Positions 1-64,000 of a stretch of 64,000 nt of DNA are shown piece after piece (the stretch's first letter is position 1; each line of letters opens with the position of its first letter). The position numbers were made by a program, and so were the translations under genes. Origin of the DNA: Mesorhizobium sp. (GTDB lineage Bacteria; Pseudomonadota; Alphaproteobacteria; Rhizobiales; Rhizobiaceae); NCBI RefSeq assembly GCF_016793485.1, contig NZ_JAEULZ010000046.1:186001-250000 (forward strand), in the 5' to 3' direction. The notes under the pieces are model-generated. The model did no database searches. It was not told the DNA's origin and saw nothing but the letters and a program-made list of their open reading frames with translations.

Positions 1-938
1 AAGGCCCGACCATGCACATCGGCGCGGCTGTGGCCAAGGCTATGTCGGGCTGGTTCAATCTTTCAAGGCTCGATCTGCATGCCCTGCTCGCCGCCGGGGC
101 GGGAGCCGGCCTGGCCGCGGCCTTCAACGCGCCGCTGGCAGGGGTGTTGTTCGTCCTGGAGGAAACCCGCAAACAGTTTCCGCACAGCTTTCGCAGCTAC
201 TCGGCCGTCATCCTCGCAACCGTGGCCAGTGTGATCCTGAGCAGCATCATCGCCGGCGGCGAGCCGCTGATGAAGATGGACGCCACCGCGATCCCGCTGA
301 ATCTGTTACCGGCCTTCGCGGGGTTGGGCGTGGTGCTCGGGCTCGCCGGCGCGGCGTTCAACACGTCGCTCGTCTGGTCGCTCGACCGCGCGCAGGCCCT
401 TGGACAAAGGTTCTCGTTCTATCTGCTTCCGGCCGTCGCCGGCTTTGCCGTCGGCATCCTGCTCGTGCTGTTTCCAGACGCGACGCGCGGCGGTGAAACA
501 CTGTCGGTCGAACTGGTCGCGAAGAACCTGCCGCTGGTCACGATCGCCGGGCTTGTCGCGGCGAGGTTTCTGATGACGATGGTCAGCTATTCGACCGGCG
601 TCCCCGGCGGAATCTTCGCGCCGATACTGGGGCTCGCCACCGCGATTGGCCTGTTCTACGGCGCAGTCCTGGAGTTCGCATTTGCCTTGCCGCCGGGCGC
701 TTCCGTCGCGCTCGCCGCTGCCGCCATGGGCGGTTTGTTTGCAGCGACGGTGCAGGCTCCGCTGGTGGGGATCATCCTGGTGGCGGAGCTTACCGGCGCA
801 TACTCGCTGGTCTTGCCGGTCATGCTGACGACCGTTGTGGCGAGGATCGTGGCGGTGAGCCTGGGTACCCGGCCGATCTACGAAGTGCTGCTGGAGCGCG
901 CTCTCGCTCTTTCAGGACGGCCTACAGGCGAACGCTAG
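1..938 (+). CDS. ClC-family chloride channel/transporter, C-terminal part (5' end outside window)
   Basis: Membrane chloride channel or Cl-/H+ exchanger of the ClC family. The reading frame is open to the window edge and begins with Gly-Pro-Thr-Met-His-Ile-Gly, the tail of the GREGP(T)xxIG selectivity-filter motif, so the N-terminal third lies off the window. About 311 residues are visible, made of consecutive hydrophobic helices. The second filter motif GGIFAP and the late helices QAPLVGIILVAELTG are typical of the family. No CBS domains follow, so this is the short bacterial form. Its TAG stop shares the palindrome CTAG (935-938) with the stop of the convergent SelW-like gene. Confidence 0.92.
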   Translation, partial: GPTMHIGAAVAKAMSGWFNLSRLDLHALLAAGAGAGLAAAFNAPLAGVLFVLEETRKQFPHSFRSYSAVILATVASVILSSIIAGGEPLMKMDATAIPLNLLPAFAGLGVVLGLAGAAFNTSLVWSLDRAQALGQRFSFYLLPAVAGFAVGILLVLFPDATRGGETLSVELVAKNLPLVTIAGLVAARFLMTMVSYSTGVPGGIFAPILGLATAIGLFYGAVLEFAFALPPGASVALAAAAMGGLFAATVQAPLVGIILVAELTGAYSLVLPVMLTTVVARIVAVSLGTRPIYEVLLERALALSGRPTGER

Positions 939-1234
939 CCGGGCGTCGAAGCCTTGTGCTTGCGGTCGGAATGGCCGAGATCCCGCTCGGGGTCTATGAC
1001 GTCACGCACGAGTTGCTTCAGCTTTGCCGCGTCCGGAAAACCGCCGTCGCGCTTGCGGTCCCAGATAAGGGTTTCGTCGCACGCGATGGTGAAGATGCCA
1101 CCCGTCCCGGGGATGAGCACGACCTCGCCCAGATCGGTGCCGAAGGTGGACAGAAGCTCCTGCGCCATCCAGCCGGCCCGCAACAACCACTGGCACTGCG
1201 TGCAGTAGGTGATGCGGATGGCTGGGCTATTCAT
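935..1234 (-). CDS. SelT/SelW/SelH (Rdx) family protein
   Basis: Small thioredoxin-like redox protein of 99 residues. The N-terminal beta strand is followed by Cys11-Thr-Gln-Cys14, the CxxC motif that replaces the selenocysteine form in bacterial SelW relatives. The segment GTGGIFTI and the C-terminal LKQLVRDVIDP are also family-like. A longer frame exists upstream, but the ATG at 1234 overlaps the stop of the upstream RDD gene as ATGA, so the two are probably translationally coupled. The substrate is unknown; members are usually called selenoprotein W-related. Confidence 0.85.
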   Translation of the reverse strand: MNSPAIRITYCTQCQWLLRAGWMAQELLSTFGTDLGEVVLIPGTGGIFTIACDETLIWDRKRDGGFPDAAKLKQLVRDVIDPERDLGHSDRKHKASTPG

Positions 1235-2016
1235 GGGCTTGCTCTGACTACGGCAGTTCCGGCAATTCGATCGTACACCGGGTCCCGTTTGCGCGCCATC
1301 GAGATGGCTAGCCAAGCCAACCATGCCGCCATGATTATCGCGGAGACAATGGCTGCAACGGAGTAGGCCGGCGAGTTCAGGATGCTGGCTATGGCCTCCA
1401 AATTGTTGCCGGCCATGACGATCGGGATCTGGGTTAGAATGAAGGGAATACCGCCTATTTGCCAGGCGAACCGCCGGGCGAGCGCTCGGCCCCAGCCGAC
1501 GCCTCGAGGTTCCGGCGAGGCAACGCGGATCGCACGTATGCGCATGGCTGTCTTGCCGATCGTCCGGCCGTAGATCGCCTCCAGCACAACGAAATAGGCA
1601 AGCAGCGCGAGCAGTGCCCCCCAGGTGACGTTGTAACCCGCCTGAACGGCGAGTTGTCCCTCAGCGTCGAGCCAGAAGCTTTCAGAAACCGTGGTCGTTG
1701 AGACCTCTCCGCTTTCCACCCGGCTTACGACCAGTACGCGGGACGTGTCGAAGCCAAGCAAAGACGTGCGACAGTCCTGCACGTGGGTCGGGTTCGTGAT
1801 CTGAGTTTGTAAGCCGGCGGGAAGGGCGCTTAACGACGTGCAGTTTGTGCGCGTCACGCCGAAATTGCTTTGGATGTAACCGCCGGTCAGAGCGAAAAGA
1901 ACTGCAACAAGAATCTGAAGCGGCAGCAGCACGCAAGCCGCATCAATCACAAACGCCGCCAAGCGTCGCCAGAAACCCGCTCGCAGCAGTCCTTCCGACT
2001 CACTTCGGAATGTCAT
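1231..2016 (-). CDS. RDD family membrane protein
   Basis: Integral membrane protein of 261 residues. Near the N-terminus it has the RDD signature (Arg17/Arg18 and Asp25 in GFWRRLAAFVID), then a helix, a roughly 75-residue polar region, a second helix and the late motif YGRTIGKTAMRIR typical of RDD domains. Two more hydrophobic segments follow. I chose the ATG at 2016 because GGGGGC lies five bases before it; ATGs further upstream lack this. It is coupled to the SelW-like gene. RDD proteins have been linked to transport, but nothing here shows a substrate. Confidence 0.82.
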   Translation of the reverse strand: MTFRSESEGLLRAGFWRRLAAFVIDAACVLLPLQILVAVLFALTGGYIQSNFGVTRTNCTSLSALPAGLQTQITNPTHVQDCRTSLLGFDTSRVLVVSRVESGEVSTTTVSESFWLDAEGQLAVQAGYNVTWGALLALLAYFVVLEAIYGRTIGKTAMRIRAIRVASPEPRGVGWGRALARRFAWQIGGIPFILTQIPIVMAGNNLEAIASILNSPAYSVAAIVSAIIMAAWLAWLAISMARKRDPVYDRIAGTAVVRASP

Positions 2017-2084
2017 TCTTGCCCCCATAGCACGTCGCAGACGTGCACTAGGCAAACGCAGAATTCAACCGGAAGAATGTAGAG

Positions 2085-2834
2085 CTACGCTGCGCTGAGC
2101 TTCGCCAGCGTCGCGTCGTCGACCTCGAAATTGGCGTAGACGTTCTGGACGTCGTCGTCGTCCTCGAGCGTGGCGACGAGTTTCATGAGCGACTGGGCGC
2201 GCTCCTCGTCGACCGGGATATTGTTCTGGGGTTTCCAGATCGCCTTCACCGATTCAGCTTCGCCGAGCGCATCCTCAAGTGCCTTGGAGACGTCATTGAT
2301 GCTTTCGAACGCCGACAGGATGGTGTGGCCCTCTTCGTCGGATTGTACGTCGTCGGCGCCGGCTTCGATTGCGGCTTCCATCACCTTGTCGGCGTTCCCG
2401 ATGGATGCCGGATAGTAAATCTCGCCGGCACGGTCCCACATGAAGGAAACCGAGCCGGTTTCGCCGAGGGCGCCACCAGCCTTGGTGAAGGCAGCGCGCA
2501 CGTTGGAGGCCGAACGGTTACGGTTGTCGGTCAGCACTTCCACGATGACAGCGACGCCGCCCGGCCCGTAGCCCTCGTAGCGGACCTCTTCGTAGTTGTC
2601 GCCTTCGCCACCCGCAGCCTTGTTGATCGCGCGCTGGATGTTGTCCTTTGGCATTGACTCGGCCTTGGCGTTCTGGATGGCCAGTCGAAGGCGCGGGTTC
2701 ATGGCCGGGTCGGGCATCCCGGTCTTGGCGGCAACCGTGATTTCTCGCGCCAGCTTGGAGAACAGCTTTGACCGCATGGCATCCTGGCGGCCCTTGCGGT
2801 GCATGATGTTCTTGAACTGTGAATGGCCGGCCAT
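2085..2834 (-). CDS. yebC: YebC/PmpR family transcriptional regulator / translation factor
   Basis: Full-length 249-residue YebC-family protein. It starts with the hallmark [14 protein letters not shown] and carries [11 protein letters not shown] and [14 protein letters not shown], both diagnostic of the family. Members act in the cytoplasm; TACO1-like members relieve ribosome stalling at proline runs and others bind DNA as regulators. It stands alone on the minus strand, 69 bp downstream of the RDD gene start on the same strand. Often it sits next to ruvCAB, which is not seen here. Confidence 0.95.
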
Positions 2835-2913
2835 CTAGCCCCCGTTTGTCGTCTGGCGAGTTTTCGGAATGGCGCGCCTTATAGATAAAACGTCGGGCAA
2901 CGTCTAGATCGCC

Positions 2914-2933
2914 GTGCGTCCGTACGGACGCAC
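2914..2933. repeat. 20-bp perfect palindrome without spacer
   Basis: Two 10-base arms (gtgcgtccgt and its reverse complement) meet with no loop, in the 285-bp gap between yebC and the MBL-fold gene. It could be a protein-binding site or part of a dispersed repeat together with the larger inverted repeat about 25 bp downstream. Confidence 0.7.
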
Positions 2934-2957
2934 AAAGGACGATCTAAACTATTGATA

Positions 2958-3007
2958 GAGCTTCGGACCGACCCGAAAACCGGATTCCACTTTTCGGTCC
3001 GATGCTC
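2958..3007. repeat. 50-bp inverted repeat, likely dispersed Rhizobiales intergenic element
   Basis: Outer arms of 13 bases (2958-2970 and 2995-3007) pair with one mismatch. The interior contains CCGAAAA and TTTTCGG around an aaaccggattccac core. I recall very similar sequences (aaccggttcccacttttcgg) scattered between genes in Mesorhizobium and relatives, so I read it as a copy of a palindromic intergenic repeat rather than a gene-specific site. Confidence 0.65.
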
Positions 3008-3119
3008 CGTCGACGAGCAAAGCCGGCTCGCGAAAACGTGACTCTGTAAGAACTCGATTGGCTAGCGGATATCGTCCCGCGCGCTATCGTTGAGGCCCAC
3101 ACATTGCCGGAAGACAGAG

Positions 3120-3962
3120 ATGCTTCGCTGTTTCGCCCCTGTGTTGACCACCCTGCTGGCCGCCTTGCTGTCCGGGTCGCTGAGCGCCTGGGCGCAAGAG
3201 GAGCCGCCGCCATCGCGATGCGTTGCGATTGCCAATGCGCTCCCCTCGGCGACCTACGCGAACTTCACGCCGTCGCAGGCTTCGTCCCCGATCCTCGCCC
3301 AGACCTTTGTTGATGGGGACGTGACGATAACCTACGCGGGACACTCGACCTACATCATCGAGACGCCGGGCGGCGTGCGCATCGCAACCGATTTCTCCGG
3401 CGTCTATGGCGGCGACCCGCTGCCGCGCGTTGCGACCATGAACAAGGCGCATCGGACCCATTTCACCGACTTTCCCGACCCGGCAATCGAATATGTGCTT
3501 CGCGGCTGGAATCCCGAGGGTGGGCCGGCAAGGCACGCGGTGGTCGTCGATGACGTCTATATCCGCAACGTGCCGACCGACATCCGCAACTGGGGCGGCG
3601 GTCTCGAACCCGACGGCAATTCGATTTTCATCTTCGAGGTCGCCGGTCTGTGCATCGGCCACCTTGGGCACCTGCACACGCGCCTGAGCGATCAGCAGTT
3701 CGGCCAGATCGGGCGGCTGGACATCCTGATGGTGCCGATCGACGGAGGAATGACGCAGTCGCTTGGTTCGATGAGCGAGATCGTGACCCGGCTCTACTCG
3801 TCGATGATCCTGCCGATGCATCGGCATTCGACCCCGCTCGGCGAATTCACCGGCATGATGGGGGAGGGTTTTCGGGTCGAATTTCGGCCGAGCCGATCGC
3901 TGAAAGTTTCGCTGAAGACGCTGCCCAGCCGGCCGACCATAGTCGTGCTTGAAGGAATTTGA
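3120..3962 (+). CDS. Secreted MBL-fold metallo-hydrolase-like protein with atypical metal motif
   Basis: 280 residues. A signal peptide ends about Ala-Trp-Ala25, so the mature protein is probably periplasmic. The fold signature is present: TYAGHSTYIIETPGGVRIATDF, then GHLGHLH at 181-186 and a late LPMHRH. The usual HxHxDH motif is replaced by NKAHRTHF (His111, His114), so the active site departs from the standard dinuclear site. I chose the ATG at 3120 because it opens the signal peptide; the upstream ATG adds ten unrelated residues. It resembles UlaG-like lactonase relatives, but the substrate is unknown. Confidence 0.78.
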   Translation: MLRCFAPVLTTLLAALLSGSLSAWAQEEPPPSRCVAIANALPSATYANFTPSQASSPILAQTFVDGDVTITYAGHSTYIIETPGGVRIATDFSGVYGGDPLPRVATMNKAHRTHFTDFPDPAIEYVLRGWNPEGGPARHAVVVDDVYIRNVPTDIRNWGGGLEPDGNSIFIFEVAGLCIGHLGHLHTRLSDQQFGQIGRLDILMVPIDGGMTQSLGSMSEIVTRLYSSMILPMHRHSTPLGEFTGMMGEGFRVEFRPSRSLKVSLKTLPSRPTIVVLEGI

Positions 3963-4000
3963 CGACTGAACCTGTTCCGGTTTGTCTGAACAGCCTGCAC

Positions 4001-4768
4001 TCAGTGCGGGTCCGCCGGTCCCTTTTTCTTCTTGCGACGCGCCAGCATGTTCAGTCCTTCGACCAACGCCGAGAAGCCCATCGCTGCGTAGATGTAGCCT
4101 TTCGGAACATGGACGCCCATGCCATCCGCGATCAGGGTCATGCCGATCATCAGGAGAAACCCGAGCGCGAGCATGACGATGGTGGGGTTCTTGGCGATGA
4201 AGTTGGCCAGCGGCGTCGCGGCGAGCAGCATTACCGTCACGGCGCAGATGACCGCGATGTACATGATGGCGATTTCGTCCGTCATGCCGACTGCTGTGAT
4301 GATGGAGTCGATCGAGAAGACGAGGTCGAGCAGCAGGATCTGGAAGATCGCGCCGCTCAGCGAAAGCTGGAGCGTTTGACCAATCATGTTCTCCTTGTCG
4401 TCATCGGGATCGACGGAATGATGGATTTCCTTCGTCGCCTTCCAGACAAGAAACAGGCCGCCGGCGATCAGGATGATGTCACGCCAGGAGAAGGGCTGGT
4501 CGAACAGCGTGAAGAGCGGTGTCGTCAACTGCACGATGAAGGATATGGTCGCGAGCAGCAGCAGCCGCATGATGAGCGCCGCGCCGATGCCAAGCCGCCG
4601 CGCGCGAGCCCGCTGATGTTCAGGCAGCTTGTTGGTCAGGATGGAAATGAAGATCAGGTTGTCGATGCCGAGGACGATCTCGAGCACGACCAGCGTCAGA
4701 AGCGCGACCCAGGCAGTCGGATCCCCCGTCCACACGAAGTGCGGCGCGAGAAAGTCGATGATCGGCAT
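4001..4768 (-). CDS. TerC family integral membrane protein
   Basis: 255 residues with about seven to eight hydrophobic helices. It has the TerC signatures [16 protein letters not shown] and [15 protein letters not shown], whose intramembrane acidic residues are proposed to bind metal ions. The C-terminus is lysine-rich (RRKKKK). TerC proteins are linked to tellurite resistance and to Mn2+ export in other bacteria. I prefer the ATG at 4768 because GGGGAC lies just upstream; an in-frame ATG at 4783 would add five residues. It is convergent with the MBL-fold gene. Confidence 0.9.
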
Positions 4769-4842
4769 GTCTTTTGTCCCCAAGGCATGTCAGCTGGATC
4801 GGCTTGGGCGCCAAGTAGGGCTCGCCCGGGCTTTCGTCAATG

Positions 4843-5667
4843 TCAGGACCAGAAAGAAGGCGCCGTTTCTTCCAGCCTGGGCCCGCGCCGGAACGGCGCG
4901 ATCCCTTCCGCCAGCCCCGTGCGGTCGGAAATATCGACCCCGATGCCGCAAAGCGTGGCAGGTCCGCGGGCCGCTTCGAAGCGCCCCTTGGGAACTTTCG
5001 AAAGAAAGCGGCTGAGCGGCTCTTCCTTGTCCATGCCGAGCGAGGAGTCATAGTCGCCGCACATGCCGGCGTCGGTGATATAGGCGGTCCCGCCGTTCAA
5101 GATCTGGTGATCGGCGGTGGGCTGGTGCGTATGCGTGCCGACCACGAGGCTGACCTTGCCGTCGAGGAAATGACCGAAGCACATCTTTTCCGATGTAGCC
5201 TCGGCATGAAAATCGAAGATCGCTGCATCGGCCTGTTCGCCCAGCGGGCAGGCGGCCACTTCCCGCTCCGCGCTCATGAAGGGGTCGTCGAGTTCCGGAT
5301 GCATGAAGACGCGGCCCATGATGTTGGCGACCAGCACTCGAGCGCCATTCCTGGCCATATAAACGCCCGACCCACGGCCTGGCGTGCCTTTCGGATAGTT
5401 GGCCGGTCGCAGGAAACGGTCCTCGCGTGCAGCGAAGGTCAGCGCCTCGCGCTGGTCCCAGACATGATTGCCGGTGGTCACCACATCGGCTCCAGACGCG
5501 AGCGTCGCCTGGAAGATTTCTTCCGTGATGCCGAACCCGCCGGCCGCGTTCTCGCCGTTGACGATGACGAAATCGAGCCGGAAATCGGAGATCAGTCCGG
5601 GCAGTTGCTCCCAGACCGCAGTGCGTCCCGATTTGCCGACCATGTCGCCGAGAAAGAGAAGTCTCAT
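4843..5667 (-). CDS. YmdB-type metallophosphoesterase (TIGR00282 family)
   Basis: 274 residues, the usual length for this family. Metal-site motifs are clear: MRLLFLGDMVGKSGR, VIVNGENAAGG, TTGNHVWD, DFHAEATSEK and VVGTHTHQPTAD. Bacillus YmdB hydrolyses 2',3'- and 3',5'-cyclic nucleotides and affects RNA turnover and biofilm decisions; the role in alphaproteobacteria is less clear. It lies 8 bp downstream of the cyclo-ligase gene on the same strand, so the two are probably one operon. Confidence 0.92.
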   Translation of the reverse strand: MRLLFLGDMVGKSGRTAVWEQLPGLISDFRLDFVIVNGENAAGGFGITEEIFQATLASGADVVTTGNHVWDQREALTFAAREDRFLRPANYPKGTPGRGSGVYMARNGARVLVANIMGRVFMHPELDDPFMSAEREVAACPLGEQADAAIFDFHAEATSEKMCFGHFLDGKVSLVVGTHTHQPTADHQILNGGTAYITDAGMCGDYDSSLGMDKEEPLSRFLSKVPKGRFEAARGPATLCGIGVDISDRTGLAEGIAPFRRGPRLEETAPSFWS

Positions 5668-5675
5668 AGCTCTTT

Positions 5676-6260
5676 CTATAGAGGCGTCAGGAAGCGGCGC
5701 AAACCGCTTTCGGTCAGGATTTCGGGGATGACCACGTCATGCGGCTCGTCCGGCACGAGCGTCACCTGCTGGCAGTCAAAGGCGATACCGATGAGGCGAG
5801 GGGACTGCCCTTTCGCGACCAGCTTGGCAATTGCGCGATCGTAATAGCCTGCGCCATAGCCTATTCGGTGGCCCCGATGATCGAAGGCGGCCAGTGGCAC
5901 AAGCATGATCGACGGATCCAGCGTCTCGGCATCCTCGCCAGGCCCCAGGGTGCCGAAGCCCATGTCGATCAACGCACTTTCCTGCATCAGGGCGCGAAAC
6001 TCGATCGTCGTCCTGTCGAGGATGGCGGGAAGGCAGACCCGTGCGCCGTTCTCCTCAAGCGCGGACATCAGCGGACGGACATCCACTTCGGACCGCATCG
6101 GCCAGAAACCGGAGACGACCGTTCCGGGAGCCGGAGCTATGCTGTCCGCCGCGCTCGCCATGGCCAGGGATTGCTCGATGCGCCAGGCCGGCTCCAACGC
6201 ATCGCGCCGGGCCAGCGCGTCGCGCCTGAGTTCGCGTTTCAGGTCTTTCGGAGAGGGCAT
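5676..6260 (-). CDS. 5-formyltetrahydrofolate cyclo-ligase (MTHFS)
   Basis: Converts 5-formyl-THF to 5,10-methenyl-THF using ATP. The 194 residues include the N-terminal basic segment KDLKRELRRDALARRDAL, VSGFWPMRSEVD, and the nucleotide-binding C-terminus GHRIGYGAGYYDRAIA. I start it at the ATG at 6260; an ATG 36 bases upstream extends into the region assigned to 6S RNA. In many proteobacteria the 6S RNA gene is immediately upstream of this gene (ssrS-ygfA in E. coli), and a matching RNA is present here. Confidence 0.92.
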   Translation of the reverse strand: MPSPKDLKRELRRDALARRDALEPAWRIEQSLAMASAADSIAPAPGTVVSGFWPMRSEVDVRPLMSALEENGARVCLPAILDRTTIEFRALMQESALIDMGFGTLGPGEDAETLDPSIMLVPLAAFDHRGHRIGYGAGYYDRAIAKLVAKGQSPRLIGIAFDCQQVTLVPDEPHDVVIPEILTESGLRRFLTPL

Positions 6261-6304
6261 GATATTACGGAAAAGTTCGCGGTAGCGGCGATCCACGCGA
6301 CCGG

Positions 6305-6441
6305 TGGAGAAGTCGATCCCGGGAACCTACAAAGTAGGTGGGCGCCGTGTGTCCGAACCCACGGGTCCGGTCAGGGACAGCTCCCTAGGGATCAATAAGG
6401 CCCCGGGGAAATGTCTCTCCTGCCGGGAAGCGCAGACCGCC
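6305..6441 (-). ncRNA. ssrS: 6S RNA candidate (ssrS)
   Basis: Read on the minus strand, this region contains segments I recognise from alphaproteobacterial 6S RNAs: GGGGCCUUAUUGAUCCC, GAGCUGUCCCUGACCGG, GGUUCGGACAC and a terminal hairpin ACCUAC-UUU-GUAGGU. 6S RNA mimics an open promoter and sequesters sigma70 holoenzyme in stationary phase. It lies directly upstream of the 5-formyl-THF cyclo-ligase gene, the classical location. A TATATA box at 6448-6453 sits just before the proposed 5' end. Exact ends are estimates. Confidence 0.68.
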
Positions 6442-6543
6442 TCCGCCTATATAGGCGCGCCAGTCCTCAACCGCCATCGAAATCGGCGCCTGATGCTGCC
6501 CAAAACGAGACCCCTCACAAAACAACATGGTTAAGCGTCAGGG

Positions 6544-6559
6544 TTAAGTGGGGCTTAAC
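6544..6559 (+). promoter_or_regulatory. CtrA-type box upstream of first Omp25-like gene
   Basis: TTAAGTGGGGCTTAAC is a perfect TTAA-N7-TTAAC, the full binding consensus of the cell-cycle regulator CtrA. It is 75 bp before the ATG at 6634. A further GGTTAAG half-site lies about 15 bp upstream. Confidence 0.6.
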
Positions 6560-6633
6560 CTTTGCAATTCATTATCCCTAACGAAGGTTCAAGGGATTCG
6601 GGCGGGCGCCCGATCAGACCAGGGGTGACACGC

Positions 6634-7407
6634 ATGTATCGATTCGTAAAAAGAGCACTCTTTGCCGCAGTCGTCGCTGGCGCGACGGGTCCGGCCTATT
6701 CCGCCGATATCATCGAGGAGCCGGTTGTCGTGCCTGCCGTGGTTGGCGGATGGTACATGCGCGGCTACATCGGCATGAGCAACCAGTTCTTCGACGGGCT
6801 GGAATCAGAGTTGTTCTCCGTCCCATACGCCCATGGCTGGTATGATGAGGGCGGCTTCGCATCGGCGCCGATCTTTGGTGGCGGCCTCGGTTACAAGTTC
6901 AACGACTACTTCCGCAGCGACGTGACCGTCGAGTGGCGCGGCAAGTCGGACTTCAACGCGCTGGACTGGCTGCAGGCTGACGAACTCGATCCGGCCATCA
7001 CAACCAACGAATATACGGGCAAGAAGTCCGAACTCGCCTTCCTGCTCAACGGCTACTATGATTTCGGCAATTTCTACGGCATCACGCCTTATGTCGGCGC
7101 CGGCATCGGCGCCTCGTACAACACGATCTCCAGCTTCCGCGATGCAAACATCCAGAACAGCGGCGGCGGTTGGGCAGGCGACAATTCCGAGTGGAACCTT
7201 GCATGGGCATTGCATGCAGGTATGGGCATCCAGGCGACCGAACGCATGACGATCGACCTGGGCTACAGCTTCACGTCGCTGGGCGATGCCAAGACCGGCA
7301 TCGTCTACAATGACGATCCGGCATACAACATGGACAACGACGGCATCGACTTTAAGAGCATTTATTCGCACGACTTCAAGCTCGGCGTTCGCTACTCGCT
7401 CTATTGA
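6634..7407 (+). CDS. Omp25/31-like outer-membrane beta-barrel protein
   Basis: 257 residues. The signal peptide is basic then hydrophobic and ends at about YSA-D. The mature protein alternates aromatic and glycine-rich strands, with WYMRGYIGMSNQ near the start, GITPYVGAGIGASYN in the middle, and ends KLGVRYSLY, the C-terminal aromatic signature of barrels recognised by BamA. The start at 6634 opens the signal peptide; the longer frame is leader-free. It is a paralogue of the next gene. Likely a structural or porin-like surface protein as in Brucella Omp25/31, with the ligand unknown. Confidence 0.85.
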   Translation: MYRFVKRALFAAVVAGATGPAYSADIIEEPVVVPAVVGGWYMRGYIGMSNQFFDGLESELFSVPYAHGWYDEGGFASAPIFGGGLGYKFNDYFRSDVTVEWRGKSDFNALDWLQADELDPAITTNEYTGKKSELAFLLNGYYDFGNFYGITPYVGAGIGASYNTISSFRDANIQNSGGGWAGDNSEWNLAWALHAGMGIQATERMTIDLGYSFTSLGDAKTGIVYNDDPAYNMDNDGIDFKSIYSHDFKLGVRYSLY

Positions 7408-7423
7408 TAGCTCGCACATTCAC

Positions 7424-7454
7424 AAAAAAGGCCCCGATCCCGGGGCCTTTTTTT
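7424..7454 (+). terminator. Intrinsic terminator after first Omp25-like gene
   Basis: GC-rich stem ggcccc-gatc-cggggcc style hairpin flanked by six A's and followed by seven T's, 16 bp after the stop at 7407. Confidence 0.9.
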
Positions 7455-7522
7455 GTTCTGGGAAGTGTGTTGTCGCGACGCGATAAGCATTTGAAATTAA
7501 ATGATTTCGCGGGCGGTCATGG

Positions 7523-7538
7523 TTAACCTGCATTTAAC
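7523..7538 (+). promoter_or_regulatory. CtrA-type box upstream of second Omp25-like gene
   Basis: TTAACCTGCATTTAAC is a perfect TTAA-N7-TTAAC, 71 bp before the ATG at 7609, almost the same distance as in the paralogous gene upstream. A third TTAAC half-site follows at about 7547. Confidence 0.62.
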
Positions 7539-7608
7539 CTGTATAGTTAACAATGCACTCTCGAACGGGTGGGCGATTGTCGCCCGGTGCTATTTCGGGA
7601 GTTTCACC

Positions 7609-8457
7609 ATGAAGATGCCCTTGCGTTTTCTTCTGTCGATTGCGGTGCTGTCGCCGGTCGCGGCCAGCGCCGCAGATTACGATCCGCCGCTGGTCGTGGA
7701 AGAGGCTGCGGAATACGTGCCCGTGGAGGTCGGCTCCGGCTGGTATCTGCGCGGCGACGTCGGCTATTCCTTCAGCCATCCTTTCCAAGAGGAGGTGTGG
7801 TCGGTCGGTGGCGAGCAGGTGTCCTCCAGCGACAACGCTTTTACCGGCAGCATCGGCATGGGCTACAACTTCACGGACTACTTCCGGGGTGACCTGAATT
7901 TCAGCATCCTGCCCAGCAACGACATGAGCAACAGCGAGATGGTTGCTGATGCCTGCGCCGGCTCGACGCTGGTGTTCGACGGCACCAATTTGAACCCTGC
8001 GCCAGCGCTGGCGGATTGCCGGGTGTCCAACTATGGCGAGAACAAGGGTTATGCCTTGATGGCCAATGCCTACGTCGATCTCGGCACATATGTCGGCATC
8101 ACGCCATACGTCGGCGGCGGTCTGGGCGTAGCCTACAACAAATACTACAAGTCGACGGGCGGTCGCGATTGCGTGGCGGTTGCTCCTGACGGCCCCAACG
8201 GCGAAGGCGGCTTCTTCTGTACAGATCCGGACGGATATGGCGGCGCCATCCAGTCGGAAAGCCAGTACAATCTCGCCTATTCCCTGGCTGCGGGTCTTTC
8301 CTACCAGATGACCAAGAATGTCTCCGTCGACTTGGGCTACGAATACACCTCGGTTCCGGACGCCCTTTACGTCGCCTACGATGATGGCGCCTTTGGCATC
8401 CAGCGGGGCATCGATTACCAGACGGTGAAGCTGGGTTTCCGCTACGACCTTTGGTAA
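7609..8457 (+). CDS. Omp25/31-like outer-membrane beta-barrel protein, second copy
   Basis: 282 residues. Signal peptide MKMPLRFLLSIAVLSPVAASAAD. It shares with its neighbour the mature start WYLRGDVGYSF, YNFTDYFRGDLNFS, GITPYVGGGLGVAYN and the closing strand KLGFRYDLW. Four cysteines lie in two extracellular-loop-like stretches (CAGSTL..ADC and RDC..FFC), which the first copy lacks and which could form disulfides. I chose the ATG at 7609, which follows CGGGAG and opens the signal peptide. The tandem arrangement suggests duplication. Confidence 0.85.
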   Translation: MKMPLRFLLSIAVLSPVAASAADYDPPLVVEEAAEYVPVEVGSGWYLRGDVGYSFSHPFQEEVWSVGGEQVSSSDNAFTGSIGMGYNFTDYFRGDLNFSILPSNDMSNSEMVADACAGSTLVFDGTNLNPAPALADCRVSNYGENKGYALMANAYVDLGTYVGITPYVGGGLGVAYNKYYKSTGGRDCVAVAPDGPNGEGGFFCTDPDGYGGAIQSESQYNLAYSLAAGLSYQMTKNVSVDLGYEYTSVPDALYVAYDDGAFGIQRGIDYQTVKLGFRYDLW

Positions 8458-8481
8458 GCGACTTACAGGACACCGTTGCTG

Positions 8482-8510
8482 CGGCGGGCCTCGGCCCGCC
8501 GTTTTCGTTT
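8482..8510 (+). terminator. Intrinsic terminator after second Omp25-like gene
   Basis: A nine-base-pair GC stem (cggcgggcc/ggcccgccg) with a two-base loop, followed by ttttcgttt, 24 bp after the stop codon. Confidence 0.82.
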
Positions 8511-8557
8511 GCGACGTTGGGTTTCCCAATATTCCGCTTGCGACGAAAACAATCCTC

Positions 8558-8586
8558 TTGACGGCGTTTGGGTGAAGGAATATCGC
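8558..8586 (+). promoter_or_regulatory. Candidate sigma70 promoter for serC-serA
   Basis: TTGACG at 8558-8563 and TATCGC at 8581-8586 are separated by 17 bp, and lie directly upstream of the serC-motif RNA. Confidence 0.45.
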
Positions 8587-8587
8587 C

Positions 8588-8643
8588 GCACGTGGGACAC
8601 TCCTCCCCAACGAGGAGCTTTACTATCTGGAAGGATAGCCACG
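8588..8643 (+). ncRNA. serC RNA motif (cis-regulatory leader)
   Basis: Two short hairpins lie just before the serC ATG: CTCCTC (8600-8605) pairs with GAGGAG (8612-8617), and CTATC (8623-8627) pairs with GATAG (8634-8638) across TGGAAG, which includes the ribosome-binding purines. This matches the serC motif described upstream of serC in alphaproteobacteria. The second hairpin would hide the Shine-Dalgarno sequence, so control of translation is plausible. The ligand or signal is unknown. Confidence 0.7.
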
Positions 8644-9816
8644 ATGACGATCGCCAAGCCCGGACTCCGTCCGGCAACCCCCAATTTCTCTTCAGGACCT
8701 TGCGCTAAACGTCCCGGCTGGTCTCCGGATGCGTTGAAGAATGCCGCACTTGGCCGTTCGCACCGCGCCAAGATCGGCAAGACCAAGCTCGAACAGGCGA
8801 TCGAGCTCACCCGCGAAGTTCTCCGCGTTCCAGCCGACTATCGCATTGGTATCGTACCCGCCTCAGACACCGGCGCGGTTGAGATGGCTCTGTGGTCGCT
8901 GCTTGGCGAACGCGGCGTCGATATGGTCGCCTGGGAAAGTTTTGGCGAGGGCTGGGTCACCGACGTGGTGAAGCAGCTCAAGCTAGCCGACACGCGCACC
9001 ATCAAGGCGCCCTATGGTGAACTGCCGGACCTCGCTTCCCTCGATTTCGATCGTGACGTCGTCTTCACCTGGAACGGCACGACGTCGGGCGTGCGCGTCG
9101 CGAACGCAGACTTCATTCCCGCCGACCGCAAGGGCCTCACCATCTGCGACGCCACGTCGGCCGCCTTCGCGCAGGACCTCGATTTCGCCAAGCTCGATGT
9201 CGTCACCTTCTCGTGGCAGAAGGCGCTCGGCGGCGAGGGCGGGCACGGCATGCTGATCCTCGGTCCGCGTGCGGTCGCCCGTCTTGAGAGCTACACACCG
9301 GCCTGGCCGCTCCCCAAGATTTTCCGCCTCACCTCCAACGGCAAGCTGATCGAAGGCATCTTCAAGGGCGAAACGATCAACACGCCCTCCATGCTATGCG
9401 TCGAGGATTACATCGACGCGCTGAACTGGGCGAAATCGATCGGCGGACTGGACGCGCTGATCGCACGCGCCGATGCCAACACGAAGCTCATCTCCGATTG
9501 GGTGGCGAAGACCCCAGCCGTCGAATTCCTGGCGGCATCGGAAGATATCCGTTCCAACACATCCGTTTGCCTGACCTTTGCCGATCCTGATGTCGCCAAC
9601 CTCGACGATGCCGGCCAGCAGGCGTTCGTGAAGGGCTTCGTCGCACTGCTCGAGACCGAGAAGGTCGCGTATGACATCGCCGGCTATCGCGATGCGCCTC
9701 CCGGCCTGCGCATCTGGTGCGGCGCGACTGTCGAGACCTCCGACGTCGAGGCGCTTCTGCCGTGGCTCGATTGGGCTTTCGAGACCCAGAAGGCCTCGCT
9801 CAAGGCCGCGGCCTAG
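8644..9816 (+). CDS. serC: Phosphoserine aminotransferase
   Basis: PLP enzyme that converts 3-phosphohydroxypyruvate and glutamate to phosphoserine in serine synthesis. The 390 residues match the alphaproteobacterial form, starting [22 protein letters not shown]. The PLP lysine is Lys193 in [12 protein letters not shown]. The ATG at 8644 is chosen because it follows the serC-motif RNA and matches the family N-terminus; the frame upstream runs through the leader. serA, the preceding enzyme of the pathway, is 152 bp downstream. Confidence 0.97.
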
Positions 9817-9825
9817 CTCTCCTTT

Positions 9826-9953
9826 CACCCTTCCCTTCCAAGGGGAGGGTCGATGCAAAGCATCGGGGTGGGGTTGTGTGATCCCATCCCTCCCAGACAA
9901 TTCACCCCACCCCGGACCTGCGGTCCGACCCTCCCCCTGACAGGGGAGGGTGG
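9826..9953. repeat. Long imperfect inverted repeat between serC and serA
   Basis: Arms of about 55 bases face each other. The left arm reads ccttcc..aaggggagggtcg..ggggtgggg; the right arm is its approximate reverse complement (ccccacccc..cgaccctccccctgacaggggaggg). Similar aaggggaggg/ggggtgggg elements recur between genes in Mesorhizobium and other Rhizobiales, so this is probably a dispersed element. Because it lies inside a likely operon, the transcript would carry a large hairpin between serC and serA. Confidence 0.75.
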
Positions 9954-9968
9954 TAGAAGGAAAAACCC

Positions 9969-11567
9969 ATGCCACGCGTCCTCGTTTCCGACAAACTTTC
10001 ACCCACTGCCGTGCAGATTTTCAAGGATCGCGGCGTCGAGGTCGACTATCTGCCCGACGTCGGCCCCGACAAGGAGAAGATGCTCGAGATCATCGGCCAG
10101 TATGACGGCCTCGCGATCCGCTCCGCGACAAAGGTCACCGAGAAGCTGATCGCTGCTGCGACCAATCTCAAGGTGATCGGCCGCGCTGGCATCGGCGTCG
10201 ACAATGTCGACATACCGGCGGCGTCGCGCAAGGGCATCATCGTGATGAACACGCCCTTCGGCAATTCGATCACGACCGCCGAACATGCCGTCGCCATGAT
10301 GTTCGCGCTTGCCCGCCAACTGCCCGAGGCGAATGCCTCGACCAAGGCCGGCAAGTGGGAGAAGAACCGCTTCATGGGCACCGAGATCACCGGCAAGACG
10401 CTGGGCATCATCGGCTGCGGCAACATCGGCTCGATCGTGGCGACACGCGGCGTCGGCCTGAGGATGCACGTCGTCGCCTTCGATCCGTTCCTGTCGGAAT
10501 CGCGCGCTTCCGAACTTGGCGTCGAGAAGGTGGAGCTCGACCAGCTTCTGGCGCGGGCGGACTTCATCACGCTCCACACGCCGATGACGGAAAAGACGAA
10601 GAACATCATCAATGCCGACTCGATCGCGAAGATGAAGAAGGGCGTCTACATCATCAACTGCGCTCGCGGCGGGCTGATCGTCGAGGCCGATCTCGCGGCG
10701 GCTTTGAAGGAGGGTCGGGTTGCCGGCGCGGCGCTCGACGTGTTCGAGGTCGAACCCGCGAAGGAAAGCCCGTTCTTCGAGCTGGAGAATGTCGTCGCCA
10801 CGCCGCACCTGGGCGCTGCCACCAGCGAAGCGCAGGAGAACGTGGCGCTTCAGGTCGCAGAGCAGATGTCCGACTATCTTATCAAGGGCGCCGTCTCCAA
10901 CGCCATCAATATGCCTTCCATCACAGCCGAGGAAGCGCCGCGCCTGAAGCCCTTCGTCAAGCTAGCGGAAGTGCTTGGCGCGTTTGTTGGACAAGTGACT
11001 GACGAGCCGATCACCGAGGTCGAGATCGTGTTCGACGGCGCAACAGCGCAGATGAACACGCGCGCGCTGATCAGTGCTGCCCTTGCCGGGCTGATCCGCC
11101 CGCAGGTCGCCGACGTCAACATGGTCTCCGCCCCGATCATGGTGAAGGAGCGCGGCATCATCGTCTCGGAGGTCAAGCGCGACAAGTCGGGCGTCTTCGA
11201 CGGCTACATCATGCTGAAGGTGACGACGCCGAGCATGACCCGCAGCATCGCGGGCACCTGCTTCTCGGACGGCAAGCCGCGCTTCATCCAGATCAAGGGC
11301 ATCAATCTCGACGCCGAAGTCGGCCAGCACATGCTCTACACGACCAACGCGGATGCACCCGGCATCATCGGCCTGCTCGGTACCGTGTGCGGCCAGAACG
11401 GCGTCAACATCGCGAACTTCCAGCTCGGCCGCAACCGGCCCGGCGGCGACGCAATCGCGCTGCTCTATCTCGACGCGCCGTTCCCCGAGGATGTGCTGGA
11501 GCAGGTCAGGGCGCATACGGCCATCGATTCCGCGAAGAGACTGCAGTTCGATGTGGGCGTGATTTGA
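9969..11567 (+). CDS. serA: D-3-phosphoglycerate dehydrogenase
   Basis: First step of serine synthesis, NAD-dependent oxidation of 3-phosphoglycerate. The 532 residues make the long form: N-terminal substrate domain, Rossmann motif GKTLGIIGCGNIGSIVA, catalytic region NCARGGLIVEADLAAAL and PHLGAATSEAQ, then an intervening domain and a C-terminal ACT domain (GIIGLLGTVCGQNGVNIANFQLGR) that usually binds serine for feedback control. It follows serC in the same direction. Confidence 0.98.
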   Translation: MPRVLVSDKLSPTAVQIFKDRGVEVDYLPDVGPDKEKMLEIIGQYDGLAIRSATKVTEKLIAAATNLKVIGRAGIGVDNVDIPAASRKGIIVMNTPFGNSITTAEHAVAMMFALARQLPEANASTKAGKWEKNRFMGTEITGKTLGIIGCGNIGSIVATRGVGLRMHVVAFDPFLSESRASELGVEKVELDQLLARADFITLHTPMTEKTKNIINADSIAKMKKGVYIINCARGGLIVEADLAAALKEGRVAGAALDVFEVEPAKESPFFELENVVATPHLGAATSEAQENVALQVAEQMSDYLIKGAVSNAINMPSITAEEAPRLKPFVKLAEVLGAFVGQVTDEPITEVEIVFDGATAQMNTRALISAALAGLIRPQVADVNMVSAPIMVKERGIIVSEVKRDKSGVFDGYIMLKVTTPSMTRSIAGTCFSDGKPRFIQIKGINLDAEVGQHMLYTTNADAPGIIGLLGTVCGQNGVNIANFQLGRNRPGGDAIALLYLDAPFPEDVLEQVRAHTAIDSAKRLQFDVGVI

Positions 11568-11572
11568 CCCTT

Positions 11573-11612
11573 GCGGGTCTGGGTCGACTGTTCGCCCTTG
11601 ACCCAGACCCGC
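11573..11612. repeat. 13-bp perfect inverted repeat after serA
   Basis: Arms gcgggtctgggtc at 11573-11585 and 11600-11612 with a 14-base loop, starting 6 bp after the serA stop. No U-tract follows, so it may be a processing or attenuation hairpin rather than a classical terminator. Confidence 0.7.
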
Positions 11613-11658
11613 AAAGCTTGCTTTCAGGACCGGGGAATGAATCGGGAGGAAGCAGGCA

Positions 11659-12819
11659 ATGGCGACGGATACAATAAAGCTACCGACCGAGGGTGCTTTT
11701 CTCGGTCGGGCTATGGCGGATGGATGGGCGCATCCTGCCGTCGTTACCGTGCGCGGCGGGTCGGTGCTGGACATCACCTCCAAAAGTGCGCCGACTTCCC
11801 GCGATATCTGCGAACAGCCCGACCCAGCCGGCTTTGTCGCCGCTGCCCAAGGTAAATCCATCGGCACCCTGTCGGAAATTGCCGCGAACAGCTTTTCGGC
11901 CACGCGCGATTCGAAGAAACCGTACCTTCTTTCACCAATAGACCTGCAGGCCGTGAAGGCGGCCGGCGTGACCTTCGTTGTCTCCCTGCTGGAGCGCGTC
12001 ATCGAGGAGCAGGCGCGGGGTTCCGTCGAGAAAGCCGAGGCAATCCGTTCCGATATCGCCTCCCTGATCGGGTACGACCTGTCGAAACTCAAGCCCGGTT
12101 CCGACGAGGCCATGGCGGTGAAGGCAAAGCTCATCGAGCGTGGTGTGTGGTCGCAATATCTCGAGGTCGGCATCGGCCCGGACGCCGAGGTCTTCACCAA
12201 GTGCCAGCCGATGGGCTCGGTCGGTTTTGGCTTGGATGTCGGATTGCATCCGGTCTCGACCTGGAACAATCCCGAGCCGGAGGTGGCAGTCGTTTCGTCC
12301 AGCGCGGGCCGCATCGTTGGCGCGACGCTTGGCAACGATGTCAACCTGCGCGACGTCGAAGGCCGCTCCGCCCTTCTTCTCGGCAAGGCCAAGGACAACA
12401 ACGCGTCGGCCTCGCTCGGACCGTTCATCCGCCTGTTCGACCGGTCGTTTTCGCTGGAGGACGTCAAATCAGCCGTTATCGCGCTAAAGGTCGAGGGGGA
12501 GGACGGTTTCGTTCTCGACGGTGCGAGTTCGATGGCCGAGATCAGCCGCTCGCCCGAGGAGTTGGTGTCGTCCGCCATCGGCCCGCATCACCAGTATCCG
12601 GACGGATTCGTGCTCTATCTCGGCACGATGTTCGCACCCGTGAAGGATCGCGGTGAAGCCGGCAAGGGATTTACCCATCACGTCGGGGATATCGTCACGA
12701 TCTCGACCGACAAGCTCGGCGCGCTGGTCAATCGTGTCAGGCTTTCGCCCGACTGCGCGCCCTGGAGCTATGGGGCCAGCCACCTGATGCGAGACCTGGC
12801 GAAAGCGGACCTGATCTGA
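11659..12819 (+). CDS. Fumarylacetoacetate hydrolase family protein
   Basis: 386 residues. The C-terminal half carries the FAH fold: GIGPDAEVFTKCQPMGSVGFG, WNNPEPEVAVV (the EPE metal-binding segment), GRIVGATLGNDVNLRD and FTHHVGDIVTIST. These enzymes hydrolyse or decarboxylate C-C bonds in diketo acids using Mg2+ or Mn2+. The ATG follows a strong GGGAGGAA ribosome-binding site. A long N-terminal extension is typical of the sugar- and aldarate-catabolism subgroup, but the substrate cannot be told from sequence and no pathway genes are adjacent. Confidence 0.85.
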   Translation: MATDTIKLPTEGAFLGRAMADGWAHPAVVTVRGGSVLDITSKSAPTSRDICEQPDPAGFVAAAQGKSIGTLSEIAANSFSATRDSKKPYLLSPIDLQAVKAAGVTFVVSLLERVIEEQARGSVEKAEAIRSDIASLIGYDLSKLKPGSDEAMAVKAKLIERGVWSQYLEVGIGPDAEVFTKCQPMGSVGFGLDVGLHPVSTWNNPEPEVAVVSSSAGRIVGATLGNDVNLRDVEGRSALLLGKAKDNNASASLGPFIRLFDRSFSLEDVKSAVIALKVEGEDGFVLDGASSMAEISRSPEELVSSAIGPHHQYPDGFVLYLGTMFAPVKDRGEAGKGFTHHVGDIVTISTDKLGALVNRVRLSPDCAPWSYGASHLMRDLAKADLI

Positions 12820-12984
12820 ACGAAAACTGCTGCGGCCGCTCTTAAAAGCGCTCGCGCCCAAGACTTGTTGTGCCTAGAGCCGCCTGACCTTCAAAGAAAG
12901 GTCGCGCGACGGCAGCCTTGCGGTTATAGAGGCCTGTCGCAGGCGGGATGGCGACGCGTTTCGTGCTTATTGAAGGAATGGACT

Positions 12985-14280
12985 ATGGCCAACGTGGTGG
13001 TCGTCGGCTCGCAGTGGGGCGACGAAGGCAAGGGCAAGATCGTCGACTGGCTTTCCGAGCGGGCCGACGTGGTGGTGCGGTTTCAGGGCGGACATAACGC
13101 CGGCCACACCCTCGTCATCGACGGCAAGGTCTACAAACTGTCTCTTCTTCCGTCCGGCGTGGTGCGCCCGGGCAAGCTCTCGATCATAGGCAATGGCGTC
13201 GTCTTCGATCCGCATGCCTTCGTCGCGGAGCTCGAAAAACTCCTTGCCCAAGGCGTGGAAGTGACACCGGAACGCCTGAAAATAGCCGAAAACACCGCGC
13301 TAATCCTGTCCCTGCATGGGGAGCTTGACAGGATGCGCGAGGCTAAGGCGGCCAAGGGCACCAAGATCGGTACGACCGGACGCGGCATCGGGCCTGCCTA
13401 TGAGGACAGGGTCGGTCGCCGCGCCATACGCGTCATGGACCTTGCCGACACGGAAACTCTGCCCGCAAAGATCGACAGACTTCTGGCGCACCACAACCCG
13501 TTGAGGCGTGGGCTCGGCGAAGCCGAACTCGATCCGAAGATCGTCATGGAAGAACTGACGTCGGTTGCCGACAAGGTGCTTCCGTACATGGACCGGGTCT
13601 GGAAGGTGCTCGACGACTACAGGCGTTCGGGCAAGCGCATTCTATTCGAGGGAGCCCAGGGCACGTTGCTCGATATCGACCACGGGACGTACCCTTTTGT
13701 CACGTCGTCCAATACGGTGGCCGGACAGGCAGCCGCAGGCTCCGGCGTTGGCCCAGGCGCGATCGACTATGTGCTCGGGATCACAAAAGCCTACACGACA
13801 CGCGTCGGCGAGGGACCGTTTCCAACCGAGCAGGACAATGAGGTCGGAGAATTCCTGGGAACGCGTGGCCACGAGTTCGGTACGGTCACAGGCCGCAAGC
13901 GGCGTTGCGGCTGGTTCGACGCCGTGTTGGTCAGGCAGGCGGTTGCGGTCAACGGCATCAAGGGCATTGCGCTGACCAAGCTCGACGTTCTGGACGGGCT
14001 GGACGAGATCAAGGTCTGCACGGGCTACCGGCTGGATGGCGAGCTTATCGACTATCTTCCGGCGAGCCAGGGCGCGCAGGCGCGGGTCGAGCCGGTATAC
14101 GAAGTCATGGAAGGCTGGAAGGGCACGACCGCCGGCGCGCGCAGCTGGAACGATCTTCCGGCGCAGGCGGTAAAATACGTCCGGCACATCGAGGAACTGA
14201 TCGGCGCGCCGGTCGCGCTTCTTTCAACAAGCCCGGAACGGGACGACACAATACTTGTGACAGACCCGTTTCAAGATTAG
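12985..14280 (+). CDS. purA: Adenylosuccinate synthetase
   Basis: GTP-dependent ligase joining IMP and aspartate in AMP synthesis. The 431 residues start [23 protein letters not shown], with the GDEGKGK phosphate loop, [43 protein letters not shown] and KTTAGARSW-type segments. The ATG at 12985 is preceded by GAAGGA and matches the conserved N-terminus; the frame extends 40 codons upstream without family similarity. The 165-bp gap upstream holds a small hairpin (GACCTT/AAGGTC) but no clear regulator site. Confidence 0.98.
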
Positions 14281-14355
14281 TTAATGGGCTTTCCGGCATA
14301 ATGTGGTCAAAGACTTAACCATAGTGTTGGAACCCCGGCTCATAGGTCGAATGGA

Positions 14356-15897
14356 ATGGCAGACTTTGTAGCGGTGCTGAAGAAGACGCTTGACGGCATG
14401 GGCGAAACCACGCCCGCCGCCCGTCAGCGCGTCTATGAGAAGGCGCGCCAGACGGTGGCAGCCAAGCTGGCCGCCATAAACCCGCCGCCGCCGCCCAGCG
14501 TCGCCGATCGTCAGCGCCGTGCGCTTGAAGACGCCATCAAGTCGATCGAGAAAGAGTATTCCGCCAGCTCCGATCCGCTCTCCGAGCTTGAGGATGTCTT
14601 CGCGTCGCTGAAGAATCCGCAGCCGAAAGTTCTGGACCGGCCAGCCGCTCCGGTGACCGCTCGTCCGGCCCCTGCGCCCAGGCCGGCGGCGCAGCCGCCT
14701 CGTCCCGCAGTGCAGACCCCACCACCGCGTCCGTCCATGCCCGCAGCTAGACAGACGGACGTTCCACCGCCACCGCCACGCCAGGCAGCGCCCCAGCCGG
14801 CGCCACAGCCCGTGCGCCGAGCGCCAGCGCCTCCGCCCGAGACTCTGGGCCTCGACGTTGATGATACCCCGCAGCAATATGTCCGCCGGCAGGCCGAACC
14901 GGCCCGCAAGCGTGGCTTTGGGCCGTTGTTGATGGCGGCAGTGCTTCTGGCTGTCGTCGCCGGCGGTGGTTATGGCGTATGGCTCAACCGGGATGCGTTC
15001 GGCAGCCTGCTGGGATTTGGTGACGGTTCGAGGACCGCCGACACGTCCGCGCCCGCGGCGGACACGGACACGACGCCGCCGCCAGTCGGGACGACGGAGA
15101 CTCCGAAATACACACAGCGGCTGACGCCCGAGGGCACCGAGACCGATCCGGGTCCTGCGAATGGTGGTGCGACCGTGGGTGAGGGCACGTCCGTTGCCGG
15201 GCTGACACAGCCGCCGGGCATCAACCCGCCGATGTCGACGGTCGACCCGGCCGCCGCTGCCGGGCAGGAACCGATTCCCGGAGCCGAGACGACCCCGCCG
15301 GCTGCGGATTCCACGCTCGCCGTCGCGCAGAAGGCAATTTTCTACGAAGAGCGCACCAGCGCGTCGGAGGGCTCCGCCGAGCCAGGACAAACCGTGTGGT
15401 CGCTGGTGCAGGAATCGCCCGGCAACGGCTTGCCGCCCGAACCCGCCATCCGCGCCGAAGCGACCATTCCCGGCAAGGATGTGCGGCTGCGCATGACGAT
15501 CAAGCGCAATGCCGACCAGTCTCTGCCGGCCAGCCACATCATCGAGATGATCTTCCTGATGCCGGACAATTTCCCGGGCGGTGGCGTCGAGAACATCCTG
15601 CGCGTGGCCATGAAGGGGTCGGAGCAGGAAGCCGGCAACCCATTGATCGGCATACCGGCGAAGATCGCGGATGGCTTCTTCCTCGTGGCGCTTAACGACA
15701 GCAAGGCCGAGGAAGACGCAAACCTTACGCTGCTTCGCCGCCAGAACTGGATCGACGTTCCCGTCGTGTACAAGACGGGCCGCCGTGCTCTCTTCACGAT
15801 GGAAAAAGGCGTCCCCGGCGAACAGGTATTTGAAGAGGCGCTGAAGGCGTGGTCGGCCGCCGCGGGAGCCGACGCCGCCACGGCAGCGCCGGGCTGA
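14356..15897 (+). CDS. Conserved proline-rich single-pass membrane protein of unknown function
   Basis: 513 residues. An N-terminal helical segment of about 65 residues (MADFVAVLKKTLDGMGETTPAARQ..., arginine- and lysine-rich) precedes a proline/alanine-rich linker to about residue 175. One transmembrane helix at about 195-213 (FGPLLMAAVLLAVVAGGGYG) is followed by a second low-complexity linker rich in Thr/Pro, then a folded C-terminal domain from about residue 325. The topology predicts a cytoplasmic N-terminus and a periplasmic C-terminal domain. I recall relatives downstream of purA in Rhizobiales but know no function; the shape suggests an envelope-spanning linker protein. Confidence 0.8.
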   Translation: MADFVAVLKKTLDGMGETTPAARQRVYEKARQTVAAKLAAINPPPPPSVADRQRRALEDAIKSIEKEYSASSDPLSELEDVFASLKNPQPKVLDRPAAPVTARPAPAPRPAAQPPRPAVQTPPPRPSMPAARQTDVPPPPPRQAAPQPAPQPVRRAPAPPPETLGLDVDDTPQQYVRRQAEPARKRGFGPLLMAAVLLAVVAGGGYGVWLNRDAFGSLLGFGDGSRTADTSAPAADTDTTPPPVGTTETPKYTQRLTPEGTETDPGPANGGATVGEGTSVAGLTQPPGINPPMSTVDPAAAAGQEPIPGAETTPPAADSTLAVAQKAIFYEERTSASEGSAEPGQTVWSLVQESPGNGLPPEPAIRAEATIPGKDVRLRMTIKRNADQSLPASHIIEMIFLMPDNFPGGGVENILRVAMKGSEQEAGNPLIGIPAKIADGFFLVALNDSKAEEDANLTLLRRQNWIDVPVVYKTGRRALFTMEKGVPGEQVFEEALKAWSAAAGADAATAAPG

Positions 15898-15906
15898 TCG
15901 TAAGGG

Positions 15907-17715
15907 CTAACCCTCCAGTTCTTCGCGCAGCATCTCGAGCTCCAGCCACTCTTCTTCCATGGCTGCGAGCGTCTGGCGTTCCTTTTCGAGCGCAGCGATG
16001 GTCTTGGCGAAGGAAGCCGGATTCTTGTCATAGAACGACGGATCGGCAAGCTGGTTCTCCAGAGCCGAGATTGAACTCGACGCCGCTTCCATCTTGCCGG
16101 GCAGGTTCTCCAGAGCGAATTTCTGCTTGAACGAGAGCTTCTTCGTTACTGCCTTCGGCTGCGGCGTGTTTGCCTTGGGCGAAGCATCCGCTTGGGATTT
16201 GGCCGATTTCCGGTCCTCCAGCCTGCCGACGCCGCGCTGGGCCAGCATGTCGGAATAACCGCCTGCATATTCGATCCAGCGGCCACCGCCGTCAGGAACG
16301 ATCACGCTGGTCGCCGTGCGGTCGAGGAAATCGCGATCGTGACTGACCAGCAGCACGGTTCCCGGAAAGCCCGCGACCAATTCCTGCAGAAGCTCAAGAG
16401 TCTCCATGTCCAGATCGTTCGTGGGCTCGTCGAGCACAAGAAGGTTCGCGGGCCGCGACAGGACGCGTGCGAGGATCAGCCGGGCCCGCTCGCCGCCGGA
16501 TAACTCCCTGACGGGGGTCCTGGCGGCCTCAGGCTTGAACAGGAAGTCCTTCATGTAGGCGACAACGTGCCGTTCCTCGCCATTGACGACAAGCGTCTCT
16601 CCTCGGCCGTCCGTCAGAAAATGTGCCAGCGTCTCTTCGGGGTCGACGGCCGCTCGCTTCTGGTCGAGGGTGGCGATCTCCAGATTGACGCCGAGCCTCA
16701 CAGTGCCGGTGTCGGGTTCGAGTTCGCCGGTGAGCATCTTCAGGAGAGTGGTCTTGCCTGCTCCGTTCGGACCGACCAGACCGATCCGGTCGCCACGCTG
16801 GATACGGGTCGAAAAATCCTTCACGACGGTGAGGTCGCCGAAACTTTTGGAGATGGACTTCGCCTCAACGACCAGCTTTCCGGAGTCGGCCGCATCGCTT
16901 GCAGCCATCTTGGCAACGCCTTCAGCACCCTGATGGCCACGGAATCTCTGGCGCATGGCCTGCAATTCGCCGAGACGGCGCATGTTGCGCTTGCGCCGAG
17001 CCGTCACGCCATAGCGCAGCCAGTGCTCTTCGCGCACGATCTGCCGGCCGAGTTTGTGCTGTTCGCGCTCTTCCTCTTCGAGCACGGTATCCCGCCATTC
17101 CTCGAAATGCGCGAACCCCTTGTCGAGACGCCGTGTGCGGCCACGGTCGAGCCATACCGTCGAGCGGCTCACGCGTTCAAGGAAGCGGCGGTCGTGCGAG
17201 ATGACCACCAGCGCAGAGGAGGACCGCACCAGTTCTTCTTCCAGCCATTCGATGACCGAGAGATCGAGATGGTTGGTCGGCTCGTCCAGAAGCAGGATGT
17301 CGGGTTCCGGCGCCATGGCGCGCGCCAGCGCGGCGCGGCGCGCTTCGCCACCTGACAGGGTGTCGGGCTTTTCCTCTCCCGTCAGGCCGAGATGCTCGAG
17401 AAGATAGGTGGCGCGGTAGGGATCATCGGCGGGGCCGAGTCCTGCTTCGACATAAGCGCGGACGTTGGAAAACCCGTCCATATCTGGCGCCTGCGGAAGA
17501 TAGCGGATCGTTGCCGACGGCTGGCGAAAGACCGTTCCGTCCTGTGGCTCGACCAGTCCGGCGGCGATCTTCAGCAGCGTCGATTTTCCGGAGCCGTTGC
17601 GCCCGACGAGGGCAATCCGATCACCCGCCGAGGCCGACAATTCGGCCCCGTCGAGAAGCGGCGTGCCGCCGAAGGTCAGCACGATGCCGTCCAGCGTAAG
17701 AAGAGGAGGCGCCAT
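15907..17715 (-). CDS. ABC-F family ATP-binding protein (Uup-like)
   Basis: 602 residues with two ABC ATPase domains and no membrane segments. Domain 1 has GRNGSGKST, the LSGGEARRAALARA signature and LLLDEPTNHLD; domain 2 has GPNGAGKTT, LSGGERARLILARV and LVLDEPTNDLD. A charged linker separates them and a C-terminal coiled coil resembles Uup. ABC-F proteins act on ribosomes or on branched DNA. I start it at the ATG at 17715; upstream codons lack similarity. It begins 7 bp after the thiamine diphosphokinase gene, so the two are probably co-transcribed. Confidence 0.92.
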   Translation of the reverse strand: MAPPLLTLDGIVLTFGGTPLLDGAELSASAGDRIALVGRNGSGKSTLLKIAAGLVEPQDGTVFRQPSATIRYLPQAPDMDGFSNVRAYVEAGLGPADDPYRATYLLEHLGLTGEEKPDTLSGGEARRAALARAMAPEPDILLLDEPTNHLDLSVIEWLEEELVRSSSALVVISHDRRFLERVSRSTVWLDRGRTRRLDKGFAHFEEWRDTVLEEEEREQHKLGRQIVREEHWLRYGVTARRKRNMRRLGELQAMRQRFRGHQGAEGVAKMAASDAADSGKLVVEAKSISKSFGDLTVVKDFSTRIQRGDRIGLVGPNGAGKTTLLKMLTGELEPDTGTVRLGVNLEIATLDQKRAAVDPEETLAHFLTDGRGETLVVNGEERHVVAYMKDFLFKPEAARTPVRELSGGERARLILARVLSRPANLLVLDEPTNDLDMETLELLQELVAGFPGTVLLVSHDRDFLDRTATSVIVPDGGGRWIEYAGGYSDMLAQRGVGRLEDRKSAKSQADASPKANTPQPKAVTKKLSFKQKFALENLPGKMEAASSSISALENQLADPSFYDKNPASFAKTIAALEKERQTLAAMEEEWLELEMLREELEG

Positions 17716-17722
17716 GGTTCGA

Positions 17723-18364
17723 CTAGTAATGCTCGCCGGGGTAGGGATGGGCGAGCAGCATCGCACGCCCGACGCCGATCGAGATGCGCAGGTCGCCGCG
17801 TACCTCGTTGGACAGCGGAAGCGACGTGCCGAAGGGAATCTCGACGCTGTCGAGCGGCCAGCGGGCGCCCATCACGGTGACGCCGGAAAGGTGGGAGAAG
17901 CCGAGAACGCTGAACACCGTTCCGTCCTCGAAGTCGAAGTCGCGTGTGCCCGGCAACAAGGGATGCGCTTCCTGGTCACCGCTGGTGAGTATGACCGGCA
18001 GGCCCTCCTTGGCGCGGCGGATCGCGAGCGCCGAATGCAGGAACGCATGGTCGACGCGTCCGCCGAAAGCTCCAGCGAGAACAAGTGACGTAGCGCCGCG
18101 ATTGAGTGCTTCGGCCACGGCCAGCTCGCCGTCGGTGTTGTCCTTGTCGTGCGGATATCGGCTCTGCGGCACGTCGGCAAATTCCGCTGCGATGTCGTCT
18201 GTCACGGAATCGAAATCGCCGACCCAGAGCTCCGGGGTCACGCCGAGCGTCTTGGCATGGTTCATCCCGGCGTCGGCGGCGATGACGCGCGCTCCTGCCA
18301 CCTGGGCATCGAGGCGCGGCGTGCGCACCAGCTTTCCGCCAAGGAGAATGATGAACCTGCTCAT
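17723..18364 (-). CDS. Thiamine diphosphokinase
   Basis: Transfers pyrophosphate from ATP to thiamine, making the active cofactor TPP. The 213 residues include ADAGMNHAKTLGVTPELWVGDFDSV, the family signature DKDNTDGELAV, and GAFGGRVDH with GTRDF. The ATG at 18364 matches the conserved start (MSRFIILLGGKL). It is divergent from the TPP-riboswitch-controlled thiBPQ importer, so uptake and pyrophosphorylation of thiamine sit side by side. Confidence 0.93.
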   Translation of the reverse strand: MSRFIILLGGKLVRTPRLDAQVAGARVIAADAGMNHAKTLGVTPELWVGDFDSVTDDIAAEFADVPQSRYPHDKDNTDGELAVAEALNRGATSLVLAGAFGGRVDHAFLHSALAIRRAKEGLPVILTSGDQEAHPLLPGTRDFDFEDGTVFSVLGFSHLSGVTVMGARWPLDSVEIPFGTSLPLSNEVRGDLRISIGVGRAMLLAHPYPGEHY

Positions 18365-18470
18365 GCCGTGGCCCTTACCACGCGGCACGTCGAAAATGGA
18401 AGCTGCAATGCCGCGCTGAAGCGAAGAAAAGCTTGCGTGCCTAAGGCTTGGGCACTATGTCTCGTATCGC

Positions 18471-18556
18471 TCTAACGGGGTGCCGGCTTGACCGGCTGAG
18501 AGGCGAATGCCGACCCGCTGAACCTGATCCGGCTAGCACCGGCGGAGGGATTAGAC
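18471..18556 (+). promoter_or_regulatory. TPP riboswitch (THI element)
   Basis: Contains the conserved ACGGGGTGCC, GCTGAGAGG and CCGCTGAACCTGATC segments followed by CTAGCACCGGCGGAGGGA, in the right order and spacing, 54 bp before the thiB start. Binding of TPP should reduce expression of the thiamine importer. Confidence 0.97.
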
Positions 18557-18609
18557 GCTCTGGAAATCCGGCGCCTTCTTTCCGTTCAACACCAACGAAG
18601 GAGGCGTTT

Positions 18610-19611
18610 TTGCGCAAAAAATTGCTATCTCTCCTAGTAATCGCGTCGGCTTTTTCTGTCCTGCCCGCGCATGCACAGGACAAGCTGACCATCTACACCT
18701 ATGACAGCTTCACCGCCGAATGGGGTCCCGGCCCGCAGGTCGAGAAGGCTTTCGAGGCGGAATGTGCCTGCGACGTGGAGTTCGTGGCGGTTGCCGATGG
18801 TGTGGCGCTCCTCAACCGGCTTAAACTGGAAGGCGAATCCACGAGGGCGGACATTGTGCTCGGCCTCGACACCAACCTGACGAACGAGGCCAAGGCGACA
18901 GGTCTTTTCGTGCGGGCTGGCATAGACCAGGCTTCCGTCAAGGTGCCCGGCGGCTGGAGCGACGACGTCTTCGTGCCCTACGACTACGCCCACTTCGCCG
19001 TCGTCTACGATTCCGAAAAACTCGCAAACCCGCCTAAGAGCCTGCACGAACTCGTGGACGGTGATCCGAACGAAAAGATCGTGCTGCAGGATCCACGGAC
19101 CTCGACGCCGGGGCTGGGCATGCTGCTGTGGATCAAGTCGGTCTATGGTGCGAACGCGCCTGAGGCTTGGGCGAAGCTTAGGAATCGTGTGCTGACGGTG
19201 ACGCCCGGCTGGAGCGAGGCCTATGGCCTCTTCACCAAGGGCGAGGCTCCGATGGTCCTTTCCTACACCACGTCTCCTGCCTATCACATGGTCGCCGAGG
19301 ACACGGAGCGCTACAAGGCGCTTGCGTTCGAGGAGGGGAACTACCTCCAGATCGAGGTTGCCGGCATCACGACAACGGGCGCCAAGAATCCGCTTGCAGC
19401 CAAATTCCTGGCCTTCATGACCGGTCCCGGTTTCCAGGACATCATTCCCGAGACCAACTGGATGCTGCCGGCGGGCGCGACCGACAAGCCGCTCAACCCT
19501 GCCTTCGGCAAGCTGCCCGAGCCGACCAAAACGCTGCTCTTTTCGGCCGACGAGGTCGCCGCAAACCGCAAGGCCTGGATCGACGAATGGCTTGCGGTGA
19601 TGAGCCGCTGA
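18610..19611 (+). CDS. thiB: Thiamine ABC transporter substrate-binding protein
   Basis: Periplasmic thiamine/TPP-binding protein, 333 residues. I place the start at the TTG at 18610, six bases after AAGGAGG; it opens a clear signal peptide ([24 protein letters not shown]). The mature protein begins [25 protein letters not shown] and contains [16 protein letters not shown], typical of ThiB. It is preceded by a TPP riboswitch and followed by thiP and thiQ. A 15-bp perfect hairpin after the stop may protect this message and raise the binding protein above the membrane parts. Confidence 0.95.
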
Positions 19612-19617
19612 TCTGAG

Positions 19618-19657
19618 TGTTCGGTTCATCCGCCAGTTCGCGCGGATGAACCGAACA
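19618..19657. repeat. 15-bp perfect inverted repeat between thiB and thiP
   Basis: Arms at 19618-19632 and 19643-19657 (TGTTCGGTTCATCCG and its complement) with a 10-base loop, 6 bp after the thiB stop and 22 bp before thiP. There is no U-tract. Position and shape fit a transcript-stabilising or partial attenuation hairpin inside the operon. Confidence 0.8.
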
Positions 19658-19679
19658 GGCTACCAAGGGAAGTCCGACG

Positions 19680-21335
19680 ATGTCTCAGGACACTCAGGCA
19701 ACCGCGCAGGCTGATGGTTTTCTTGTCGCTACAGGGAGCGACGGCCGCCTGCTGGCCGGCGCCATCGCGCTTTTGGGAATTGCCGTGCTGATCGGTGGGG
19801 CAATCCTCGGACTTTTGCTCGAAGGTGTCCGTGATTTCGGCGGAGCGCTTGCCGCCTTCGATTCATACCTTTTCCGCATTGTTTGGTTTACGCTCTGGCA
19901 GGCTGTCCTGTCGACGGTCCTGTCCGTTGTTCCGGCGATAGTCGTGGCGCGAGCCCTGTCGCGCCACCCCACTTTTCCGGGCCGGGCGTTGATTCTTCGA
20001 TTGTTCGCATTGCCGCTCGCTCTCCCGGCGATTGTCGCGGCGTTGGGCATTCTCGCCCTGCTTGGAAGGGCAGGCCTGCTTGCTGTTCCGCTGTCGGCTC
20101 TTTCAGGTGGGACATGGCCGGGTATTTACGGTCTGTCGGGCATTCTCGTCGCTCATGTCTTCTTCAACCTGCCGCTGGCGACGCGACTGCTGCTGGAGGC
20201 GCTGGATACGGTGCCGTCGGACCAATGGCGGTTGGCAAGCCAGCTTGGTATGCGGTCCCTTTCGACATTTCGCCTGATCGAGTGGCCGGCCATGCGCGCT
20301 GCGCTGCCCGGCGCCGCCGGTCTCGTTTTCATGCTCTGCGTAACGTCCTTCACCATCGTGCTGACGCTCGGCGGCGGACCGGCGGCAACGACGCTCGAGG
20401 TCGCGATCTATCAGGCACTGCGCTTCGACTTCGATCCGGCCCGCGCGGTGACCTTCACTGTGCTGCAGGTGGCGCTAACTGTTCTGGTGATGCTTGTCCT
20501 TGCCCGGCTCGGCGCCAACACGGCCGTTGATGCCAATCTTCCGGTCACTCGCCGCAAGTTCATTTCGCCGGGATACGCCGAGCGGTCGTTGAACGCCGGG
20601 ATAATTCTGCTCGCGCTGGCATTCGTCGCCGGGCCGATTGCAGCCACCGTGGTTGCCGGTCTGTCGGCAGACTTCGCTCGTCTTCTCACCGAACCGGCCG
20701 TCAGGCAGGCGACGACGACGAGCATAGTTCTCGCCATCCTGTCGGCGCTGCTGTCGGTCATGGTTGCACTTTCGCTTGCCGCCGCGCGTCGTGCGGCCGC
20801 CGCCAAGCGCAGCAAGCCGGCAAGGGTCTTTGAAGCGGTGGCCGGAACGGGCGCTGGCTTCGTCCTCGTCGTGCCGCCCATCGTTATCGGAGCCGGCTGG
20901 TTCATTCTGCTGCGGCACACTGGCGCTGTCTTCGCCGTGGCCCCGGCCATGGTCGTGTTCGTCAACGCCGTCATGGCCATGCCTTTCGTCATTCGCGCCA
21001 TCCGACCGGCCTTCGATGCGGCGGCCGAGCGCAACGACCGCCTTTGCGCGCAACTCGGAATTTCAGGCTGGAACCGCACGAGGCTGATAGACTGGCCCGC
21101 GCTGCGCGGGCCGATCGCCACCGGGCTCGCATTTGCGATGGCGCTCTCTCTGGGCGACCTCGGCGTGATCGCTTTGTTCGGCAGCGACGCCGTACAGACA
21201 TTGCCCTATCTCCTGTTGGCCAGGATGGGCTCGTACCGAACCGATGATGCGGCAGGGCTTGCCCTGTTGCTCGGACTGCTCTGCCTTGCCCTGATTTTCC
21301 TGGCGGATCGCTTCGGCGCAAAGGGGGCTTCATGA
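19680..21335 (+). CDS. thiP: Thiamine/TPP ABC transporter permease
   Basis: 551 residues, with about twelve hydrophobic helices in two homologous halves, as in ThiP, where the two permease domains are fused. Each half carries an EAA-type cytoplasmic loop: EALDTVPSDQWRLASQLGM in the first and AAERNDRLCAQLGISGWNR in the second, contacting the ThiQ ATPase. The 3' end overlaps thiQ by 4 bp. Confidence 0.95.
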   Translation: MSQDTQATAQADGFLVATGSDGRLLAGAIALLGIAVLIGGAILGLLLEGVRDFGGALAAFDSYLFRIVWFTLWQAVLSTVLSVVPAIVVARALSRHPTFPGRALILRLFALPLALPAIVAALGILALLGRAGLLAVPLSALSGGTWPGIYGLSGILVAHVFFNLPLATRLLLEALDTVPSDQWRLASQLGMRSLSTFRLIEWPAMRAALPGAAGLVFMLCVTSFTIVLTLGGGPAATTLEVAIYQALRFDFDPARAVTFTVLQVALTVLVMLVLARLGANTAVDANLPVTRRKFISPGYAERSLNAGIILLALAFVAGPIAATVVAGLSADFARLLTEPAVRQATTTSIVLAILSALLSVMVALSLAAARRAAAAKRSKPARVFEAVAGTGAGFVLVVPPIVIGAGWFILLRHTGAVFAVAPAMVVFVNAVMAMPFVIRAIRPAFDAAAERNDRLCAQLGISGWNRTRLIDWPALRGPIATGLAFAMALSLGDLGVIALFGSDAVQTLPYLLLARMGSYRTDDAAGLALLLGLLCLALIFLADRFGAKGAS

Positions 21336-22087
21336 CCGTCGATCCGAAGACCGGAACGGATGTGCGCCTGGACAATCTGCACTTCAGCTACGCCAGCGCC
21401 TCGATGCGCTTCGATGCCGTCTTCCCTGCCGGTGCGATCAGCGCGGTGATGGGCGCGAGCGGTTCGGGCAAGTCGACCTTGCTCAATCTCGTCGCCGGCT
21501 TCGAGACGCCTGATTCCGGCCGAATCCTCATCGGTAACGAAGACGTGACCGACCTCCCGCCAGCCGCGCGTCCCGTGTCGATGATGTTTCAGGAAAACAA
21601 TCTCTTCGCGCATCTCGATGTCGAGAAGAATGTCGGGCTCGGCTGTTCGCCTTCGTTGCGCCTTACCGATGCGGACCGGGCTGCCATCGCGGCGGCACTT
21701 TCCAGAACCGGGCTCACCGGAAAGGAGGGCAGGCTGCCACGCGAACTCTCCGGCGGCGAACGCCAGCGGGTCGCGCTGGCCCGGGTTCTGGTGCGAAATC
21801 GGCCGGTTTTGCTGCTGGACGAACCATTCGGCTCGCTTGGCCCGGCCCTGCGCCTCGATATGCTGGATCTGTTGCGGGAGGTTCAGGCCGAGCGTTCGCT
21901 GACGGTGCTTTTCGTCACGCACCAGCCCGAGGACGCGCGACGAATTGCGGAACATATTGTTTTTCTTGCGGAAGGCACCGTCGTCGCGGCTGACCGGACC
22001 AAAACATTTTTCGGGGAAGGTGGCCCCCAGGAATTCAAGCACTATATCGGAGACGAGATCACGAATTTTGCCCGCAAGCGGACATAA
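21332..22087 (+). CDS. thiQ: Thiamine ABC transporter ATP-binding protein
   Basis: 251-residue ABC ATPase. Walker A GASGSGKST, Q-loop MMFQENNLFAHL, signature LSGGERQRVALAR, Walker B LLLDEPFGSLGPALR and the switch histidine in FVTHQPEDARR are all intact. It overlaps the end of thiP by ATGA, indicating translational coupling, and is the last gene of the riboswitch-controlled operon. Confidence 0.95.
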   Translation: MTVDPKTGTDVRLDNLHFSYASASMRFDAVFPAGAISAVMGASGSGKSTLLNLVAGFETPDSGRILIGNEDVTDLPPAARPVSMMFQENNLFAHLDVEKNVGLGCSPSLRLTDADRAAIAAALSRTGLTGKEGRLPRELSGGERQRVALARVLVRNRPVLLLDEPFGSLGPALRLDMLDLLREVQAERSLTVLFVTHQPEDARRIAEHIVFLAEGTVVAADRTKTFFGEGGPQEFKHYIGDEITNFARKRT

Positions 22088-22185
22088 TTTACGATCAAAT
22101 CGCATTCTGCGGACAATAGTGTGGTATTGGTGCGTTGCGAGATGACGCAGCGCATGCCTGTGTTTGCTGTGATCGAAAGGACATT

Positions 22186-23718
22186 GTGCTGCAATTCGGG
22201 ATAGCCAGTCGAGAAGGGACCAATTCGCGATCGTCCCGCTCGCTGCACCGCGCCGCGCGTCTAGCCGCGACCGTGGGGCTGATGGCGTTGCTTGCCGGAT
22301 GCCAGGCGCTGTCGGGACTTTCGACCAGCGGCGAGATCAAGGAATCGGCATTCCGTCCGGCCGAAACACCGGTGACTGTCGATTCGGTATCGCGCAACGA
22401 TCGGCTGGCTGAACTGGCAAAGGCCCAGCATCCGCGCATTCTGGCCACGTATGGCGGAGAATATTCCGATCCCAAGCTTGAGCGCATGGTCGCCAAGGTC
22501 GTCGGTAACCTGACCGCGGTGTCCGGCGGACCCGCTTACCGCATCACCATCCTGAATTCTCCGAACGTCAACGCCTTCGCGCTTCCCGGCGGCTATCTCT
22601 ATGTCACGCGCGGCCTGCTTGCGTTGGCCAACGACTCCTCGGAGCTTGCCGCGGTCATCGCCCACGAAATGGGGCACGTGACCGCGAACCACGGCCTGCA
22701 GCGTCAGCAGAAGGAAGCCGAGGAGGTGCTGGCCGCCAAGGTGGTCACCGACGTTCTCAGCAACAATCCGAACGCAAACGTCGCGCTGCTGCGCGGCAAA
22801 CTCAGGCTTGCGCAATTCTCCCGCAACCAGGAACTGGAAGCCGACGGTCTCGGCATCAAGACGAGCGGACAGGCCGGATTCGATCCGTATGCGGCCGGAC
22901 GGTTCCTGCAATCGATGTCGGCCTACACCGATTTCCGCTCGGTCAGCGGCGCCACCGACGCCAGCCTGGACTTCCTCGCGAGCCACCCGAACGCCCCGCA
23001 GCGCATCGACCTCGCGCAACGTCACGCACGCCAGTTCGGTCCCGCCGGGCAGGGCGCTCGCGATCGCGATTCCTTCCTCGCGGGCATAGACGGCCTGCTG
23101 TACGGCGATACGCCGGAAGAAGGGTATGTACGCGGCAATACCTTCCTCCATCCACGCCTGGGCGTGTCTTTCTCGGTGCCGGCCGGTTTTGTTATCGACA
23201 ACAGCGCGGCTGCTGTCACCGCGACCGGCCCCGGCGACCTGGCGGTGCGTTTCGACGGCGTTGCGCTGAACGCCCGCACCGCGTTGCCGGACTACATCCG
23301 CTCCGGCTGGGTGGCTGGCCTTGATCCGTCCAGCATCCAGACGCTGACCATCAACGGCAACGAGGCGGCGACCGCACGGGCGGCGGCCGACGGATGGAAG
23401 TTCGACATCACGGTCATTCGCGCCGGCGGACAGGTCTACCGCCTGCTGACGGCGGCTCCGCTCAACAGTGGCCAACTTGATGCGGTCGCGCAGACCGTGG
23501 GCGGCAGCTTCAGGCTTCTTTCGGCATCCGAGAAGGCGTCGCTCAAGCCACTGCGCATCCGAATTGTAACCGTGAAGCCTGGTCAGACAGTTGGTTCGAT
23601 CGCGGCTTCGATGCAGGGCGTTGATCGCAAGCTTGATCTTTTCCGGGTGCTGAACGCGCTTGCGCCGGGGGCGACCGTCTCTGCTGGCGACAAGGTAAAG
23701 ATCGTTACCGACAGCTAG
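22186..23718 (+). CDS. M48 family zinc metalloprotease lipoprotein with C-terminal LysM-like domain
   Basis: 510 residues from a GTG start preceded by GAAAGGA; an ATG 51 bases upstream in frame is less well supported. A lipoprotein signal ends in the lipobox LLAGC (Cys39). The M48 peptidase site HEMGH is at 160-164 with the downstream ligand region NQELEADGLGI. The C-terminal domain from about residue 455 resembles LysM (VTVKPGQTVGSIAA..LNAL..GDKVKIV). Relatives such as BepA/LoiP act in periplasmic outer-membrane protein quality control. Confidence 0.9.
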   Translation: MLQFGIASREGTNSRSSRSLHRAARLAATVGLMALLAGCQALSGLSTSGEIKESAFRPAETPVTVDSVSRNDRLAELAKAQHPRILATYGGEYSDPKLERMVAKVVGNLTAVSGGPAYRITILNSPNVNAFALPGGYLYVTRGLLALANDSSELAAVIAHEMGHVTANHGLQRQQKEAEEVLAAKVVTDVLSNNPNANVALLRGKLRLAQFSRNQELEADGLGIKTSGQAGFDPYAAGRFLQSMSAYTDFRSVSGATDASLDFLASHPNAPQRIDLAQRHARQFGPAGQGARDRDSFLAGIDGLLYGDTPEEGYVRGNTFLHPRLGVSFSVPAGFVIDNSAAAVTATGPGDLAVRFDGVALNARTALPDYIRSGWVAGLDPSSIQTLTINGNEAATARAAADGWKFDITVIRAGGQVYRLLTAAPLNSGQLDAVAQTVGGSFRLLSASEKASLKPLRIRIVTVKPGQTVGSIAASMQGVDRKLDLFRVLNALAPGATVSAGDKVKIVTDS

Positions 23719-23723
23719 GCAGC

Positions 23724-24584
23724 CTACGCCGCCAGAAATCCTGTTCCCTGCCGGACAAGGGCGATCTTCAGCTTCTCCAAGGCCCGGTTCTCAATCTGTC
23801 GCACGCGCTCCTTGGATATGCCCAGCGTTTCGCCAAGCGCTTCAAGCGTTGCGCCTTCTTCGGAAAGGCGCCGTTCCTCGATAATCTTCATCTCGCGGTC
23901 GTTGAGCACGCGAAGCGCATCCTTGAGCCAGATTGCGCGCCGTTCCACATCGATCGTTTCTTCCGCGATCTCGTCTGGCAGGGGGCCGTCGGAAACGAGA
24001 AAGTCGGAACGTTCCGCAGAGGAGGCTCCGTCTTCCGTGACGGGCGCGTTCAGCGAAGTGTCGGAAGCCGATAGCCGAGAATCCATGAGCGCAACGTCGC
24101 TCTCCGAGACGCCGAGCGTCACGGCAATCTCGCGTCGGATGTCGATGCTCGAAAGCATGCCGGGTCCCTGCGCCAAACGAGCACGTAGCCTGCGCAGGTT
24201 GAAGAACAAGGCCTTCTGGGCCGAACTCGTACCCCCGCGGACGATCGACCAGTTGCGCAGTACGTAGTCCTGGATCGAGGCGCGAATCCACCAGCCAGCG
24301 TAAGTAGAGAAGCGCACGTCGCGCTCCGGATCGAAGCGGGCGGCCGCTTCCAGAAGACCGACATGGCCTTCCTGTATCAGGTCGCCCATGGGCAGGCCGT
24401 AGTAGCGGAATTTCGAGGCCATGGAGATGACGAGGCGCATGTGGGAAGTGGTCATGCGGTGCAGTGCCTGCTGGTCTTTCTCTTCCTTCCAGCGCACAGC
24501 GAGGTCGTGTTCCTCCTCGCGGTCGAGATAAGCCGCCTGCATCGCAGCCCGGACCAACGCTCTGTCGACAGGTTCCTTGGTCAC
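23724..24584 (-). CDS. rpoH: RNA polymerase sigma factor, RpoH family
   Basis: Alternative sigma factor of 286 residues. Region 2 is seen in HLAVRWKEEKD..LVISMASKFRYYGLPMGDLIQEGHVGLLEAA and RFSTYAGWWIRASIQDYVLRNWSIV. The RpoH box is present as AQKALFFNLRRLRARL, and region 4 as LGETLGISKERVRQIENRALEKL. I start it at the GTG at 24584, seven bases after AGGAG; the longer frame upstream is not conserved-looking. Rhizobia often have two RpoH proteins; this resembles RpoH2, but that is not certain. Confidence 0.9.
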   Translation of the reverse strand: MTKEPVDRALVRAAMQAAYLDREEEHDLAVRWKEEKDQQALHRMTTSHMRLVISMASKFRYYGLPMGDLIQEGHVGLLEAAARFDPERDVRFSTYAGWWIRASIQDYVLRNWSIVRGGTSSAQKALFFNLRRLRARLAQGPGMLSSIDIRREIAVTLGVSESDVALMDSRLSASDTSLNAPVTEDGASSAERSDFLVSDGPLPDEIAEETIDVERRAIWLKDALRVLNDREMKIIEERRLSEEGATLEALGETLGISKERVRQIENRALEKLKIALVRQGTGFLAA

Positions 24585-24816
24585 CCCGGTGCTCCTGTGG
24601 CTCGCACGCGGCAACCACGACGCCACGCAGGACACAAACGCGCCGAGCGAAAAAATGTTCCGGGGAAACCCGTATGACATAGGGCGGCCCGAGAGTCTTG
24701 CAAGGGCGATGCTCAGCCGGACTTGCCAAGCACGCGGCTTCCGGCTGATAAGTCGCCTCTGCGATTTGCGGGCGCCGAACGGGCGGCCGCGGCGGATATT
24801 TCGGAGGGAGACACGC

Positions 24817-25731
24817 TTGAAACTTGGATTGCTGACCGCGCCTTTCGCGGATACGCCCCTCGACAAGGTCGCCGACTGGGCGAGTTCCGAAGGTTTTCAG
24901 GCGCTGGAAATCGCCTGCTGGCCCAAAACCTCGGGGCCGTCGCGCCGCTATGCCGGAACCAGCCACATCGACGTCGCCTCGATCTCGGCTTCGCAGGGTA
25001 AGGCGATCGTCGCGAAGCTGAAGAAGAAGGGCCTTGAGGTCTCCGCCCTCGGCTACTACCCGAACCCCCTGCATCCCGATAAGGCGCATCGCAAGGCCGT
25101 CATCGAGCATCTCAAGCAGGTCATCGCCGGCGCCGGCAAGATGGGCGTCGGCCTGGTCAATACATTCTGTGGCGGCGACGCCTCGCAGACCCTCGATGCG
25201 AACTGGAAGGAAGCCCAGAAGGTCTGGCCGGATATCATCGCTTTCGCCCGCGACAACGGCGTAAAACTCGCCTTCGAGAACTGCCCGATGATCTTCAGCT
25301 ATGACGAGTGGCCGGGCGGGCACAACATTGCCTACTCGCCCTATATCTGGCGGCGCATCATCGAGACATGGAAGGGCGAGGTCGGCATGAACTACGACCC
25401 GTCGCACCTGGTCTGGCAGATGATCGACCAGAGCCGCTTCATTCGTGAGTTCGGCCCCCACATGTTCCACGTGCACGCCAAGGACCTGATGATCGATCGT
25501 GACGGACTCTACGAGCGCGGCATCATGTCGGCCGGCATCGGCTGGCAGATCCCGCGCATGCCGGGTCTCGGCGAGGTCGACTGGAGCGGCTTCTTCTCCG
25601 GTCTCTATCGGGCCGGATATGACGGGCCGGTCATCATCGAGCACGAAGACCGCCGCTTCGAGGGCACCGACGAGGCCGTGAAGCGCGGCTTCCTGCTCGC
25701 GCGCGACGTGCTGAAGCCGTTCGTGAAATGA
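24817..25731 (+). CDS. Sugar phosphate isomerase/epimerase family protein
   Basis: Xylose-isomerase-like TIM barrel of 304 residues. It begins KLGLLTAPFADTPLDKVADWA and has metal-ligand stretches LAFENCPM, GMNYDPSHLVWQ, HMFHVHAKD and PVIIEHEDRRF, as in IolE/IolH-type enzymes. I choose the TTG at 24817 because GGAGGGAG precedes it by seven bases and it matches the barrel's first strand; no ATG fits. It diverges from rpoH. The true substrate is unknown and no inositol or sugar operon is adjacent. Confidence 0.88.
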   Translation: MKLGLLTAPFADTPLDKVADWASSEGFQALEIACWPKTSGPSRRYAGTSHIDVASISASQGKAIVAKLKKKGLEVSALGYYPNPLHPDKAHRKAVIEHLKQVIAGAGKMGVGLVNTFCGGDASQTLDANWKEAQKVWPDIIAFARDNGVKLAFENCPMIFSYDEWPGGHNIAYSPYIWRRIIETWKGEVGMNYDPSHLVWQMIDQSRFIREFGPHMFHVHAKDLMIDRDGLYERGIMSAGIGWQIPRMPGLGEVDWSGFFSGLYRAGYDGPVIIEHEDRRFEGTDEAVKRGFLLARDVLKPFVK

Positions 25732-25738
25732 TGCATCG

Positions 25739-25772
25739 TTCGGCTGGCCGCGCTTGAATGCGGCCGGCCGAA
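25739..25772. terminator. Hairpin after the isomerase gene, possible terminator
   Basis: 13-bp arms (25739-25751 and 25760-25772) with one G-T mismatch and an 8-base loop, 7 bp after the stop. No U-tract, so termination is uncertain. Confidence 0.5.
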
Positions 25773-25809
25773 TGCGTATCTCGATGCGGCTTCCCGAAGG
25801 AGGATGACC

Positions 25810-26073
25810 TTGTCGTCACTTGACCGTTTCCTGGGCGATTCGCCGCTTCGCGTGCTGATCAAGCTGATCGTCATCTCCTTTCTCGTTGGCGTCGTCATGA
25901 GCGCGTTCGGATGGTCGCCGCTCGACGTGCTCAACGGTATCAGGGACTTTTTCGTCGACCTCTGGAACATGGGCTTCCGCGCGGTCGATCGCTTTGTCGG
26001 CTATTTCCTGCTCGGCGCTGCGATCGTGATCCCGGCCTTCATCCTGCTTCGGCTGTTCAGCCTGCGGAAGTGA
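25810..26073 (+). CDS. DUF6460 small membrane protein
   Basis: About 87 residues with two transmembrane helices (roughly 16-35 and 60-80) and the conserved start SSLDRFLGDSPLRVLIKL. AAGGAGG directly abuts an ATG at 25804, leaving no spacing, so I prefer the in-frame TTG at 25810, six bases away; the ATG would add two residues. Relatives of this length are common in Rhizobiales and have no known function. Confidence 0.78.
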   Translation: MSSLDRFLGDSPLRVLIKLIVISFLVGVVMSAFGWSPLDVLNGIRDFFVDLWNMGFRAVDRFVGYFLLGAAIVIPAFILLRLFSLRK

Positions 26074-26112
26074 AGGCGGCCGGTTGCCTCGCACGAAAGG
26101 ATGTGTCCGCGC

Positions 26113-27204
26113 TTAGAACGCCTTCGACGCCCAGTGGTCCACGCGGCTGTCGCGGATTTCGGCGAGGGACTTCAGTCCTTCGCTACCGAGGTACTTGGAA
26201 AAGCCTTTCACGATGCGGCCGGGTAGCGTCGGGCCCGCGTAGATCATGCCCGTGTAGAGCTGCACGAGGTCGGCGCCGGCGCGAATCTTCTCCAGTGCGG
26301 TGTCAACGCTGTCTACTCCGCCGACGCCGACGAGCGCCACTTGCGGGCCGAGCCGCTTGCGCATCTTTGCCAGCGCAGTGGTCGAGCGCTCGAAGAGCGG
26401 CTTGCCGGAGAGGCCGCCGGCCTGCATGCGGGCGCGGCCAGTGAGCGCCGGGCGCGAAATTGTCGTGTTCGAGACGATGACGCCTTCGATCCTGTTGTCC
26501 AGAACCTCCGCCGCTATGTCGGCGAGATCGGCGTCATGAAGGTCCGGTGCGATCTTGAGGAAGATCGGCACCTTGCGGCCGGCCTTCTGGACGGTCCCGT
26601 CGCGCACGGTGACGACGCGGAACAGCAGCTCGGCCAGGCTGGCGCGCGCCTGCATGTCGCGCAGGCCGGGCGTGTTGGGCGAGGAGATGTTGACCGTGAG
26701 ATAGGATGCGAACGGCGCGAAGCGCTCGACGCCGAGTTCGTAGTCGCGAATGCGGTCTGCGCTGTCCTTGTTGGCGCCGATATTGACGCCGACTGTGCCG
26801 GCCCGCCAGGCTCGCGCGGTAAGCCGCTTCTCGGCAGCGTCATGGCCCTGGTTGTTGAAACCCAGCCGGTTGATGACGGCGCTGTCTTCCGGAAGGCGGA
26901 AGATGCGCGGCTTGGGGTTGCCCGCCTGCGGCAGCGGCGTGATGGTGCCGACCTCCGTGAAGCCAAAGCCGAGCGCCAGTAGAGCGTCTGGCGCTTCGGC
27001 GTTCTTGTCGTAGCCGGCCGCCATGCCGAGCGGATTGTCGAAAGTCACGCCGGCAACGGTCGTCCGCAGCCGCTCGTCGTAGTGGGGCGAACGGGCGACG
27101 GGCACGCCCGCCTTGAGCGCCTGGATCGACAAGCCGTGCGCGGTTTCCGGGTCGAGGCAGAACAGTGCCCGGCGTCCGATCATCTCGAAGACGTCGAGCA
27201 TCAT
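26113..27204 (-). CDS. pyrD: Dihydroorotate dehydrogenase (quinone), class 2
   Basis: FMN enzyme of pyrimidine synthesis, membrane-associated through its N-terminus and passing electrons to quinone. The 363 residues include the class 2 N-terminal helix region, NPLGMAAGYDKNAEAPDALLALGFGFTEVGTITPLPQ, VNISSPNTPGL, FLKIAPDL and VGVGGVDSVDTALEKIRAGADLVQLYTG. Its start overlaps the stop of the DUF952 gene by 4 bp (ATGA). Confidence 0.97.
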   Translation of the reverse strand: MMLDVFEMIGRRALFCLDPETAHGLSIQALKAGVPVARSPHYDERLRTTVAGVTFDNPLGMAAGYDKNAEAPDALLALGFGFTEVGTITPLPQAGNPKPRIFRLPEDSAVINRLGFNNQGHDAAEKRLTARAWRAGTVGVNIGANKDSADRIRDYELGVERFAPFASYLTVNISSPNTPGLRDMQARASLAELLFRVVTVRDGTVQKAGRKVPIFLKIAPDLHDADLADIAAEVLDNRIEGVIVSNTTISRPALTGRARMQAGGLSGKPLFERSTTALAKMRKRLGPQVALVGVGGVDSVDTALEKIRAGADLVQLYTGMIYAGPTLPGRIVKGFSKYLGSEGLKSLAEIRDSRVDHWASKAF

Positions 27205-27548
27205 GGCAGGTCATCCGGGAAGGCGTGGGCGCCGTCCGCACCGAGCGGCAGGGGCTTCGCCCAAAGCACCGAGGCCGGGTCGAGCGGGGCGTAGAGATGC
27301 GGGAACAGCGCACCGCCGCGCGACACCTCCCACTTCAGCGCTCTGCCGAGTGCGTCCGTCGGAATGGCCAGAAGCAGGAGGCCGCCTTGGCCGGCGAAGT
27401 GTTTCGCCGCCGTCTCCCGGACCTGTCCGGCAGTGGAGAAATGGATGTAGCCGTCGGCAAGGTCGATGGGCGCGCCATCAAAGCGGCCTGCCTTGCGGGC
27501 TTCGCGCCAGAGTTCCTCGCTGCAGATCTTGTAGATGATGTCGGCCAT
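27201..27548 (-). CDS. DUF952 domain-containing protein
   Basis: Small cytoplasmic protein of 115 residues. The start MADIIYKICSEELWREA and the motif DGYIHFSTAGQVRETAAKHFAGQ are the core of DUF952, followed by LKWEVSRGGALFPHLYAPL. I start it at the ATG at 27548; the longer frame has no similarity. It is translationally coupled to pyrD, a pairing I recall from other Rhizobiales. Function unknown; the fold is related to ADP-ribosyl-binding enzymes. Confidence 0.88.
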   Translation of the reverse strand: MADIIYKICSEELWREARKAGRFDGAPIDLADGYIHFSTAGQVRETAAKHFAGQGGLLLLAIPTDALGRALKWEVSRGGALFPHLYAPLDPASVLWAKPLPLGADGAHAFPDDLP

Positions 27549-27688
27549 GCAGGCCCTATAGGCCCAAAGGCGGCACGATTGAAGCGGCGAGGCGACCAGC
27601 GTCCCCAATTTCGGCGCAAACCGCTCCGAAAATCTGATAGGGTAAAGCGATGCCGAGCCCCGGGCGGGCCTGTGAGTTGGAGGATGCA

Positions 27689-28162
27689 ATGCGCAAGATC
27701 TCCTTGATGAGCGCCGTCGTCGGTTCTGTCCTTTTTGTGCCTTTCGCTGCGGGTGCCCAAAGCACCGAGGCGGATCGTTACCGTCTCGAAAAGACGCCGG
27801 GCGGCTATGTGCGCATGGATACGCAAACCGGCGAGATGTCGATGTGCGAGGACAGGGCCGGAGAACTCGTCTGCCGGTTGGCCGCTGATGAGCGCAGGGC
27901 GATGGAGACGGAAGTCGAGCGGCTGCAATCGGAGATCAAGAATATCAATGACCGGCTGGCAGGCGTGAAAGCCCTGGAGGATCGTGTTGCGGCGCTTGAG
28001 AATTCGCTTGCCGCCAAGATCGAGCAGAGCCTGCCGACCGAGGAGGATTTCAACCGGACCATGAGCTACATGGAGCGCTTCTTCCGCAGCTTCATGTCGA
28101 TCGCCAGGGAGTTCGACGGCGACGGCGGCAAGCCCACGCAGCCCGGAGCGAACCGGACCTGA
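27689..28162 (+). CDS. Secreted coiled-coil protein of unknown function
   Basis: 157 residues. Signal peptide RKISLMSAVVGSVLFVPFAAGA-QS. The mature part has a short beta-type segment with two cysteines (MCEDRAGELVC), then a predicted coiled coil from about 75 to 125 (METEVERLQSEIKNINDRL..ALEDRVAALENSL) and a charged tail. The ATG at 27689 follows GGAGG by five bases. The cysteine pair could form a disulfide in the periplasm. I do not recognise a function. Confidence 0.75.
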   Translation: MRKISLMSAVVGSVLFVPFAAGAQSTEADRYRLEKTPGGYVRMDTQTGEMSMCEDRAGELVCRLAADERRAMETEVERLQSEIKNINDRLAGVKALEDRVAALENSLAAKIEQSLPTEEDFNRTMSYMERFFRSFMSIAREFDGDGGKPTQPGANRT

Positions 28163-28283
28163 GAAGATCCGTCCCAAGGCGACACGGGAAAGAGAACCAT
28201 TCCGCTTGAAAATGCCGACCGCCGCCGCATAATCGGGTTCTTCGCCACAAAACATAAACGAAGAGGCGTCGCGGGAGGGATAT

Positions 28284-28943
28284 TTGTCGTCTGGCTGTAA
28301 AGTCGTGATCGCTGACGATCACCCACTTTTCCGTGGCGCGCTGAAGCAGGCGCTTTCCGGTGTGGGGGATGTCACGACGATCCTCGAGGCCGGCGATTTC
28401 GACAGTGCCAAGACCGCGATCGCAGGCAATGACGATGTCGACCTCGTGCTGCTGGACCTTGCCATGCCGGGAGCTTCCGGCTTGTCAGGCCTCATCTCGC
28501 TGCGGGGTATGAACGCCACCGTGCCGCTTGTCGTGGTATCGGCACATGACGACCCCGAAACGATCCGCCGAGCGCTGGAACTCGGCGCGTCCGGCTTCAT
28601 CTCCAAGTCGGCAAGCATGGAAGACATACGCGGCGCTGTCGAAACCGTGCTCGGCGGCGGCGTGACGGCCCCCGCCGGCATCGACCTAGGGATCGAGCGC
28701 GATCCGGAGATTTCAGACCTGATCAAGCGCCTGCAATCGCTGACGCCGCAGCAGACGCGTGTGCTTGGCATGCTCGCGGAAGGGCTCCTGAACAAGCAGA
28801 TCGCCTATGAGCTGGGCGTGTCCGAGGCGACGATCAAGGCGCATGTCTCGGCCGTGCTGCACAAGCTCGGCGTCGACAGCCGCACGCAGGCGGTCATCCT
28901 GCTTTCCCGGATCGGTTCCGATCCACTTCAGGCGGCAGGCTAG
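28284..28943 (+). CDS. LuxR-type response regulator (CrbR/ErdR-like)
   Basis: 219-residue NarL/FixJ-type regulator. The receiver domain has acidic residues in VVIADDHPLF, the phosphoacceptor Asp58 in LVLLDLAMPG and the conserved Lys in FISKSA. A C-terminal LuxR helix-turn-helix is present (LTPQQTRVLGMLAEGLLNKQIAYELGVSEATIKAHVSAVLHKLGV). The TTG start at 28284 follows GGGAGGGA. It converges with the hybrid kinase gene whose stop is 10 bp away; in gammaproteobacteria this pairing (CrbS/CrbR, MxtR/ErdR) controls acetate use. Confidence 0.9.
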   Translation: MSSGCKVVIADDHPLFRGALKQALSGVGDVTTILEAGDFDSAKTAIAGNDDVDLVLLDLAMPGASGLSGLISLRGMNATVPLVVVSAHDDPETIRRALELGASGFISKSASMEDIRGAVETVLGGGVTAPAGIDLGIERDPEISDLIKRLQSLTPQQTRVLGMLAEGLLNKQIAYELGVSEATIKAHVSAVLHKLGVDSRTQAVILLSRIGSDPLQAAG

Positions 28944-28952
28944 CGGCCCGGT

Positions 28953-31900
28953 CTATTCCGCGGCCGCAGGCGTCATGCGGCGTATGCGCGTGACCAGTGA
29001 CCTCAGCACTGCCGGCTTCAGCGGCTTGTTGACGACGGGAACGTCGAGCAGGTCGGCCGCCTGGCGGACCTCGTTCGAACGGTCGGCTGTCACCAGCACG
29101 GCCGGCACCGGCCCGCCGAAACGTTCGCGAAGTTTTTCGATGAGGTCGAGGCCGGTCTCGCCGTCGAGATGATAGTCTGCGAGGATGATGTCGGGGGGCT
29201 CCAGCTTGTCGTCGGCCGCGATGGAGGCAGAGCCCGAATGGGTCAGCACTTGGCAGCCCCATCCTTCGAAGAGCAGCCGCATGCCTTCGAGGATGCGCAG
29301 GTCGTTGTCGATGCAGAGCACGGTCATGCCGTTCAACGCGACGCCGACCGGCATCGGTGCGGGCGCGACCTCAACGGCAGCGGGCAGCCGCGCCGCGTCC
29401 GTCATCGGCAGGACGACGGAGAAACGCGTGCCCGGGCCGTCCCCGGAATAGACCTGGAGTTCCAGCCGCAGCACACGCGCGATGCGGTCAACGATGGAGA
29501 GGCCAAGGCCCAGCCCCTGCGCTTCCTTCGCTGCCTCTTCCAGCCGATAGAATTCGCCAAAGATGGACGACAGCTTGTCGATCGGGATGCCGATGCCCGT
29601 GTCGAAGACCTGGATTTCGGCGAGCTCGCCGCGCCTCCGTACGCCGACGAGGATGCGGCCGCTGCGCGTGTATTTCACCGCGTTGGAGACGAGGTTCTGG
29701 ATCAGCCGCCGCAAAAGGTTGCGATCCGTTTCGACCGCAAGTGAGGAGGGGACGATGGTCAGTTCCAGCCCCTTTTCGGCCGCCAGCGGCTGGAAGTCCG
29801 TACCGATCTGGCGAAGCAGCCCGTCGAGCCGGAACACAGTCTCGACGGGCTTCATCGCGCCTGCGTCCAGCCGGGAGATGTCAAGCACCGCGCCAAGGAT
29901 CGTCTCCACCGATTCCAGCGAGGACTCGATGTTCGACACGGCGTCGCCAACAGGCCCGGCGCCGGTCTTTTCGATCAGCGAGGAGCAATAGAGACGCGCC
30001 GCGTTGAGCGGCTGCAGGATGTCGTGGCCGGCAGCGGCGAGGAAGCGCGTCTTGCCGAGATTGGCTTCCTCGGCGAACATCTGCGCCTGCGCCAGTTCCT
30101 CGTTGACCTGTGTCAGCTCGGCCGTGCGCCGGGCAACACGCTGTTCAAGCGATTCATTGGCGCGCTTCAGCGCGAGGTCCGCTTCGACGCGCTGCGTGAT
30201 GTCGGCATAGGTGGCGACGATGCCGCCATCCGGCATCGGGTTTGAGCGCAGCTCGATGATGCGGCCGCTGGCCTTCAGCTCCATCTGCCAGGGCTTGCCG
30301 AAGGTTGTCATGCGGTCGAGGATGGCGACCTGTTCACCCAGTTGGATGTCGCCGCGCTGCGCCAGGTAGCGCAGGATATGGTCGAGCGAGACGCCGACCT
30401 GGCCCATCTCGTCGGGCAGGCCGAAGAGCAGGCGATACTGGCGGTTCCAGCAGGTCAGGCGGAAATCGCGGTCGAAGACCGTGATGCCCTGTTCCATCTG
30501 GTCGAGCGCGATCTGCAGAAGGTCGCGGTTCTGCTGCAACGCTTCCGTTGCGTCGTCGAGCAGGCGGAACGTATCGCGCGATGCGGTGTCGGCGCGCTTG
30601 AACAGGAGCGAGAGGATGAGCCGTGCCGACGACGAGCCAACGGCGCTGGCGAGCAGTTGCTCGGAGAAGCGCACCACGTCCATGCCAGCCTGCTCGCTGC
30701 CGTTCAGCGGGCCGTTCTTGGCCTCGAAGGTCTGGAACGAACGCTCCGTGCGCTCCACCCCGAGATAGCGCGAAATCGTCTCCCTGAGGTCGTTGACGGT
30801 GACCGTGGTGCGGAAGCGCTTGAGGCTCGGCATCGGCCCTGCTTCGCGCGGCACGAAGATCGCCGCCTGGATGCGCTCCAGCGGCACCGAGGCGCGCGAC
30901 AGCGATCCCAGCACGAAGAAGACCAGGTTGATCGACAGGCTCCACATGACACCGTGGTTCAGCGGCTCGGCCTCGGTCCCGAACAGCGCCTGCGGCCGAA
31001 GCGCATCGATGCCGAAGGGGCCGTTCAGGATGATGCTCGTATCGGGCGAGGCGAGCGACGGGAAAAGCAGCGTGTAGGCCCACACCGCGATGCCGGCCGT
31101 CATGCCGAGCGCGGCGCCACGTGCGTTTGCCCCGCGCCAGATCAGCCCGCCGAAGAAGGACGGCGCGAACTGCGCGATCGCCGCGAAAGACATCAGGCCG
31201 ATGGAGGCGAGGCGGGCGTTGTTGGTGCTTTCGCGGTAGTAGAAGAAGGCCGCGAACAGGATGATGAAGATCGAGGCGCGGCGGACGTTGAGGATGAGGG
31301 TCGACCAGTCGCCGTTTTCGGCGGTCTGGCTCTTCAGCACGCGCCGCACGAAGAGCGGGATCACGAGGTCGTTCGAGACCATGATCGACAGCGCCACGCT
31401 CGCCACGATCACCATTGCGGTGGCCGCCGACAGGCCGCCAATAAAAGCCGCCATGGCAAGCAGGTCGTGGCCGGTGAGAAGCGGCAGCGACAGCACGTAG
31501 AGGTCGCTGCTGGTGGCGTCGCCGACCAGGACGACGCCAGCCAGCGCCACGGGCAGCACGAACAGGTTGATGGCCACGAGATAGAGCGGGAAGATCCAGG
31601 TGGCGGTGCGCAACTCGCTCTCCGCCCTGTTTTCCACGATCATGACGTAGAACTGGCGCGGCAGCATGATGATTGCGAAGCCGCTCAGCATCGTCATGAC
31701 CAGCCAAGTGCCCAGCGACGTGCGGGAGTCGAGTGACGCCTGTGCCGTCTCGTTAGCGGCAATGGCGTCGAACAGCCCCTTGGGACTCTCGAACAGGAAG
31801 AAGAAGACCAGCACGCCGATGGCCAGGAAGGCGGCAAGCTTGACAACGGACTCGACGGCGACGGCAAGCACCAGCCCGTCCTGATGTTCCGTGGCGTCGG

Positions 31901-32447
31901 CGTGGCGCGTTCCGAACAGCACCGCAAACAGTGCAAGCAGGAAGGCGATGACCAGCGAAATGTCGCTGACGAAGGGGTCGAAGGAGAGCGGTTCGCCGTT
32001 GTAGTGCTCGACCATCAGGCTGACCGAACCGGCGATGGCCTTCAGTTGCAGGGCGATGTAGGGCACCGCGCCGACGACGGCGATCAGGGTAGCGATCGAG
32101 GCGACGGCAAAGCTCTTGCCGAAGCGCGCGCCGAGGAAGTCGGCGATCGAGGTGATCTTTTCAGCCTTGGCGAGCGCAATGATGCGCCTCAGCAGCGGGA
32201 ACCCGAAGACGAATACGAGGACCGGCCCGATGTAGATGGTCAGGAATTCGAGTCCACGCTCTGTGGCAAGGCCGACCGACCCGAAGAAGGTCCAGGAGGT
32301 GCAGTAGATCGCGAGGCTGAAGGCGTAGATGTAGGGCCGCGTGCGCGCCGGCCCGCGCCGCGCCGACCAGCGGTCGCCGAGACTGGCGATGACGAACAGC
32401 AGCGTCACATAGGCGACGGCTACGAGAATGACGGCGAAGCCCTTCAA
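28953..32447 (-). CDS. Hybrid histidine kinase with N-terminal sodium:solute symporter domain (CrbS-like)
   Basis: 1164 residues. An N-terminal SSS-family transporter domain of about 480 residues with roughly twelve helices is followed by a linker, a PAS domain at about 640-755 (MEQGITVFDRDFRLTCWNRQY), a coiled coil, HisKA with His808 (AAAGHDILQPLNAA), HATPase (NLVSNAVKYT, DTGIGIP, GLGLGLSIV) and a C-terminal receiver with Asp1091. The TTG start lies after GGGAGG. The architecture matches CrbS/MxtR sensors that couple transport-like sensing to carbon use. Partner: the adjacent LuxR-type regulator. Confidence 0.92.
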   Translation of the reverse strand: MKGFAVILVAVAYVTLLFVIASLGDRWSARRGPARTRPYIYAFSLAIYCTSWTFFGSVGLATERGLEFLTIYIGPVLVFVFGFPLLRRIIALAKAEKITSIADFLGARFGKSFAVASIATLIAVVGAVPYIALQLKAIAGSVSLMVEHYNGEPLSFDPFVSDISLVIAFLLALFAVLFGTRHADATEHQDGLVLAVAVESVVKLAAFLAIGVLVFFFLFESPKGLFDAIAANETAQASLDSRTSLGTWLVMTMLSGFAIIMLPRQFYVMIVENRAESELRTATWIFPLYLVAINLFVLPVALAGVVLVGDATSSDLYVLSLPLLTGHDLLAMAAFIGGLSAATAMVIVASVALSIMVSNDLVIPLFVRRVLKSQTAENGDWSTLILNVRRASIFIILFAAFFYYRESTNNARLASIGLMSFAAIAQFAPSFFGGLIWRGANARGAALGMTAGIAVWAYTLLFPSLASPDTSIILNGPFGIDALRPQALFGTEAEPLNHGVMWSLSINLVFFVLGSLSRASVPLERIQAAIFVPREAGPMPSLKRFRTTVTVNDLRETISRYLGVERTERSFQTFEAKNGPLNGSEQAGMDVVRFSEQLLASAVGSSSARLILSLLFKRADTASRDTFRLLDDATEALQQNRDLLQIALDQMEQGITVFDRDFRLTCWNRQYRLLFGLPDEMGQVGVSLDHILRYLAQRGDIQLGEQVAILDRMTTFGKPWQMELKASGRIIELRSNPMPDGGIVATYADITQRVEADLALKRANESLEQRVARRTAELTQVNEELAQAQMFAEEANLGKTRFLAAAGHDILQPLNAARLYCSSLIEKTGAGPVGDAVSNIESSLESVETILGAVLDISRLDAGAMKPVETVFRLDGLLRQIGTDFQPLAAEKGLELTIVPSSLAVETDRNLLRRLIQNLVSNAVKYTRSGRILVGVRRRGELAEIQVFDTGIGIPIDKLSSIFGEFYRLEEAAKEAQGLGLGLSIVDRIARVLRLELQVYSGDGPGTRFSVVLPMTDAARLPAAVEVAPAPMPVGVALNGMTVLCIDNDLRILEGMRLLFEGWGCQVLTHSGSASIAADDKLEPPDIILADYHLDGETGLDLIEKLRERFGGPVPAVLVTADRSNEVRQAADLLDVPVVNKPLKPAVLRSLVTRIRRMTPAAAE

Positions 32448-32643
32448 GCCCCTTTGTTCCTCCCGGTCGGGCGTTCAGCGGAAACGCAAGCACAGCTTGG
32501 CGCGGGAGTCTATGGGACGAAAGGGGATGGGTGGGCTGCACGGACTTGTTCCGCAGCGTGAATTCCGGTTTTGCAGGCCAAGAAATTTGCTAAGGTAACG
32601 CGGGGTCGAATCTCGCTTGCAAGCCGCAAGGCAAGGAGGGTTT

Positions 32644-33069
32644 ATGTTTAAGGAATTCCAGGAATTCATCGCCAAGGGCAACGTGATGGATCTCGCCGTC
32701 GGCGTGATCATCGGCGGCGCCTTCGGCCTGATCGTCAATTCGATGGTCGGCGACATCATCATGCCGATCGTCGGGGCCATCTTCGGCGGCTTTGATTTTT
32801 CCAATTATTTCCTGCCGCTTTCCTCCAACGTGACCGCCGTCACTCTGGAAGAGGCAAGAAAGCAGGGCGCCGTTTTCGCCTGGGGCAACTTCCTGACCGT
32901 GGTCATCAATTTCCTGATCCTCGCCTGGATCATCTTCCTGATGGTCAAAGGCGTGAACACGATGCGCAAGCGGCTGGAAAAGCAGAAGGCGGCAGCGCCC
33001 GCGGCGCCGCCGCCTGCGGACGTGCAATTGCTGACCGAAATCCGCGATCTGTTGGCCAAGAAGGCCTGA
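32644..33069 (+). CDS. mscL: Large-conductance mechanosensitive channel
   Basis: Emergency valve for osmotic downshock in the inner membrane. The 141 residues start [35 protein letters not shown], with the pore-lining helix TM1, the periplasmic loop, TM2 ([22 protein letters not shown]) and the cytoplasmic helix ending [13 protein letters not shown]. The ATG at 32644 follows GGAGG. It diverges from the large kinase gene. Confidence 0.98.
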
Positions 33070-33092
33070 AGACACGCGATCTGGATCAAGAG

Positions 33093-33117
33093 CCCGGCCG
33101 CTCTGGCGGTCGGGTTT
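33093..33117 (+). terminator. Probable terminator after mscL
   Basis: Nine-base arms CCCGGCCGC/GCGGTCGGG with one mismatch and a TCTG loop, followed by TTT, 23 bp after the mscL stop. Confidence 0.65.
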
Positions 33118-33180
33118 CCGGTTTGCCCGGCAGCCGAAACAGGCTAAATCCGGCTGTCATTTCCGAGGGGCCGGTGATCC

Positions 33181-34347
33181 ATGAGCTTGATCGACAATCT
33201 GCGGGGGGAAGCCCGGCGCGCGCCGGTGAGCGGCATCGAGGCCGTCGCCAATTACGGCCGCGACCGCAAGGGGCTTATCCCGCTCTGGTCCGGTGAAAGC
33301 GATCGGGCGACGCCCGATTTCATCAACGCAGCGGCCAAGCGCGGGCTGGATGCCGGCGAGACATTTTACACCTGGCAGGGCGGTATTCCGGAACTGCGGC
33401 AGTCGCTGGCGCGCTACCACGAGCGACATTTCGGCCTCAAATTCTCGCCTGACGAATTCCTCGTCACGATCGGTGGCATGCAGGCGATCGTGCTGGCGAT
33501 CGAGGCGACGGCGGGTGCGGGCGACGAGGCGATCTACCTGGAGCCGGCCTGGCCGAATTTCGCCGGTGCGGCGGGCGTTGCCGGGGCGACGCCTGTTCCG
33601 GTGGCTCTGACCGAGGGTGCGAACGGCTGGTATTGCGACATCGACCGCGTGAAGGCAGCGGTGACGCCCCGCACCAAGGTCATGTTCGTCAACACGCCTG
33701 CCAATCCGACAGGCTGGACGGCCGACATCGAGACGCTGAAGTCGCTTCTGGACCTCTCGCGACGCCACGGCACCTGGATCATCGCCGACGAGATCTACGC
33801 CCTGTTCCACTACAACGGACAGCGCGCGCCTTCCTTCATGGATATCATGGAGCCGGAAGATCGCATCCTCTTCGTCAACACCTTCTCGAAGAACTGGGCG
33901 ATGACGGGCTGGCGCGTCGGCTGGATGAAGACGCATCCATCGCTGGAGCGCACTTTCGAGAACCTGATCCAGTATTCGAGCTCAGGCGTGGCGCAGTTCC
34001 TGCAGCGTGGCGCAATCGCCGCGCTTGACGAGGGCGACGATTTCCTCGCCGCGCAGATCACTCAGGCAAAGGCCTCGCGCGACCTCATCTGCCGCAAGCT
34101 GGCCGACACGGGCAGGGTCCGCTTCAGCGTGCCGCCGGGCGCGTTCTACCTGTTCTTCAAGGTGGACGGCATGAAGGATTCGACGAAGGCAGCCTTCGAG
34201 ATCGTCGACAAGGCGTTGGTCGGGCTGGCGCCAGGCGTCGCATTCGGCCAGGCGGGAGAAGGGTATCTCCGGCTCTGCTTCCACCGCAAGCTCGAGGATG
34301 TCGAGGAAGCGGCGGATCGCCTGGCGAAGTGGATCGGAAAGCTCTGA
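33181..34347 (+). CDS. PLP-dependent class I/II aminotransferase
   Basis: 388 residues. It has the fold-type I features LIPLWSGESDRATP, YTWQGGIPELRQSLARYH, FVNTPANPTGW, IIADEIYALFHY and the PLP-lysine motif NTFSKNWAMTGWRVGW. The substrate range of this aspartate-aminotransferase-like branch cannot be read from sequence. The ATG at 33181 follows GAGGGGCCGGTG. It is convergent with the DUF2442 gene, with only 4 bp between stops. Confidence 0.92.
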   Translation: MSLIDNLRGEARRAPVSGIEAVANYGRDRKGLIPLWSGESDRATPDFINAAAKRGLDAGETFYTWQGGIPELRQSLARYHERHFGLKFSPDEFLVTIGGMQAIVLAIEATAGAGDEAIYLEPAWPNFAGAAGVAGATPVPVALTEGANGWYCDIDRVKAAVTPRTKVMFVNTPANPTGWTADIETLKSLLDLSRRHGTWIIADEIYALFHYNGQRAPSFMDIMEPEDRILFVNTFSKNWAMTGWRVGWMKTHPSLERTFENLIQYSSSGVAQFLQRGAIAALDEGDDFLAAQITQAKASRDLICRKLADTGRVRFSVPPGAFYLFFKVDGMKDSTKAAFEIVDKALVGLAPGVAFGQAGEGYLRLCFHRKLEDVEEAADRLAKWIGKL

Positions 34348-34351
34348 GAAT

Positions 34352-34771
34352 CTAGCCGTTGACGGCTTTGCGGGGGCGTCCACCCTTCGCGCCGTTGGCC
34401 CGCGCCGCAGCGGCCTTAGCCGGAGATTTGCTGCTGCCGGCCAGTCGGGCGAGTTCGGTCTTCATCCATTTCCGGGTACCGAAAATGCCGGAGACGAGCG
34501 CAGCGACGTAAAGATCGACATCAAGGGTCGGCCAATGAAGATTGAGGCCGACGGCATCGGTTTCGATCTCGGCGAGATCGTCAGCGCCGGCACCCTGCAA
34601 ATCCTGTACGAGGCCTGCAGGAAAAGCGTAGGCGCAACCGTTGCGTAACTCGATGACGACGCGGCCTGAGCGGCGGTCATATCGTGCGGAATCGGCTGCC
34701 GGTTCATTAGCCAGGACCTCGCGCCCGTGAGCTTCGGCGTCTTCGAATTGCCTGTCAGTCAGCGTTGCCAT
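34352..34771 (-). CDS. DUF2442 domain-containing protein
   Basis: 139 residues. N-terminus MATLTDRQFEDAEAHGREVL, then the DUF2442 core with VVIELRNGCAYAFPAGLVQDL and LNLHWPTLDVDLYVAALV, and a lysine/alanine-rich tail ending GAKGGRPRKAVNG, which resembles an AT-hook (GRPRK). It starts inside the last codons of a broken DUF4160 gene (17-bp overlap), the usual order for this pair. DUF4160-DUF2442 pairs behave like small accessory modules, sometimes proposed as toxin-antitoxin-like; function is not established. Confidence 0.85.
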   Translation of the reverse strand: MATLTDRQFEDAEAHGREVLANEPAADSARYDRRSGRVVIELRNGCAYAFPAGLVQDLQGAGADDLAEIETDAVGLNLHWPTLDVDLYVAALVSGIFGTRKWMKTELARLAGSSKSPAKAAAARANGAKGGRPRKAVNG

Positions 34772-35003
34772 GGATATTCTCCCATTGCTCAAGCAACATC
34801 GCGCGGCGCCGTGTTGCCTCGGCCAGAAGGCGCCTCATGTCGGACTTCTTGATGCCGATGCTGAAAACAAGTTCAGGGGTATCACCCGGCCCGACAAGAT
34901 TGATCTTAGCCTGTCCATCGCCGACAATATGGACGTGAGCAGGCCCGTGATCCGAAGTTTAGATCACGAAGCGGAAGCCGCCAGTGCGATGCACCACGAT
35001 CAT
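34755..35003 (-). pseudogene. DUF4160 protein gene interrupted by an in-frame stop
   Basis: Read from the ATG at 35003 the frame is 82 codons plus stop at 34755, but codon 15 (34961-34959) is TAA. Either side of it the protein is a normal DUF4160: MIVVHRTGGFRFVI, then TSDHGPAHVHIVGDG and INLVGPGDTPELVFSIGI, ending LLEQWENIHGNAD. Relatives have a Tyr or Phe at this point, so a single base change would explain the stop. The 3' end overlaps the DUF2442 start by 17 bp. No good start lies just after the stop; the next ATG is far into the domain. Confidence 0.85.
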
Positions 35004-35008
35004 CGAGC

Positions 35009-35037
35009 TGAAATAACCCATCCGATGGGTTATTTCA
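35009..35037. promoter_or_regulatory. 29-bp near-perfect palindrome at the DUF4160/DUF2442 start, likely operator
   Basis: 14-base arms TGAAATAACCCATC (35009-35022) and its exact complement (35024-35037) around one C. It ends 5 bp before the DUF4160 ATG on the minus strand and is AT-rich compared with its surroundings. No Shine-Dalgarno lies between it and the ATG. An autoregulatory operator is the simplest reading. Confidence 0.6.
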
Positions 35038-35098
35038 ATGAGTGCTGTCCAAAATCGGCTTCGCGCGCCGCCTGGGAGGCTTCAAGCGAATCCGAGGG

Positions 35099-36376
35099 TT
35101 AGCCCCCTGACTTAGGCACCAGCAGCGGGATGATGCGGTCGGAGGAGGCGACGGCTGGGCGGCCTGCGGCGCCGTAGGGGATGCCGAGCGCGTCCCATGT
35201 CTCGACAAGCGCGTCCTTGAGCGTGTCGATCAGGACGTTGTCGTGGAACGGCGTCGGGGTGATGCGCAGGCGCTCCGTGCCACGCGGCACGGTCGGATAG
35301 TTGATAGGCTGGATGTAGATACCATGCACGCCGAGCAGGCGGTCGGTGGCCATCTTGCAGAGTTCCGGATCGCCCACGAGCACAGGCACGATATGCGTGG
35401 AGGAGGCCATCACGGGCAGGCCGGCTTGCGCCAGCACGTCCTTGGTGCGGGTCACCTGGCGCTGCTGCGCTTCGCGCTCGCTCTGTGAAACCTTGAGGTG
35501 GCGGATGGAAGTGGTCGCACCCGCCGCGATCGCCGGTGGCAGGGCGGTGGTGAAGATGAAGCCCGGTGCATAGGAACGTACCGCATCCACGACGGTGGCG
35601 CTGCCGGTGATGTAGCCGCCCAACATGCCGTAAGCCTTGGCGAGCGTTCCCTCGATGACGTCGATGCGGTGGGCGAGGCCCTCGCGCTCGGTGATGCCGC
35701 CACCGCGCGGGCCATACATGCCGACGGCATGGACCTCGTCGATATAGGTCATGGCGTTGTACTTGTCGGCAAGATCGGCGATCTGCGCGATCGGGGCGAC
35801 ATCGCCGTCCATCGAATAGACGCTCTCGAAAACGATCAGCTTGGCGCGCTCACGGCCGGCTGCGGCGAGGATGCTTTCCAGATGCGCGACGTCGTTGTGG
35901 CGGAAGATTTTCTTCTCGGCCCCGGAACGGCGCACGCCCTCGATCATCGAAGCGTGGTTGAGTTCGTCGGAAATGATCAGGCAGTTCGGCAGCAGGCGTC
36001 CGATGGTGGAGATCGAAGCCTCGTTGGAGACGAAACCCGACGTGAAGACGAGTGCTGCTTCCTTGCGATGCAGGTCGGCCAACTCAAGTTCAAGCTCGAC
36101 CAGCGGATGATTGGTGCCGGAGATGTTGCGCGTGCCGCCGGCGCCGGAGCCCATGCGGCCAGCTGCCTCCTGCATCGCGGACACGACCTGCGGGTTCTGG
36201 CCCATGCCGAGATAATCGTTGGAGCACCAGACGGTGATTTCCTCTGAGCGATCGCCGGAGCGCCAGATTGCGCGAGGGAAGGCACCGGCGATCCGCTCGA
36301 TATCGGCGAAGACGCGATAGCGCCGCTCGGCGTGAACCTGATCGATCGCTTCCTCGAAAAAACGCTGGTAGTTCAT
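35099..36376 (-). CDS. hemA: 5-aminolevulinate synthase
   Basis: First step of haem synthesis in alphaproteobacteria: glycine plus succinyl-CoA gives ALA. The 425 residues start [23 protein letters not shown] and contain [46 protein letters not shown] and the PLP lysine in [15 protein letters not shown]. The ATG at 36376 matches the family N-terminus. A 301-bp upstream region shared with galE holds an FNR-type box. Confidence 0.98.
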
Positions 36377-36677
36377 TACGGCTTTCCGGTTGGATGGCTG
36401 CCATTTTTGGCGCGGATCATAGTGACCTCGGCCTTGCGCGTCCATTGGACCAGTTCGGTCAAAATGCCACGCCGCCGAGGGGCGGAAATTGGATCGGGCT
36501 ATGTGCCTGTCTTACGTAAAAACACCATCAAATCGAGGTTGCGTCCTTGATCCCTGTCAATTTCAATACGCGATAGATGCGCGCCTCACGTAACCGCCCT
36601 ATGCCTTCACGAGAATTGACTGGTTTCGCTGGGGTTGCGCGGATATTCCCCCTGCGAAATCCCTCTGGAGAGCCTGA
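36377..36677. other. Intergenic region between divergent hemA and galE
   Basis: 301 bp with no gene I can support. It holds the FNR-type box at 36547-36560 and GGAGAG before the galE ATG. TTGACT at about 36616 has no well-spaced -10. Confidence 0.7.
36547..36560 (-). promoter_or_regulatory. FNR/FnrN-type box upstream of hemA
   Basis: On the minus strand TTGACAGGGATCAA fits TTGAY-N4-RTCAA exactly. The TTGACA half would also serve as a -35 element, the arrangement expected for activation by an FNR-type regulator. It is 171 bp before the hemA ATG; alphaproteobacterial hemA is known to be oxygen-controlled by FNR-family proteins. Confidence 0.5.
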
Positions 36678-37676
36678 ATGAGCGTACTTGTCACCGGCGG
36701 CGCCGGCTACATCGGCAGCCACATGGTCTGGGAATTGCTGGATCACGGCGAGGATGTCGTGGTTCTTGACCGGCTGTCCTCAGGCTTCGACTGGGCCGTT
36801 CCGCCGGAAGCCAGGCTTTATGTTGGAGACGTCGGCGACAGCGGATTGGTGGAGAAGATCATCCGCGAGGATAAGGTGAATGCGATCATCCACTTTGCCG
36901 GATCGCTGATCGTCTCCGAATCGGTCTCTGACCCGCTGCTCTATTATGAGAACAACACGGCCAAGACGCGTAGCCTGATCGCCGCGGCGGTGGCAGGTGG
37001 CGTGCCGCATTTCATCTTCTCGTCGACGGCCGCCGTCTACGGCACGGCTGGCATCGAGCCGGTGCGGGAAGACGCCCGCACGGTGCCCGAATCGCCCTAT
37101 GGCACGTCCAAGCTGATGACCGAGTGGATTCTGCGCGACACTGCCGCCGCCTACGAGAATTTCGACTACACCGTGCTGCGCTATTTCAACGTCGCCGGCG
37201 CCGACCCGAAGGGGCGCACCGGCCAGTCGACGCCGGGCGCCACGCTGTTGATCAAGGTGGCCGCCGAGACGGCGCTGGGCAAGCGCCCGTTCATGCAGAT
37301 ATTCGGCGACGACTACCCGACGCCCGATGGCACCTGCATCCGCGACTACATCCATGTCAGCGATCTTGTCGCGGCGCACCGGCTGGCGCTCGATCGCATG
37401 CGGGCGGGCGGCGGGAGCCTCGTCGCCAATTGCGGCTATGGTCATGGCTATTCGGTGCTGGAGGTCATGGACAGCGTGAAGCGTGTCTATGGCGGCGAGA
37501 TCGATGTGCGCATCGCCGGACGCCGGCCGGGCGACGCGATCGCCGTGGTGGCCAATTCCGACCTTGCCCGAAAGGAGTTCGGCTGGGTCCCGCAACTGGA
37601 CGACCTCGACCGCATCGTCTCGGACGCGCTGTCCTGGGAACGCATCCTGGCGACGAAGAACTGGCCGAATCGCTAG
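36678..37676 (+). CDS. galE: UDP-glucose 4-epimerase
   Basis: 332 residues interconverting UDP-glucose and UDP-galactose for surface polysaccharides. It has the NAD motif TGGAGYIGSH at 7-16, FAGSLIVSESVSDP, the catalytic Tyr/Lys in SPYGTSK and YFNVAGADP. The gene starts after CTGGAGAG and is followed by agmatinase on the same strand about 100 bp away. Confidence 0.96.
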   Translation: MSVLVTGGAGYIGSHMVWELLDHGEDVVVLDRLSSGFDWAVPPEARLYVGDVGDSGLVEKIIREDKVNAIIHFAGSLIVSESVSDPLLYYENNTAKTRSLIAAAVAGGVPHFIFSSTAAVYGTAGIEPVREDARTVPESPYGTSKLMTEWILRDTAAAYENFDYTVLRYFNVAGADPKGRTGQSTPGATLLIKVAAETALGKRPFMQIFGDDYPTPDGTCIRDYIHVSDLVAAHRLALDRMRAGGGSLVANCGYGHGYSVLEVMDSVKRVYGGEIDVRIAGRRPGDAIAVVANSDLARKEFGWVPQLDDLDRIVSDALSWERILATKNWPNR

Positions 37677-37776
37677 GCTGGACCGCCGAAGCTTTTCCCT
37701 TGGCAGTTGCCTTTTGCCGGCAGTCTTCAGACAATCGCCTGTGGCGATGTCGCCCGATTGCATGGAAGGCCCTGAC

Positions 37777-38730
37777 GTGACGCACAAATTCAACCAACCT
37801 CTTGGCGGCAACGAGATGCCGCGTTTTGGTGCGCCGGCGACCTTCATGCGCCTTCCGACACAGCCGACGGCGAAGGGGCTGGACGCCTGTTTCGTTGGCG
37901 TGCCGATGGATATTGGCACGTCGAACCGACCGGGCACACGCTTCGGGCCGAGGCAGATCAGGGCGGAGTCGAGCTTCGTGCGGCCCTACAACATGGCGAC
38001 GCGCGCTGCTCCCTTCGAGAGCCTGCAGGTCGCCGACATCGGCGACGTGGCAATCGACACGTTCAACCTGCCGAAATGCATGGACATCATCACCGAGGCG
38101 TACGACCGCATCCTCGCCGAGGATTGCATTCCGCTGACGCTCGGCGGCGACCACACCATCGCCTATCCGATCCTGCGCGCCATCGCGAAGAAACACGGGC
38201 CTGTCGGGTTGATCCATGTCGATGCCCATGCCGACATCAACGAGCATATGTTCGGCGAGCCGATCGCGCATGGCACGCCGTTCCGTCGCGCGGTGGAGGC
38301 GGGCGTGCTGGATACCAAGCGCTGCATCCAGATCGGCCTGCGCGGCACCGGCTATGCGGCGGATGATTTCGACTGGACGCGCAGCCAGGGGTTTCGCGTC
38401 GTCCAGGCCGAGGAATGCTGGTGGAAGTCGCTGACGCCGCTGATGGAGGAAGTGCGCGCCCAGATGGGCGACGGGCCGGTGTATCTCTCCTATGACATCG
38501 ACAGCCTCGACCCCGGCTTCGCGCCGGGCACCGGCACGCCGGAGATCGGCGGGCTGACGACCGTGCAGGCGCTGGAGATTATCCGCGGCTGCTGGGGCCT
38601 CAATCTCGTCGGCTGCGATCTGGTCGAAGTGTCGCCGCCCTATGATACGTCTGGCAACACCGCGCTGACGGCGGCCTATCTCCTCTACGAGATGCTGTGC
38701 GTGCTGCCCGGCGTCGAGCGGCGCACCTAG
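37777..38730 (+). CDS. speB: Agmatinase-type ureohydrolase
   Basis: 317 residues. Mn-binding motifs are GGDHTIAYP, HVDAHADINEHMFGE and SYDIDSLDPGFAPGTGTPE, typical of the agmatinase/guanidinobutyrase group. I prefer the GTG at 37777, seven bases after GGAAGG; an ATG 15 bases upstream is the alternative. Three bases separate it from the D-amino-acid dehydrogenase gene, so they are co-transcribed. Guanidinobutyrase or a related amidino-hydrolase activity is possible. Confidence 0.88.
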   Translation: MTHKFNQPLGGNEMPRFGAPATFMRLPTQPTAKGLDACFVGVPMDIGTSNRPGTRFGPRQIRAESSFVRPYNMATRAAPFESLQVADIGDVAIDTFNLPKCMDIITEAYDRILAEDCIPLTLGGDHTIAYPILRAIAKKHGPVGLIHVDAHADINEHMFGEPIAHGTPFRRAVEAGVLDTKRCIQIGLRGTGYAADDFDWTRSQGFRVVQAEECWWKSLTPLMEEVRAQMGDGPVYLSYDIDSLDPGFAPGTGTPEIGGLTTVQALEIIRGCWGLNLVGCDLVEVSPPYDTSGNTALTAAYLLYEMLCVLPGVERRT

Positions 38731-38733
38731 CCC

Positions 38734-39984
38734 ATGAGGATAGCGGTGCTGGGAGCCGGCGTCGTCGGCACGGCGTCGGCGTGGTGGCTGGCGCGGGACG
38801 GCCACGAAGTGACTGTGCTCGAACGCCATCCCGGAGTGGCCGAGGGCACCAGCTACGCCAATGCCGGCCTTATGTCGCCGGGCGATGCGACCTCTTGGGC
38901 GTCGCCTGCCGCGCTGAAGACGTTCTTCAAAGGGCTCTACCGGCGCGATCTCGGCATCCATGTCAGGCTGACCGCCGATCCCTACTTCTATCTCTGGACG
39001 CTGCGCTTCCTGCGCGAATGCACGACGCCAAGGCTGCGCGCCAACACACTGGTCAAGCTCAGGATGGCGCTTCATTCCCGCGACTGCATCAACCACATCG
39101 AGGAAGAAACCGGCATTGCCTACGACCAGCGCAAGAAGGGCATCCTTTACTTCTTCCGCTCGCAGCAGAGCCTCGACACGGGAACGGACAACTACCGCTT
39201 CCTCGGCGAGCACGGCCTGCCGATCGAGATCGTCAACCGCCGACGCATCATCGAACTGGAGCCGGGACTGGCGGGCGCCGCGGATAAGATCGCGGGCGCA
39301 GTCTATTCGCCAATCGACCAGACGGGCGATTCACGCCTCTTCGCCACGCGGCTGGCCGCTCATGCAGCCGAAACGCTCGGCGTCGATTTCCGATACGGCA
39401 CCGAGGTTCAGACGCTCGATATCGAGGGCGAGCGGGTTAAGGCGGCGCGCACGTCCAAGGGGTCGGTCGAGGCGGATGCGTTCGTGCTGTCGCTCGGGCC
39501 GGAAAGCGGCATCTTCGGCCGCCGCCATGGCCTCGATCTGCCGATCTATCCGGTCAAAGGGTACGCCGCGACGGTGCCGCTCAACGATCCCGCGAAGGGG
39601 CCGACCATGGGCGGCGCGGATGAAGACAGGCTCGTCGGCTATTCGCGTCTTGGCGACCGGTTGCGGCTGACCTCTACCGCCGAGTTCGCCGGCTTCGACC
39701 GCAGCCACGGTCCCAAAAATTTCCGCACCATGTTCGCAACCGGGCACGATCTCTTTCCCGGCGCCTTCGACGAGAGCCGCGCCGAGATGTGGGCCGGCCT
39801 GAGGCCGATGATGCCGAGTTCGGTACCGGTGTTCGGACAGGCGAAATACCAGAACCTTTTCATCAACACCGGCCACGGTCATCTCGGATGGACGATGGCG
39901 GCGGGGTCGGGCCAGTTCATCGCCGACCTCGTCGCGGGGCGCAAGCCGCAGATCGATCCAACAGGCCTGCTCTACGCGAACTGA
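38734..39984 (+). CDS. dadA: D-amino acid dehydrogenase
   Basis: FAD-dependent membrane-associated oxidase family, 416 residues. It starts RIAVLGAGVVGTASAWWLARDGHEVTVLERHPGVAEGTSYANAG, the dinucleotide-binding fold plus DadA signature, and ends with FINTGHGHLGWTMAAGSGQFIADLVAGRKP. It follows agmatinase with a 3-bp gap, which suggests joint use in amine and amino-acid catabolism; the usual partner alanine racemase is absent. Confidence 0.92.
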   Translation: MRIAVLGAGVVGTASAWWLARDGHEVTVLERHPGVAEGTSYANAGLMSPGDATSWASPAALKTFFKGLYRRDLGIHVRLTADPYFYLWTLRFLRECTTPRLRANTLVKLRMALHSRDCINHIEEETGIAYDQRKKGILYFFRSQQSLDTGTDNYRFLGEHGLPIEIVNRRRIIELEPGLAGAADKIAGAVYSPIDQTGDSRLFATRLAAHAAETLGVDFRYGTEVQTLDIEGERVKAARTSKGSVEADAFVLSLGPESGIFGRRHGLDLPIYPVKGYAATVPLNDPAKGPTMGGADEDRLVGYSRLGDRLRLTSTAEFAGFDRSHGPKNFRTMFATGHDLFPGAFDESRAEMWAGLRPMMPSSVPVFGQAKYQNLFINTGHGHLGWTMAAGSGQFIADLVAGRKPQIDPTGLLYAN

Positions 39985-39994
39985 ACGCCAGGCC

Positions 39995-40435
39995 TTACTG
40001 CTTCAGAACGGTCGCCTGCGCGCCTTTCTCGACCTGGTCGATGACGACGAGTTTGACCGGGTCCGTGCCGATGTTGGACCCCTGATGCCACTGGTCCACC
40101 ATCTCGACGATGAAGTCGCCTGCCTTGAACGTGTCGCTCTGGCCGGTGTCGACATTGGTGACCTTCAGCGTGCCTGCGACCACATAGGCGTAGCGCGGGA
40201 AGGGATGCTTGTGGACCGGAAGGGTCGCGCCCGGCGCGATCTCGAATGTGGACGCGGCGACCTCAACGTCTCCCTGCGGCAGCGCGATAGGCTGGCCGGT
40301 GGAGGTGACCGACGTCGATCTGATCGGCGTGACGACGACAGGCTGCGTGGAACTGTCCAGCGCCTGCGCGGCCGGCATCGAAAGACAGACAGCCCAAAGG
40401 CAACCGGCTGCAAGGCCTGAAACGAATCTCCGCAT
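39995..40435 (-). CDS. Secreted cupin-domain protein
   Basis: 146 residues. Signal peptide RRFVSGLAAGCLWAVCLSMPAAQA. A single cupin barrel is seen with the metal-ligand motif LPVHKHPFPRYAYVVAGTLKV, then TFKAGDFIVEMVDQWHQGSNIG. Likely a periplasmic small-molecule binding or enzyme-like protein of unknown substrate. It is convergent with dadA. Confidence 0.85.
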   Translation of the reverse strand: MRRFVSGLAAGCLWAVCLSMPAAQALDSSTQPVVVTPIRSTSVTSTGQPIALPQGDVEVAASTFEIAPGATLPVHKHPFPRYAYVVAGTLKVTNVDTGQSDTFKAGDFIVEMVDQWHQGSNIGTDPVKLVVIDQVEKGAQATVLKQ

Positions 40436-40778
40436 GAATCCCCTCCGCGAATTTGCGCCGCACCATAACAGAAGCTGGTTGTGCGCAAACCCGACCTTGG
40501 CGGGTTGCGCGGGCGAAATCGCGTGATCTTCGGGAAAGGGGAGCGAGGGCCGGCGCCTAGCTGGGGGCTTGGGAGTGGGCGGCGCCGGCCATGCGGAGGG
40601 TGGTCCGCCGCGAAGTGATAAGACACTGACTGGCCGGACGGCGCTATTACGTTATCGCACCATATAGTTAAGTGCCGGTGGATGAATGGGCTTCAATTTG
40701 ACCGCTACCGATTCCGCAATCGATGGTTGTATAGACAAGCCAAATATTTGTTTCGATTGCAGAATTGCCTGCCGGTCT
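40436..40778. other. Intergenic region without a supported gene
   Basis: 343 bp upstream of the cupin gene and downstream of the RND pump gene. AT-rich dyads at 40727-40738 (TTGTATAGACAA) and 40741-40750 (CAAATATTTG) stand out. No reading frame here looks coding, and I see no clear terminator for the pump operon. Confidence 0.6.
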
Positions 40779-43700
40779 CTATCCTGGCTGGCTTTCCGCA
40801 ACGGGACTCGCGGGCGTCGATCTAACGGGGAACAGCCTGCGCAGGACTACATAGAAGACAGGCGTCAGGAACAGCCCGACGACGGTTACGCCGAGCATTC
40901 CTGAGAAGACCGCCGTGCCGAGCGCGCGTCGCATCTCGGCGCCGGGGCCGGTTGCGATGACCAGCGGCACCACGCCGAGGATGAACGCGAAGGCGGTCAT
41001 CAGGATTGGCCTTAGGCGCAGTCGGCACGCTTCGGCAACGGCATCTACCAGCGTTTCCCCGCGTTCCTGCGCCTGCCTCGCGAACTCCACGATCAGGATG
41101 GCGTTCTTGGCAGCAAGGCCTATCAGCACGACCAGGCCGATCTGCACGAGGACGTTGTTGTCCATGCCCCGCAAAGAGACGCCAATAAGGGCGGCCAGCA
41201 CGCCGAGCGGCACCACAAGGATAATGGCAAACGGGATCGTCCAACTCTCGTACTGGGCAGAGAGCGCGAGGAAGACGAACAGCACGGAAAGGCCGAAGAT
41301 GAAGATCGCCGTGTTGCCGGTGCTGCTTTCCTGCAGCGCAAGTTCAGTCCACTCGAAAGAAGTGCCGGGCGGCAGCGTCTGGCGGGCGATCTCGGCCATC
41401 TTGTCGAGCGCCTCGCCGCTGGAGACGCCTGGCCCGGCGTTGCCCTGCACAGGGACGGAAACGTACATGTTGTAGCGCTGCACCAGCGTCGGTCCGGAGA
41501 CGTCGCGGATTTCGACCAGCGTGCCGAGCGGCACCAGCGCGCCATTCTCCGAGCGGACCTTCAGCCGCAGGATGTCCTCGCGCTCGATACGGAACTGCTG
41601 GTCCGCCTGCGCCTGCACCTGATAGACGCGGCCGAATGCGTTGAAGTCGTTGACGTAGGCCGCGCCGAGATTGATCGACAGCGTTTCGAATATGTCGGGG
41701 ATCGAGACGTTCAGAATGCGCGCCTTGTCGCGGTCGATGGCCAGGAAGAACTGGGGGCTCGACGCCGAGAAGGTGGTGAAGACGCCGGTGAGGCCGGCGG
41801 TCTGGTTTGCCTTGCCGGCGATCTCGTAGGCGAGGGCGAGGATCGGCCGCATGTCGGCGCTGTTGCGCTCCTGCAACTGCATCTTGAAGCCGCCGGAATT
41901 GCCGATGCCGGGAACCGGCGGCGGCGGCACGGCGATGATGAACGCCTCCTGGATCGATTGCAGCGAACCGAACAGCGTGCCGATGATCTGGTCCGCGGTC
42001 TGCCCGTGCGGGAGCCGTTCCTCGAAGGGCTCGAACGCCGCGAAGATGACGCCGGCGTTGCTGGCGTTGGTGAACGTCGCGCCCGAGAAGCCGGCGAAGG
42101 CGACGGCATCTCTTACACCCGGCGTCTTCTGGATGATGTCGGAGGCCTGGCGTATGACCTTGTCGGTTCGACCGAGAGACGCACCGTCGGGCAGTTGCAC
42201 CACAACGATGGCATAACCCTGGTCCAGCGACGGAATGAAACCTGTAGGCACTGTCTGCAGCATGTGCACCGTGGCGTAGATCAGCGCTGCGAACACTGCG
42301 AGCATGACCAATAGCGCCGTCCATGTACCGACCAGCAGCCGGACGATGTTTGCGTACCAGCCGGAAAGGCGTTCGAAGCCGCGGTTGAAGCCGTCGGCGA
42401 GCGTCTGCGCGATACGCGCCGGCCAGAAACGCGACGGCGCCGCATGCGCGTCGTGCGGCTTGAACAGCACCGCCGCCAGCGCCGGCGACAGCGTCAGCGA
42501 ATTGAAGGCCGAGATGATCGTCGCCACCGCGATGGTGACGGCGAACTGCCGGTAGAACTGGCCGGTGATTCCAGGAATGAAGGCTGTCGGAACGAACACC
42601 GCGGTGAGCACCAGCGATATGGCGATGACGGCCGCGCCGACCTCGTTCATCGTGCGATGCGCCGCGGTCTTGGGATCATAGCCGAGGCGGATGTTGCGCT
42701 CGACATTCTCGACCACGACGATGGCGTCGTCGACCACGATGCCGATCGCCAATACGAGGCCGAAGAGGGTCAGCATATTGAGCGAAAAGCCAAGCCCGTA
42801 GAGCACCGCCAGCGTTCCGATCAGCGAGACCGGGATCGCCACGATCGGCACGATCGCCATGCGCCAGCTCTGGAGGAAGACGATGATGACGATCACGACG
42901 AGCGCGATCGCCTCGAGGATCGTCTTGTAGACCTCGTCGATGGATTGGGCGATGAACTCTGTCGGGTTGTAGACGATGTCATAGGTAAGGCCGGGCGGAA
43001 AATCCTTCGCCAGTTCGGCGATCGTCGCCTGGATTTCCTTGGCGGAGGCGAGCGCGTTGGTGCCCGGTCGCTGGAAGATGCCGAGCGCCACAGCGTTCTT
43101 GCCGTTGAGGTAGGAGTTGGTGACGTAGTCGCGCGCGCCGAGCTCAATGCGCGCGACGTCGCGCAGCGTGATGATACGGCCGTCCTCCGCCTTGACGATG
43201 ACATAGCGGAAGTCGCGCGCGTCGTCGAAGCGCCCCTGCGTCGTCACCGTGTACTGAAAGGCCGACCCGCCATCATTGGGCGGCGCGCCGATCGACCCGC
43301 CCGACACCTGCACGTTCTGCTCGCGCAGCGCCTGCACAACGTCGGCGGCGGTCATGCCGAGCGCTGACAGCTTCTCCGGATCGAGCCAGATGCGCAGCGA
43401 ATATTCGCGCTCGCCGAAGATCGACAGGTTGCCGACGCCGTCGAGGCGCAGCAGGACGTCGCGCACGCGCGAACGCGCGTAGTTCGACACGTAGAGCTGG
43501 TCGTAGGTGTCGTCCGGCGACAGCATGTGAATGACCATCATCAGGTCGGGCGAACTTTTGTTCGTCACCACGCCCTGCCGGCGCACCTCCTCCGGCAGCC
43601 TTGGCTCGGCTGTGGCGACCCTGTTCTGGACAAGCACCTGCGCCTGGTCGAGATCGGTGCCAAGCTCGAAGGTGATTGTGAGTTGCATCGACCCGTCGTC

Positions 43701-43955
43701 GGCCGAGTAGGAGGACATGTAGAGCATGTTCTCCACGCCGTTGATCTCCTGCTCAAGAGGCGTGGCGACGGTGGCGGCGACCGTCTCGGCGTCGGCGCCA
43801 GGATAGCTAGCCTGGACGACGATGGTGGGCGGCGCGATCTCCGGATATTGCGCGACCGGGAGCAGGGTGTAGGCGATGCCGCCGACGATAAGCAGCACGA
43901 TCGACAGGACCGAGGCGAAGATCGGCCGGTCGACGAAAAAGTGGGAGAAGCTCAT
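40779..43955 (-). CDS. RND multidrug efflux pump permease (AcrB/MexB-type)
   Basis: Inner-membrane proton/drug antiporter, 1058 residues. It starts MSFSHFFVDRPIFASVLSIVLLIVGGIAY and carries GIVVDDAIVVVENVERN with the paired aspartates of the proton relay, plus LPDGASLG- and GIGNSGGFKMQLQ-type porter loops and FARQAQERGETLVDAVAEA near the end. Length fits hydrophobic-and-amphiphilic efflux RND pumps. Its start overlaps the adaptor gene by 4 bp. No outer-membrane TolC-type factor or TetR regulator is adjacent. Confidence 0.97.
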   Translation of the reverse strand: MSFSHFFVDRPIFASVLSIVLLIVGGIAYTLLPVAQYPEIAPPTIVVQASYPGADAETVAATVATPLEQEINGVENMLYMSSYSADDGSMQLTITFELGTDLDQAQVLVQNRVATAEPRLPEEVRRQGVVTNKSSPDLMMVIHMLSPDDTYDQLYVSNYARSRVRDVLLRLDGVGNLSIFGEREYSLRIWLDPEKLSALGMTAADVVQALREQNVQVSGGSIGAPPNDGGSAFQYTVTTQGRFDDARDFRYVIVKAEDGRIITLRDVARIELGARDYVTNSYLNGKNAVALGIFQRPGTNALASAKEIQATIAELAKDFPPGLTYDIVYNPTEFIAQSIDEVYKTILEAIALVVIVIIVFLQSWRMAIVPIVAIPVSLIGTLAVLYGLGFSLNMLTLFGLVLAIGIVVDDAIVVVENVERNIRLGYDPKTAAHRTMNEVGAAVIAISLVLTAVFVPTAFIPGITGQFYRQFAVTIAVATIISAFNSLTLSPALAAVLFKPHDAHAAPSRFWPARIAQTLADGFNRGFERLSGWYANIVRLLVGTWTALLVMLAVFAALIYATVHMLQTVPTGFIPSLDQGYAIVVVQLPDGASLGRTDKVIRQASDIIQKTPGVRDAVAFAGFSGATFTNASNAGVIFAAFEPFEERLPHGQTADQIIGTLFGSLQSIQEAFIIAVPPPPVPGIGNSGGFKMQLQERNSADMRPILALAYEIAGKANQTAGLTGVFTTFSASSPQFFLAIDRDKARILNVSIPDIFETLSINLGAAYVNDFNAFGRVYQVQAQADQQFRIEREDILRLKVRSENGALVPLGTLVEIRDVSGPTLVQRYNMYVSVPVQGNAGPGVSSGEALDKMAEIARQTLPPGTSFEWTELALQESSTGNTAIFIFGLSVLFVFLALSAQYESWTIPFAIILVVPLGVLAALIGVSLRGMDNNVLVQIGLVVLIGLAAKNAILIVEFARQAQERGETLVDAVAEACRLRLRPILMTAFAFILGVVPLVIATGPGAEMRRALGTAVFSGMLGVTVVGLFLTPVFYVVLRRLFPVRSTPASPVAESQPG

Positions 43956-45169
43956 TGCGCGGCTCCGGTCCCCACAGTCCCTGCCTCGGCGGCCTCAGGC
44001 GGCAGCGTGACGATCTCCGCTTTGACCTTGACGCCGGGCCTGACCCGCATCAGCCCGCTGATGACGACGGTCTCGTCGCCCGTCAGCCCCTCGCGGATGA
44101 CGCGGTAGCCGTGGTTGCGCGGGCCTGGCCGCACCGGCTTGGCGGTGACGTTGCCCTCGGCGTCGACGACATAGACGATGCGGCGGTCCTGGTCGGCGCC
44201 GATGGCTTCGTCGGGCAGCATGACGCCCCGATAGGGCAGAGACCCCGGCACGTTGATGCGACCGAACATGCCCGGCTGCAGCATATCGTCCGGATTGTCG
44301 AAGCGGGCGCGCACCCGCACCGTTCCGGTGCCCGCAGCGATGCGGTTCTCGGCGAAATCGAGCTTGCCGTTGAAGGAATTGTTCTCGCGGTCAGCAATCC
44401 TGACGGTGACTCCGAGCCCGCCCGCGCCTTCCTGCAGCGAACCGCCGCGCTTGCGCGCGTCCTCGGCGTAGGCAAGGTAAAGCCGCTCGTCGACATCGAA
44501 ATAGAAGTCGATCGGGCTTTGAGTGACGATGGTGGTGAGCAGCGTCGAATCCGGTTGTACGAGATTGCCGACCGAGACGAGGCGACGGTCGATACGCCCG
44601 GACAGCGGTGCTTTGATCTGGGTGAATTCGAGATTGAGGCTGGCTGTCGTCAGGTCGGCGTTTGCGCCCTGGGAGCCCGCCTCGGCCGCAAGGTATTCGC
44701 GCCGGCGCTCGTCAAGCGTGGACGTCGACAGGTTGCCGCTGTTGGCGAGATCCTCCGCGCGCTGCAACTGCAGTTTCGTGAAATTCAGCAGGCTGGTCGC
44801 GATGTCGACCCGCGACTTGGCTGCGTCGAAGGCCGCCTGGAAGGGGCGGCGGTCGATCGTGAACAGCAGGTCGCCCTGGTTGACGATGGCGCCGTCGGTG
44901 AAATGCACCTGCTCAAGATAGCCGCCGACGCGCGAACGGATCGCCACTTCGTTGACGGCCTCGAACCTGCCGACGAACTCGTCGTCCTCGACGATGTCGG
45001 CGACAACAGGCTTGGCGGCCGTGACGGTTGGCGGCTCCTGTTGCGCGAAGGCGCCGGGGGCAAGGCCGCCTATGGGAAGAAGCAGGCCGACCATAAGTCC
45101 GGTGCGGAGAGCAACGCGTCGATACGGAGCGACCCGGCCAGAGTCCGCATGTATGTCCTGCCCGGTCAT
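43952..45169 (-). CDS. RND efflux periplasmic adaptor subunit (AcrA-type)
   Basis: 405 residues. An N-terminal hydrophobic segment ends about PGAFA-QQ. A lipoyl-like half (AIRSRVGGYLEQVHFTDGAIVNQGDLLFTID) precedes a helical hairpin (DVATSLLNF..AEDLANSGNLSTSTLDERRREYLAAEAG) and the partner half with FTQIKAPLSGRIDRRLVSVGNLV, then barrel and membrane-proximal domains. It bridges the RND permease to an outer-membrane channel. The permease gene follows with an ATGA overlap. The start is not certain; an ATG at residue 26 is possible. Confidence 0.95.
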   Translation of the reverse strand: MTGQDIHADSGRVAPYRRVALRTGLMVGLLLPIGGLAPGAFAQQEPPTVTAAKPVVADIVEDDEFVGRFEAVNEVAIRSRVGGYLEQVHFTDGAIVNQGDLLFTIDRRPFQAAFDAAKSRVDIATSLLNFTKLQLQRAEDLANSGNLSTSTLDERRREYLAAEAGSQGANADLTTASLNLEFTQIKAPLSGRIDRRLVSVGNLVQPDSTLLTTIVTQSPIDFYFDVDERLYLAYAEDARKRGGSLQEGAGGLGVTVRIADRENNSFNGKLDFAENRIAAGTGTVRVRARFDNPDDMLQPGMFGRINVPGSLPYRGVMLPDEAIGADQDRRIVYVVDAEGNVTAKPVRPGPRNHGYRVIREGLTGDETVVISGLMRVRPGVKVKAEIVTLPPEAAEAGTVGTGAAQ

Positions 45170-45364
45170 GCAGCCCTCATGGCGCTATGTGATGATCGCG
45201 CCAAGCTGGCACAAGCCGGATTGCAGCGCAACATGGTCCTGCTGTGGGCAGGATGGACATTTTTCACGTGCGCGCAGCGCACCGCCGATCTACCGGCGGT
45301 TGTATCTTTGCAATGTCGCATGTAGCTCTCGGAAATCGCCCCGGCCGATTCGGAGAGCTTGCGC

Positions 45365-46036
45365 ATGGATGATCTGCTGGATCCGCTGGACATCTATTGC
45401 GAACGCATCGATGCCAGCCTCTGGTCCGAGCCGATAAACGTGCTCACGAACCTGCTGATCGTGGCTGCCGGCCTCTTCGGCCTGGCGCAGGTGCGCGCCA
45501 GGAAGACCGGTGCCTTTGCTGAAGTCCTGTGTTGGTGGGTCGTGGTGATCGGAGCAGGATCGTTCCTGTTCCACACATTCGCGGTGAAGCTGACGATGTG
45601 GGCCGACATTCTTCCGATCGCCAGCTTCACGGTTGCCATGGCGCTGTTTGCGCTACGGCGCTTTGCCGGACTGAGCTGGCCCAGGACGATTGCATATTTC
45701 GTGGCTTATTTCGTCGCGATCTCCATGGTGACCTACATGCTTCCCGCGTGGGTGCATGAAGCGACCAACAGCACGACTGTCTATCTGCCGGCGCTCGGTG
45801 GCTTTGTGTTTTGCGGCATCGTCGCGCTAGCGCATCGCGGGCCAGGCGGGTGGTATGCGCTCGCCTGCGCCGTCATCCTTCTGGCAGGTTTCTTCTTCCG
45901 CGCCATCGACCAGGACGTCTGCGACACATTCCCGCTCGGGACTCACTTCATGTGGCACGTCCTCATCGCCGTGATGCTTGCCGTCAACCTTGCAGGCGTG
46001 GCGCGACACGGAGCGCCGCGCCATCGCATCTTATGA
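45365..46036 (+). CDS. Ceramidase-like (CREST superfamily) integral membrane protein
   Basis: 223 residues with about seven transmembrane helices. Conserved polar residues typical of the alkaline ceramidase/PAQR superfamily are visible: WSEPINVLTNL, GSFLFHTFAVKLTMWADILPI and the C-terminal THFMWHVLIAV, giving Ser, Asp and three His that would bind zinc. A TTG 6 bases upstream is an alternative start. In bacteria such proteins are thought to be lipid amidases; the true substrate is unknown. Confidence 0.85.
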   Translation: MDDLLDPLDIYCERIDASLWSEPINVLTNLLIVAAGLFGLAQVRARKTGAFAEVLCWWVVVIGAGSFLFHTFAVKLTMWADILPIASFTVAMALFALRRFAGLSWPRTIAYFVAYFVAISMVTYMLPAWVHEATNSTTVYLPALGGFVFCGIVALAHRGPGGWYALACAVILLAGFFFRAIDQDVCDTFPLGTHFMWHVLIAVMLAVNLAGVARHGAPRHRIL

Positions 46037-46232
46037 TTGCGCAAGAGATATCGGATGATCCACTGGTTGCATATGTAGCAAAAGTGCAACAGAAATCTGA
46101 CGATAGGTCAGCAGTTCCCGCGACATCGGATGGTTACGGTTGCGATTTACGCCGAACTGCCGCACAAATTTCGCACTCCACAAAGTCGCGGTATTGTCTG
46201 CAGCACTCCGACTGACGAAGCCGAGGTCACGC

Positions 46233-47522
46233 ATGCTTTCAAGACGGCCCATTCTGGCACTGTCGGCGGCGCTCCTGACCGTTCCGGCTGCTCGCGCCGC
46301 AGATGCGGTTGTCATCGCTGAACCGGAACCCATGGAATACGTCCGCATCTGCGACACGTACGGCGTGGGCTTCTATTATATTCCGGGCACAGAGACCTGC
46401 CTGAAGGTTTCCGGCTACATGCGCTTCGACGCGGGCGTTGGCGCCTTCGGGCTGACCGACCTAGTCGATAAGAAGGACTGGTGGGACTACCAGAACGGCG
46501 GACCATATAACGGCTGGGAGGATGACCTCAACGACACCTACGCCGTGCGGACCCGTTTCCAGTTGCGCACCGACGCCCGCCAGGAAACCGAACTGGGAAC
46601 TCTGCGTGGCTACGCTGCGATCAATTTCCAGTCTGAGACATATTCTTACGTGCCCGAGGTTTACAGCGAGCCGTGGGAACAATACCAGTTCAGCGACACT
46701 GCGGACTTCTTCCAGATCGAGCATGCCTACATCGAGCTCGCCGGGTTCCGCGTCGGCAAGACAGATTCGTTGTTCTCGACCTTTACCGGCTATGGCGGCG
46801 GGGTGATCAACGACGATATCATCCCCTACGGCCCCTACGGCACCAACCAGATCGCCTTCGGGTGGAGCAGCGACAGCGGTCTAGGCGTCGCCGTGGCTCT
46901 CGAAACGGGCGACGGCGATATCATCGGGCCATACATTCCCGCGCAATACGGTCAGCCGAACCTCTACACCATCGACAGCTACATGCCCCATGTCACGGGC
47001 GGCATTGGCTGGGAGGGAGCGTGGGGCGGCGTATCCGCGGTCGCCGGCTATGACTCCGTCTGGGAACAGGGTGCGGTCAAGGGCCGCGTCGACTTCTATC
47101 CGACTGATCGGCTGGCGCTCTTCGCGATGGCGGGCTGGGGTTCCTACGACAAGAACTATGTTGTCCCAGGCGAATGGTTTGACCCCAATATCTGGGAGGC
47201 AAGCGTCGTCAAGGACAGCCCGAACTACTACGCTCCCTGGGGCGGAAGCTGGGCTGTCTGGGGCGGCGGTTCGTTTATCCTGACAGACAAGGCGACGATC
47301 AACGTCCAGGCGTCCTACGACGCGATGGAAGACTTCGCGTTGGTGGCGAATGTCGCCTACGAACTGGTTCCAAACCTGACGATCACGCCCGAAGTCGCCT
47401 ACATCGACAATTTTAACGACGAACTTCCCTACGATCTCAATCTCTATGATGCGTACGATGCGAGGATCCCGACCAAGAACTGGGGCTTCTTCGTGCGTGC
47501 GCAGATGAATTTTGGCGGCTGA
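46233..47522 (+). CDS. Alphaproteobacterial porin (Omp2b-type)
   Basis: General diffusion porin, 429 residues. The signal peptide ends at about AARA-ADAV. The mature N-terminus EPMEYVRICDTYGVGFYYIPGTETCLKVSGYMRFD, with its cysteine pair, is diagnostic of the Rhizobiales porin family, and the C-terminus ends NWGFFVRAQMNFGG. I chose the ATG at 46233 because it opens the signal peptide. A FecR-domain gene follows 11 bp later, suggesting co-transcription. Confidence 0.95.
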   Translation: MLSRRPILALSAALLTVPAARAADAVVIAEPEPMEYVRICDTYGVGFYYIPGTETCLKVSGYMRFDAGVGAFGLTDLVDKKDWWDYQNGGPYNGWEDDLNDTYAVRTRFQLRTDARQETELGTLRGYAAINFQSETYSYVPEVYSEPWEQYQFSDTADFFQIEHAYIELAGFRVGKTDSLFSTFTGYGGGVINDDIIPYGPYGTNQIAFGWSSDSGLGVAVALETGDGDIIGPYIPAQYGQPNLYTIDSYMPHVTGGIGWEGAWGGVSAVAGYDSVWEQGAVKGRVDFYPTDRLALFAMAGWGSYDKNYVVPGEWFDPNIWEASVVKDSPNYYAPWGGSWAVWGGGSFILTDKATINVQASYDAMEDFALVANVAYELVPNLTITPEVAYIDNFNDELPYDLNLYDAYDARIPTKNWGFFVRAQMNFGG

Positions 47523-47533
47523 CGGAGCATTCG

Positions 47534-48304
47534 ATGCGGGGATTGGCAAGAAAGTCGACGATAGCCGCATCCGCAGCCCTGCTGTGGACGTCGGTGGCGT
47601 TCGCGCAGGAACAAGTGGGACAGGCGACGCTGATCAAGACGGCCGTCACCGGCCCGAGCGGGCCTCTTGCGGTCAAGTCTCCGGTTTTCCGCGATGAGCG
47701 CATAACCACGTCGCAGAGCGGTCTCGGCGAGTTCCTGTTCCGGGACGGGACCAAGTTCGCTGTAGGCGGGGGGTCGTCCGTCGTGCTCGACCGTTTTGTC
47801 TTCGACGATGCCAAGACCTTCAACCAGTTGACGCTCAAGGCGGCGCGCGGATCGTTCCGCTGGATCAGCGGCAAGTCGAAATCGCAGGCTTACGAGATCG
47901 TCACGCCGGCAGGCACGATCGGCGTGCGCGGAACGAAGTTCGACTTTTCTGTCGAGGAAACGACCGGGAAAACGGTGGTCGTGCTTCTGGACGGCGCGGC
48001 TAATTTCTGCGGGCCGAGCGGTTGCGTGGAACTGCGTCGCCGCTGCGACGTAATCGTGGCCACACCGGGAGGCGGCGTCAGCGATCCATCGCGCGTCAAT
48101 CGCAAAATCTTCCAGACGGCCGGCAGCGACAACGCCCTTCCATTCCTCTCAGGTCGCCAGCGGCTGACGCGAAGCTTCTACGGCTTCGCCAGCGGTAGCT
48201 GCGGCCTTGGCGGACAGCGCGCCGGGATAAATCGCATGGGCCCAAGCGGCGCCGACAGGCCTGAAAGGCCGAAGGCAGCAGCGGGATATGGTAACTCAGG
48301 CTGA
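47534..48304 (+). CDS. Secreted FecR-domain protein
   Basis: 256 residues. Signal peptide, then a FecR domain with GEFLFRDGTKFAVGGGSSVVLDRFVF, LKAARGSFRWISGKSKSQAYEIVTPAGTIGVRGTKFDFSV and a cysteine-bearing segment FCGPSGCVELRRRCD. Unlike classical FecR there is no N-terminal anti-sigma part and no ECF sigma or TonB receptor nearby. The protein follows the porin gene. The C-terminal 50 residues are low-complexity. Confidence 0.88.
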   Translation: MRGLARKSTIAASAALLWTSVAFAQEQVGQATLIKTAVTGPSGPLAVKSPVFRDERITTSQSGLGEFLFRDGTKFAVGGGSSVVLDRFVFDDAKTFNQLTLKAARGSFRWISGKSKSQAYEIVTPAGTIGVRGTKFDFSVEETTGKTVVVLLDGAANFCGPSGCVELRRRCDVIVATPGGGVSDPSRVNRKIFQTAGSDNALPFLSGRQRLTRSFYGFASGSCGLGGQRAGINRMGPSGADRPERPKAAAGYGNSG

Positions 48305-48363
48305 CTGCGTATCTCCCCGGCGGCCTTCCTGAAGAAGTGCTGCAACGCCAGAAGGAGCCGGAC

Positions 48364-48648
48364 ATGGCACGCATAGCGACACGGCGGTCGGTTGTCGCGG
48401 CCATATCTTTGGCCGGCGCGTTTGCCGCTCATCCCGCGTCAGCACAAACCCAAGCCGGCTCTGCTGACGCCACGGCTCTGGTCGCAGAGCAGATTCGCCA
48501 GCAAGGCTATGCCTGTGCGCAGCCTGCCAGCGCCGCGCAGGACCCGGCTGTCGATGGCGACGCCGTCTGGACGCTGACTTGCGCCGACGCCACGTACCGC
48601 GTTCGGCTCGTGCCCGATCAGGCTGCGCAGGTCGAAAAGCTGCAGTAG
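48364..48648 (+). CDS. Small secreted protein of unknown function
   Basis: 94 residues from the ATG at 48364 after AGAAGGAG. A signal peptide (possibly Tat-like, RRSVVAAISLAGAFAAHPASA) is followed by about 68 mature residues with two cysteines (YACAQP and LTCAD) that could form a disulfide, and a strand-rich end TYRVRLVPDQAAQVEKL. It lies 59 bp after the FecR gene. I do not recognise a family. Confidence 0.65.
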   Translation: MARIATRRSVVAAISLAGAFAAHPASAQTQAGSADATALVAEQIRQQGYACAQPASAAQDPAVDGDAVWTLTCADATYRVRLVPDQAAQVEKLQ

Positions 48649-48822
48649 CAAGGCATCAAGGGTAACAATCACCATGAAGGCGTATCGCGGGATTTCACCG
48701 TGATGGCGGCGGCAACCGCATAGGCGACGAACACCGGGTTCTGGTAGCCAAGCTGCTGCATTCCGCCCCTCGCTCTCGTTCCACGAAGGATGCCGCAGAT
48801 GCGGTATGCGGGCAAGGTGGAC

Positions 48823-48859
48823 AAAAAAGCCCGGCGCGATGGCCGGGCTTTTCGTTTTT
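48823..48859. terminator. Bidirectional intrinsic terminator
   Basis: Arms AAAAGCCCGGC (48825-48835) and GCCGGGCTTTT (48842-48852), with A's before and T's after, so it works on both strands. It lies 11 bp beyond the stop of the minus-strand DUF1254 gene. Confidence 0.9.
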
Positions 48860-48869
48860 AGGCGCCAGA

Positions 48870-50309
48870 TCAGTTGACCTTGACGACCGCCGGCGGTGTC
48901 CAGCTTCCATCGAGGATCGAAGGCGCGGTGTCCTTCGGCCAGTACATGCGCAGCATTGGAATGAACTCACCCTTCGGAGCAGGCAGCCAGTTCGATTCCT
49001 TATCTGCGCCCGGGCTTTCGTTCTGGAAATAGAGCGTGACCGAACCATCAGCATTCGGCTTCAGGTTGTCGCGCGGGCTGACGGTGAACTTGTTCAGCGC
49101 GTTGGGAACAAACCACCAGCCCTTGTCGATCTCGTACATCGTGATCGACCAGAAGCCGTTCACCGGAGGCTCCTCACCCTTCGCGAAAGTCAGGGTGTAG
49201 TTGTTGGCGCCAGTGAATTTCTGCCCTGAGGCGTCCACCTCGGTATACGGATAAACCGCGTCATCCTGTTGGTTCGCGGGCCAGCCGAGAGCGGCGACGG
49301 TCGCGCGCTTCAGATAGTCGTTCGGACCATAGGTGCCCAAGCCCTTTGAAATGATCCAGCCATTGGCCACTTCGCCGAGGGCACTGGTGTTGTTCATGAT
49401 CTTCTGGAGCGCGGTCTGGGGAATGTCCTTCAGCGCCGCCTGCACCGCAGGGTCCAGTTTCGCCATCTCGAACGGCTTGCCGGGCTCGATGCCCAGCTTG
49501 GCCATGCTGGCCAGTGTGGGCGCGTCGGCGGCCGCTGGCGGGGCGTCACCGCCCATCAGCTTGGCCAGCATGTTGAAATAGCCCTCGGTGCCCATGTCCA
49601 GAATGACCTTCTGGGGAGCGTCGGTTAGACTGAAGCCGGGATCGGTATTCACCGGGGGAGCCACGGGCTTGTAGTCGGTGCCCCACGCAGAAAGGGGAGT
49701 GATCTTGTATTGAGCCTGGAGGGCGTTGACGGCCTTGTAGTCGGCGTCGGTGCCATCGGCATATGTGCGGCCGAGAATGACCATGTAGCGGGTCGCCATC
49801 GGAAACTGGGTCATTCCCTCCGGGACCGTGCCGGTCCAGCCCGGCCCGGTGAAGAGGTAATTGGCAGCCTTGCCATCCGCAGTGCGCGAGCTTGGCGATT
49901 TTTCGCTGTCCGACATCCAGAGGTCCACGACCTCGAACAGGTGGAAGCGTTTGCCCATGTCCGGATGGCTGAAGACCTGCGGCTCGCTAAGGTCGAGCCA
50001 AGCCACCGAGTAAAGCGTATCGGCGTTCGGAGCGGAGACGGCCCGGAAGTCCGCCGGCGGATACTTCGCAATGTTGGCAAACTGGCCTTGCGGCGCTTTC
50101 ATGCCCTCGGCCGTGGGGACATTGCTGCCCTGGACGCGGGTGACCTCTGTCGTGATCAGCGAGTAGCCATAGACATAGGCATCCTCGGCGATCTGCTGAG
50201 CTTCCTCGGGCGACAGAGCCTGGGAATAGGCTGGCTGCAGAACCGAGAGACCGAGCAGCGCCACCCCGGTGGCCAGCGCGTGACGAATAAATGAGCGTCT
50301 GTGCATCAT
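48870..50309 (-). CDS. DUF1254/DUF1214 domain secreted protein
   Basis: 479 residues. The N-terminus HRRSFIRHALATGVALLGLSVL..AYS resembles a Tat signal (RRxFI). The DUF1254 domain follows, with AYVYGYSLITTEVTRVQG, APNADTLYSVAWLDLSEPQVF and the late DUF1214 segment ANNYTLTFAKGEEPPVNGFWSITMYE. GGGAG precedes two consecutive ATGs; I use the first. The upstream region has paired operator-like motifs. Biological role unknown. Confidence 0.92.
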   Translation of the reverse strand: MMHRRSFIRHALATGVALLGLSVLQPAYSQALSPEEAQQIAEDAYVYGYSLITTEVTRVQGSNVPTAEGMKAPQGQFANIAKYPPADFRAVSAPNADTLYSVAWLDLSEPQVFSHPDMGKRFHLFEVVDLWMSDSEKSPSSRTADGKAANYLFTGPGWTGTVPEGMTQFPMATRYMVILGRTYADGTDADYKAVNALQAQYKITPLSAWGTDYKPVAPPVNTDPGFSLTDAPQKVILDMGTEGYFNMLAKLMGGDAPPAAADAPTLASMAKLGIEPGKPFEMAKLDPAVQAALKDIPQTALQKIMNNTSALGEVANGWIISKGLGTYGPNDYLKRATVAALGWPANQQDDAVYPYTEVDASGQKFTGANNYTLTFAKGEEPPVNGFWSITMYEIDKGWWFVPNALNKFTVSPRDNLKPNADGSVTLYFQNESPGADKESNWLPAPKGEFIPMLRMYWPKDTAPSILDGSWTPPAVVKVN

Positions 50310-50370
50310 TGGTTTCTCCCTAAGACGACTTTCCGGCGCCGTGATGGGAGATTTGTTGATCCGCCGCAAC

Positions 50371-50379
50371 GTAACTTAC
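50371..50379. promoter_or_regulatory. Operator-like dyad, copy 1
   Basis: GTAACTTAC, within CGTAACTTAC, is a palindrome centred at 50375, 62 bp before the DUF1254 ATG. The second copy is centred exactly 50 bp away. Confidence 0.45.
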
Positions 50380-50418
50380 CGTAAAGCCCATATGGTCGGC
50401 AGCATGCTGGCGATCCCC

Positions 50419-50431
50419 ACGTAAGTTACGT
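50419..50431. promoter_or_regulatory. Operator-like dyad, copy 2
   Basis: ACGTAAGTTACGT is a perfect 13-bp dyad centred at 50425, sharing the core CGTAASTTAC with copy 1. The spacing is about five helical turns. Confidence 0.5.
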
Positions 50432-50564
50432 CACATAGGCCCAGGCACAAAGCCGGAGAAAGAAATCCGGGAGCCGACTTCGACAGAACCTGCTGCCGGA
50501 TGCGATAGGCTGGCAAGGAAAAGCCCGGCGCTGGCCGCGCTTTGGGCTGATGCTTGGAGGTTGG

Positions 50565-51338
50565 TTAGAACTTGTAGTTCACGCCAACCCGCACGATGTG
50601 GCCATCATTGCTGAACGTCGCGGTCGCGAGGTATGGTCCAAAACTATAGAAGGCATCTGCGTCCTGATCTGCGAGATCGTAGTACAGGTACTCTCCTTTC
50701 AGCGAAATCCGTTCTGTGATTGCATACTGTGCTCCCACACCCGCGGTCCATCCGAACCGGATAGAACTATCTTCCATGGAAATTTCGTATGGCAATGATG
50801 GGGCATTGCGCACCCCGTAAGAGCCATAGACCTCTCCGACAGCAAGTCCCGCCGTTGCGTAAAACAGTGTGCGATCAAACGCGTGTCCTATGCGTCCTCT
50901 TGCGGTCGCAAGCCATTTCAGTTCGGACACTACGGTCGAGGCAGGGTAACAATAGCCGGAGATGTCGGAGTACGGTGCGCAAACCTCATTGGCCTCGCCG
51001 CCGGGGCCGAACTGGAAATCGAGCTCACCACCATAGACCAGCGAACCGGATTGGAAATTATACCCGATCTGGGCTCCGCCTGCCAAACCCTCTACGTCCG
51101 ATGGAACGCTGAAGGGTATGTATCGAGTCACCTCTTGCTGATAGACAAAAAAACTATCGCCGGTCAGCGCCACGTCTTTGTTTGCACCCCAGCTATATCC
51201 TCCCTGAACGCCGACATAGACGCCTGACCAGTCGTAAGCTGTATCGACGACAATTACTTCATCGACCGTCGCATCAGCAGCCACGGCCGGAACTGACGCT
51301 CCGAGAGCAAGAACTACGGCAAGCGCATGAATTCTCAT
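50565..51338 (-). CDS. Omp25-like outer-membrane beta-barrel protein, third copy
   Basis: 257 residues from the ATG at 51338, after AGGGGAC. Signal peptide MRIHALAVVLALGASVPAVAA-DAT. Barrel features: YDWSGVYVGVQGGYSWG, AGGAQIGYNFQSGSLVYGGELDFQFG, LFYATAGLAVGEVYGSYG, GWTAGVGAQYAITERISLKGEYLYYDL and the final aromatic HIVRVGVNYKF. It is closest in style to Brucella/Rhizobium Omp25-type proteins. The in-frame extension upstream is antisense to the tRNA-Phe region and is not protein-like. Confidence 0.85.
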   Translation of the reverse strand: MRIHALAVVLALGASVPAVAADATVDEVIVVDTAYDWSGVYVGVQGGYSWGANKDVALTGDSFFVYQQEVTRYIPFSVPSDVEGLAGGAQIGYNFQSGSLVYGGELDFQFGPGGEANEVCAPYSDISGYCYPASTVVSELKWLATARGRIGHAFDRTLFYATAGLAVGEVYGSYGVRNAPSLPYEISMEDSSIRFGWTAGVGAQYAITERISLKGEYLYYDLADQDADAFYSFGPYLATATFSNDGHIVRVGVNYKF

Positions 51339-51604
51339 GTGTCCCCTAAGATATGTCTTGAGCGCGCGTAACAAACGATTGTTGCAGGATTCTTTGCAAC
51401 CAAGCTCCATGAGGCTGCCGAAAATGTGCTTGCCGCGCAACGGGTTGCCCGGAGAAGGATGCTTGACGAAATCGGCGAACAGGAGCGCCCGCTCCATGTC
51501 GCGTCGGGTAGCGGGTGTAAGTGACCCGTTAGAAATCAAGGGAAGCCAGCCGCAACAGGGATGCGGCATGAATTGATGCTTTGGGGCTAGAAGGTTGGTT
51601 TGCG

Positions 51605-51680
51605 TGGTGCCCAGGGGCGGAATCGAACCACCGACACGCGGATTTTCAATCCGCTGCTCTACCAACTGAGCTACCTGGGC
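51605..51680 (-). tRNA. tRNA-Phe (GAA)
   Basis: Cloverleaf on the minus strand starting GCCCAGGTAGC, with anticodon stem GCGGA-loop-TCCGC and anticodon GAA in TTGAAAA, T-loop GGTTCGATTCC and an encoded 3' CCA. It closes the infA-maf-yacG cluster. Confidence 0.98.
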
Positions 51681-51813
51681 ATCCTTCCGGATGGGGCTTG
51701 TCGCCCGGCCGGAGCGGGAGAACGAGCCTCCCGGAAAGCGGGTGGGTTATAGCACGGGAAATCGGCCTGTCCAGCGCTTCGCGATGGGTTTTTGACAGCC
51801 GTCCCGGCGGCGT

Positions 51814-52041
51814 TCAATCCTGGCCGTTGGCGCTATCAGGCGAGGAGGCTTGAGGCTTGCCATCCTCGTCCTCGTCGTCGCGTCCGGGGATGACATAGGC
51901 GCCGGTAAGCCATCGGTTGAGATCGACGTTCTTGCAGCGCGGCGAGCAGAAGGGATAGTGCTCGCGCGAAGACGGGCTGCCGCATTCGGGGCAGGGACGT
52001 TTCGGCCGGAGAGGTGTGACGGTTGCGCCGGGACTTTTCAT
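51814..52041 (-). CDS. yacG: DNA gyrase inhibitor YacG
   Basis: 75-residue zinc protein. Four cysteines (Cys17, Cys20, Cys32, Cys36) form the zinc site in [22 protein letters not shown], followed by [17 protein letters not shown]. YacG binds GyrB and blocks DNA binding in E. coli. It follows maf in the minus-strand cluster. Confidence 0.95.
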
Positions 52042-52096
52042 CGAGGCTGGAGATAGTGCGTCCCGGTGCCAAAGCCAAGCGGCGATGGCGGGAGAC

Positions 52097-52726
52097 TCAG
52101 CCTCGTGCGCCCGAGAGCCAGTTGAAGTGCACCTGATAGCCGTCGGCGTTGAGTAGCCCGACCGTCTCGTAGAGCGGCAAGCCGACCACGTTGGTGTAAG
52201 AACCGACGAGCTTGACGACGAAGGTGCCTGCCAGCCCCTGTATGGCGTACCCGCCGGCCTTGCCGCGCCATTCGCCTGAGGCGAGGTAGCTTTCCAGTTC
52301 CTCGCGGCTGATGCGCTTGAAGCGCACGCGCGATTCCACCAGCCGCAGGCGGAACTTGCCCGACGGCGTGACGAGGCAGACGCAGGAATAGACGCGGTGT
52401 GTGCGGCCCGACAGAAGCTGCAGGCTGTTCGATGCCTCGTCGATCATCTCGGCCTTGGGCATGATGCGCCGGCCGAGCGCGACGACGGTGTCCGCGGCAA
52501 GGATGAAGCAGGGCTGGTAGTCGGCTTCGCTCTTCAGCGAAGCGAGCGCCTTTTCGCCCTTCTCGCGGGCCAGCCGCTTGGCGAGCGAGCGCGGATGTTC
52601 CGAACGCAGCGGCGTCTCGTCGATGTCGGCGGGCAGAAGCCGGTCCGGCTCGATGCCGGCCTGCTGCAGGAGCTCGATGCGGCGCGCCGAACCCGATGCA
52701 AGGACAAGCTTCTGGAAAACGCTCAT
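52097..52726 (-). CDS. maf: Maf family nucleoside triphosphate pyrophosphatase
   Basis: House-cleaning enzyme that hydrolyses non-canonical NTPs. The 209 residues start [24 protein letters not shown], with the SGSARR motif, FILAADTVV (catalytic Asp), [11 protein letters not shown] and LYETVGLL. It lies 24 bp after infA and before yacG, a usual Rhizobiales order. Confidence 0.96.
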
Positions 52727-52750
52727 TGCGAGACGGCTCCGCCGCTTGTC

Positions 52751-52969
52751 TTATTTGAAACGATAGGTGATGCGGCCCTTGGTAAGGTCGTAAGGGGTCA
52801 TCTCGACGAGCACCTTGTCGCCGGTCAGCACGCGGATGCGGTTCTTGCGCATGCGGCCGGCCGTATGGGCGATGATCTCGTGTTCGTTCTCGAGCTTTAC
52901 CCGAAACATCGCGTTGGGCAGCAGTTCGGTCACCGTTCCCGGGAATTCCAGGACTTCTTCCTTCGGCAT
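52751..52969 (-). CDS. infA: Translation initiation factor IF-1
   Basis: 72 residues, the standard length: [48 protein letters not shown]. Single S1/OB fold that occupies the ribosomal A site. RBS GAAGG lies upstream. It leads the infA-maf-yacG-tRNA-Phe group. Confidence 0.99.
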
Positions 52970-53067
52970 TCTTTACCTTCTGGTTGGACAGATCTCCGGC
53001 GCCGGGGTTCGGCGCCCGTCCGGAAGTGCGCGGAACCTATATGATAGAGGCGCCCGTGTGAACAAGC

Positions 53068-53523
53068 CTATTCGTTGCCGATTCTGCCGGTTTCCAGCCC
53101 AAATCGTTCCCTGATGCGGGATTTCAGCCTGTCACGCATGTCGCGGTAGGCGTCGAGTACCTGTTCGCGCGAGCCCTGCGTGGCCGTCGGATCGACCGTC
53201 GGCCAGTATTCGACGTCGCTGGCGAGCGTGCGCGTCATGTCGAGCGCGGCATGGTGAGCTTCGGGTGAAAGCGTGACGATCAGGTCGAAATAATCATCCT
53301 CCAGCTCGTCCAGCGTGCGGGATCGGCGCTCCTGCGGTTCGAAGCCTTCTTCCGCCAGGATGACATCGACGAAAGGATCGGCTTCCCCCAACTGCACGCC
53401 GGCGGACGCGATGAAGATGGAGGGCGGCAGCAGATGCCGCGCCAGGCGCTCGGCGACAGGCGAGCGCACGGCATTGCGGCCGCAGACGAAGAGCATGGAA
53501 CGGGAGAGGGCGCTGTCCGTCAT
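53068..53523 (-). CDS. Low-molecular-weight protein tyrosine phosphatase-like protein
   Basis: 151 residues. The CX5R catalytic loop is Cys14-GRNAV-Arg20-Ser near the N-terminus ([15 protein letters not shown]), and the late aspartate lies in [10 protein letters not shown]. It could act as a phosphatase or arsenate-reductase relative. It overlaps the UPF0262 gene by 4 bp, so the two are coupled, and precedes infA. Confidence 0.9.
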
Positions 53524-54005
53524 CCGCGCCAGTGCAACACGCAGACCAGCGTGAAAAGCCGTCGCGCCGTGTCGAAGTCGATGTCGATCTTGCCGGACAG
53601 CCGGTCCTTCAGGGTCTGCGAACCGTCATTGTGGAGTCCACGACGGCCCATGTCGATCGCCTCGATATGCGAGGGCGTCGCGTTGCGGATCGCCTCGTAA
53701 TAACTCTCGCAGATCATGTAGTAGTCCTTGACGATGCGCCGGAAGGGCGTCAGCGACAGGATGTGGGTGACGACGGCCTCGCCGTTCTCACGCGCGATGG
53801 CGAAGACGAGGCGTGCCTCGACCAGCGACAGTTTCAGCCTGTATGGGCCTTCGCCCGTGTCACCGACGGGCGCAAAGCTGTTCTCCTCGATCAGGTCGAA
53901 GATGGCCACCGCCCGCTCGTGCTCGACGTCGGGCGTCGAGCGGCCGATCGTGTCGTCGAGTTCGACGTCGATCAGGCGCGCGCGCTGCGGGTCGGGGCGA
54001 TCCAT
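53520..54005 (-). CDS. UPF0262 family protein
   Basis: 161 residues. It starts [42 protein letters not shown] and has [16 protein letters not shown] and [45 protein letters not shown], hallmark of UPF0262, which is restricted to alphaproteobacteria. Function unknown. It follows hisD by 15 bp. Confidence 0.95.
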
Positions 54006-54020
54006 GGATCTACATCGGCG

Positions 54021-55313
54021 CTACATGTTGAGCCGTATCGCGACCGAACGGCCATGCGCGTCCAGCCCTTCGGCGGTGGCGAGCGCGATCGCGGCCGGCC
54101 CGAGCTTGCGCAACTGCTCCGGCCCAAGCTTCAGCACGGAGGTGCGCTTGACGAAATCGAGCACCGAGAGGCCCGACGCGAAGCGCGCCGAACGCGCGGT
54201 GGGCAGCACGTGGTTGGAGCCGCCGACATAGTCGCCGATCACTTCGGGCGTATGGCGGCCGAGGAACACCGCGCCGGCATTGCGCATCCGGCCGAGGAAT
54301 GCCTCGGCGTCTTCGATGGCAAGTTCCACATGCTCGGCCGCGATGCGGTCGACGAGCGGGATAGCTGCAAAGAGGTCGTCGACGAGGATGATCGCGCCGA
54401 AATCGCGCCAGCTCGCGGCGGCTGTCTCGGCGCGCGGCAACGTCTTGAGCTGGCGTTCGACGGCGGCCTCGACCGCTCTCGCGAACTTGGGATCATCGGT
54501 CATCAGGATCGACTGCGCGGAGACATCGTGTTCGGCCTGCGCCAGCAGGTCGGCGGCGATCCAGTCGGGATCGTTGTCGCGGTCGGCGACGACAAGCACT
54601 TCCGAAGGTCCGGCGATCATGTCGATGCCGACGGTGCCGAACACCTGCCGCTTGGCGGCCGCGACATAGGCGTTTCCGGGGCCGACGATCTTGGCGACCG
54701 GGCGGATTGTTTCGGTGCCGTAAGCAAGTGCTGCGATCGCCTGCGCGCCGCCGACGCGGTAGATTTCCGAGACGCCCGCAAGATCGGCCGCCACCAGCAC
54801 CAGCGGGTTGATGACACCGCCGGACGCAGGCACCACGATAACGATGCGCTCAACGCCGGCAACCATGGCAGGCACGGCATTCATCAGCACCGAGCTCGGA
54901 TAGCTCGCCGTGCCGCCCGGCACGTACAGGCCGACCGCTTCGATGGCGGTCCAGCGTGAACCGAGTTCGACGCCGGCTGCATCCACATAGCGCTCGCTGA
55001 CGGGCATCTGGCGCTCGTGATGCGAGCGGATGCGGTCGCGCGCGAATTTCAGCGCCTCGACCGTCGCCGGGTCGGCTTGCTCATAGGCGCGCGCGATGTC
55101 GGCCGGCGACACCGCGATGCCGAGCGTGGCAAGGTCGGCGCGGTCGAAGCGCTGCGTGTAGTCGATCAGCGCCGCGTCGCCCTCGGCGCGCACGCGGGCG
55201 ATGATGTCGCGTACGGCTGCCTCGACATCGGGCGAGGCCTCGCGCTTTGCACCGAGCAGTGCCGTGAACCGCGCTTCGAAGTCCGCGTCGGAGCGATTGA
55301 GGGTGATCGCCAT
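54021..55313 (-). CDS. hisD: Histidinol dehydrogenase
   Basis: Last two oxidation steps of histidine synthesis, zinc- and NAD-dependent. The 430 residues contain GLYVPGGTASYPSSVLMNAVPA, GGAQAIAALAYGTETI, KIVGPGNAYVA, GPSEVLVVAD and AEHVEL..NAGAVFLGRHTPEVIGDYVGGSNHVLPT. I start it at the ATG at 55313, three bases from the DUF2948 stop on the same strand. Confidence 0.98.
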   Translation of the reverse strand: MAITLNRSDADFEARFTALLGAKREASPDVEAAVRDIIARVRAEGDAALIDYTQRFDRADLATLGIAVSPADIARAYEQADPATVEALKFARDRIRSHHERQMPVSERYVDAAGVELGSRWTAIEAVGLYVPGGTASYPSSVLMNAVPAMVAGVERIVIVVPASGGVINPLVLVAADLAGVSEIYRVGGAQAIAALAYGTETIRPVAKIVGPGNAYVAAAKRQVFGTVGIDMIAGPSEVLVVADRDNDPDWIAADLLAQAEHDVSAQSILMTDDPKFARAVEAAVERQLKTLPRAETAAASWRDFGAIILVDDLFAAIPLVDRIAAEHVELAIEDAEAFLGRMRNAGAVFLGRHTPEVIGDYVGGSNHVLPTARSARFASGLSVLDFVKRTSVLKLGPEQLRKLGPAAIALATAEGLDAHGRSVAIRLNM

Positions 55314-55315
55314 GG

Positions 55316-55750
55316 TCAGTCCTTGTGAGCGGGCCGGGACGATGCGCCCCAGGCTCCGCCGAGGTCGGTCAGCCGCGCTTCCACGCATTCGACGCCGAGC
55401 CTGATCGTGCCGCCGCCGGCGAAGACGAGGTCGATGCGGCCAGCCGGCGGGTCCGTCGGCGTGTAGGTGACCGCCAGCAGCGACAGCACGTCATCCGGCT
55501 TGCCGCGCGAGACGCCTGAAATCTTCGCCGAAAGGACGCGGTCGAAATGCAGGATGCTGTTGCGGCGCTCGGGCTGCGGCCGCGCCAGGCTCGCTTCCTT
55601 CTCCCAGGCGAAACGGTACATCGGCACGATGAACTGCCTCGTCGCCGGGGTGAAATCGAGGTCGCCGACCTTCATCACCGCGTCCTGCACATGGGCGGAA
55701 ACGATGCCGAGGTCCTCTTCGTCGAGGGCAAGCAGTTTGAGCAGATCCAT
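55316..55750 (-). CDS. DUF2948 family protein
   Basis: 144-residue cytoplasmic protein beginning MDLLKLLALDEEDLGIVSAHVQDAVMKVGDLDFTPATRQFIVPMYRFAWE, the DUF2948 signature. Typically found immediately upstream of hisD in Rhizobiales, as here. Function unknown. Confidence 0.92.
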   Translation of the reverse strand: MDLLKLLALDEEDLGIVSAHVQDAVMKVGDLDFTPATRQFIVPMYRFAWEKEASLARPQPERRNSILHFDRVLSAKISGVSRGKPDDVLSLLAVTYTPTDPPAGRIDLVFAGGGTIRLGVECVEARLTDLGGAWGASSRPAHKD

Positions 55751-55901
55751 CGGGACGCCGTCGGCCTGTCGTTGCGGTTCGGCCTAGTTATGCGGTCTTT
55801 GCAGGTCGCGCAACCGGCGGGGACATTGCTGCGCTTCGAAGGCCGCAATCGCAGCGAAGCTGCTATGAAGGATTTCCCCCTGATTCTCCTTGTCGCAGCA
55901 G

Positions 55902-57701
55902 ATGCCTTCCAAAGCCCTCGAAATCCTCAAGACAGTCTACGGCTACGAAGCCTTTCGGGGACCGCAGGCCCGCATCATCGAGCATGTCATCGGGGGCAAC
56001 AACGCCTTCGTGCTGATGCCGACGGGCGGCGGGAAGTCGATCTGCTACCAGATTCCGGCCATCGCCCGGCCAGGCATGGGCCTGGTCGTGTCGCCGCTCT
56101 TGGCGCTGATGGCAGACCAGGTTGCGGCCTTGCGGCAGGCTGGCGTTAGGGCTGCGGCGCTCAATTCCGACCTGCCGGCCGACGAGCGGCGGGCGCTGTG
56201 GCGCGACATCCATGGCGGCAATCTGGACCTGCTCTATGTCGCGCCTGAAACGCTGCTGCGGCCGGGCGTGCTGGAGCAACTGGAGCGGGTCAGACTGTCG
56301 CTGATCGCCATCGACGAGGCGCATTGCCTGTCGCAATGGGGGCATGATTTCCGGCCGTCCTACCGGCAGCTGGATACGCTGGTTGATCGCTTCGTCGACA
56401 CGCCGCGAATGGCGCTGACGGCGACGGCCGACGGGCCGACGCGCGCGGAAATCCTGTCGCATCTTTCCATCGCCGGGCCGGACGCCTTCATCGCCGGCTT
56501 CGACCGGCCGAACATCCGTTATGCGATCGAGGAGAAGGACAATCCGCGTGCCCAGCTCAAGGATTTCCTGAAGCGCCACAAGGATGAAAGCGGCATCGTC
56601 TACAGCCTCTCGAAGCGCAAGACGGAAGAGACCGCCGCATGGCTGCGCGACCAGGGCTATGACGCGCTCGCCTACCACGCCGGCATGGACAAGGCGGCTC
56701 GCGAGGCCAACCAGACGCGCTTTCAACGCGGAGAGGCGGTGATCATGGTCGCCACGATCGCCTTCGGCATGGGCATCGACAAGCCGGACGTGCGCTTTGT
56801 TGTCCATATCGATCTGCCGGGCAGCATCGAGGCATTCTACCAGGAGACCGGCCGCGCCGGCCGCGATGGCCTGCCAGCCGATACGCTGATGCTTTACGGC
56901 TCCGACGACATTGCGCTGCGCAGCCGCTTCATCGAGGAATCGGATGCGCCGGACGAACGCAAGCGCATGGAGCGCCAGAAGCTGGACGCGCTGCTCGGGT
57001 TGGCGGAAACGGCCGACTGCCGCCGGCGGGTGCTGTTGTCCTATTTTGGCGACCGCTGCGCACCGTGCGGCAATTGCGACACCTGTACCGAGCCGCCAAA
57101 ACTGTTCGACGGCACGATCGCCGCGCAAAAGGCGCTGTCCTGCATCTACCGCACGGGCGAACGGTTCGGGGCTGCCTATGTCGTCGACGTGCTACTGGGC
57201 GCCACCAACGACCGTATCACGCAGTTCGGCCACGACCGCATCTCGACCTTCGGCATCGGCACGGAGCACGACAACCGCACATGGCGCGCAATCCTGCGGC
57301 AGCTGATCGCGCTGCGGCTGATCGATGTCGATTTCGCCGGCCACGGCGGGTTGTCGATTTCGGAGGCCGGCGGCGACTTCCTGCGCGACAAGCCGACGCT
57401 GATGCTGCGCGTGCCCTCGGCGGCGCGTGCGCGGCGCGACAAGGTCAGGCGCAGCGAGGCCCAATCCGCCATCAGCGAGGCAGACCGCGAGCTGTTCCAG
57501 GCGCTGCGGCAGAAGCGGGTGGAAATCGCCCGCGCGCAGAACGTCCCGCCCTACGTGATCTTCCACGACAAGACGCTGATCGAACTGGCGGCGGCGAGGC
57601 CGTCATCGCGCAAGGAGATGGCCGATGTGCCGGGCGTCGGCGAGGCCAAGCTGGATCGCTACGGACCGGCCTTCCTGGCGGTCATAGCCGAACACGCCTG
57701 A
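55902..57701 (+). CDS. recQ: RecQ family ATP-dependent DNA helicase
   Basis: 3'-5' helicase in recombination and fork repair, 599 residues. Helicase motifs: FRGPQARIIEHVI, TGGGKSICYQIPA, DEAHCLSQWGHDFRP, TATADGPTRAEI, IATIAFGMGIDKPDVRFVVH and QETGRAGRDG. A zinc cluster (CRRR..CAPCGNCDTC) and winged-helix domain follow, then HRDC from about residue 515. A TTG at 55890 is an alternative start. It lies on the plus strand between murA and DUF2948-hisD, which are both on the minus strand. Confidence 0.95.
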   Translation: MPSKALEILKTVYGYEAFRGPQARIIEHVIGGNNAFVLMPTGGGKSICYQIPAIARPGMGLVVSPLLALMADQVAALRQAGVRAAALNSDLPADERRALWRDIHGGNLDLLYVAPETLLRPGVLEQLERVRLSLIAIDEAHCLSQWGHDFRPSYRQLDTLVDRFVDTPRMALTATADGPTRAEILSHLSIAGPDAFIAGFDRPNIRYAIEEKDNPRAQLKDFLKRHKDESGIVYSLSKRKTEETAAWLRDQGYDALAYHAGMDKAAREANQTRFQRGEAVIMVATIAFGMGIDKPDVRFVVHIDLPGSIEAFYQETGRAGRDGLPADTLMLYGSDDIALRSRFIEESDAPDERKRMERQKLDALLGLAETADCRRRVLLSYFGDRCAPCGNCDTCTEPPKLFDGTIAAQKALSCIYRTGERFGAAYVVDVLLGATNDRITQFGHDRISTFGIGTEHDNRTWRAILRQLIALRLIDVDFAGHGGLSISEAGGDFLRDKPTLMLRVPSAARARRDKVRRSEAQSAISEADRELFQALRQKRVEIARAQNVPPYVIFHDKTLIELAAARPSSRKEMADVPGVGEAKLDRYGPAFLAVIAEHA

Positions 57702-57729
57702 GGCTGTGGCGACGCCGCCAGACTGAAAC

Positions 57730-59022
57730 TCAGCCCGACAGGCGCTCGACCACAGCGCCGCAATTGGAGAGCTTGTCTTCCAGCCGCTCGAAGCCACGGT
57801 CTAGGTGGTAGATGCGGCTGACCGTCGTTTCGCCCTCGGCGGCGAGGCCTGCGATGACCAGGGACACGGAGGCACGAAGGTCGGTCGCCATAACAGGCGC
57901 GCCCTTCAGCCGCGACACGCCATCGACAATCGCCGTCTGGCCGGCAAGCGAGATGCGCGCGCCGAGGCGGGCAAGCTCCTGCACATGCATGAAGCGGTTC
58001 TCGAAGATCGTCTCGGTGATGCGCGATTGGCCGCTCGCCATGGTCATCAGGCCCATGAACTGCGCCTGCAGGTCCGTCGGGAAACCGGGGAAGGGCTCGG
58101 TGGTGACGTCGATGGCGCGTACCCCATTGCCGTTGCGCTTGACGCGGATGCCGGCTTCTTCCTGGCTGATCTCGGCGCCTGATTCCGACAGAATGTCCAT
58201 GGCGCGCTGCAGCAGGTCGATGCGCCCGCCCTCCAGCAACACGTTGCCGCCGGTCATGGCGACGGCCATTGCGTAGGTGCCTGTCTCGATGCGGTCAGGG
58301 ATGACACGGTGGCGCGCGCCCGACAGCGAATCGACGCCCTCGATGGTGATGGTCGACGTACCCGCGCCTGATATCTTCGCGCCCATGGCGTTCAGGCATT
58401 CGGCGAGGTTCACGATCTCCGGCTCGCGCGCGGCGTTTTCGAGTACGGTCTCGCCCTTGGCGAGCGATGCGGCCATCAGGCCGACATGTGTGCCGCCTAC
58501 AGTCACCTTGGCGAAGCGATGGCGGTTGCCGACCAGCCGCTTGTTCTTCGCCTTGGCGATGGCATATCCGCCCTCGATGTCGATCTCGGTGCCAAGCGAC
58601 TGCAGCACCTCCAGCAGAAGATCGACCGGACGCGTGCCGATGGCGCAGCCGCCCGGCAGCGACACCTTCGCCTCGCCCATGCGCGCCAAAAGCGGGCCGA
58701 TGACCCAGAAGGACGCGCGCATCTTGGACACCAGCTCGTAGGGAGCCGTTGTATCGACGATGTGGCGGGCGGAGAAATTGATGGTGCGCGAATAGCCTTC
58801 CTGCTGCTTCTCGCGGCGGCCGTTGACCGAATGGTCGACCCCGTGGTTGCCGAGGATGCGGATGAGCTGCTGGACGTCGGCCAGGTCGGGCACGTTTTCC
58901 AGCGTCAGCGTATCGTCGGTGAGCAGCGACGCGATCATCAGCGGCAGCGCCGCGTTCTTCGCGCCCGAGATCGGGATGCGGCCGTTGAGCTCGTTGCCGC
59001 CCTTGACCCTGATGCTGTCCAT
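57730..59022 (-). CDS. murA: UDP-N-acetylglucosamine 1-carboxyvinyltransferase
   Basis: First committed step of peptidoglycan synthesis; target of fosfomycin. The 430 residues start [35 protein letters not shown], with [16 protein letters not shown] holding the reactive cysteine, [29 protein letters not shown] and [17 protein letters not shown]. The ATG at 59022 follows GGGGGAC. It converges with recQ. Confidence 0.98.
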
Positions 59023-59141
59023 GAGATTGTCCCCCGCCGGCAACCCGGCTCCGGTTCTAAAGACGCCCCTCTAAACCATCATATCAATCGGTTCAAGGAA
59101 CAGGATTTTTGGTCTTGCAGGGCCATGTGGATGACCCAGCG

Positions 59142-59366
59142 TTACTTCTCTCCGTCTTGCCTGCCTTCGCCGGAAGCCTGCTTGAGCCCTGACGCGGCCA
59201 GCCCCTCCGGCCTCTGGTCCGCCTCGCCGGTGCGACGCGAACGCGACTGCGCCTTGCGACGTTGCAGGTTGGCGCGCAGTTCATCGGCCAGCCGCGCGTT
59301 GCGGTCGGGTTTCGAAACGCCTCCGGCTGCACCTTTCCCGTCCTTGGGACCGGGTCTGGACTCCAT
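59142..59366 (-). CDS. Small basic conserved protein upstream of murA
   Basis: 74 residues, highly charged: ESRPGPKDGKGAAGG, then the core KPDRNARLADELRANLQRRKAQSRSRRTGEAD and a polar tail. The ATG at 59366 follows AGGGGAC. Similar short proteins occur just upstream of murA in Rhizobiales as I recall. No known function; the basic helix could bind nucleic acid or membrane, but this is a guess. Confidence 0.7.
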   Translation of the reverse strand: MESRPGPKDGKGAAGGVSKPDRNARLADELRANLQRRKAQSRSRRTGEADQRPEGLAASGLKQASGEGRQDGEK

Positions 59367-59516
59367 GCGAATGTCCCCTAGAGCCGGAACTCCGGCGCGT
59401 CTCAATGTCTGCGGATCATTGTGGCCTCGTCATGACGCTGCGCCGACCACATCGGACGATCCACAATAGCGCCTTGCGCTGGCGGGATCGATATGGCAGA
59501 AGCGCCGCGTTTACGG

Positions 59517-59591
<75 letters not shown>

Positions 59592-59707
59592 TTCATTCCC
59601 AAAGCGACCGTTGGCGTGATCGGCAGGAAAAACTGCCGGCGTCCGGCTTGGCGCCGGTGCGCAAGGCCCGGCCCCGCGTTCAAGGGACATTCTGGTACTG
59701 GCGCGTC

Positions 59708-59740
59708 AAAAAAACTTGGGCTGGCAACGCCAGCCCAAGT
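59708..59740 (-). terminator. Intrinsic terminator of the S74-like gene
   Basis: 12-bp perfect arms (59714-59725 and 59729-59740) around AAC; on the minus strand the stem is followed by seven T's. It lies 53 bp after the stop at 59793, so it ends that gene's transcript. Confidence 0.88.
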
Positions 59741-59792
59741 CGGTATATCGACCGCCCTAGTCGATGAGGTTCAGCTCGCCATCGCCTTTTGG

Positions 59793-60110
59793 CTAGTGGA
59801 CGCGCTTCATCTCGAGGCCGAGCATGCCGTAGTCGACAGCCATGAAACCCGAAGGCATGGTGACGACGGCTTCCGGCACTGCCTTGAGCACGTCCTGAGC
59901 CATCACGCCCTGATAGACTGCGTCGCTCCAGAAATACCTGAAATTGTAGAGTGGCAGGCCGTTCGAGGCGACCCCGACCTGCTCGATGTCCGACTTGAGC
60001 CGGATGTCGCTTGGGGCGACAATCTCACCATCGCTTACTTGCGTCTGCGCGGTAACCAGAGACAGCTTGCCCTTGGCATCCAGCGTCGGCTTTACGTATT
60101 TCCGTTTCAT
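59793..60110 (-). CDS. Mini-protein: lasso-leader-like N-terminus fused to S74-type chaperone/autoprotease domain
   Basis: 105 residues. Residues 5-20 (Tyr5, Pro8, Leu10, Gly14, Thr20) fit YxxPxLxxxGxxxxxT, the leader pattern of lasso peptide precursors. From about residue 34 it is a tail-fiber S74 domain: SDIRLKSDIEQVG, LPLYNFRYFWSD, YQGVMAQDVLKAVPEAV and DYGMLGLEMKRV. Ser34 and Lys39 have the S-x4-K spacing of the known autoproteolytic dyad, so self-cleavage could release a 33-residue peptide. GGGGAC precedes the ATG and a strong terminator follows, so it is a monocistronic gene. No lasso enzymes are nearby. Confidence 0.72.
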   Translation of the reverse strand: MKRKYVKPTLDAKGKLSLVTAQTQVSDGEIVAPSDIRLKSDIEQVGVASNGLPLYNFRYFWSDAVYQGVMAQDVLKAVPEAVVTMPSGFMAVDYGMLGLEMKRVH

Positions 60111-60151
60111 GACAAGTCCCCAAATGTTGCAACGCCAGTATTAGATTATTT

Positions 60152-60171
60152 CCCGCTCAAGGAGTAGCGGG
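60152..60171. repeat. Small hairpin upstream of the S74-like gene
   Basis: CCCGCT and AGCGGG arms around an 8-base loop, 42 bp before the ATG at 60110 on the minus strand. It may lie in the leader or promoter. Confidence 0.4.
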
Positions 60172-60251
60172 TTGCAGGCATTTTTCGTGCGAATCGACGC
60201 AAACGGTTTTCTCTGCGATGAACGCGGTGCGTTTGTTCAGGAGAGAGCGAG

Positions 60252-60698
60252 ATGTCCGATATCACCATCCGGCCGCTGGCACAGGCCGACCACGCGGAAT
60301 GGCGGCGCCTCTGGACGGAGTATCTCGTCTTCTACAAGGCGACGGTTTCCGACGACGTCTATGCGGCGACGTGGCGGCGGTTGTTCGATACCGGGGAGTT
60401 CGAACCGAAGGGATTCATCGCGTTGCGCGAGGGCAAGGCGGTTGGGGTTGTCCACTACCTGTACCACCGGACATGCTGGTCCCTCGTCAACAATTGCTAC
60501 CTGCAGGACCTGTTCACAGACGAATCCGCGCGCGGCGCAGGCGTCGGCCAGGCGCTGATCGAGGCCGTGCAGGCCGAGGCGGGCAGAGTCGGCGTCACCA
60601 ACGTCTACTGGATGACGCATGAGACTAACGAGACGGCGCGACGTCTGTACGATCGCGTCGCCAAACGTACGGGGTTCATCGAATACGACCTGATGTGA
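60252..60698 (+). CDS. GNAT family N-acetyltransferase
   Basis: 148 residues. N-terminal ITIRPLAQADHAEWRRLW, then the acetyl-CoA site LQDLFTDESARGAGVGQALIEAV (R/Q-x-x-G-x-G/A), and the closing VYWMTHETNETARRLYDRVAKRTGF. The ATG follows GAGAGAGCG. It resembles small diamine or amino-acid acetyltransferases; the substrate is unknown. Confidence 0.9.
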   Translation: MSDITIRPLAQADHAEWRRLWTEYLVFYKATVSDDVYAATWRRLFDTGEFEPKGFIALREGKAVGVVHYLYHRTCWSLVNNCYLQDLFTDESARGAGVGQALIEAVQAEAGRVGVTNVYWMTHETNETARRLYDRVAKRTGFIEYDLM

Positions 60699-60704
60699 AC
60701 CCGG

Positions 60705-61754
60705 TCAGGCTTTCTTCATCTCCAGCCAGCGGAGGGCCAGCGCTTCTTCCGCGTCGAGGCCGGCTCGCTTGCGCTTCAGACGCTTCGCCTTCTCAAGCTC
60801 CCTGGCGAGGTTCCCTTCCTGCCATGAGGCCATGACGAGCGGATGGACATAGCATCTGCGGCATACGGCCCGGGTGTTGCCGAGATGCTTGGCCACCTCG
60901 TCCACGATGATGTTCATCGCGCGCGCCGTGGCCGCCTTGGTCTCGGGCAGCGGTATCTGCGAAAACAGCGAAAGAGCCCTGACCGTGCCGCCCCAGGTGC
61001 GGAAATGTTTCGAACTGAATTCGCCGTCGGTGGCATCGCGGATGTATTCGTTGACATCCTGTGATGTCACGATGCGGCGCGCGCCGTCTTCTTCGATATA
61101 CTGGAACAGATGCTGTCCAGGCAGGTCCTGGATGGCGCGCACGATCCGGGCGATGCGACGATCAACCAGCTTCAGCTTCCATTCCTTGCCGGATTTGCCC
61201 TTGAAAGCGAAACGCAGCTTCGAGCCCTCGACCTCGACGTGGCGGCTCCTGAGGGTGGTCAGGCCGAAGCTCTTGTTGTCGCGCGCGTAGACCGCGTTTC
61301 CGACGCGGATCATGGTGTTGTCCAACAGCCAGACAATCGACGCTATGACGCGGTCGCGCGGCAGGCCTCTGATCCTGAGGTCCGCATCGATCTTCCTGCG
61401 CAGCCTCGGCAGCAGGCGCGCGAAGTCGGCGAGGCTCGAATACTTGACCTCGTCGCGGCATTGGGACCAGCGGGCATGGTAGCGATATTGCTTGCGGCCG
61501 CGCTGGTCGCGTCCGGTCGCCTGGATGTGGCCTCCGGCATCAGGGGAAATCCAGACATCGGTCCATGCCGGGGGGATCGCCAGTTCCTTGATGCGACGCA
61601 ACGACTTGGTGTCGGCCACCGGATTGCCGCTCGGCCTCAGATAGGAGAAGCCTGCGCCGCTCTTTCGCCTGCGGATGCCAGGTTCGGCGTCGGTGACATA
61701 GGCAAGCGCCGCCCGGCGCGCAGCTTTCCTGGCCGTATCGATTGTTTGCAGCAT
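60705..61754 (-). CDS. DNA topoisomerase IB
   Basis: Poxvirus-type topoisomerase relaxing DNA without ATP, 349 residues. It carries the N-terminal core GRDQRGRKQYRYHARW, KFAFKGKSGKEW-like KLRFAFKGKSGKEWKLKL, RTWGGTVRAL and, near the end, CRRCYVHPLV with the active-site tyrosine. The ATG at 61754 is the best start; the longer frame has no similarity. Confidence 0.94.
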   Translation of the reverse strand: MLQTIDTARKAARRAALAYVTDAEPGIRRRKSGAGFSYLRPSGNPVADTKSLRRIKELAIPPAWTDVWISPDAGGHIQATGRDQRGRKQYRYHARWSQCRDEVKYSSLADFARLLPRLRRKIDADLRIRGLPRDRVIASIVWLLDNTMIRVGNAVYARDNKSFGLTTLRSRHVEVEGSKLRFAFKGKSGKEWKLKLVDRRIARIVRAIQDLPGQHLFQYIEEDGARRIVTSQDVNEYIRDATDGEFSSKHFRTWGGTVRALSLFSQIPLPETKAATARAMNIIVDEVAKHLGNTRAVCRRCYVHPLVMASWQEGNLARELEKAKRLKRKRAGLDAEEALALRWLEMKKA

Positions 61755-61983
61755 TCGTTCTGACCTGAGAGGAGCGGCAAGAATAATCGGCGAGATCGTG
61801 CAAGGTTCCGGCTGCGGCGGAAACATCACTGTTGCCTAGAAATCGCCGACAGACACGAAATAGCAACGCATCAGGGTTTCAATCATTGCGTGCACGGGCT
61901 AAGCGACGCAGCGCGGCCTTTATTTGCACACAAACAAAACGAAGGGTCGTCGCGGGCGACGACGAACGGGCTGTTCTGGGGCT

Positions 61984-62433
61984 ATGCTTACCAAAAAAGG
62001 CAAATACGGGCTCAAGGCCCTGGTGTATCTTTCGAGCATACCGCCCGGCCAACTGGCCTTCGTCGGTGACATCGCCGCGAAGAACAACATTCCCAAGAAA
62101 TTCCTCGACGCTATTCTTGGCGAGCTGCGAAACGCCGGTTTCGTCCAGAGCCGGAAGGGCAAGGAAGGCGGCTACCGGCTGGCAAAGGCGCCGACCGAGA
62201 TCAAGATCGGCCATGTCGTGCGCGTGCTCGACGGACCGCTTGCGCCGATCCCCTGCGCCAGCCGCAGCCAGTACCAGCGCTGCGAGGACTGCGACGAGGC
62301 GACCTGCGAAGTCCGCCACATCATGATGGAAGTGCGCCATGCCGTCGCCGAGTTGCTCGACAACCGCAGCCTGGCGTCGATGCGCGATGCGGCCAACGAC
62401 GACCTGCTCGCGGAAGTCCGCCTGCATGTTTGA
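61984..62433 (+). CDS. Rrf2 family transcriptional regulator
   Basis: 149 residues. The winged helix MLTKKGKYGLKALVYLSSI and LGELRNAGFVQSRKGKEGGYRLAK is typical. The sensor segment has four cysteines: PCASRSQYQRCEDCDEATC, three of which could hold a [2Fe-2S] cluster as in IscR, RirA or NsrR. The ATG at 61984 is chosen because it matches the family start. The identity of the signal cannot be told from sequence; no iron-sulfur operon is adjacent. Confidence 0.9.
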   Translation: MLTKKGKYGLKALVYLSSIPPGQLAFVGDIAAKNNIPKKFLDAILGELRNAGFVQSRKGKEGGYRLAKAPTEIKIGHVVRVLDGPLAPIPCASRSQYQRCEDCDEATCEVRHIMMEVRHAVAELLDNRSLASMRDAANDDLLAEVRLHV

Positions 62434-62457
62434 GCTGGGCCCCGCGCGCCTGACCGA

Positions 62458-63834
62458 CTAATCGGCCAGCGATGCTTCCGCCCTGCGGCGACGCAGGCCG
62501 ACCAGCCGTGCCACGGACCCATCCAGTCCTGTCATCTTCTTCGAGGAGTGGCGGAGGAGGGCGGTCATCAGGATGAAGGACATCGTCGTTGCCGAGACGG
62601 CGCCCATGATGCCGAAGGATGGGATCAGCGCGAAGAAGCCGACTGCGCGCAGACATACCGCGACCGCGATGATGCGCAGATAGCTGCCCTCGTGGCCTGT
62701 GAGCATCAGGATGGAGCCCGACGGCCCCGCGGCGGCCAGCGCCGCCGTTCCGAAGCAAAGCACGACGAGCGCGGGATAGTAGGGCACATAGGCCTCGTTG
62801 AAGATGCTCAGGAAGAACTCCCCGCCGCCCAGGATGACGACCATGCCGGCGAGGATCACAGCGAGCGTCAGCGCGGCCACCCAGTCGAGCAGGGCATTAA
62901 GCTGCTTCAACTCCCCGCGATAGTAGAGGTCCGGAATATGGCGGGTGGAGAACATGTGCATCGTGTCGGATGCGGTGGCAAACGCGTTGGCGAGCCGCGT
63001 CGTCACGAAATAGGCGCCGGCGACAGCCGGGCTCATCAAATAGCCGATGATCAGCACGTCGAGATACTGGTTTGCGGCCTCCAGCCCGTTGGATATCCAG
63101 AGTTTGAACGAGCGCGCGCGCCATTCGCGCGGCAGGTAGCGTGGTCTCACCCCGGCGAAGGCAGGATAAAGCGCGGCGATCTTGCGGCGCAGGAAGACGA
63201 CGTGCAAGGCAATCGCGACCGCCGCCCCGGCGGCGAACAGGAAGAATACGGCGCTGGAGTCTGTCTGCGCGCCGGTCGCAAGCACGATGGCAAGATACAC
63301 CAGCGCGGGAACGGAAATCATGAGGTTGCCGTAGCCGTCGCCTGCGCCGACGCCGATCGCGGTCCGCACCAGATGCGCCGAGGTCATCACGGTGGCCTGC
63401 ATGACCATGAAGGCGGTCACGGCCACGGCGAGCAGAATGCCGTGTGTCAGCGCCGTCCACGCGAAGAAGCCGCTGCCGACGATGATGCAGCCGGCAAGCA
63501 CGGTCATCGCGCTGAAGATCAGCACGCCTTTCAGCGTCGAGGGGTCTGCGGCGGCCGTGTATTCGTTCCACCAGCGCATGATGGCGACCTGCTGGCCGAA
63601 GGTCGCCACGATGCAGAAAAGCCCGGCCGCCGCGAACAGGATGGAAAAGACTCCGAAGCCGTCGGGGTCGAGTATGCGCGCGGCGAGCATGATCAGCGCG
63701 AAATTCGCGACGATGATCGAGCTTTTCATGACGAAGACGCCGGCGATGCCCCGCAGCGCGGGGTTTCGCAGAAGCGTCTTCAGCCGCCCGGCCGGGCCGG
63801 AGGCGCGGCTGACGCCGCCTTCGTCAACGGACAT
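62458..63834 (-). CDS. Polysaccharide/oligosaccharide flippase-like membrane protein
   Basis: 458 residues with about 12 to 14 transmembrane helices, a MATE/Wzx-like MVF fold. N-terminal LRGIAGVFVMKSSIIVANFALIMLAARILDPDGFGVFSILFAAAGLF is typical of the family. Likely moves lipid-linked sugars across the inner membrane for exopolysaccharide or LPS. Its start overlaps the end of the upstream acetyltransferase gene by 11 bp, so they belong to one polysaccharide operon. Confidence 0.88.
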   Translation of the reverse strand: MSVDEGGVSRASGPAGRLKTLLRNPALRGIAGVFVMKSSIIVANFALIMLAARILDPDGFGVFSILFAAAGLFCIVATFGQQVAIMRWWNEYTAAADPSTLKGVLIFSAMTVLAGCIIVGSGFFAWTALTHGILLAVAVTAFMVMQATVMTSAHLVRTAIGVGAGDGYGNLMISVPALVYLAIVLATGAQTDSSAVFFLFAAGAAVAIALHVVFLRRKIAALYPAFAGVRPRYLPREWRARSFKLWISNGLEAANQYLDVLIIGYLMSPAVAGAYFVTTRLANAFATASDTMHMFSTRHIPDLYYRGELKQLNALLDWVAALTLAVILAGMVVILGGGEFFLSIFNEAYVPYYPALVVLCFGTAALAAAGPSGSILMLTGHEGSYLRIIAVAVCLRAVGFFALIPSFGIMGAVSATTMSFILMTALLRHSSKKMTGLDGSVARLVGLRRRRAEASLAD

Positions 63835-64000
63835 TCGGTGCGTAGGTCCTGAGGAAGTTCTTCACCGGCTTGGCGCGATGATAAATCTGCGCCACGGCGT
63901 ATCCTGCCACCGAAAAAGTTTTCGTATGGTTGCGCAGTTGCGTTTCCTCGACGCGGAAATGCGTCTTGTAGCCGGTGTTGCCAAGCCCCATGTCGAAACT
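63824..64000 (-). CDS. CelD/BcsL-type GNAT acetyltransferase, C-terminal part (5' end outside window)
   Basis: 58 C-terminal residues are visible, open to the window edge. FDMGLGNTGYKTHFRVEE is the characteristic end motif of the CelD/BcsL family of acetyltransferases found in polysaccharide clusters. It overlaps the flippase start by 11 bp. Confidence 0.75.
   Translation of the reverse strand, partial: SFDMGLGNTGYKTHFRVEETQLRNHTKTFSVAGYAVAQIYHRAKPVKNFLRTYAPNVR

Follow-up and report, generated by a model that had tools for sequence, protein, structure and literature searches.

The Leader-S74 Gene and Its Neighborhood

The window, i.e., the complete stretch of 64,000 nucleotides that was analyzed, contains an intact gene for a protein of 105 amino acids in which a leader of the lasso peptide type precedes a short Peptidase_S74 domain (Table 1). 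Both the frame and the gene's own terminator had been given in a preliminary description of this DNA and were found as described. Nine neighboring open reading frames between positions 53068 and 63834 showed matches to LMWPc, DUF2948, RecQ domains, the EPSP_synthase family, GNAT, topoisomerase IB, Rrf2 and Polysacc_synt (the latter below the cut-off), whilst one was without match; none of the nine matched a phage head or tail family in PHROGs. In its own genome, the protein is the sole match to itself (E<=0.001), and this genome has one S74 match.

Table 1. Features of the leader-S74 gene and its flanks, with positions in the window.
Feature	Position	Strand	Evidence
Leader-S74 fusion gene, 105 aa	59793..60110	-	ORF call, Pfam match, congener comparison, substitution rates
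RiPP (lasso-type) leader, residues 1-21, MKRKYVKPTLDAKGKLSLVTA	60048..60110	-	Non-circular profile E=2e-5; genome search with leader profile; congener array
Putative core/linker, residues 22-33, QTQVSDGEIVAP	60012..60047	-	Position and length match S74-less core peptides; differs between congeners
Glu29, position 8 counted from Gln22	60024-60026	-	Core/linker stretch
Short-form S74 (intramolecular chaperone/autoprocessing) domain, residues 34-105	59796..60011	-	Pfam PF13884, phrog_6121, AF2 pLDDT, weak MyRF ICA 7dc3 matches
Ser34, putative dyad nucleophile and cleavage site (P33/S34)	60009..60011	-	Ser-Lys in 144/145 S74 frames; role from excerpts of PMC3742443
Lys39, putative dyad lysine	59994..59996	-	Ser-Lys in 144/145 frames; invariant alignment column
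Intrinsic terminator of the leader-S74 gene	59713..59741	-	13 pairs, 8 GC, T tail
Shine-Dalgarno-like GGGGA, 6 nt before ATG	60117..60121	-	Inferred from sequence
tRNA-Thr flanking the leader-S74 gene	59517-59591	+	
GNAT gene flanking the leader-S74 gene	60252-60698	+	

The homologue in a congener (G002) is 70% identical. It keeps Y-x-K-P-x-L-x3-G-x-LSLVTA in the leader and differs in residues 22-33. Synonymous change between the two proteins is near saturation; in the S74 part, dS is 2.05 and dN 0.12, in the leader, pS is 0.87 and pN 0.28, and pN reaches 0.58 in residues 22-33. Since synonymous sites are near saturation, the conservation of the leader and the S74 part points to constraint at the protein level, which, judged by these rates, is much weaker in residues 22-33.

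The Leader

The pattern YxxPxLxxxGxxxxxT that had been read in residues 5-20 is complete, with all its positions occupied (Y5-xx-P8-x-L10-xxx-G14-xxxxx-T20). Counting back from Ala21, Tyr, Pro, Leu and Thr are located at -17, -14, -12 and -2, which is the spacing reported for lasso leaders in excerpts of PMC10368454, i.e., YxxPxL at -17 to -12 and Thr at -2. The protein has both of these leader features of a lasso precursor. The NCBIfam lasso leader model did not match the window protein; the fusion protein of a genome from another alphaproteobacterial family (G831) scored 17.5 bits, below the cut-off of 19.

A non-circular profile, free of any fusion, was built from 11 S74-less leader peptides of two congeners (G001 and G002). 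Among 26,357 frames (2.03 million residues) from the fetched loci and the window, it found the leader of the window protein with E=2e-5, that of the G002 fusion with 1.7e-8, and those of two fusions in a more distant genome of the same order (G279) with 8e-4 and 0.05. In the same frames, the pattern YxxPxLxxxGxxxxxT matched 15 times, i.e., in 14 short leader-bearing frames and once by plain chance (L151). Since a leader or an S74 domain was the reason for choosing many of these loci, it is the single chance match in 2.03 million residues that is informative. With a 15-leader profile that had the window leader among its rows, at least one such leader was found in 8 of 201 genomes, including three of the four of the genus. 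A second, S74-less leader peptide is present in the own genome (G000:C9), although the match is weak (E=0.0025). On these comparisons, the window leader is a member of a RiPP leader family of the genus and no coincidence. The earlier alternative of a coincidental leader is contradicted by this family and by the recurrence of the fusion, which was found in three lineages and in two cases within a lasso-type cluster (see below).

The S74 Domain

The S74 domain that had been proposed for residues 34-105 was recovered by Pfam, in which Peptidase_S74 matches residues 34-82 with 30.9 bits (cut-off 22). The best phage family is phrog_6121 (75.7 bits), where residues 30-96 align with profile positions 320-386 of 392, and the best viral contigs are 54-63% identical to the S74 part. 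The best 20 of 61 phage records match this part, nine of them starting at residue 9-12 with 34-36% identity, and so do the best 20 of 73 plasmid records; Y5-P8 is covered by none of these phage and plasmid records. When the G831 protein was compared with plasmids, the best 30 of 68 matches started at residue 44-46, and none of these 30 reached the leader.

An AlphaFold2 model from a 32-row alignment has block mean pLDDT values of 89-95 from residue 31 on and below 50 for residues 1-28, as would be expected for a disordered leader ahead of a folded domain. A profile match to the MyRF ICA domain (7dc3) is weak (E=2.1e-4). With Foldseek, the model had no match in the PDB at E<=0.001, and protein kinases ranked highest, with E>=0.25; a second structural look (VIA) ranked the MyRF ICA first, tied with kinases.

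The Ser34-x4-Lys39 dyad seen earlier is present. It is kept in all seven leader-S74 fusions and in 144 of 145 S74 frames. These frames are distinct, with partial matches dropped, and come from loci most of which were chosen for their resemblance to S74, so that they are not a random sample. According to excerpts of two papers, the S74 domains of phage and MYRF cut before the Ser, and in MYRF trimerization via a C-terminal coiled coil is needed for cutting (PMC3742443, PMC8326128). The C-terminus is 72-84 residues beyond the Ser in six of the fusions and 123 residues beyond it in the second G279 copy; the window protein ends 72 residues after Ser34, at residue 105, and its model has no long C-terminal helix. 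Thus, as judged by length, the fusions lack the coiled coil that drives trimerization and cutting in MYRF. By analogy with the known domains, self-cleavage of the window protein is a serious possibility, if slightly the less probable outcome.

The order of the window also contains secreted proteins that carry S74 at their C-terminal end, several of them with Gly-rich linkers (L106, L108, L109, L116; L110, L111, L114, L118-L120). These proteins, which we take to be FecR-like or lipoprotein-like, represent another non-phage use of S74.

The Core Stretch

Glu is indeed located at position 8 of the presumed core, as noted before; in the congener fusion, by comparison, the acid is Asp9. A conserved acid at position 8 was not found in the order of the window, where it is present in 6 of 36 peptides, fusions included, and in 6 of 40 free cores. 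In the alphaproteobacterial family f64, the acid is at position 8 in eight of nine cores, including Asp8 in all three fusions, and at position 9 in the other.

The distance from the end of the leader to the Ser of S74 is 7, 11, 12 and 14 residues in the fusions of the window's order (presumably Hyphomicrobiales) and 16, 23 and 25 residues in those of f64. Free cores measure 7-26 residues in the order, with a median of 11 (n=35; adding two cores of L230, one each of L244 and L253 and two of L254 that were left out of this count, giving n=41, kept both median and range), and 16-24 residues in f64, with a median of 17 (n=6). In each lineage, the S74 domain, with its Ser, thus starts about where free core peptides end, which, with seven fusions, is suggestive.

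Candidate Maturation Genes

The preliminary description was right in stating that no lasso synthetase or protease is encoded nearby: within the 64-kb window, there was no match to PF13471 (E<=1), PF00733 or PqqD (E<=0.01). The search of the whole genome for lasso B and C genes that it proposed had a divided outcome, in that B2 and PqqD genes were found and a cyclase was not. The B2 protein, encoded on contig C46, scores 53 bits (NCBIfam lasso_biosyn_B2 cut-off 33). Five B2 proteins share invariant Cys and His columns, presumably their catalytic residues. PqqD-family genes are present on C13 and C21, so that the own genome has both B1 and B2. The own B2 and PqqD genes are on different contigs, and neither adjoins the leader-S74 gene or the other. 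No cyclase of the Asn-synthetase type was found in the genome at 1e-10; at E<=0.01, PF00733 gave two partial matches, which we take to be MnmA and ArgG.

On C13, PqqD, HprK-like and NTP_transf_5 genes lie together; the kinase label, HprK-like, here and below rests on matches below curated cut-offs. The same locus (L219, 2817-8423) encodes PP-binding (ACP-like), GNAT and AMP-binding ligase proteins beside them, and neither a leader peptide nor B2 was seen there. The second PqqD-family gene, on C21 (L220, 3925-6219), shares its contig with the window and lies 52 kb before it, beside genes that presumably encode an NTase and glycosyltransferases.

More complete clusters were found in related genomes. 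In G002, a stretch of about 7.2 kb contains genes for PqqD and B2 (lasso_biosyn_B2, 58.4 bits, cut-off 33), for an HprK-like protein that scores below cut-offs, for ten leader peptides, and for an AMP-binding ligase and NTP_transf_5. This locus (L217, 7307-14466 on C1), with its ten tandem leader peptides, is a RiPP-type cluster without a cyclase, and the AMP-binding ligase might act in place of one. In G001, the PqqD and B2 genes are adjacent. The remaining congener (G003), with neither a fusion nor a leader match, is the only one without B2 of eight chosen genomes, all the others of which were picked for having a leader. In G279, one of the two leader-S74 copies is located beside PqqD, B2, HprK-like and NTP_transf_5 genes. 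In this genome, three tandem leader-only peptides are also followed by a 517-residue frame without Pfam match (L257, 3686-5955 on C171). In G001, a leader-only peptide is encoded 18 nt before an Asn synthetase gene (L222, 5776-7818 on C84); its product was rejected as a lasso cyclase, since it passes the asparagine synthase model with 370.9 bits (cut-off 267.1), i.e., it is an ordinary asparagine synthase.

Recurrence and Origin of the Fusion

Leader and S74 are fused in three lineages, i.e., in the genus of the window (two genomes), in G279 (two copies) and in family f64 (three genomes, G831, G653 and G1099). The search of other Rhizobiales that had been suggested earlier showed that the congener protein and both G279 proteins keep the leader and the Ser-Lys dyad. 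Among 397 genomes of the order, 62 contained a match, and three of 78 rows, the own protein and the two of G279, align over the leader columns. Of 385 genomes of the class, 18 matched, with a leader in three of 25 rows (own, G831 and G653), and 15 of 298 genomes of f64 matched, with 16 rows representing three fusions, six S74-less precursors with the same leader and seven S74 matches in longer frames lacking it; in these last two surveys, long S74 frames were read from the C-terminal end only. The congener copy is located in a gene neighborhood different from that in the window.

In G831, the fusion gene overlaps by 4 nt the end of a gene for a cyclase-like protein of 635 amino acids; methyltransferase, HprK-like and PqqD genes come after the fusion. 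The best NCBIfam match of the cyclase-like protein is lasso cyclase, at 328.6 bits and below the cut-off of 525. B2 was not found inside this cluster; it is encoded 1.3 Mb away on the same contig. In G1099, PqqD, the fusion, Asn_synthase and B2 are encoded across 4.1 kb. In both G831 and G1099, the fusion takes the place of the precursor in a lasso-type cluster that encodes a cyclase-like Asn synthetase. In G653, B2, Asn_synthase, an S74-less precursor and PqqD lie together and the fusion is about 0.2 Mb away; clusters of this kind, again with S74-less precursors, were recognized in G997 and G751 by reading the sequence alone.

Fused leaders are at least as close to S74-less leaders of their own lineage as to those of other lineages (22 compared; one G279 fusion, G279a, ties at 12/17). 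On a tree of 77 S74 domains (68 columns), three changes were counted (bootstrap 5-95% range 3-3, for a bootstrap that had not settled). These results suggest that the fusion probably arose repeatedly, and we go no further than that, because an AU test does not reject a single clade of fusions (p 0.08).

Proposed Maturation and Alternative Explanations

The window gene probably encodes a lasso-type RiPP precursor with a captured phage-type S74 domain as its C-terminal "follower". Sequence relations, gene neighborhoods, conservation and the dyad were observed, and from here on we infer the processing steps. By analogy with published lasso work (excerpts of PMC10368454 and PMC8498205), the leader (residues 1-21) would be bound by a PqqD-like B1 protein, and the transglutaminase-fold B2 protease would cut after Ala21. 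The HprK-like kinase (a weak match) and the nucleotidyltransferase that are encoded with PqqD may decorate residues 22-33; their genes suggest that phosphate or sugar is placed there. The S74 domain would assemble and hold the core and, if active, cut before Ser34, thereby freeing the C-terminus of the core. A lasso peptide is the probable product in f64, where a cyclase-like Asn synthetase and an Asp8 core accompany the architecture. Since no cyclase was found in the genome of the window, a linear (phospho/glyco-)peptide or a peptide retained on S74 is more likely there, and the genes found make a lasso ring unlikely. The release of a small peptide, one of the options considered at the outset, is compatible with the kept dyad and with a Ser close to where the core naturally ends, but this S74 is of the short form that lacks the trimerizing C-terminal helix. 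A wider proposal, which we put forward tentatively and with some doubt, is that alphaproteobacteria, probably more than once, have appended a self-cleaving phage S74 domain to the end of lasso-type precursors, so that the core would be set by two cuts, one by B2 and one by S74 autoproteolysis.

Alternatively, B1 and B2 may remove the leader and expose a (decorated) N-terminal peptide that is kept on the S74 domain or its oligomer, without any self-cut. The short-form S74 lacks the trimerizing helix known from MYRF, the core stretch is variable where S74 is conserved, and S74 is C-terminal on secreted proteins of the order as well, all of which would suit such display. However, conservation of the dyad in 7/7 fusions and the location of the Ser near the natural core end in three lineages argue against it, and we consider permanent display unlikely, though it is the strongest competitor of the follower reading. 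A further option is that a formerly useful precursor lost its cluster and is now functionless. The sparse occurrence of the leader (8/201 genomes), the different neighborhood of the congener copy, the missing cyclase and the separation of the gene from any maturation gene found would fit decay, but dN far below dS in S74, the conserved leader, the intact frame, the SD-like site and the terminator do not, which makes decay quite improbable. Least credible of all is a tail-fiber fragment of a phage with an N-terminus that resembles a lasso leader by chance. While phrog_6121 and the viral contigs show that the S74 part is phage-like, chance is opposed by the non-circular E-value and the single chance match to the pattern, by leader-only peptides in the own genome and the genus, and by seven fusions across three lineages; moreover, the genome has one S74 match, and the nine neighboring frames lack phage head and tail families.

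Relation to Known Systems and Implications

The follower reading places the protein next to lasso precursors of the paeninodin, pseudomycoidin and BsfA type, which come with split B1/B2, a kinase and a nucleotidyltransferase. According to excerpts of PMC10368454 and PMC8498205, these have the same YxxPxL and Thr positions and, like the systems described here, genes for PqqD-like B1, B2, HprK-like and NTase proteins. Unlike these, the window protein has a 72-residue S74 domain after the core, no cyclase was found in its genome, and its order lacks a conserved ring acid. With the S74/ICA domains of phage tailspikes and MYRF, it shares the Pfam match, the Ser-Lys dyad and an N-terminal cargo ending at the Ser (excerpts of PMC3742443). 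Its cargo, however, is a RiPP leader and core of 33 residues rather than a beta-helical fiber or a transcription factor, and a C-terminal coiled coil is absent. With the virion structural proteins of phrog_6121, the best phage family, only about the last 70 of the 392 profile positions are common.

In agreement with the earlier impression that the two parts had not been described together, our searches of the open PMC literature yielded no study in which a lasso or RiPP precursor is combined with S74, tail fiber or endosialidase. PMC10040529 was rejected as a precedent, since in its excerpts the lasso and S74 words occur separately, in a list of genes and in the title of a cited work, and PMC11118758, on RiPPs and phages, contains neither S74 nor tail fiber. 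Within this literature, an S74 follower would be a newly described variant of lasso-type precursors.

If S74 cuts, it would offer a new way to define the C-terminus of a RiPP core, as well as a lasso precursor that is naturally fused to a protein, with uses in displaying and releasing lasso peptides. Otherwise, leader-S74 proteins would be natural RiPP-protein conjugates. If the two-cut proposal is true, S74 is a self-removing follower that could time or localize maturation. The finding also draws attention to the B1-B2-kinase-like-NTase systems of Rhizobiaceae, which have arrays of precursors and lack an adjacent cyclase.
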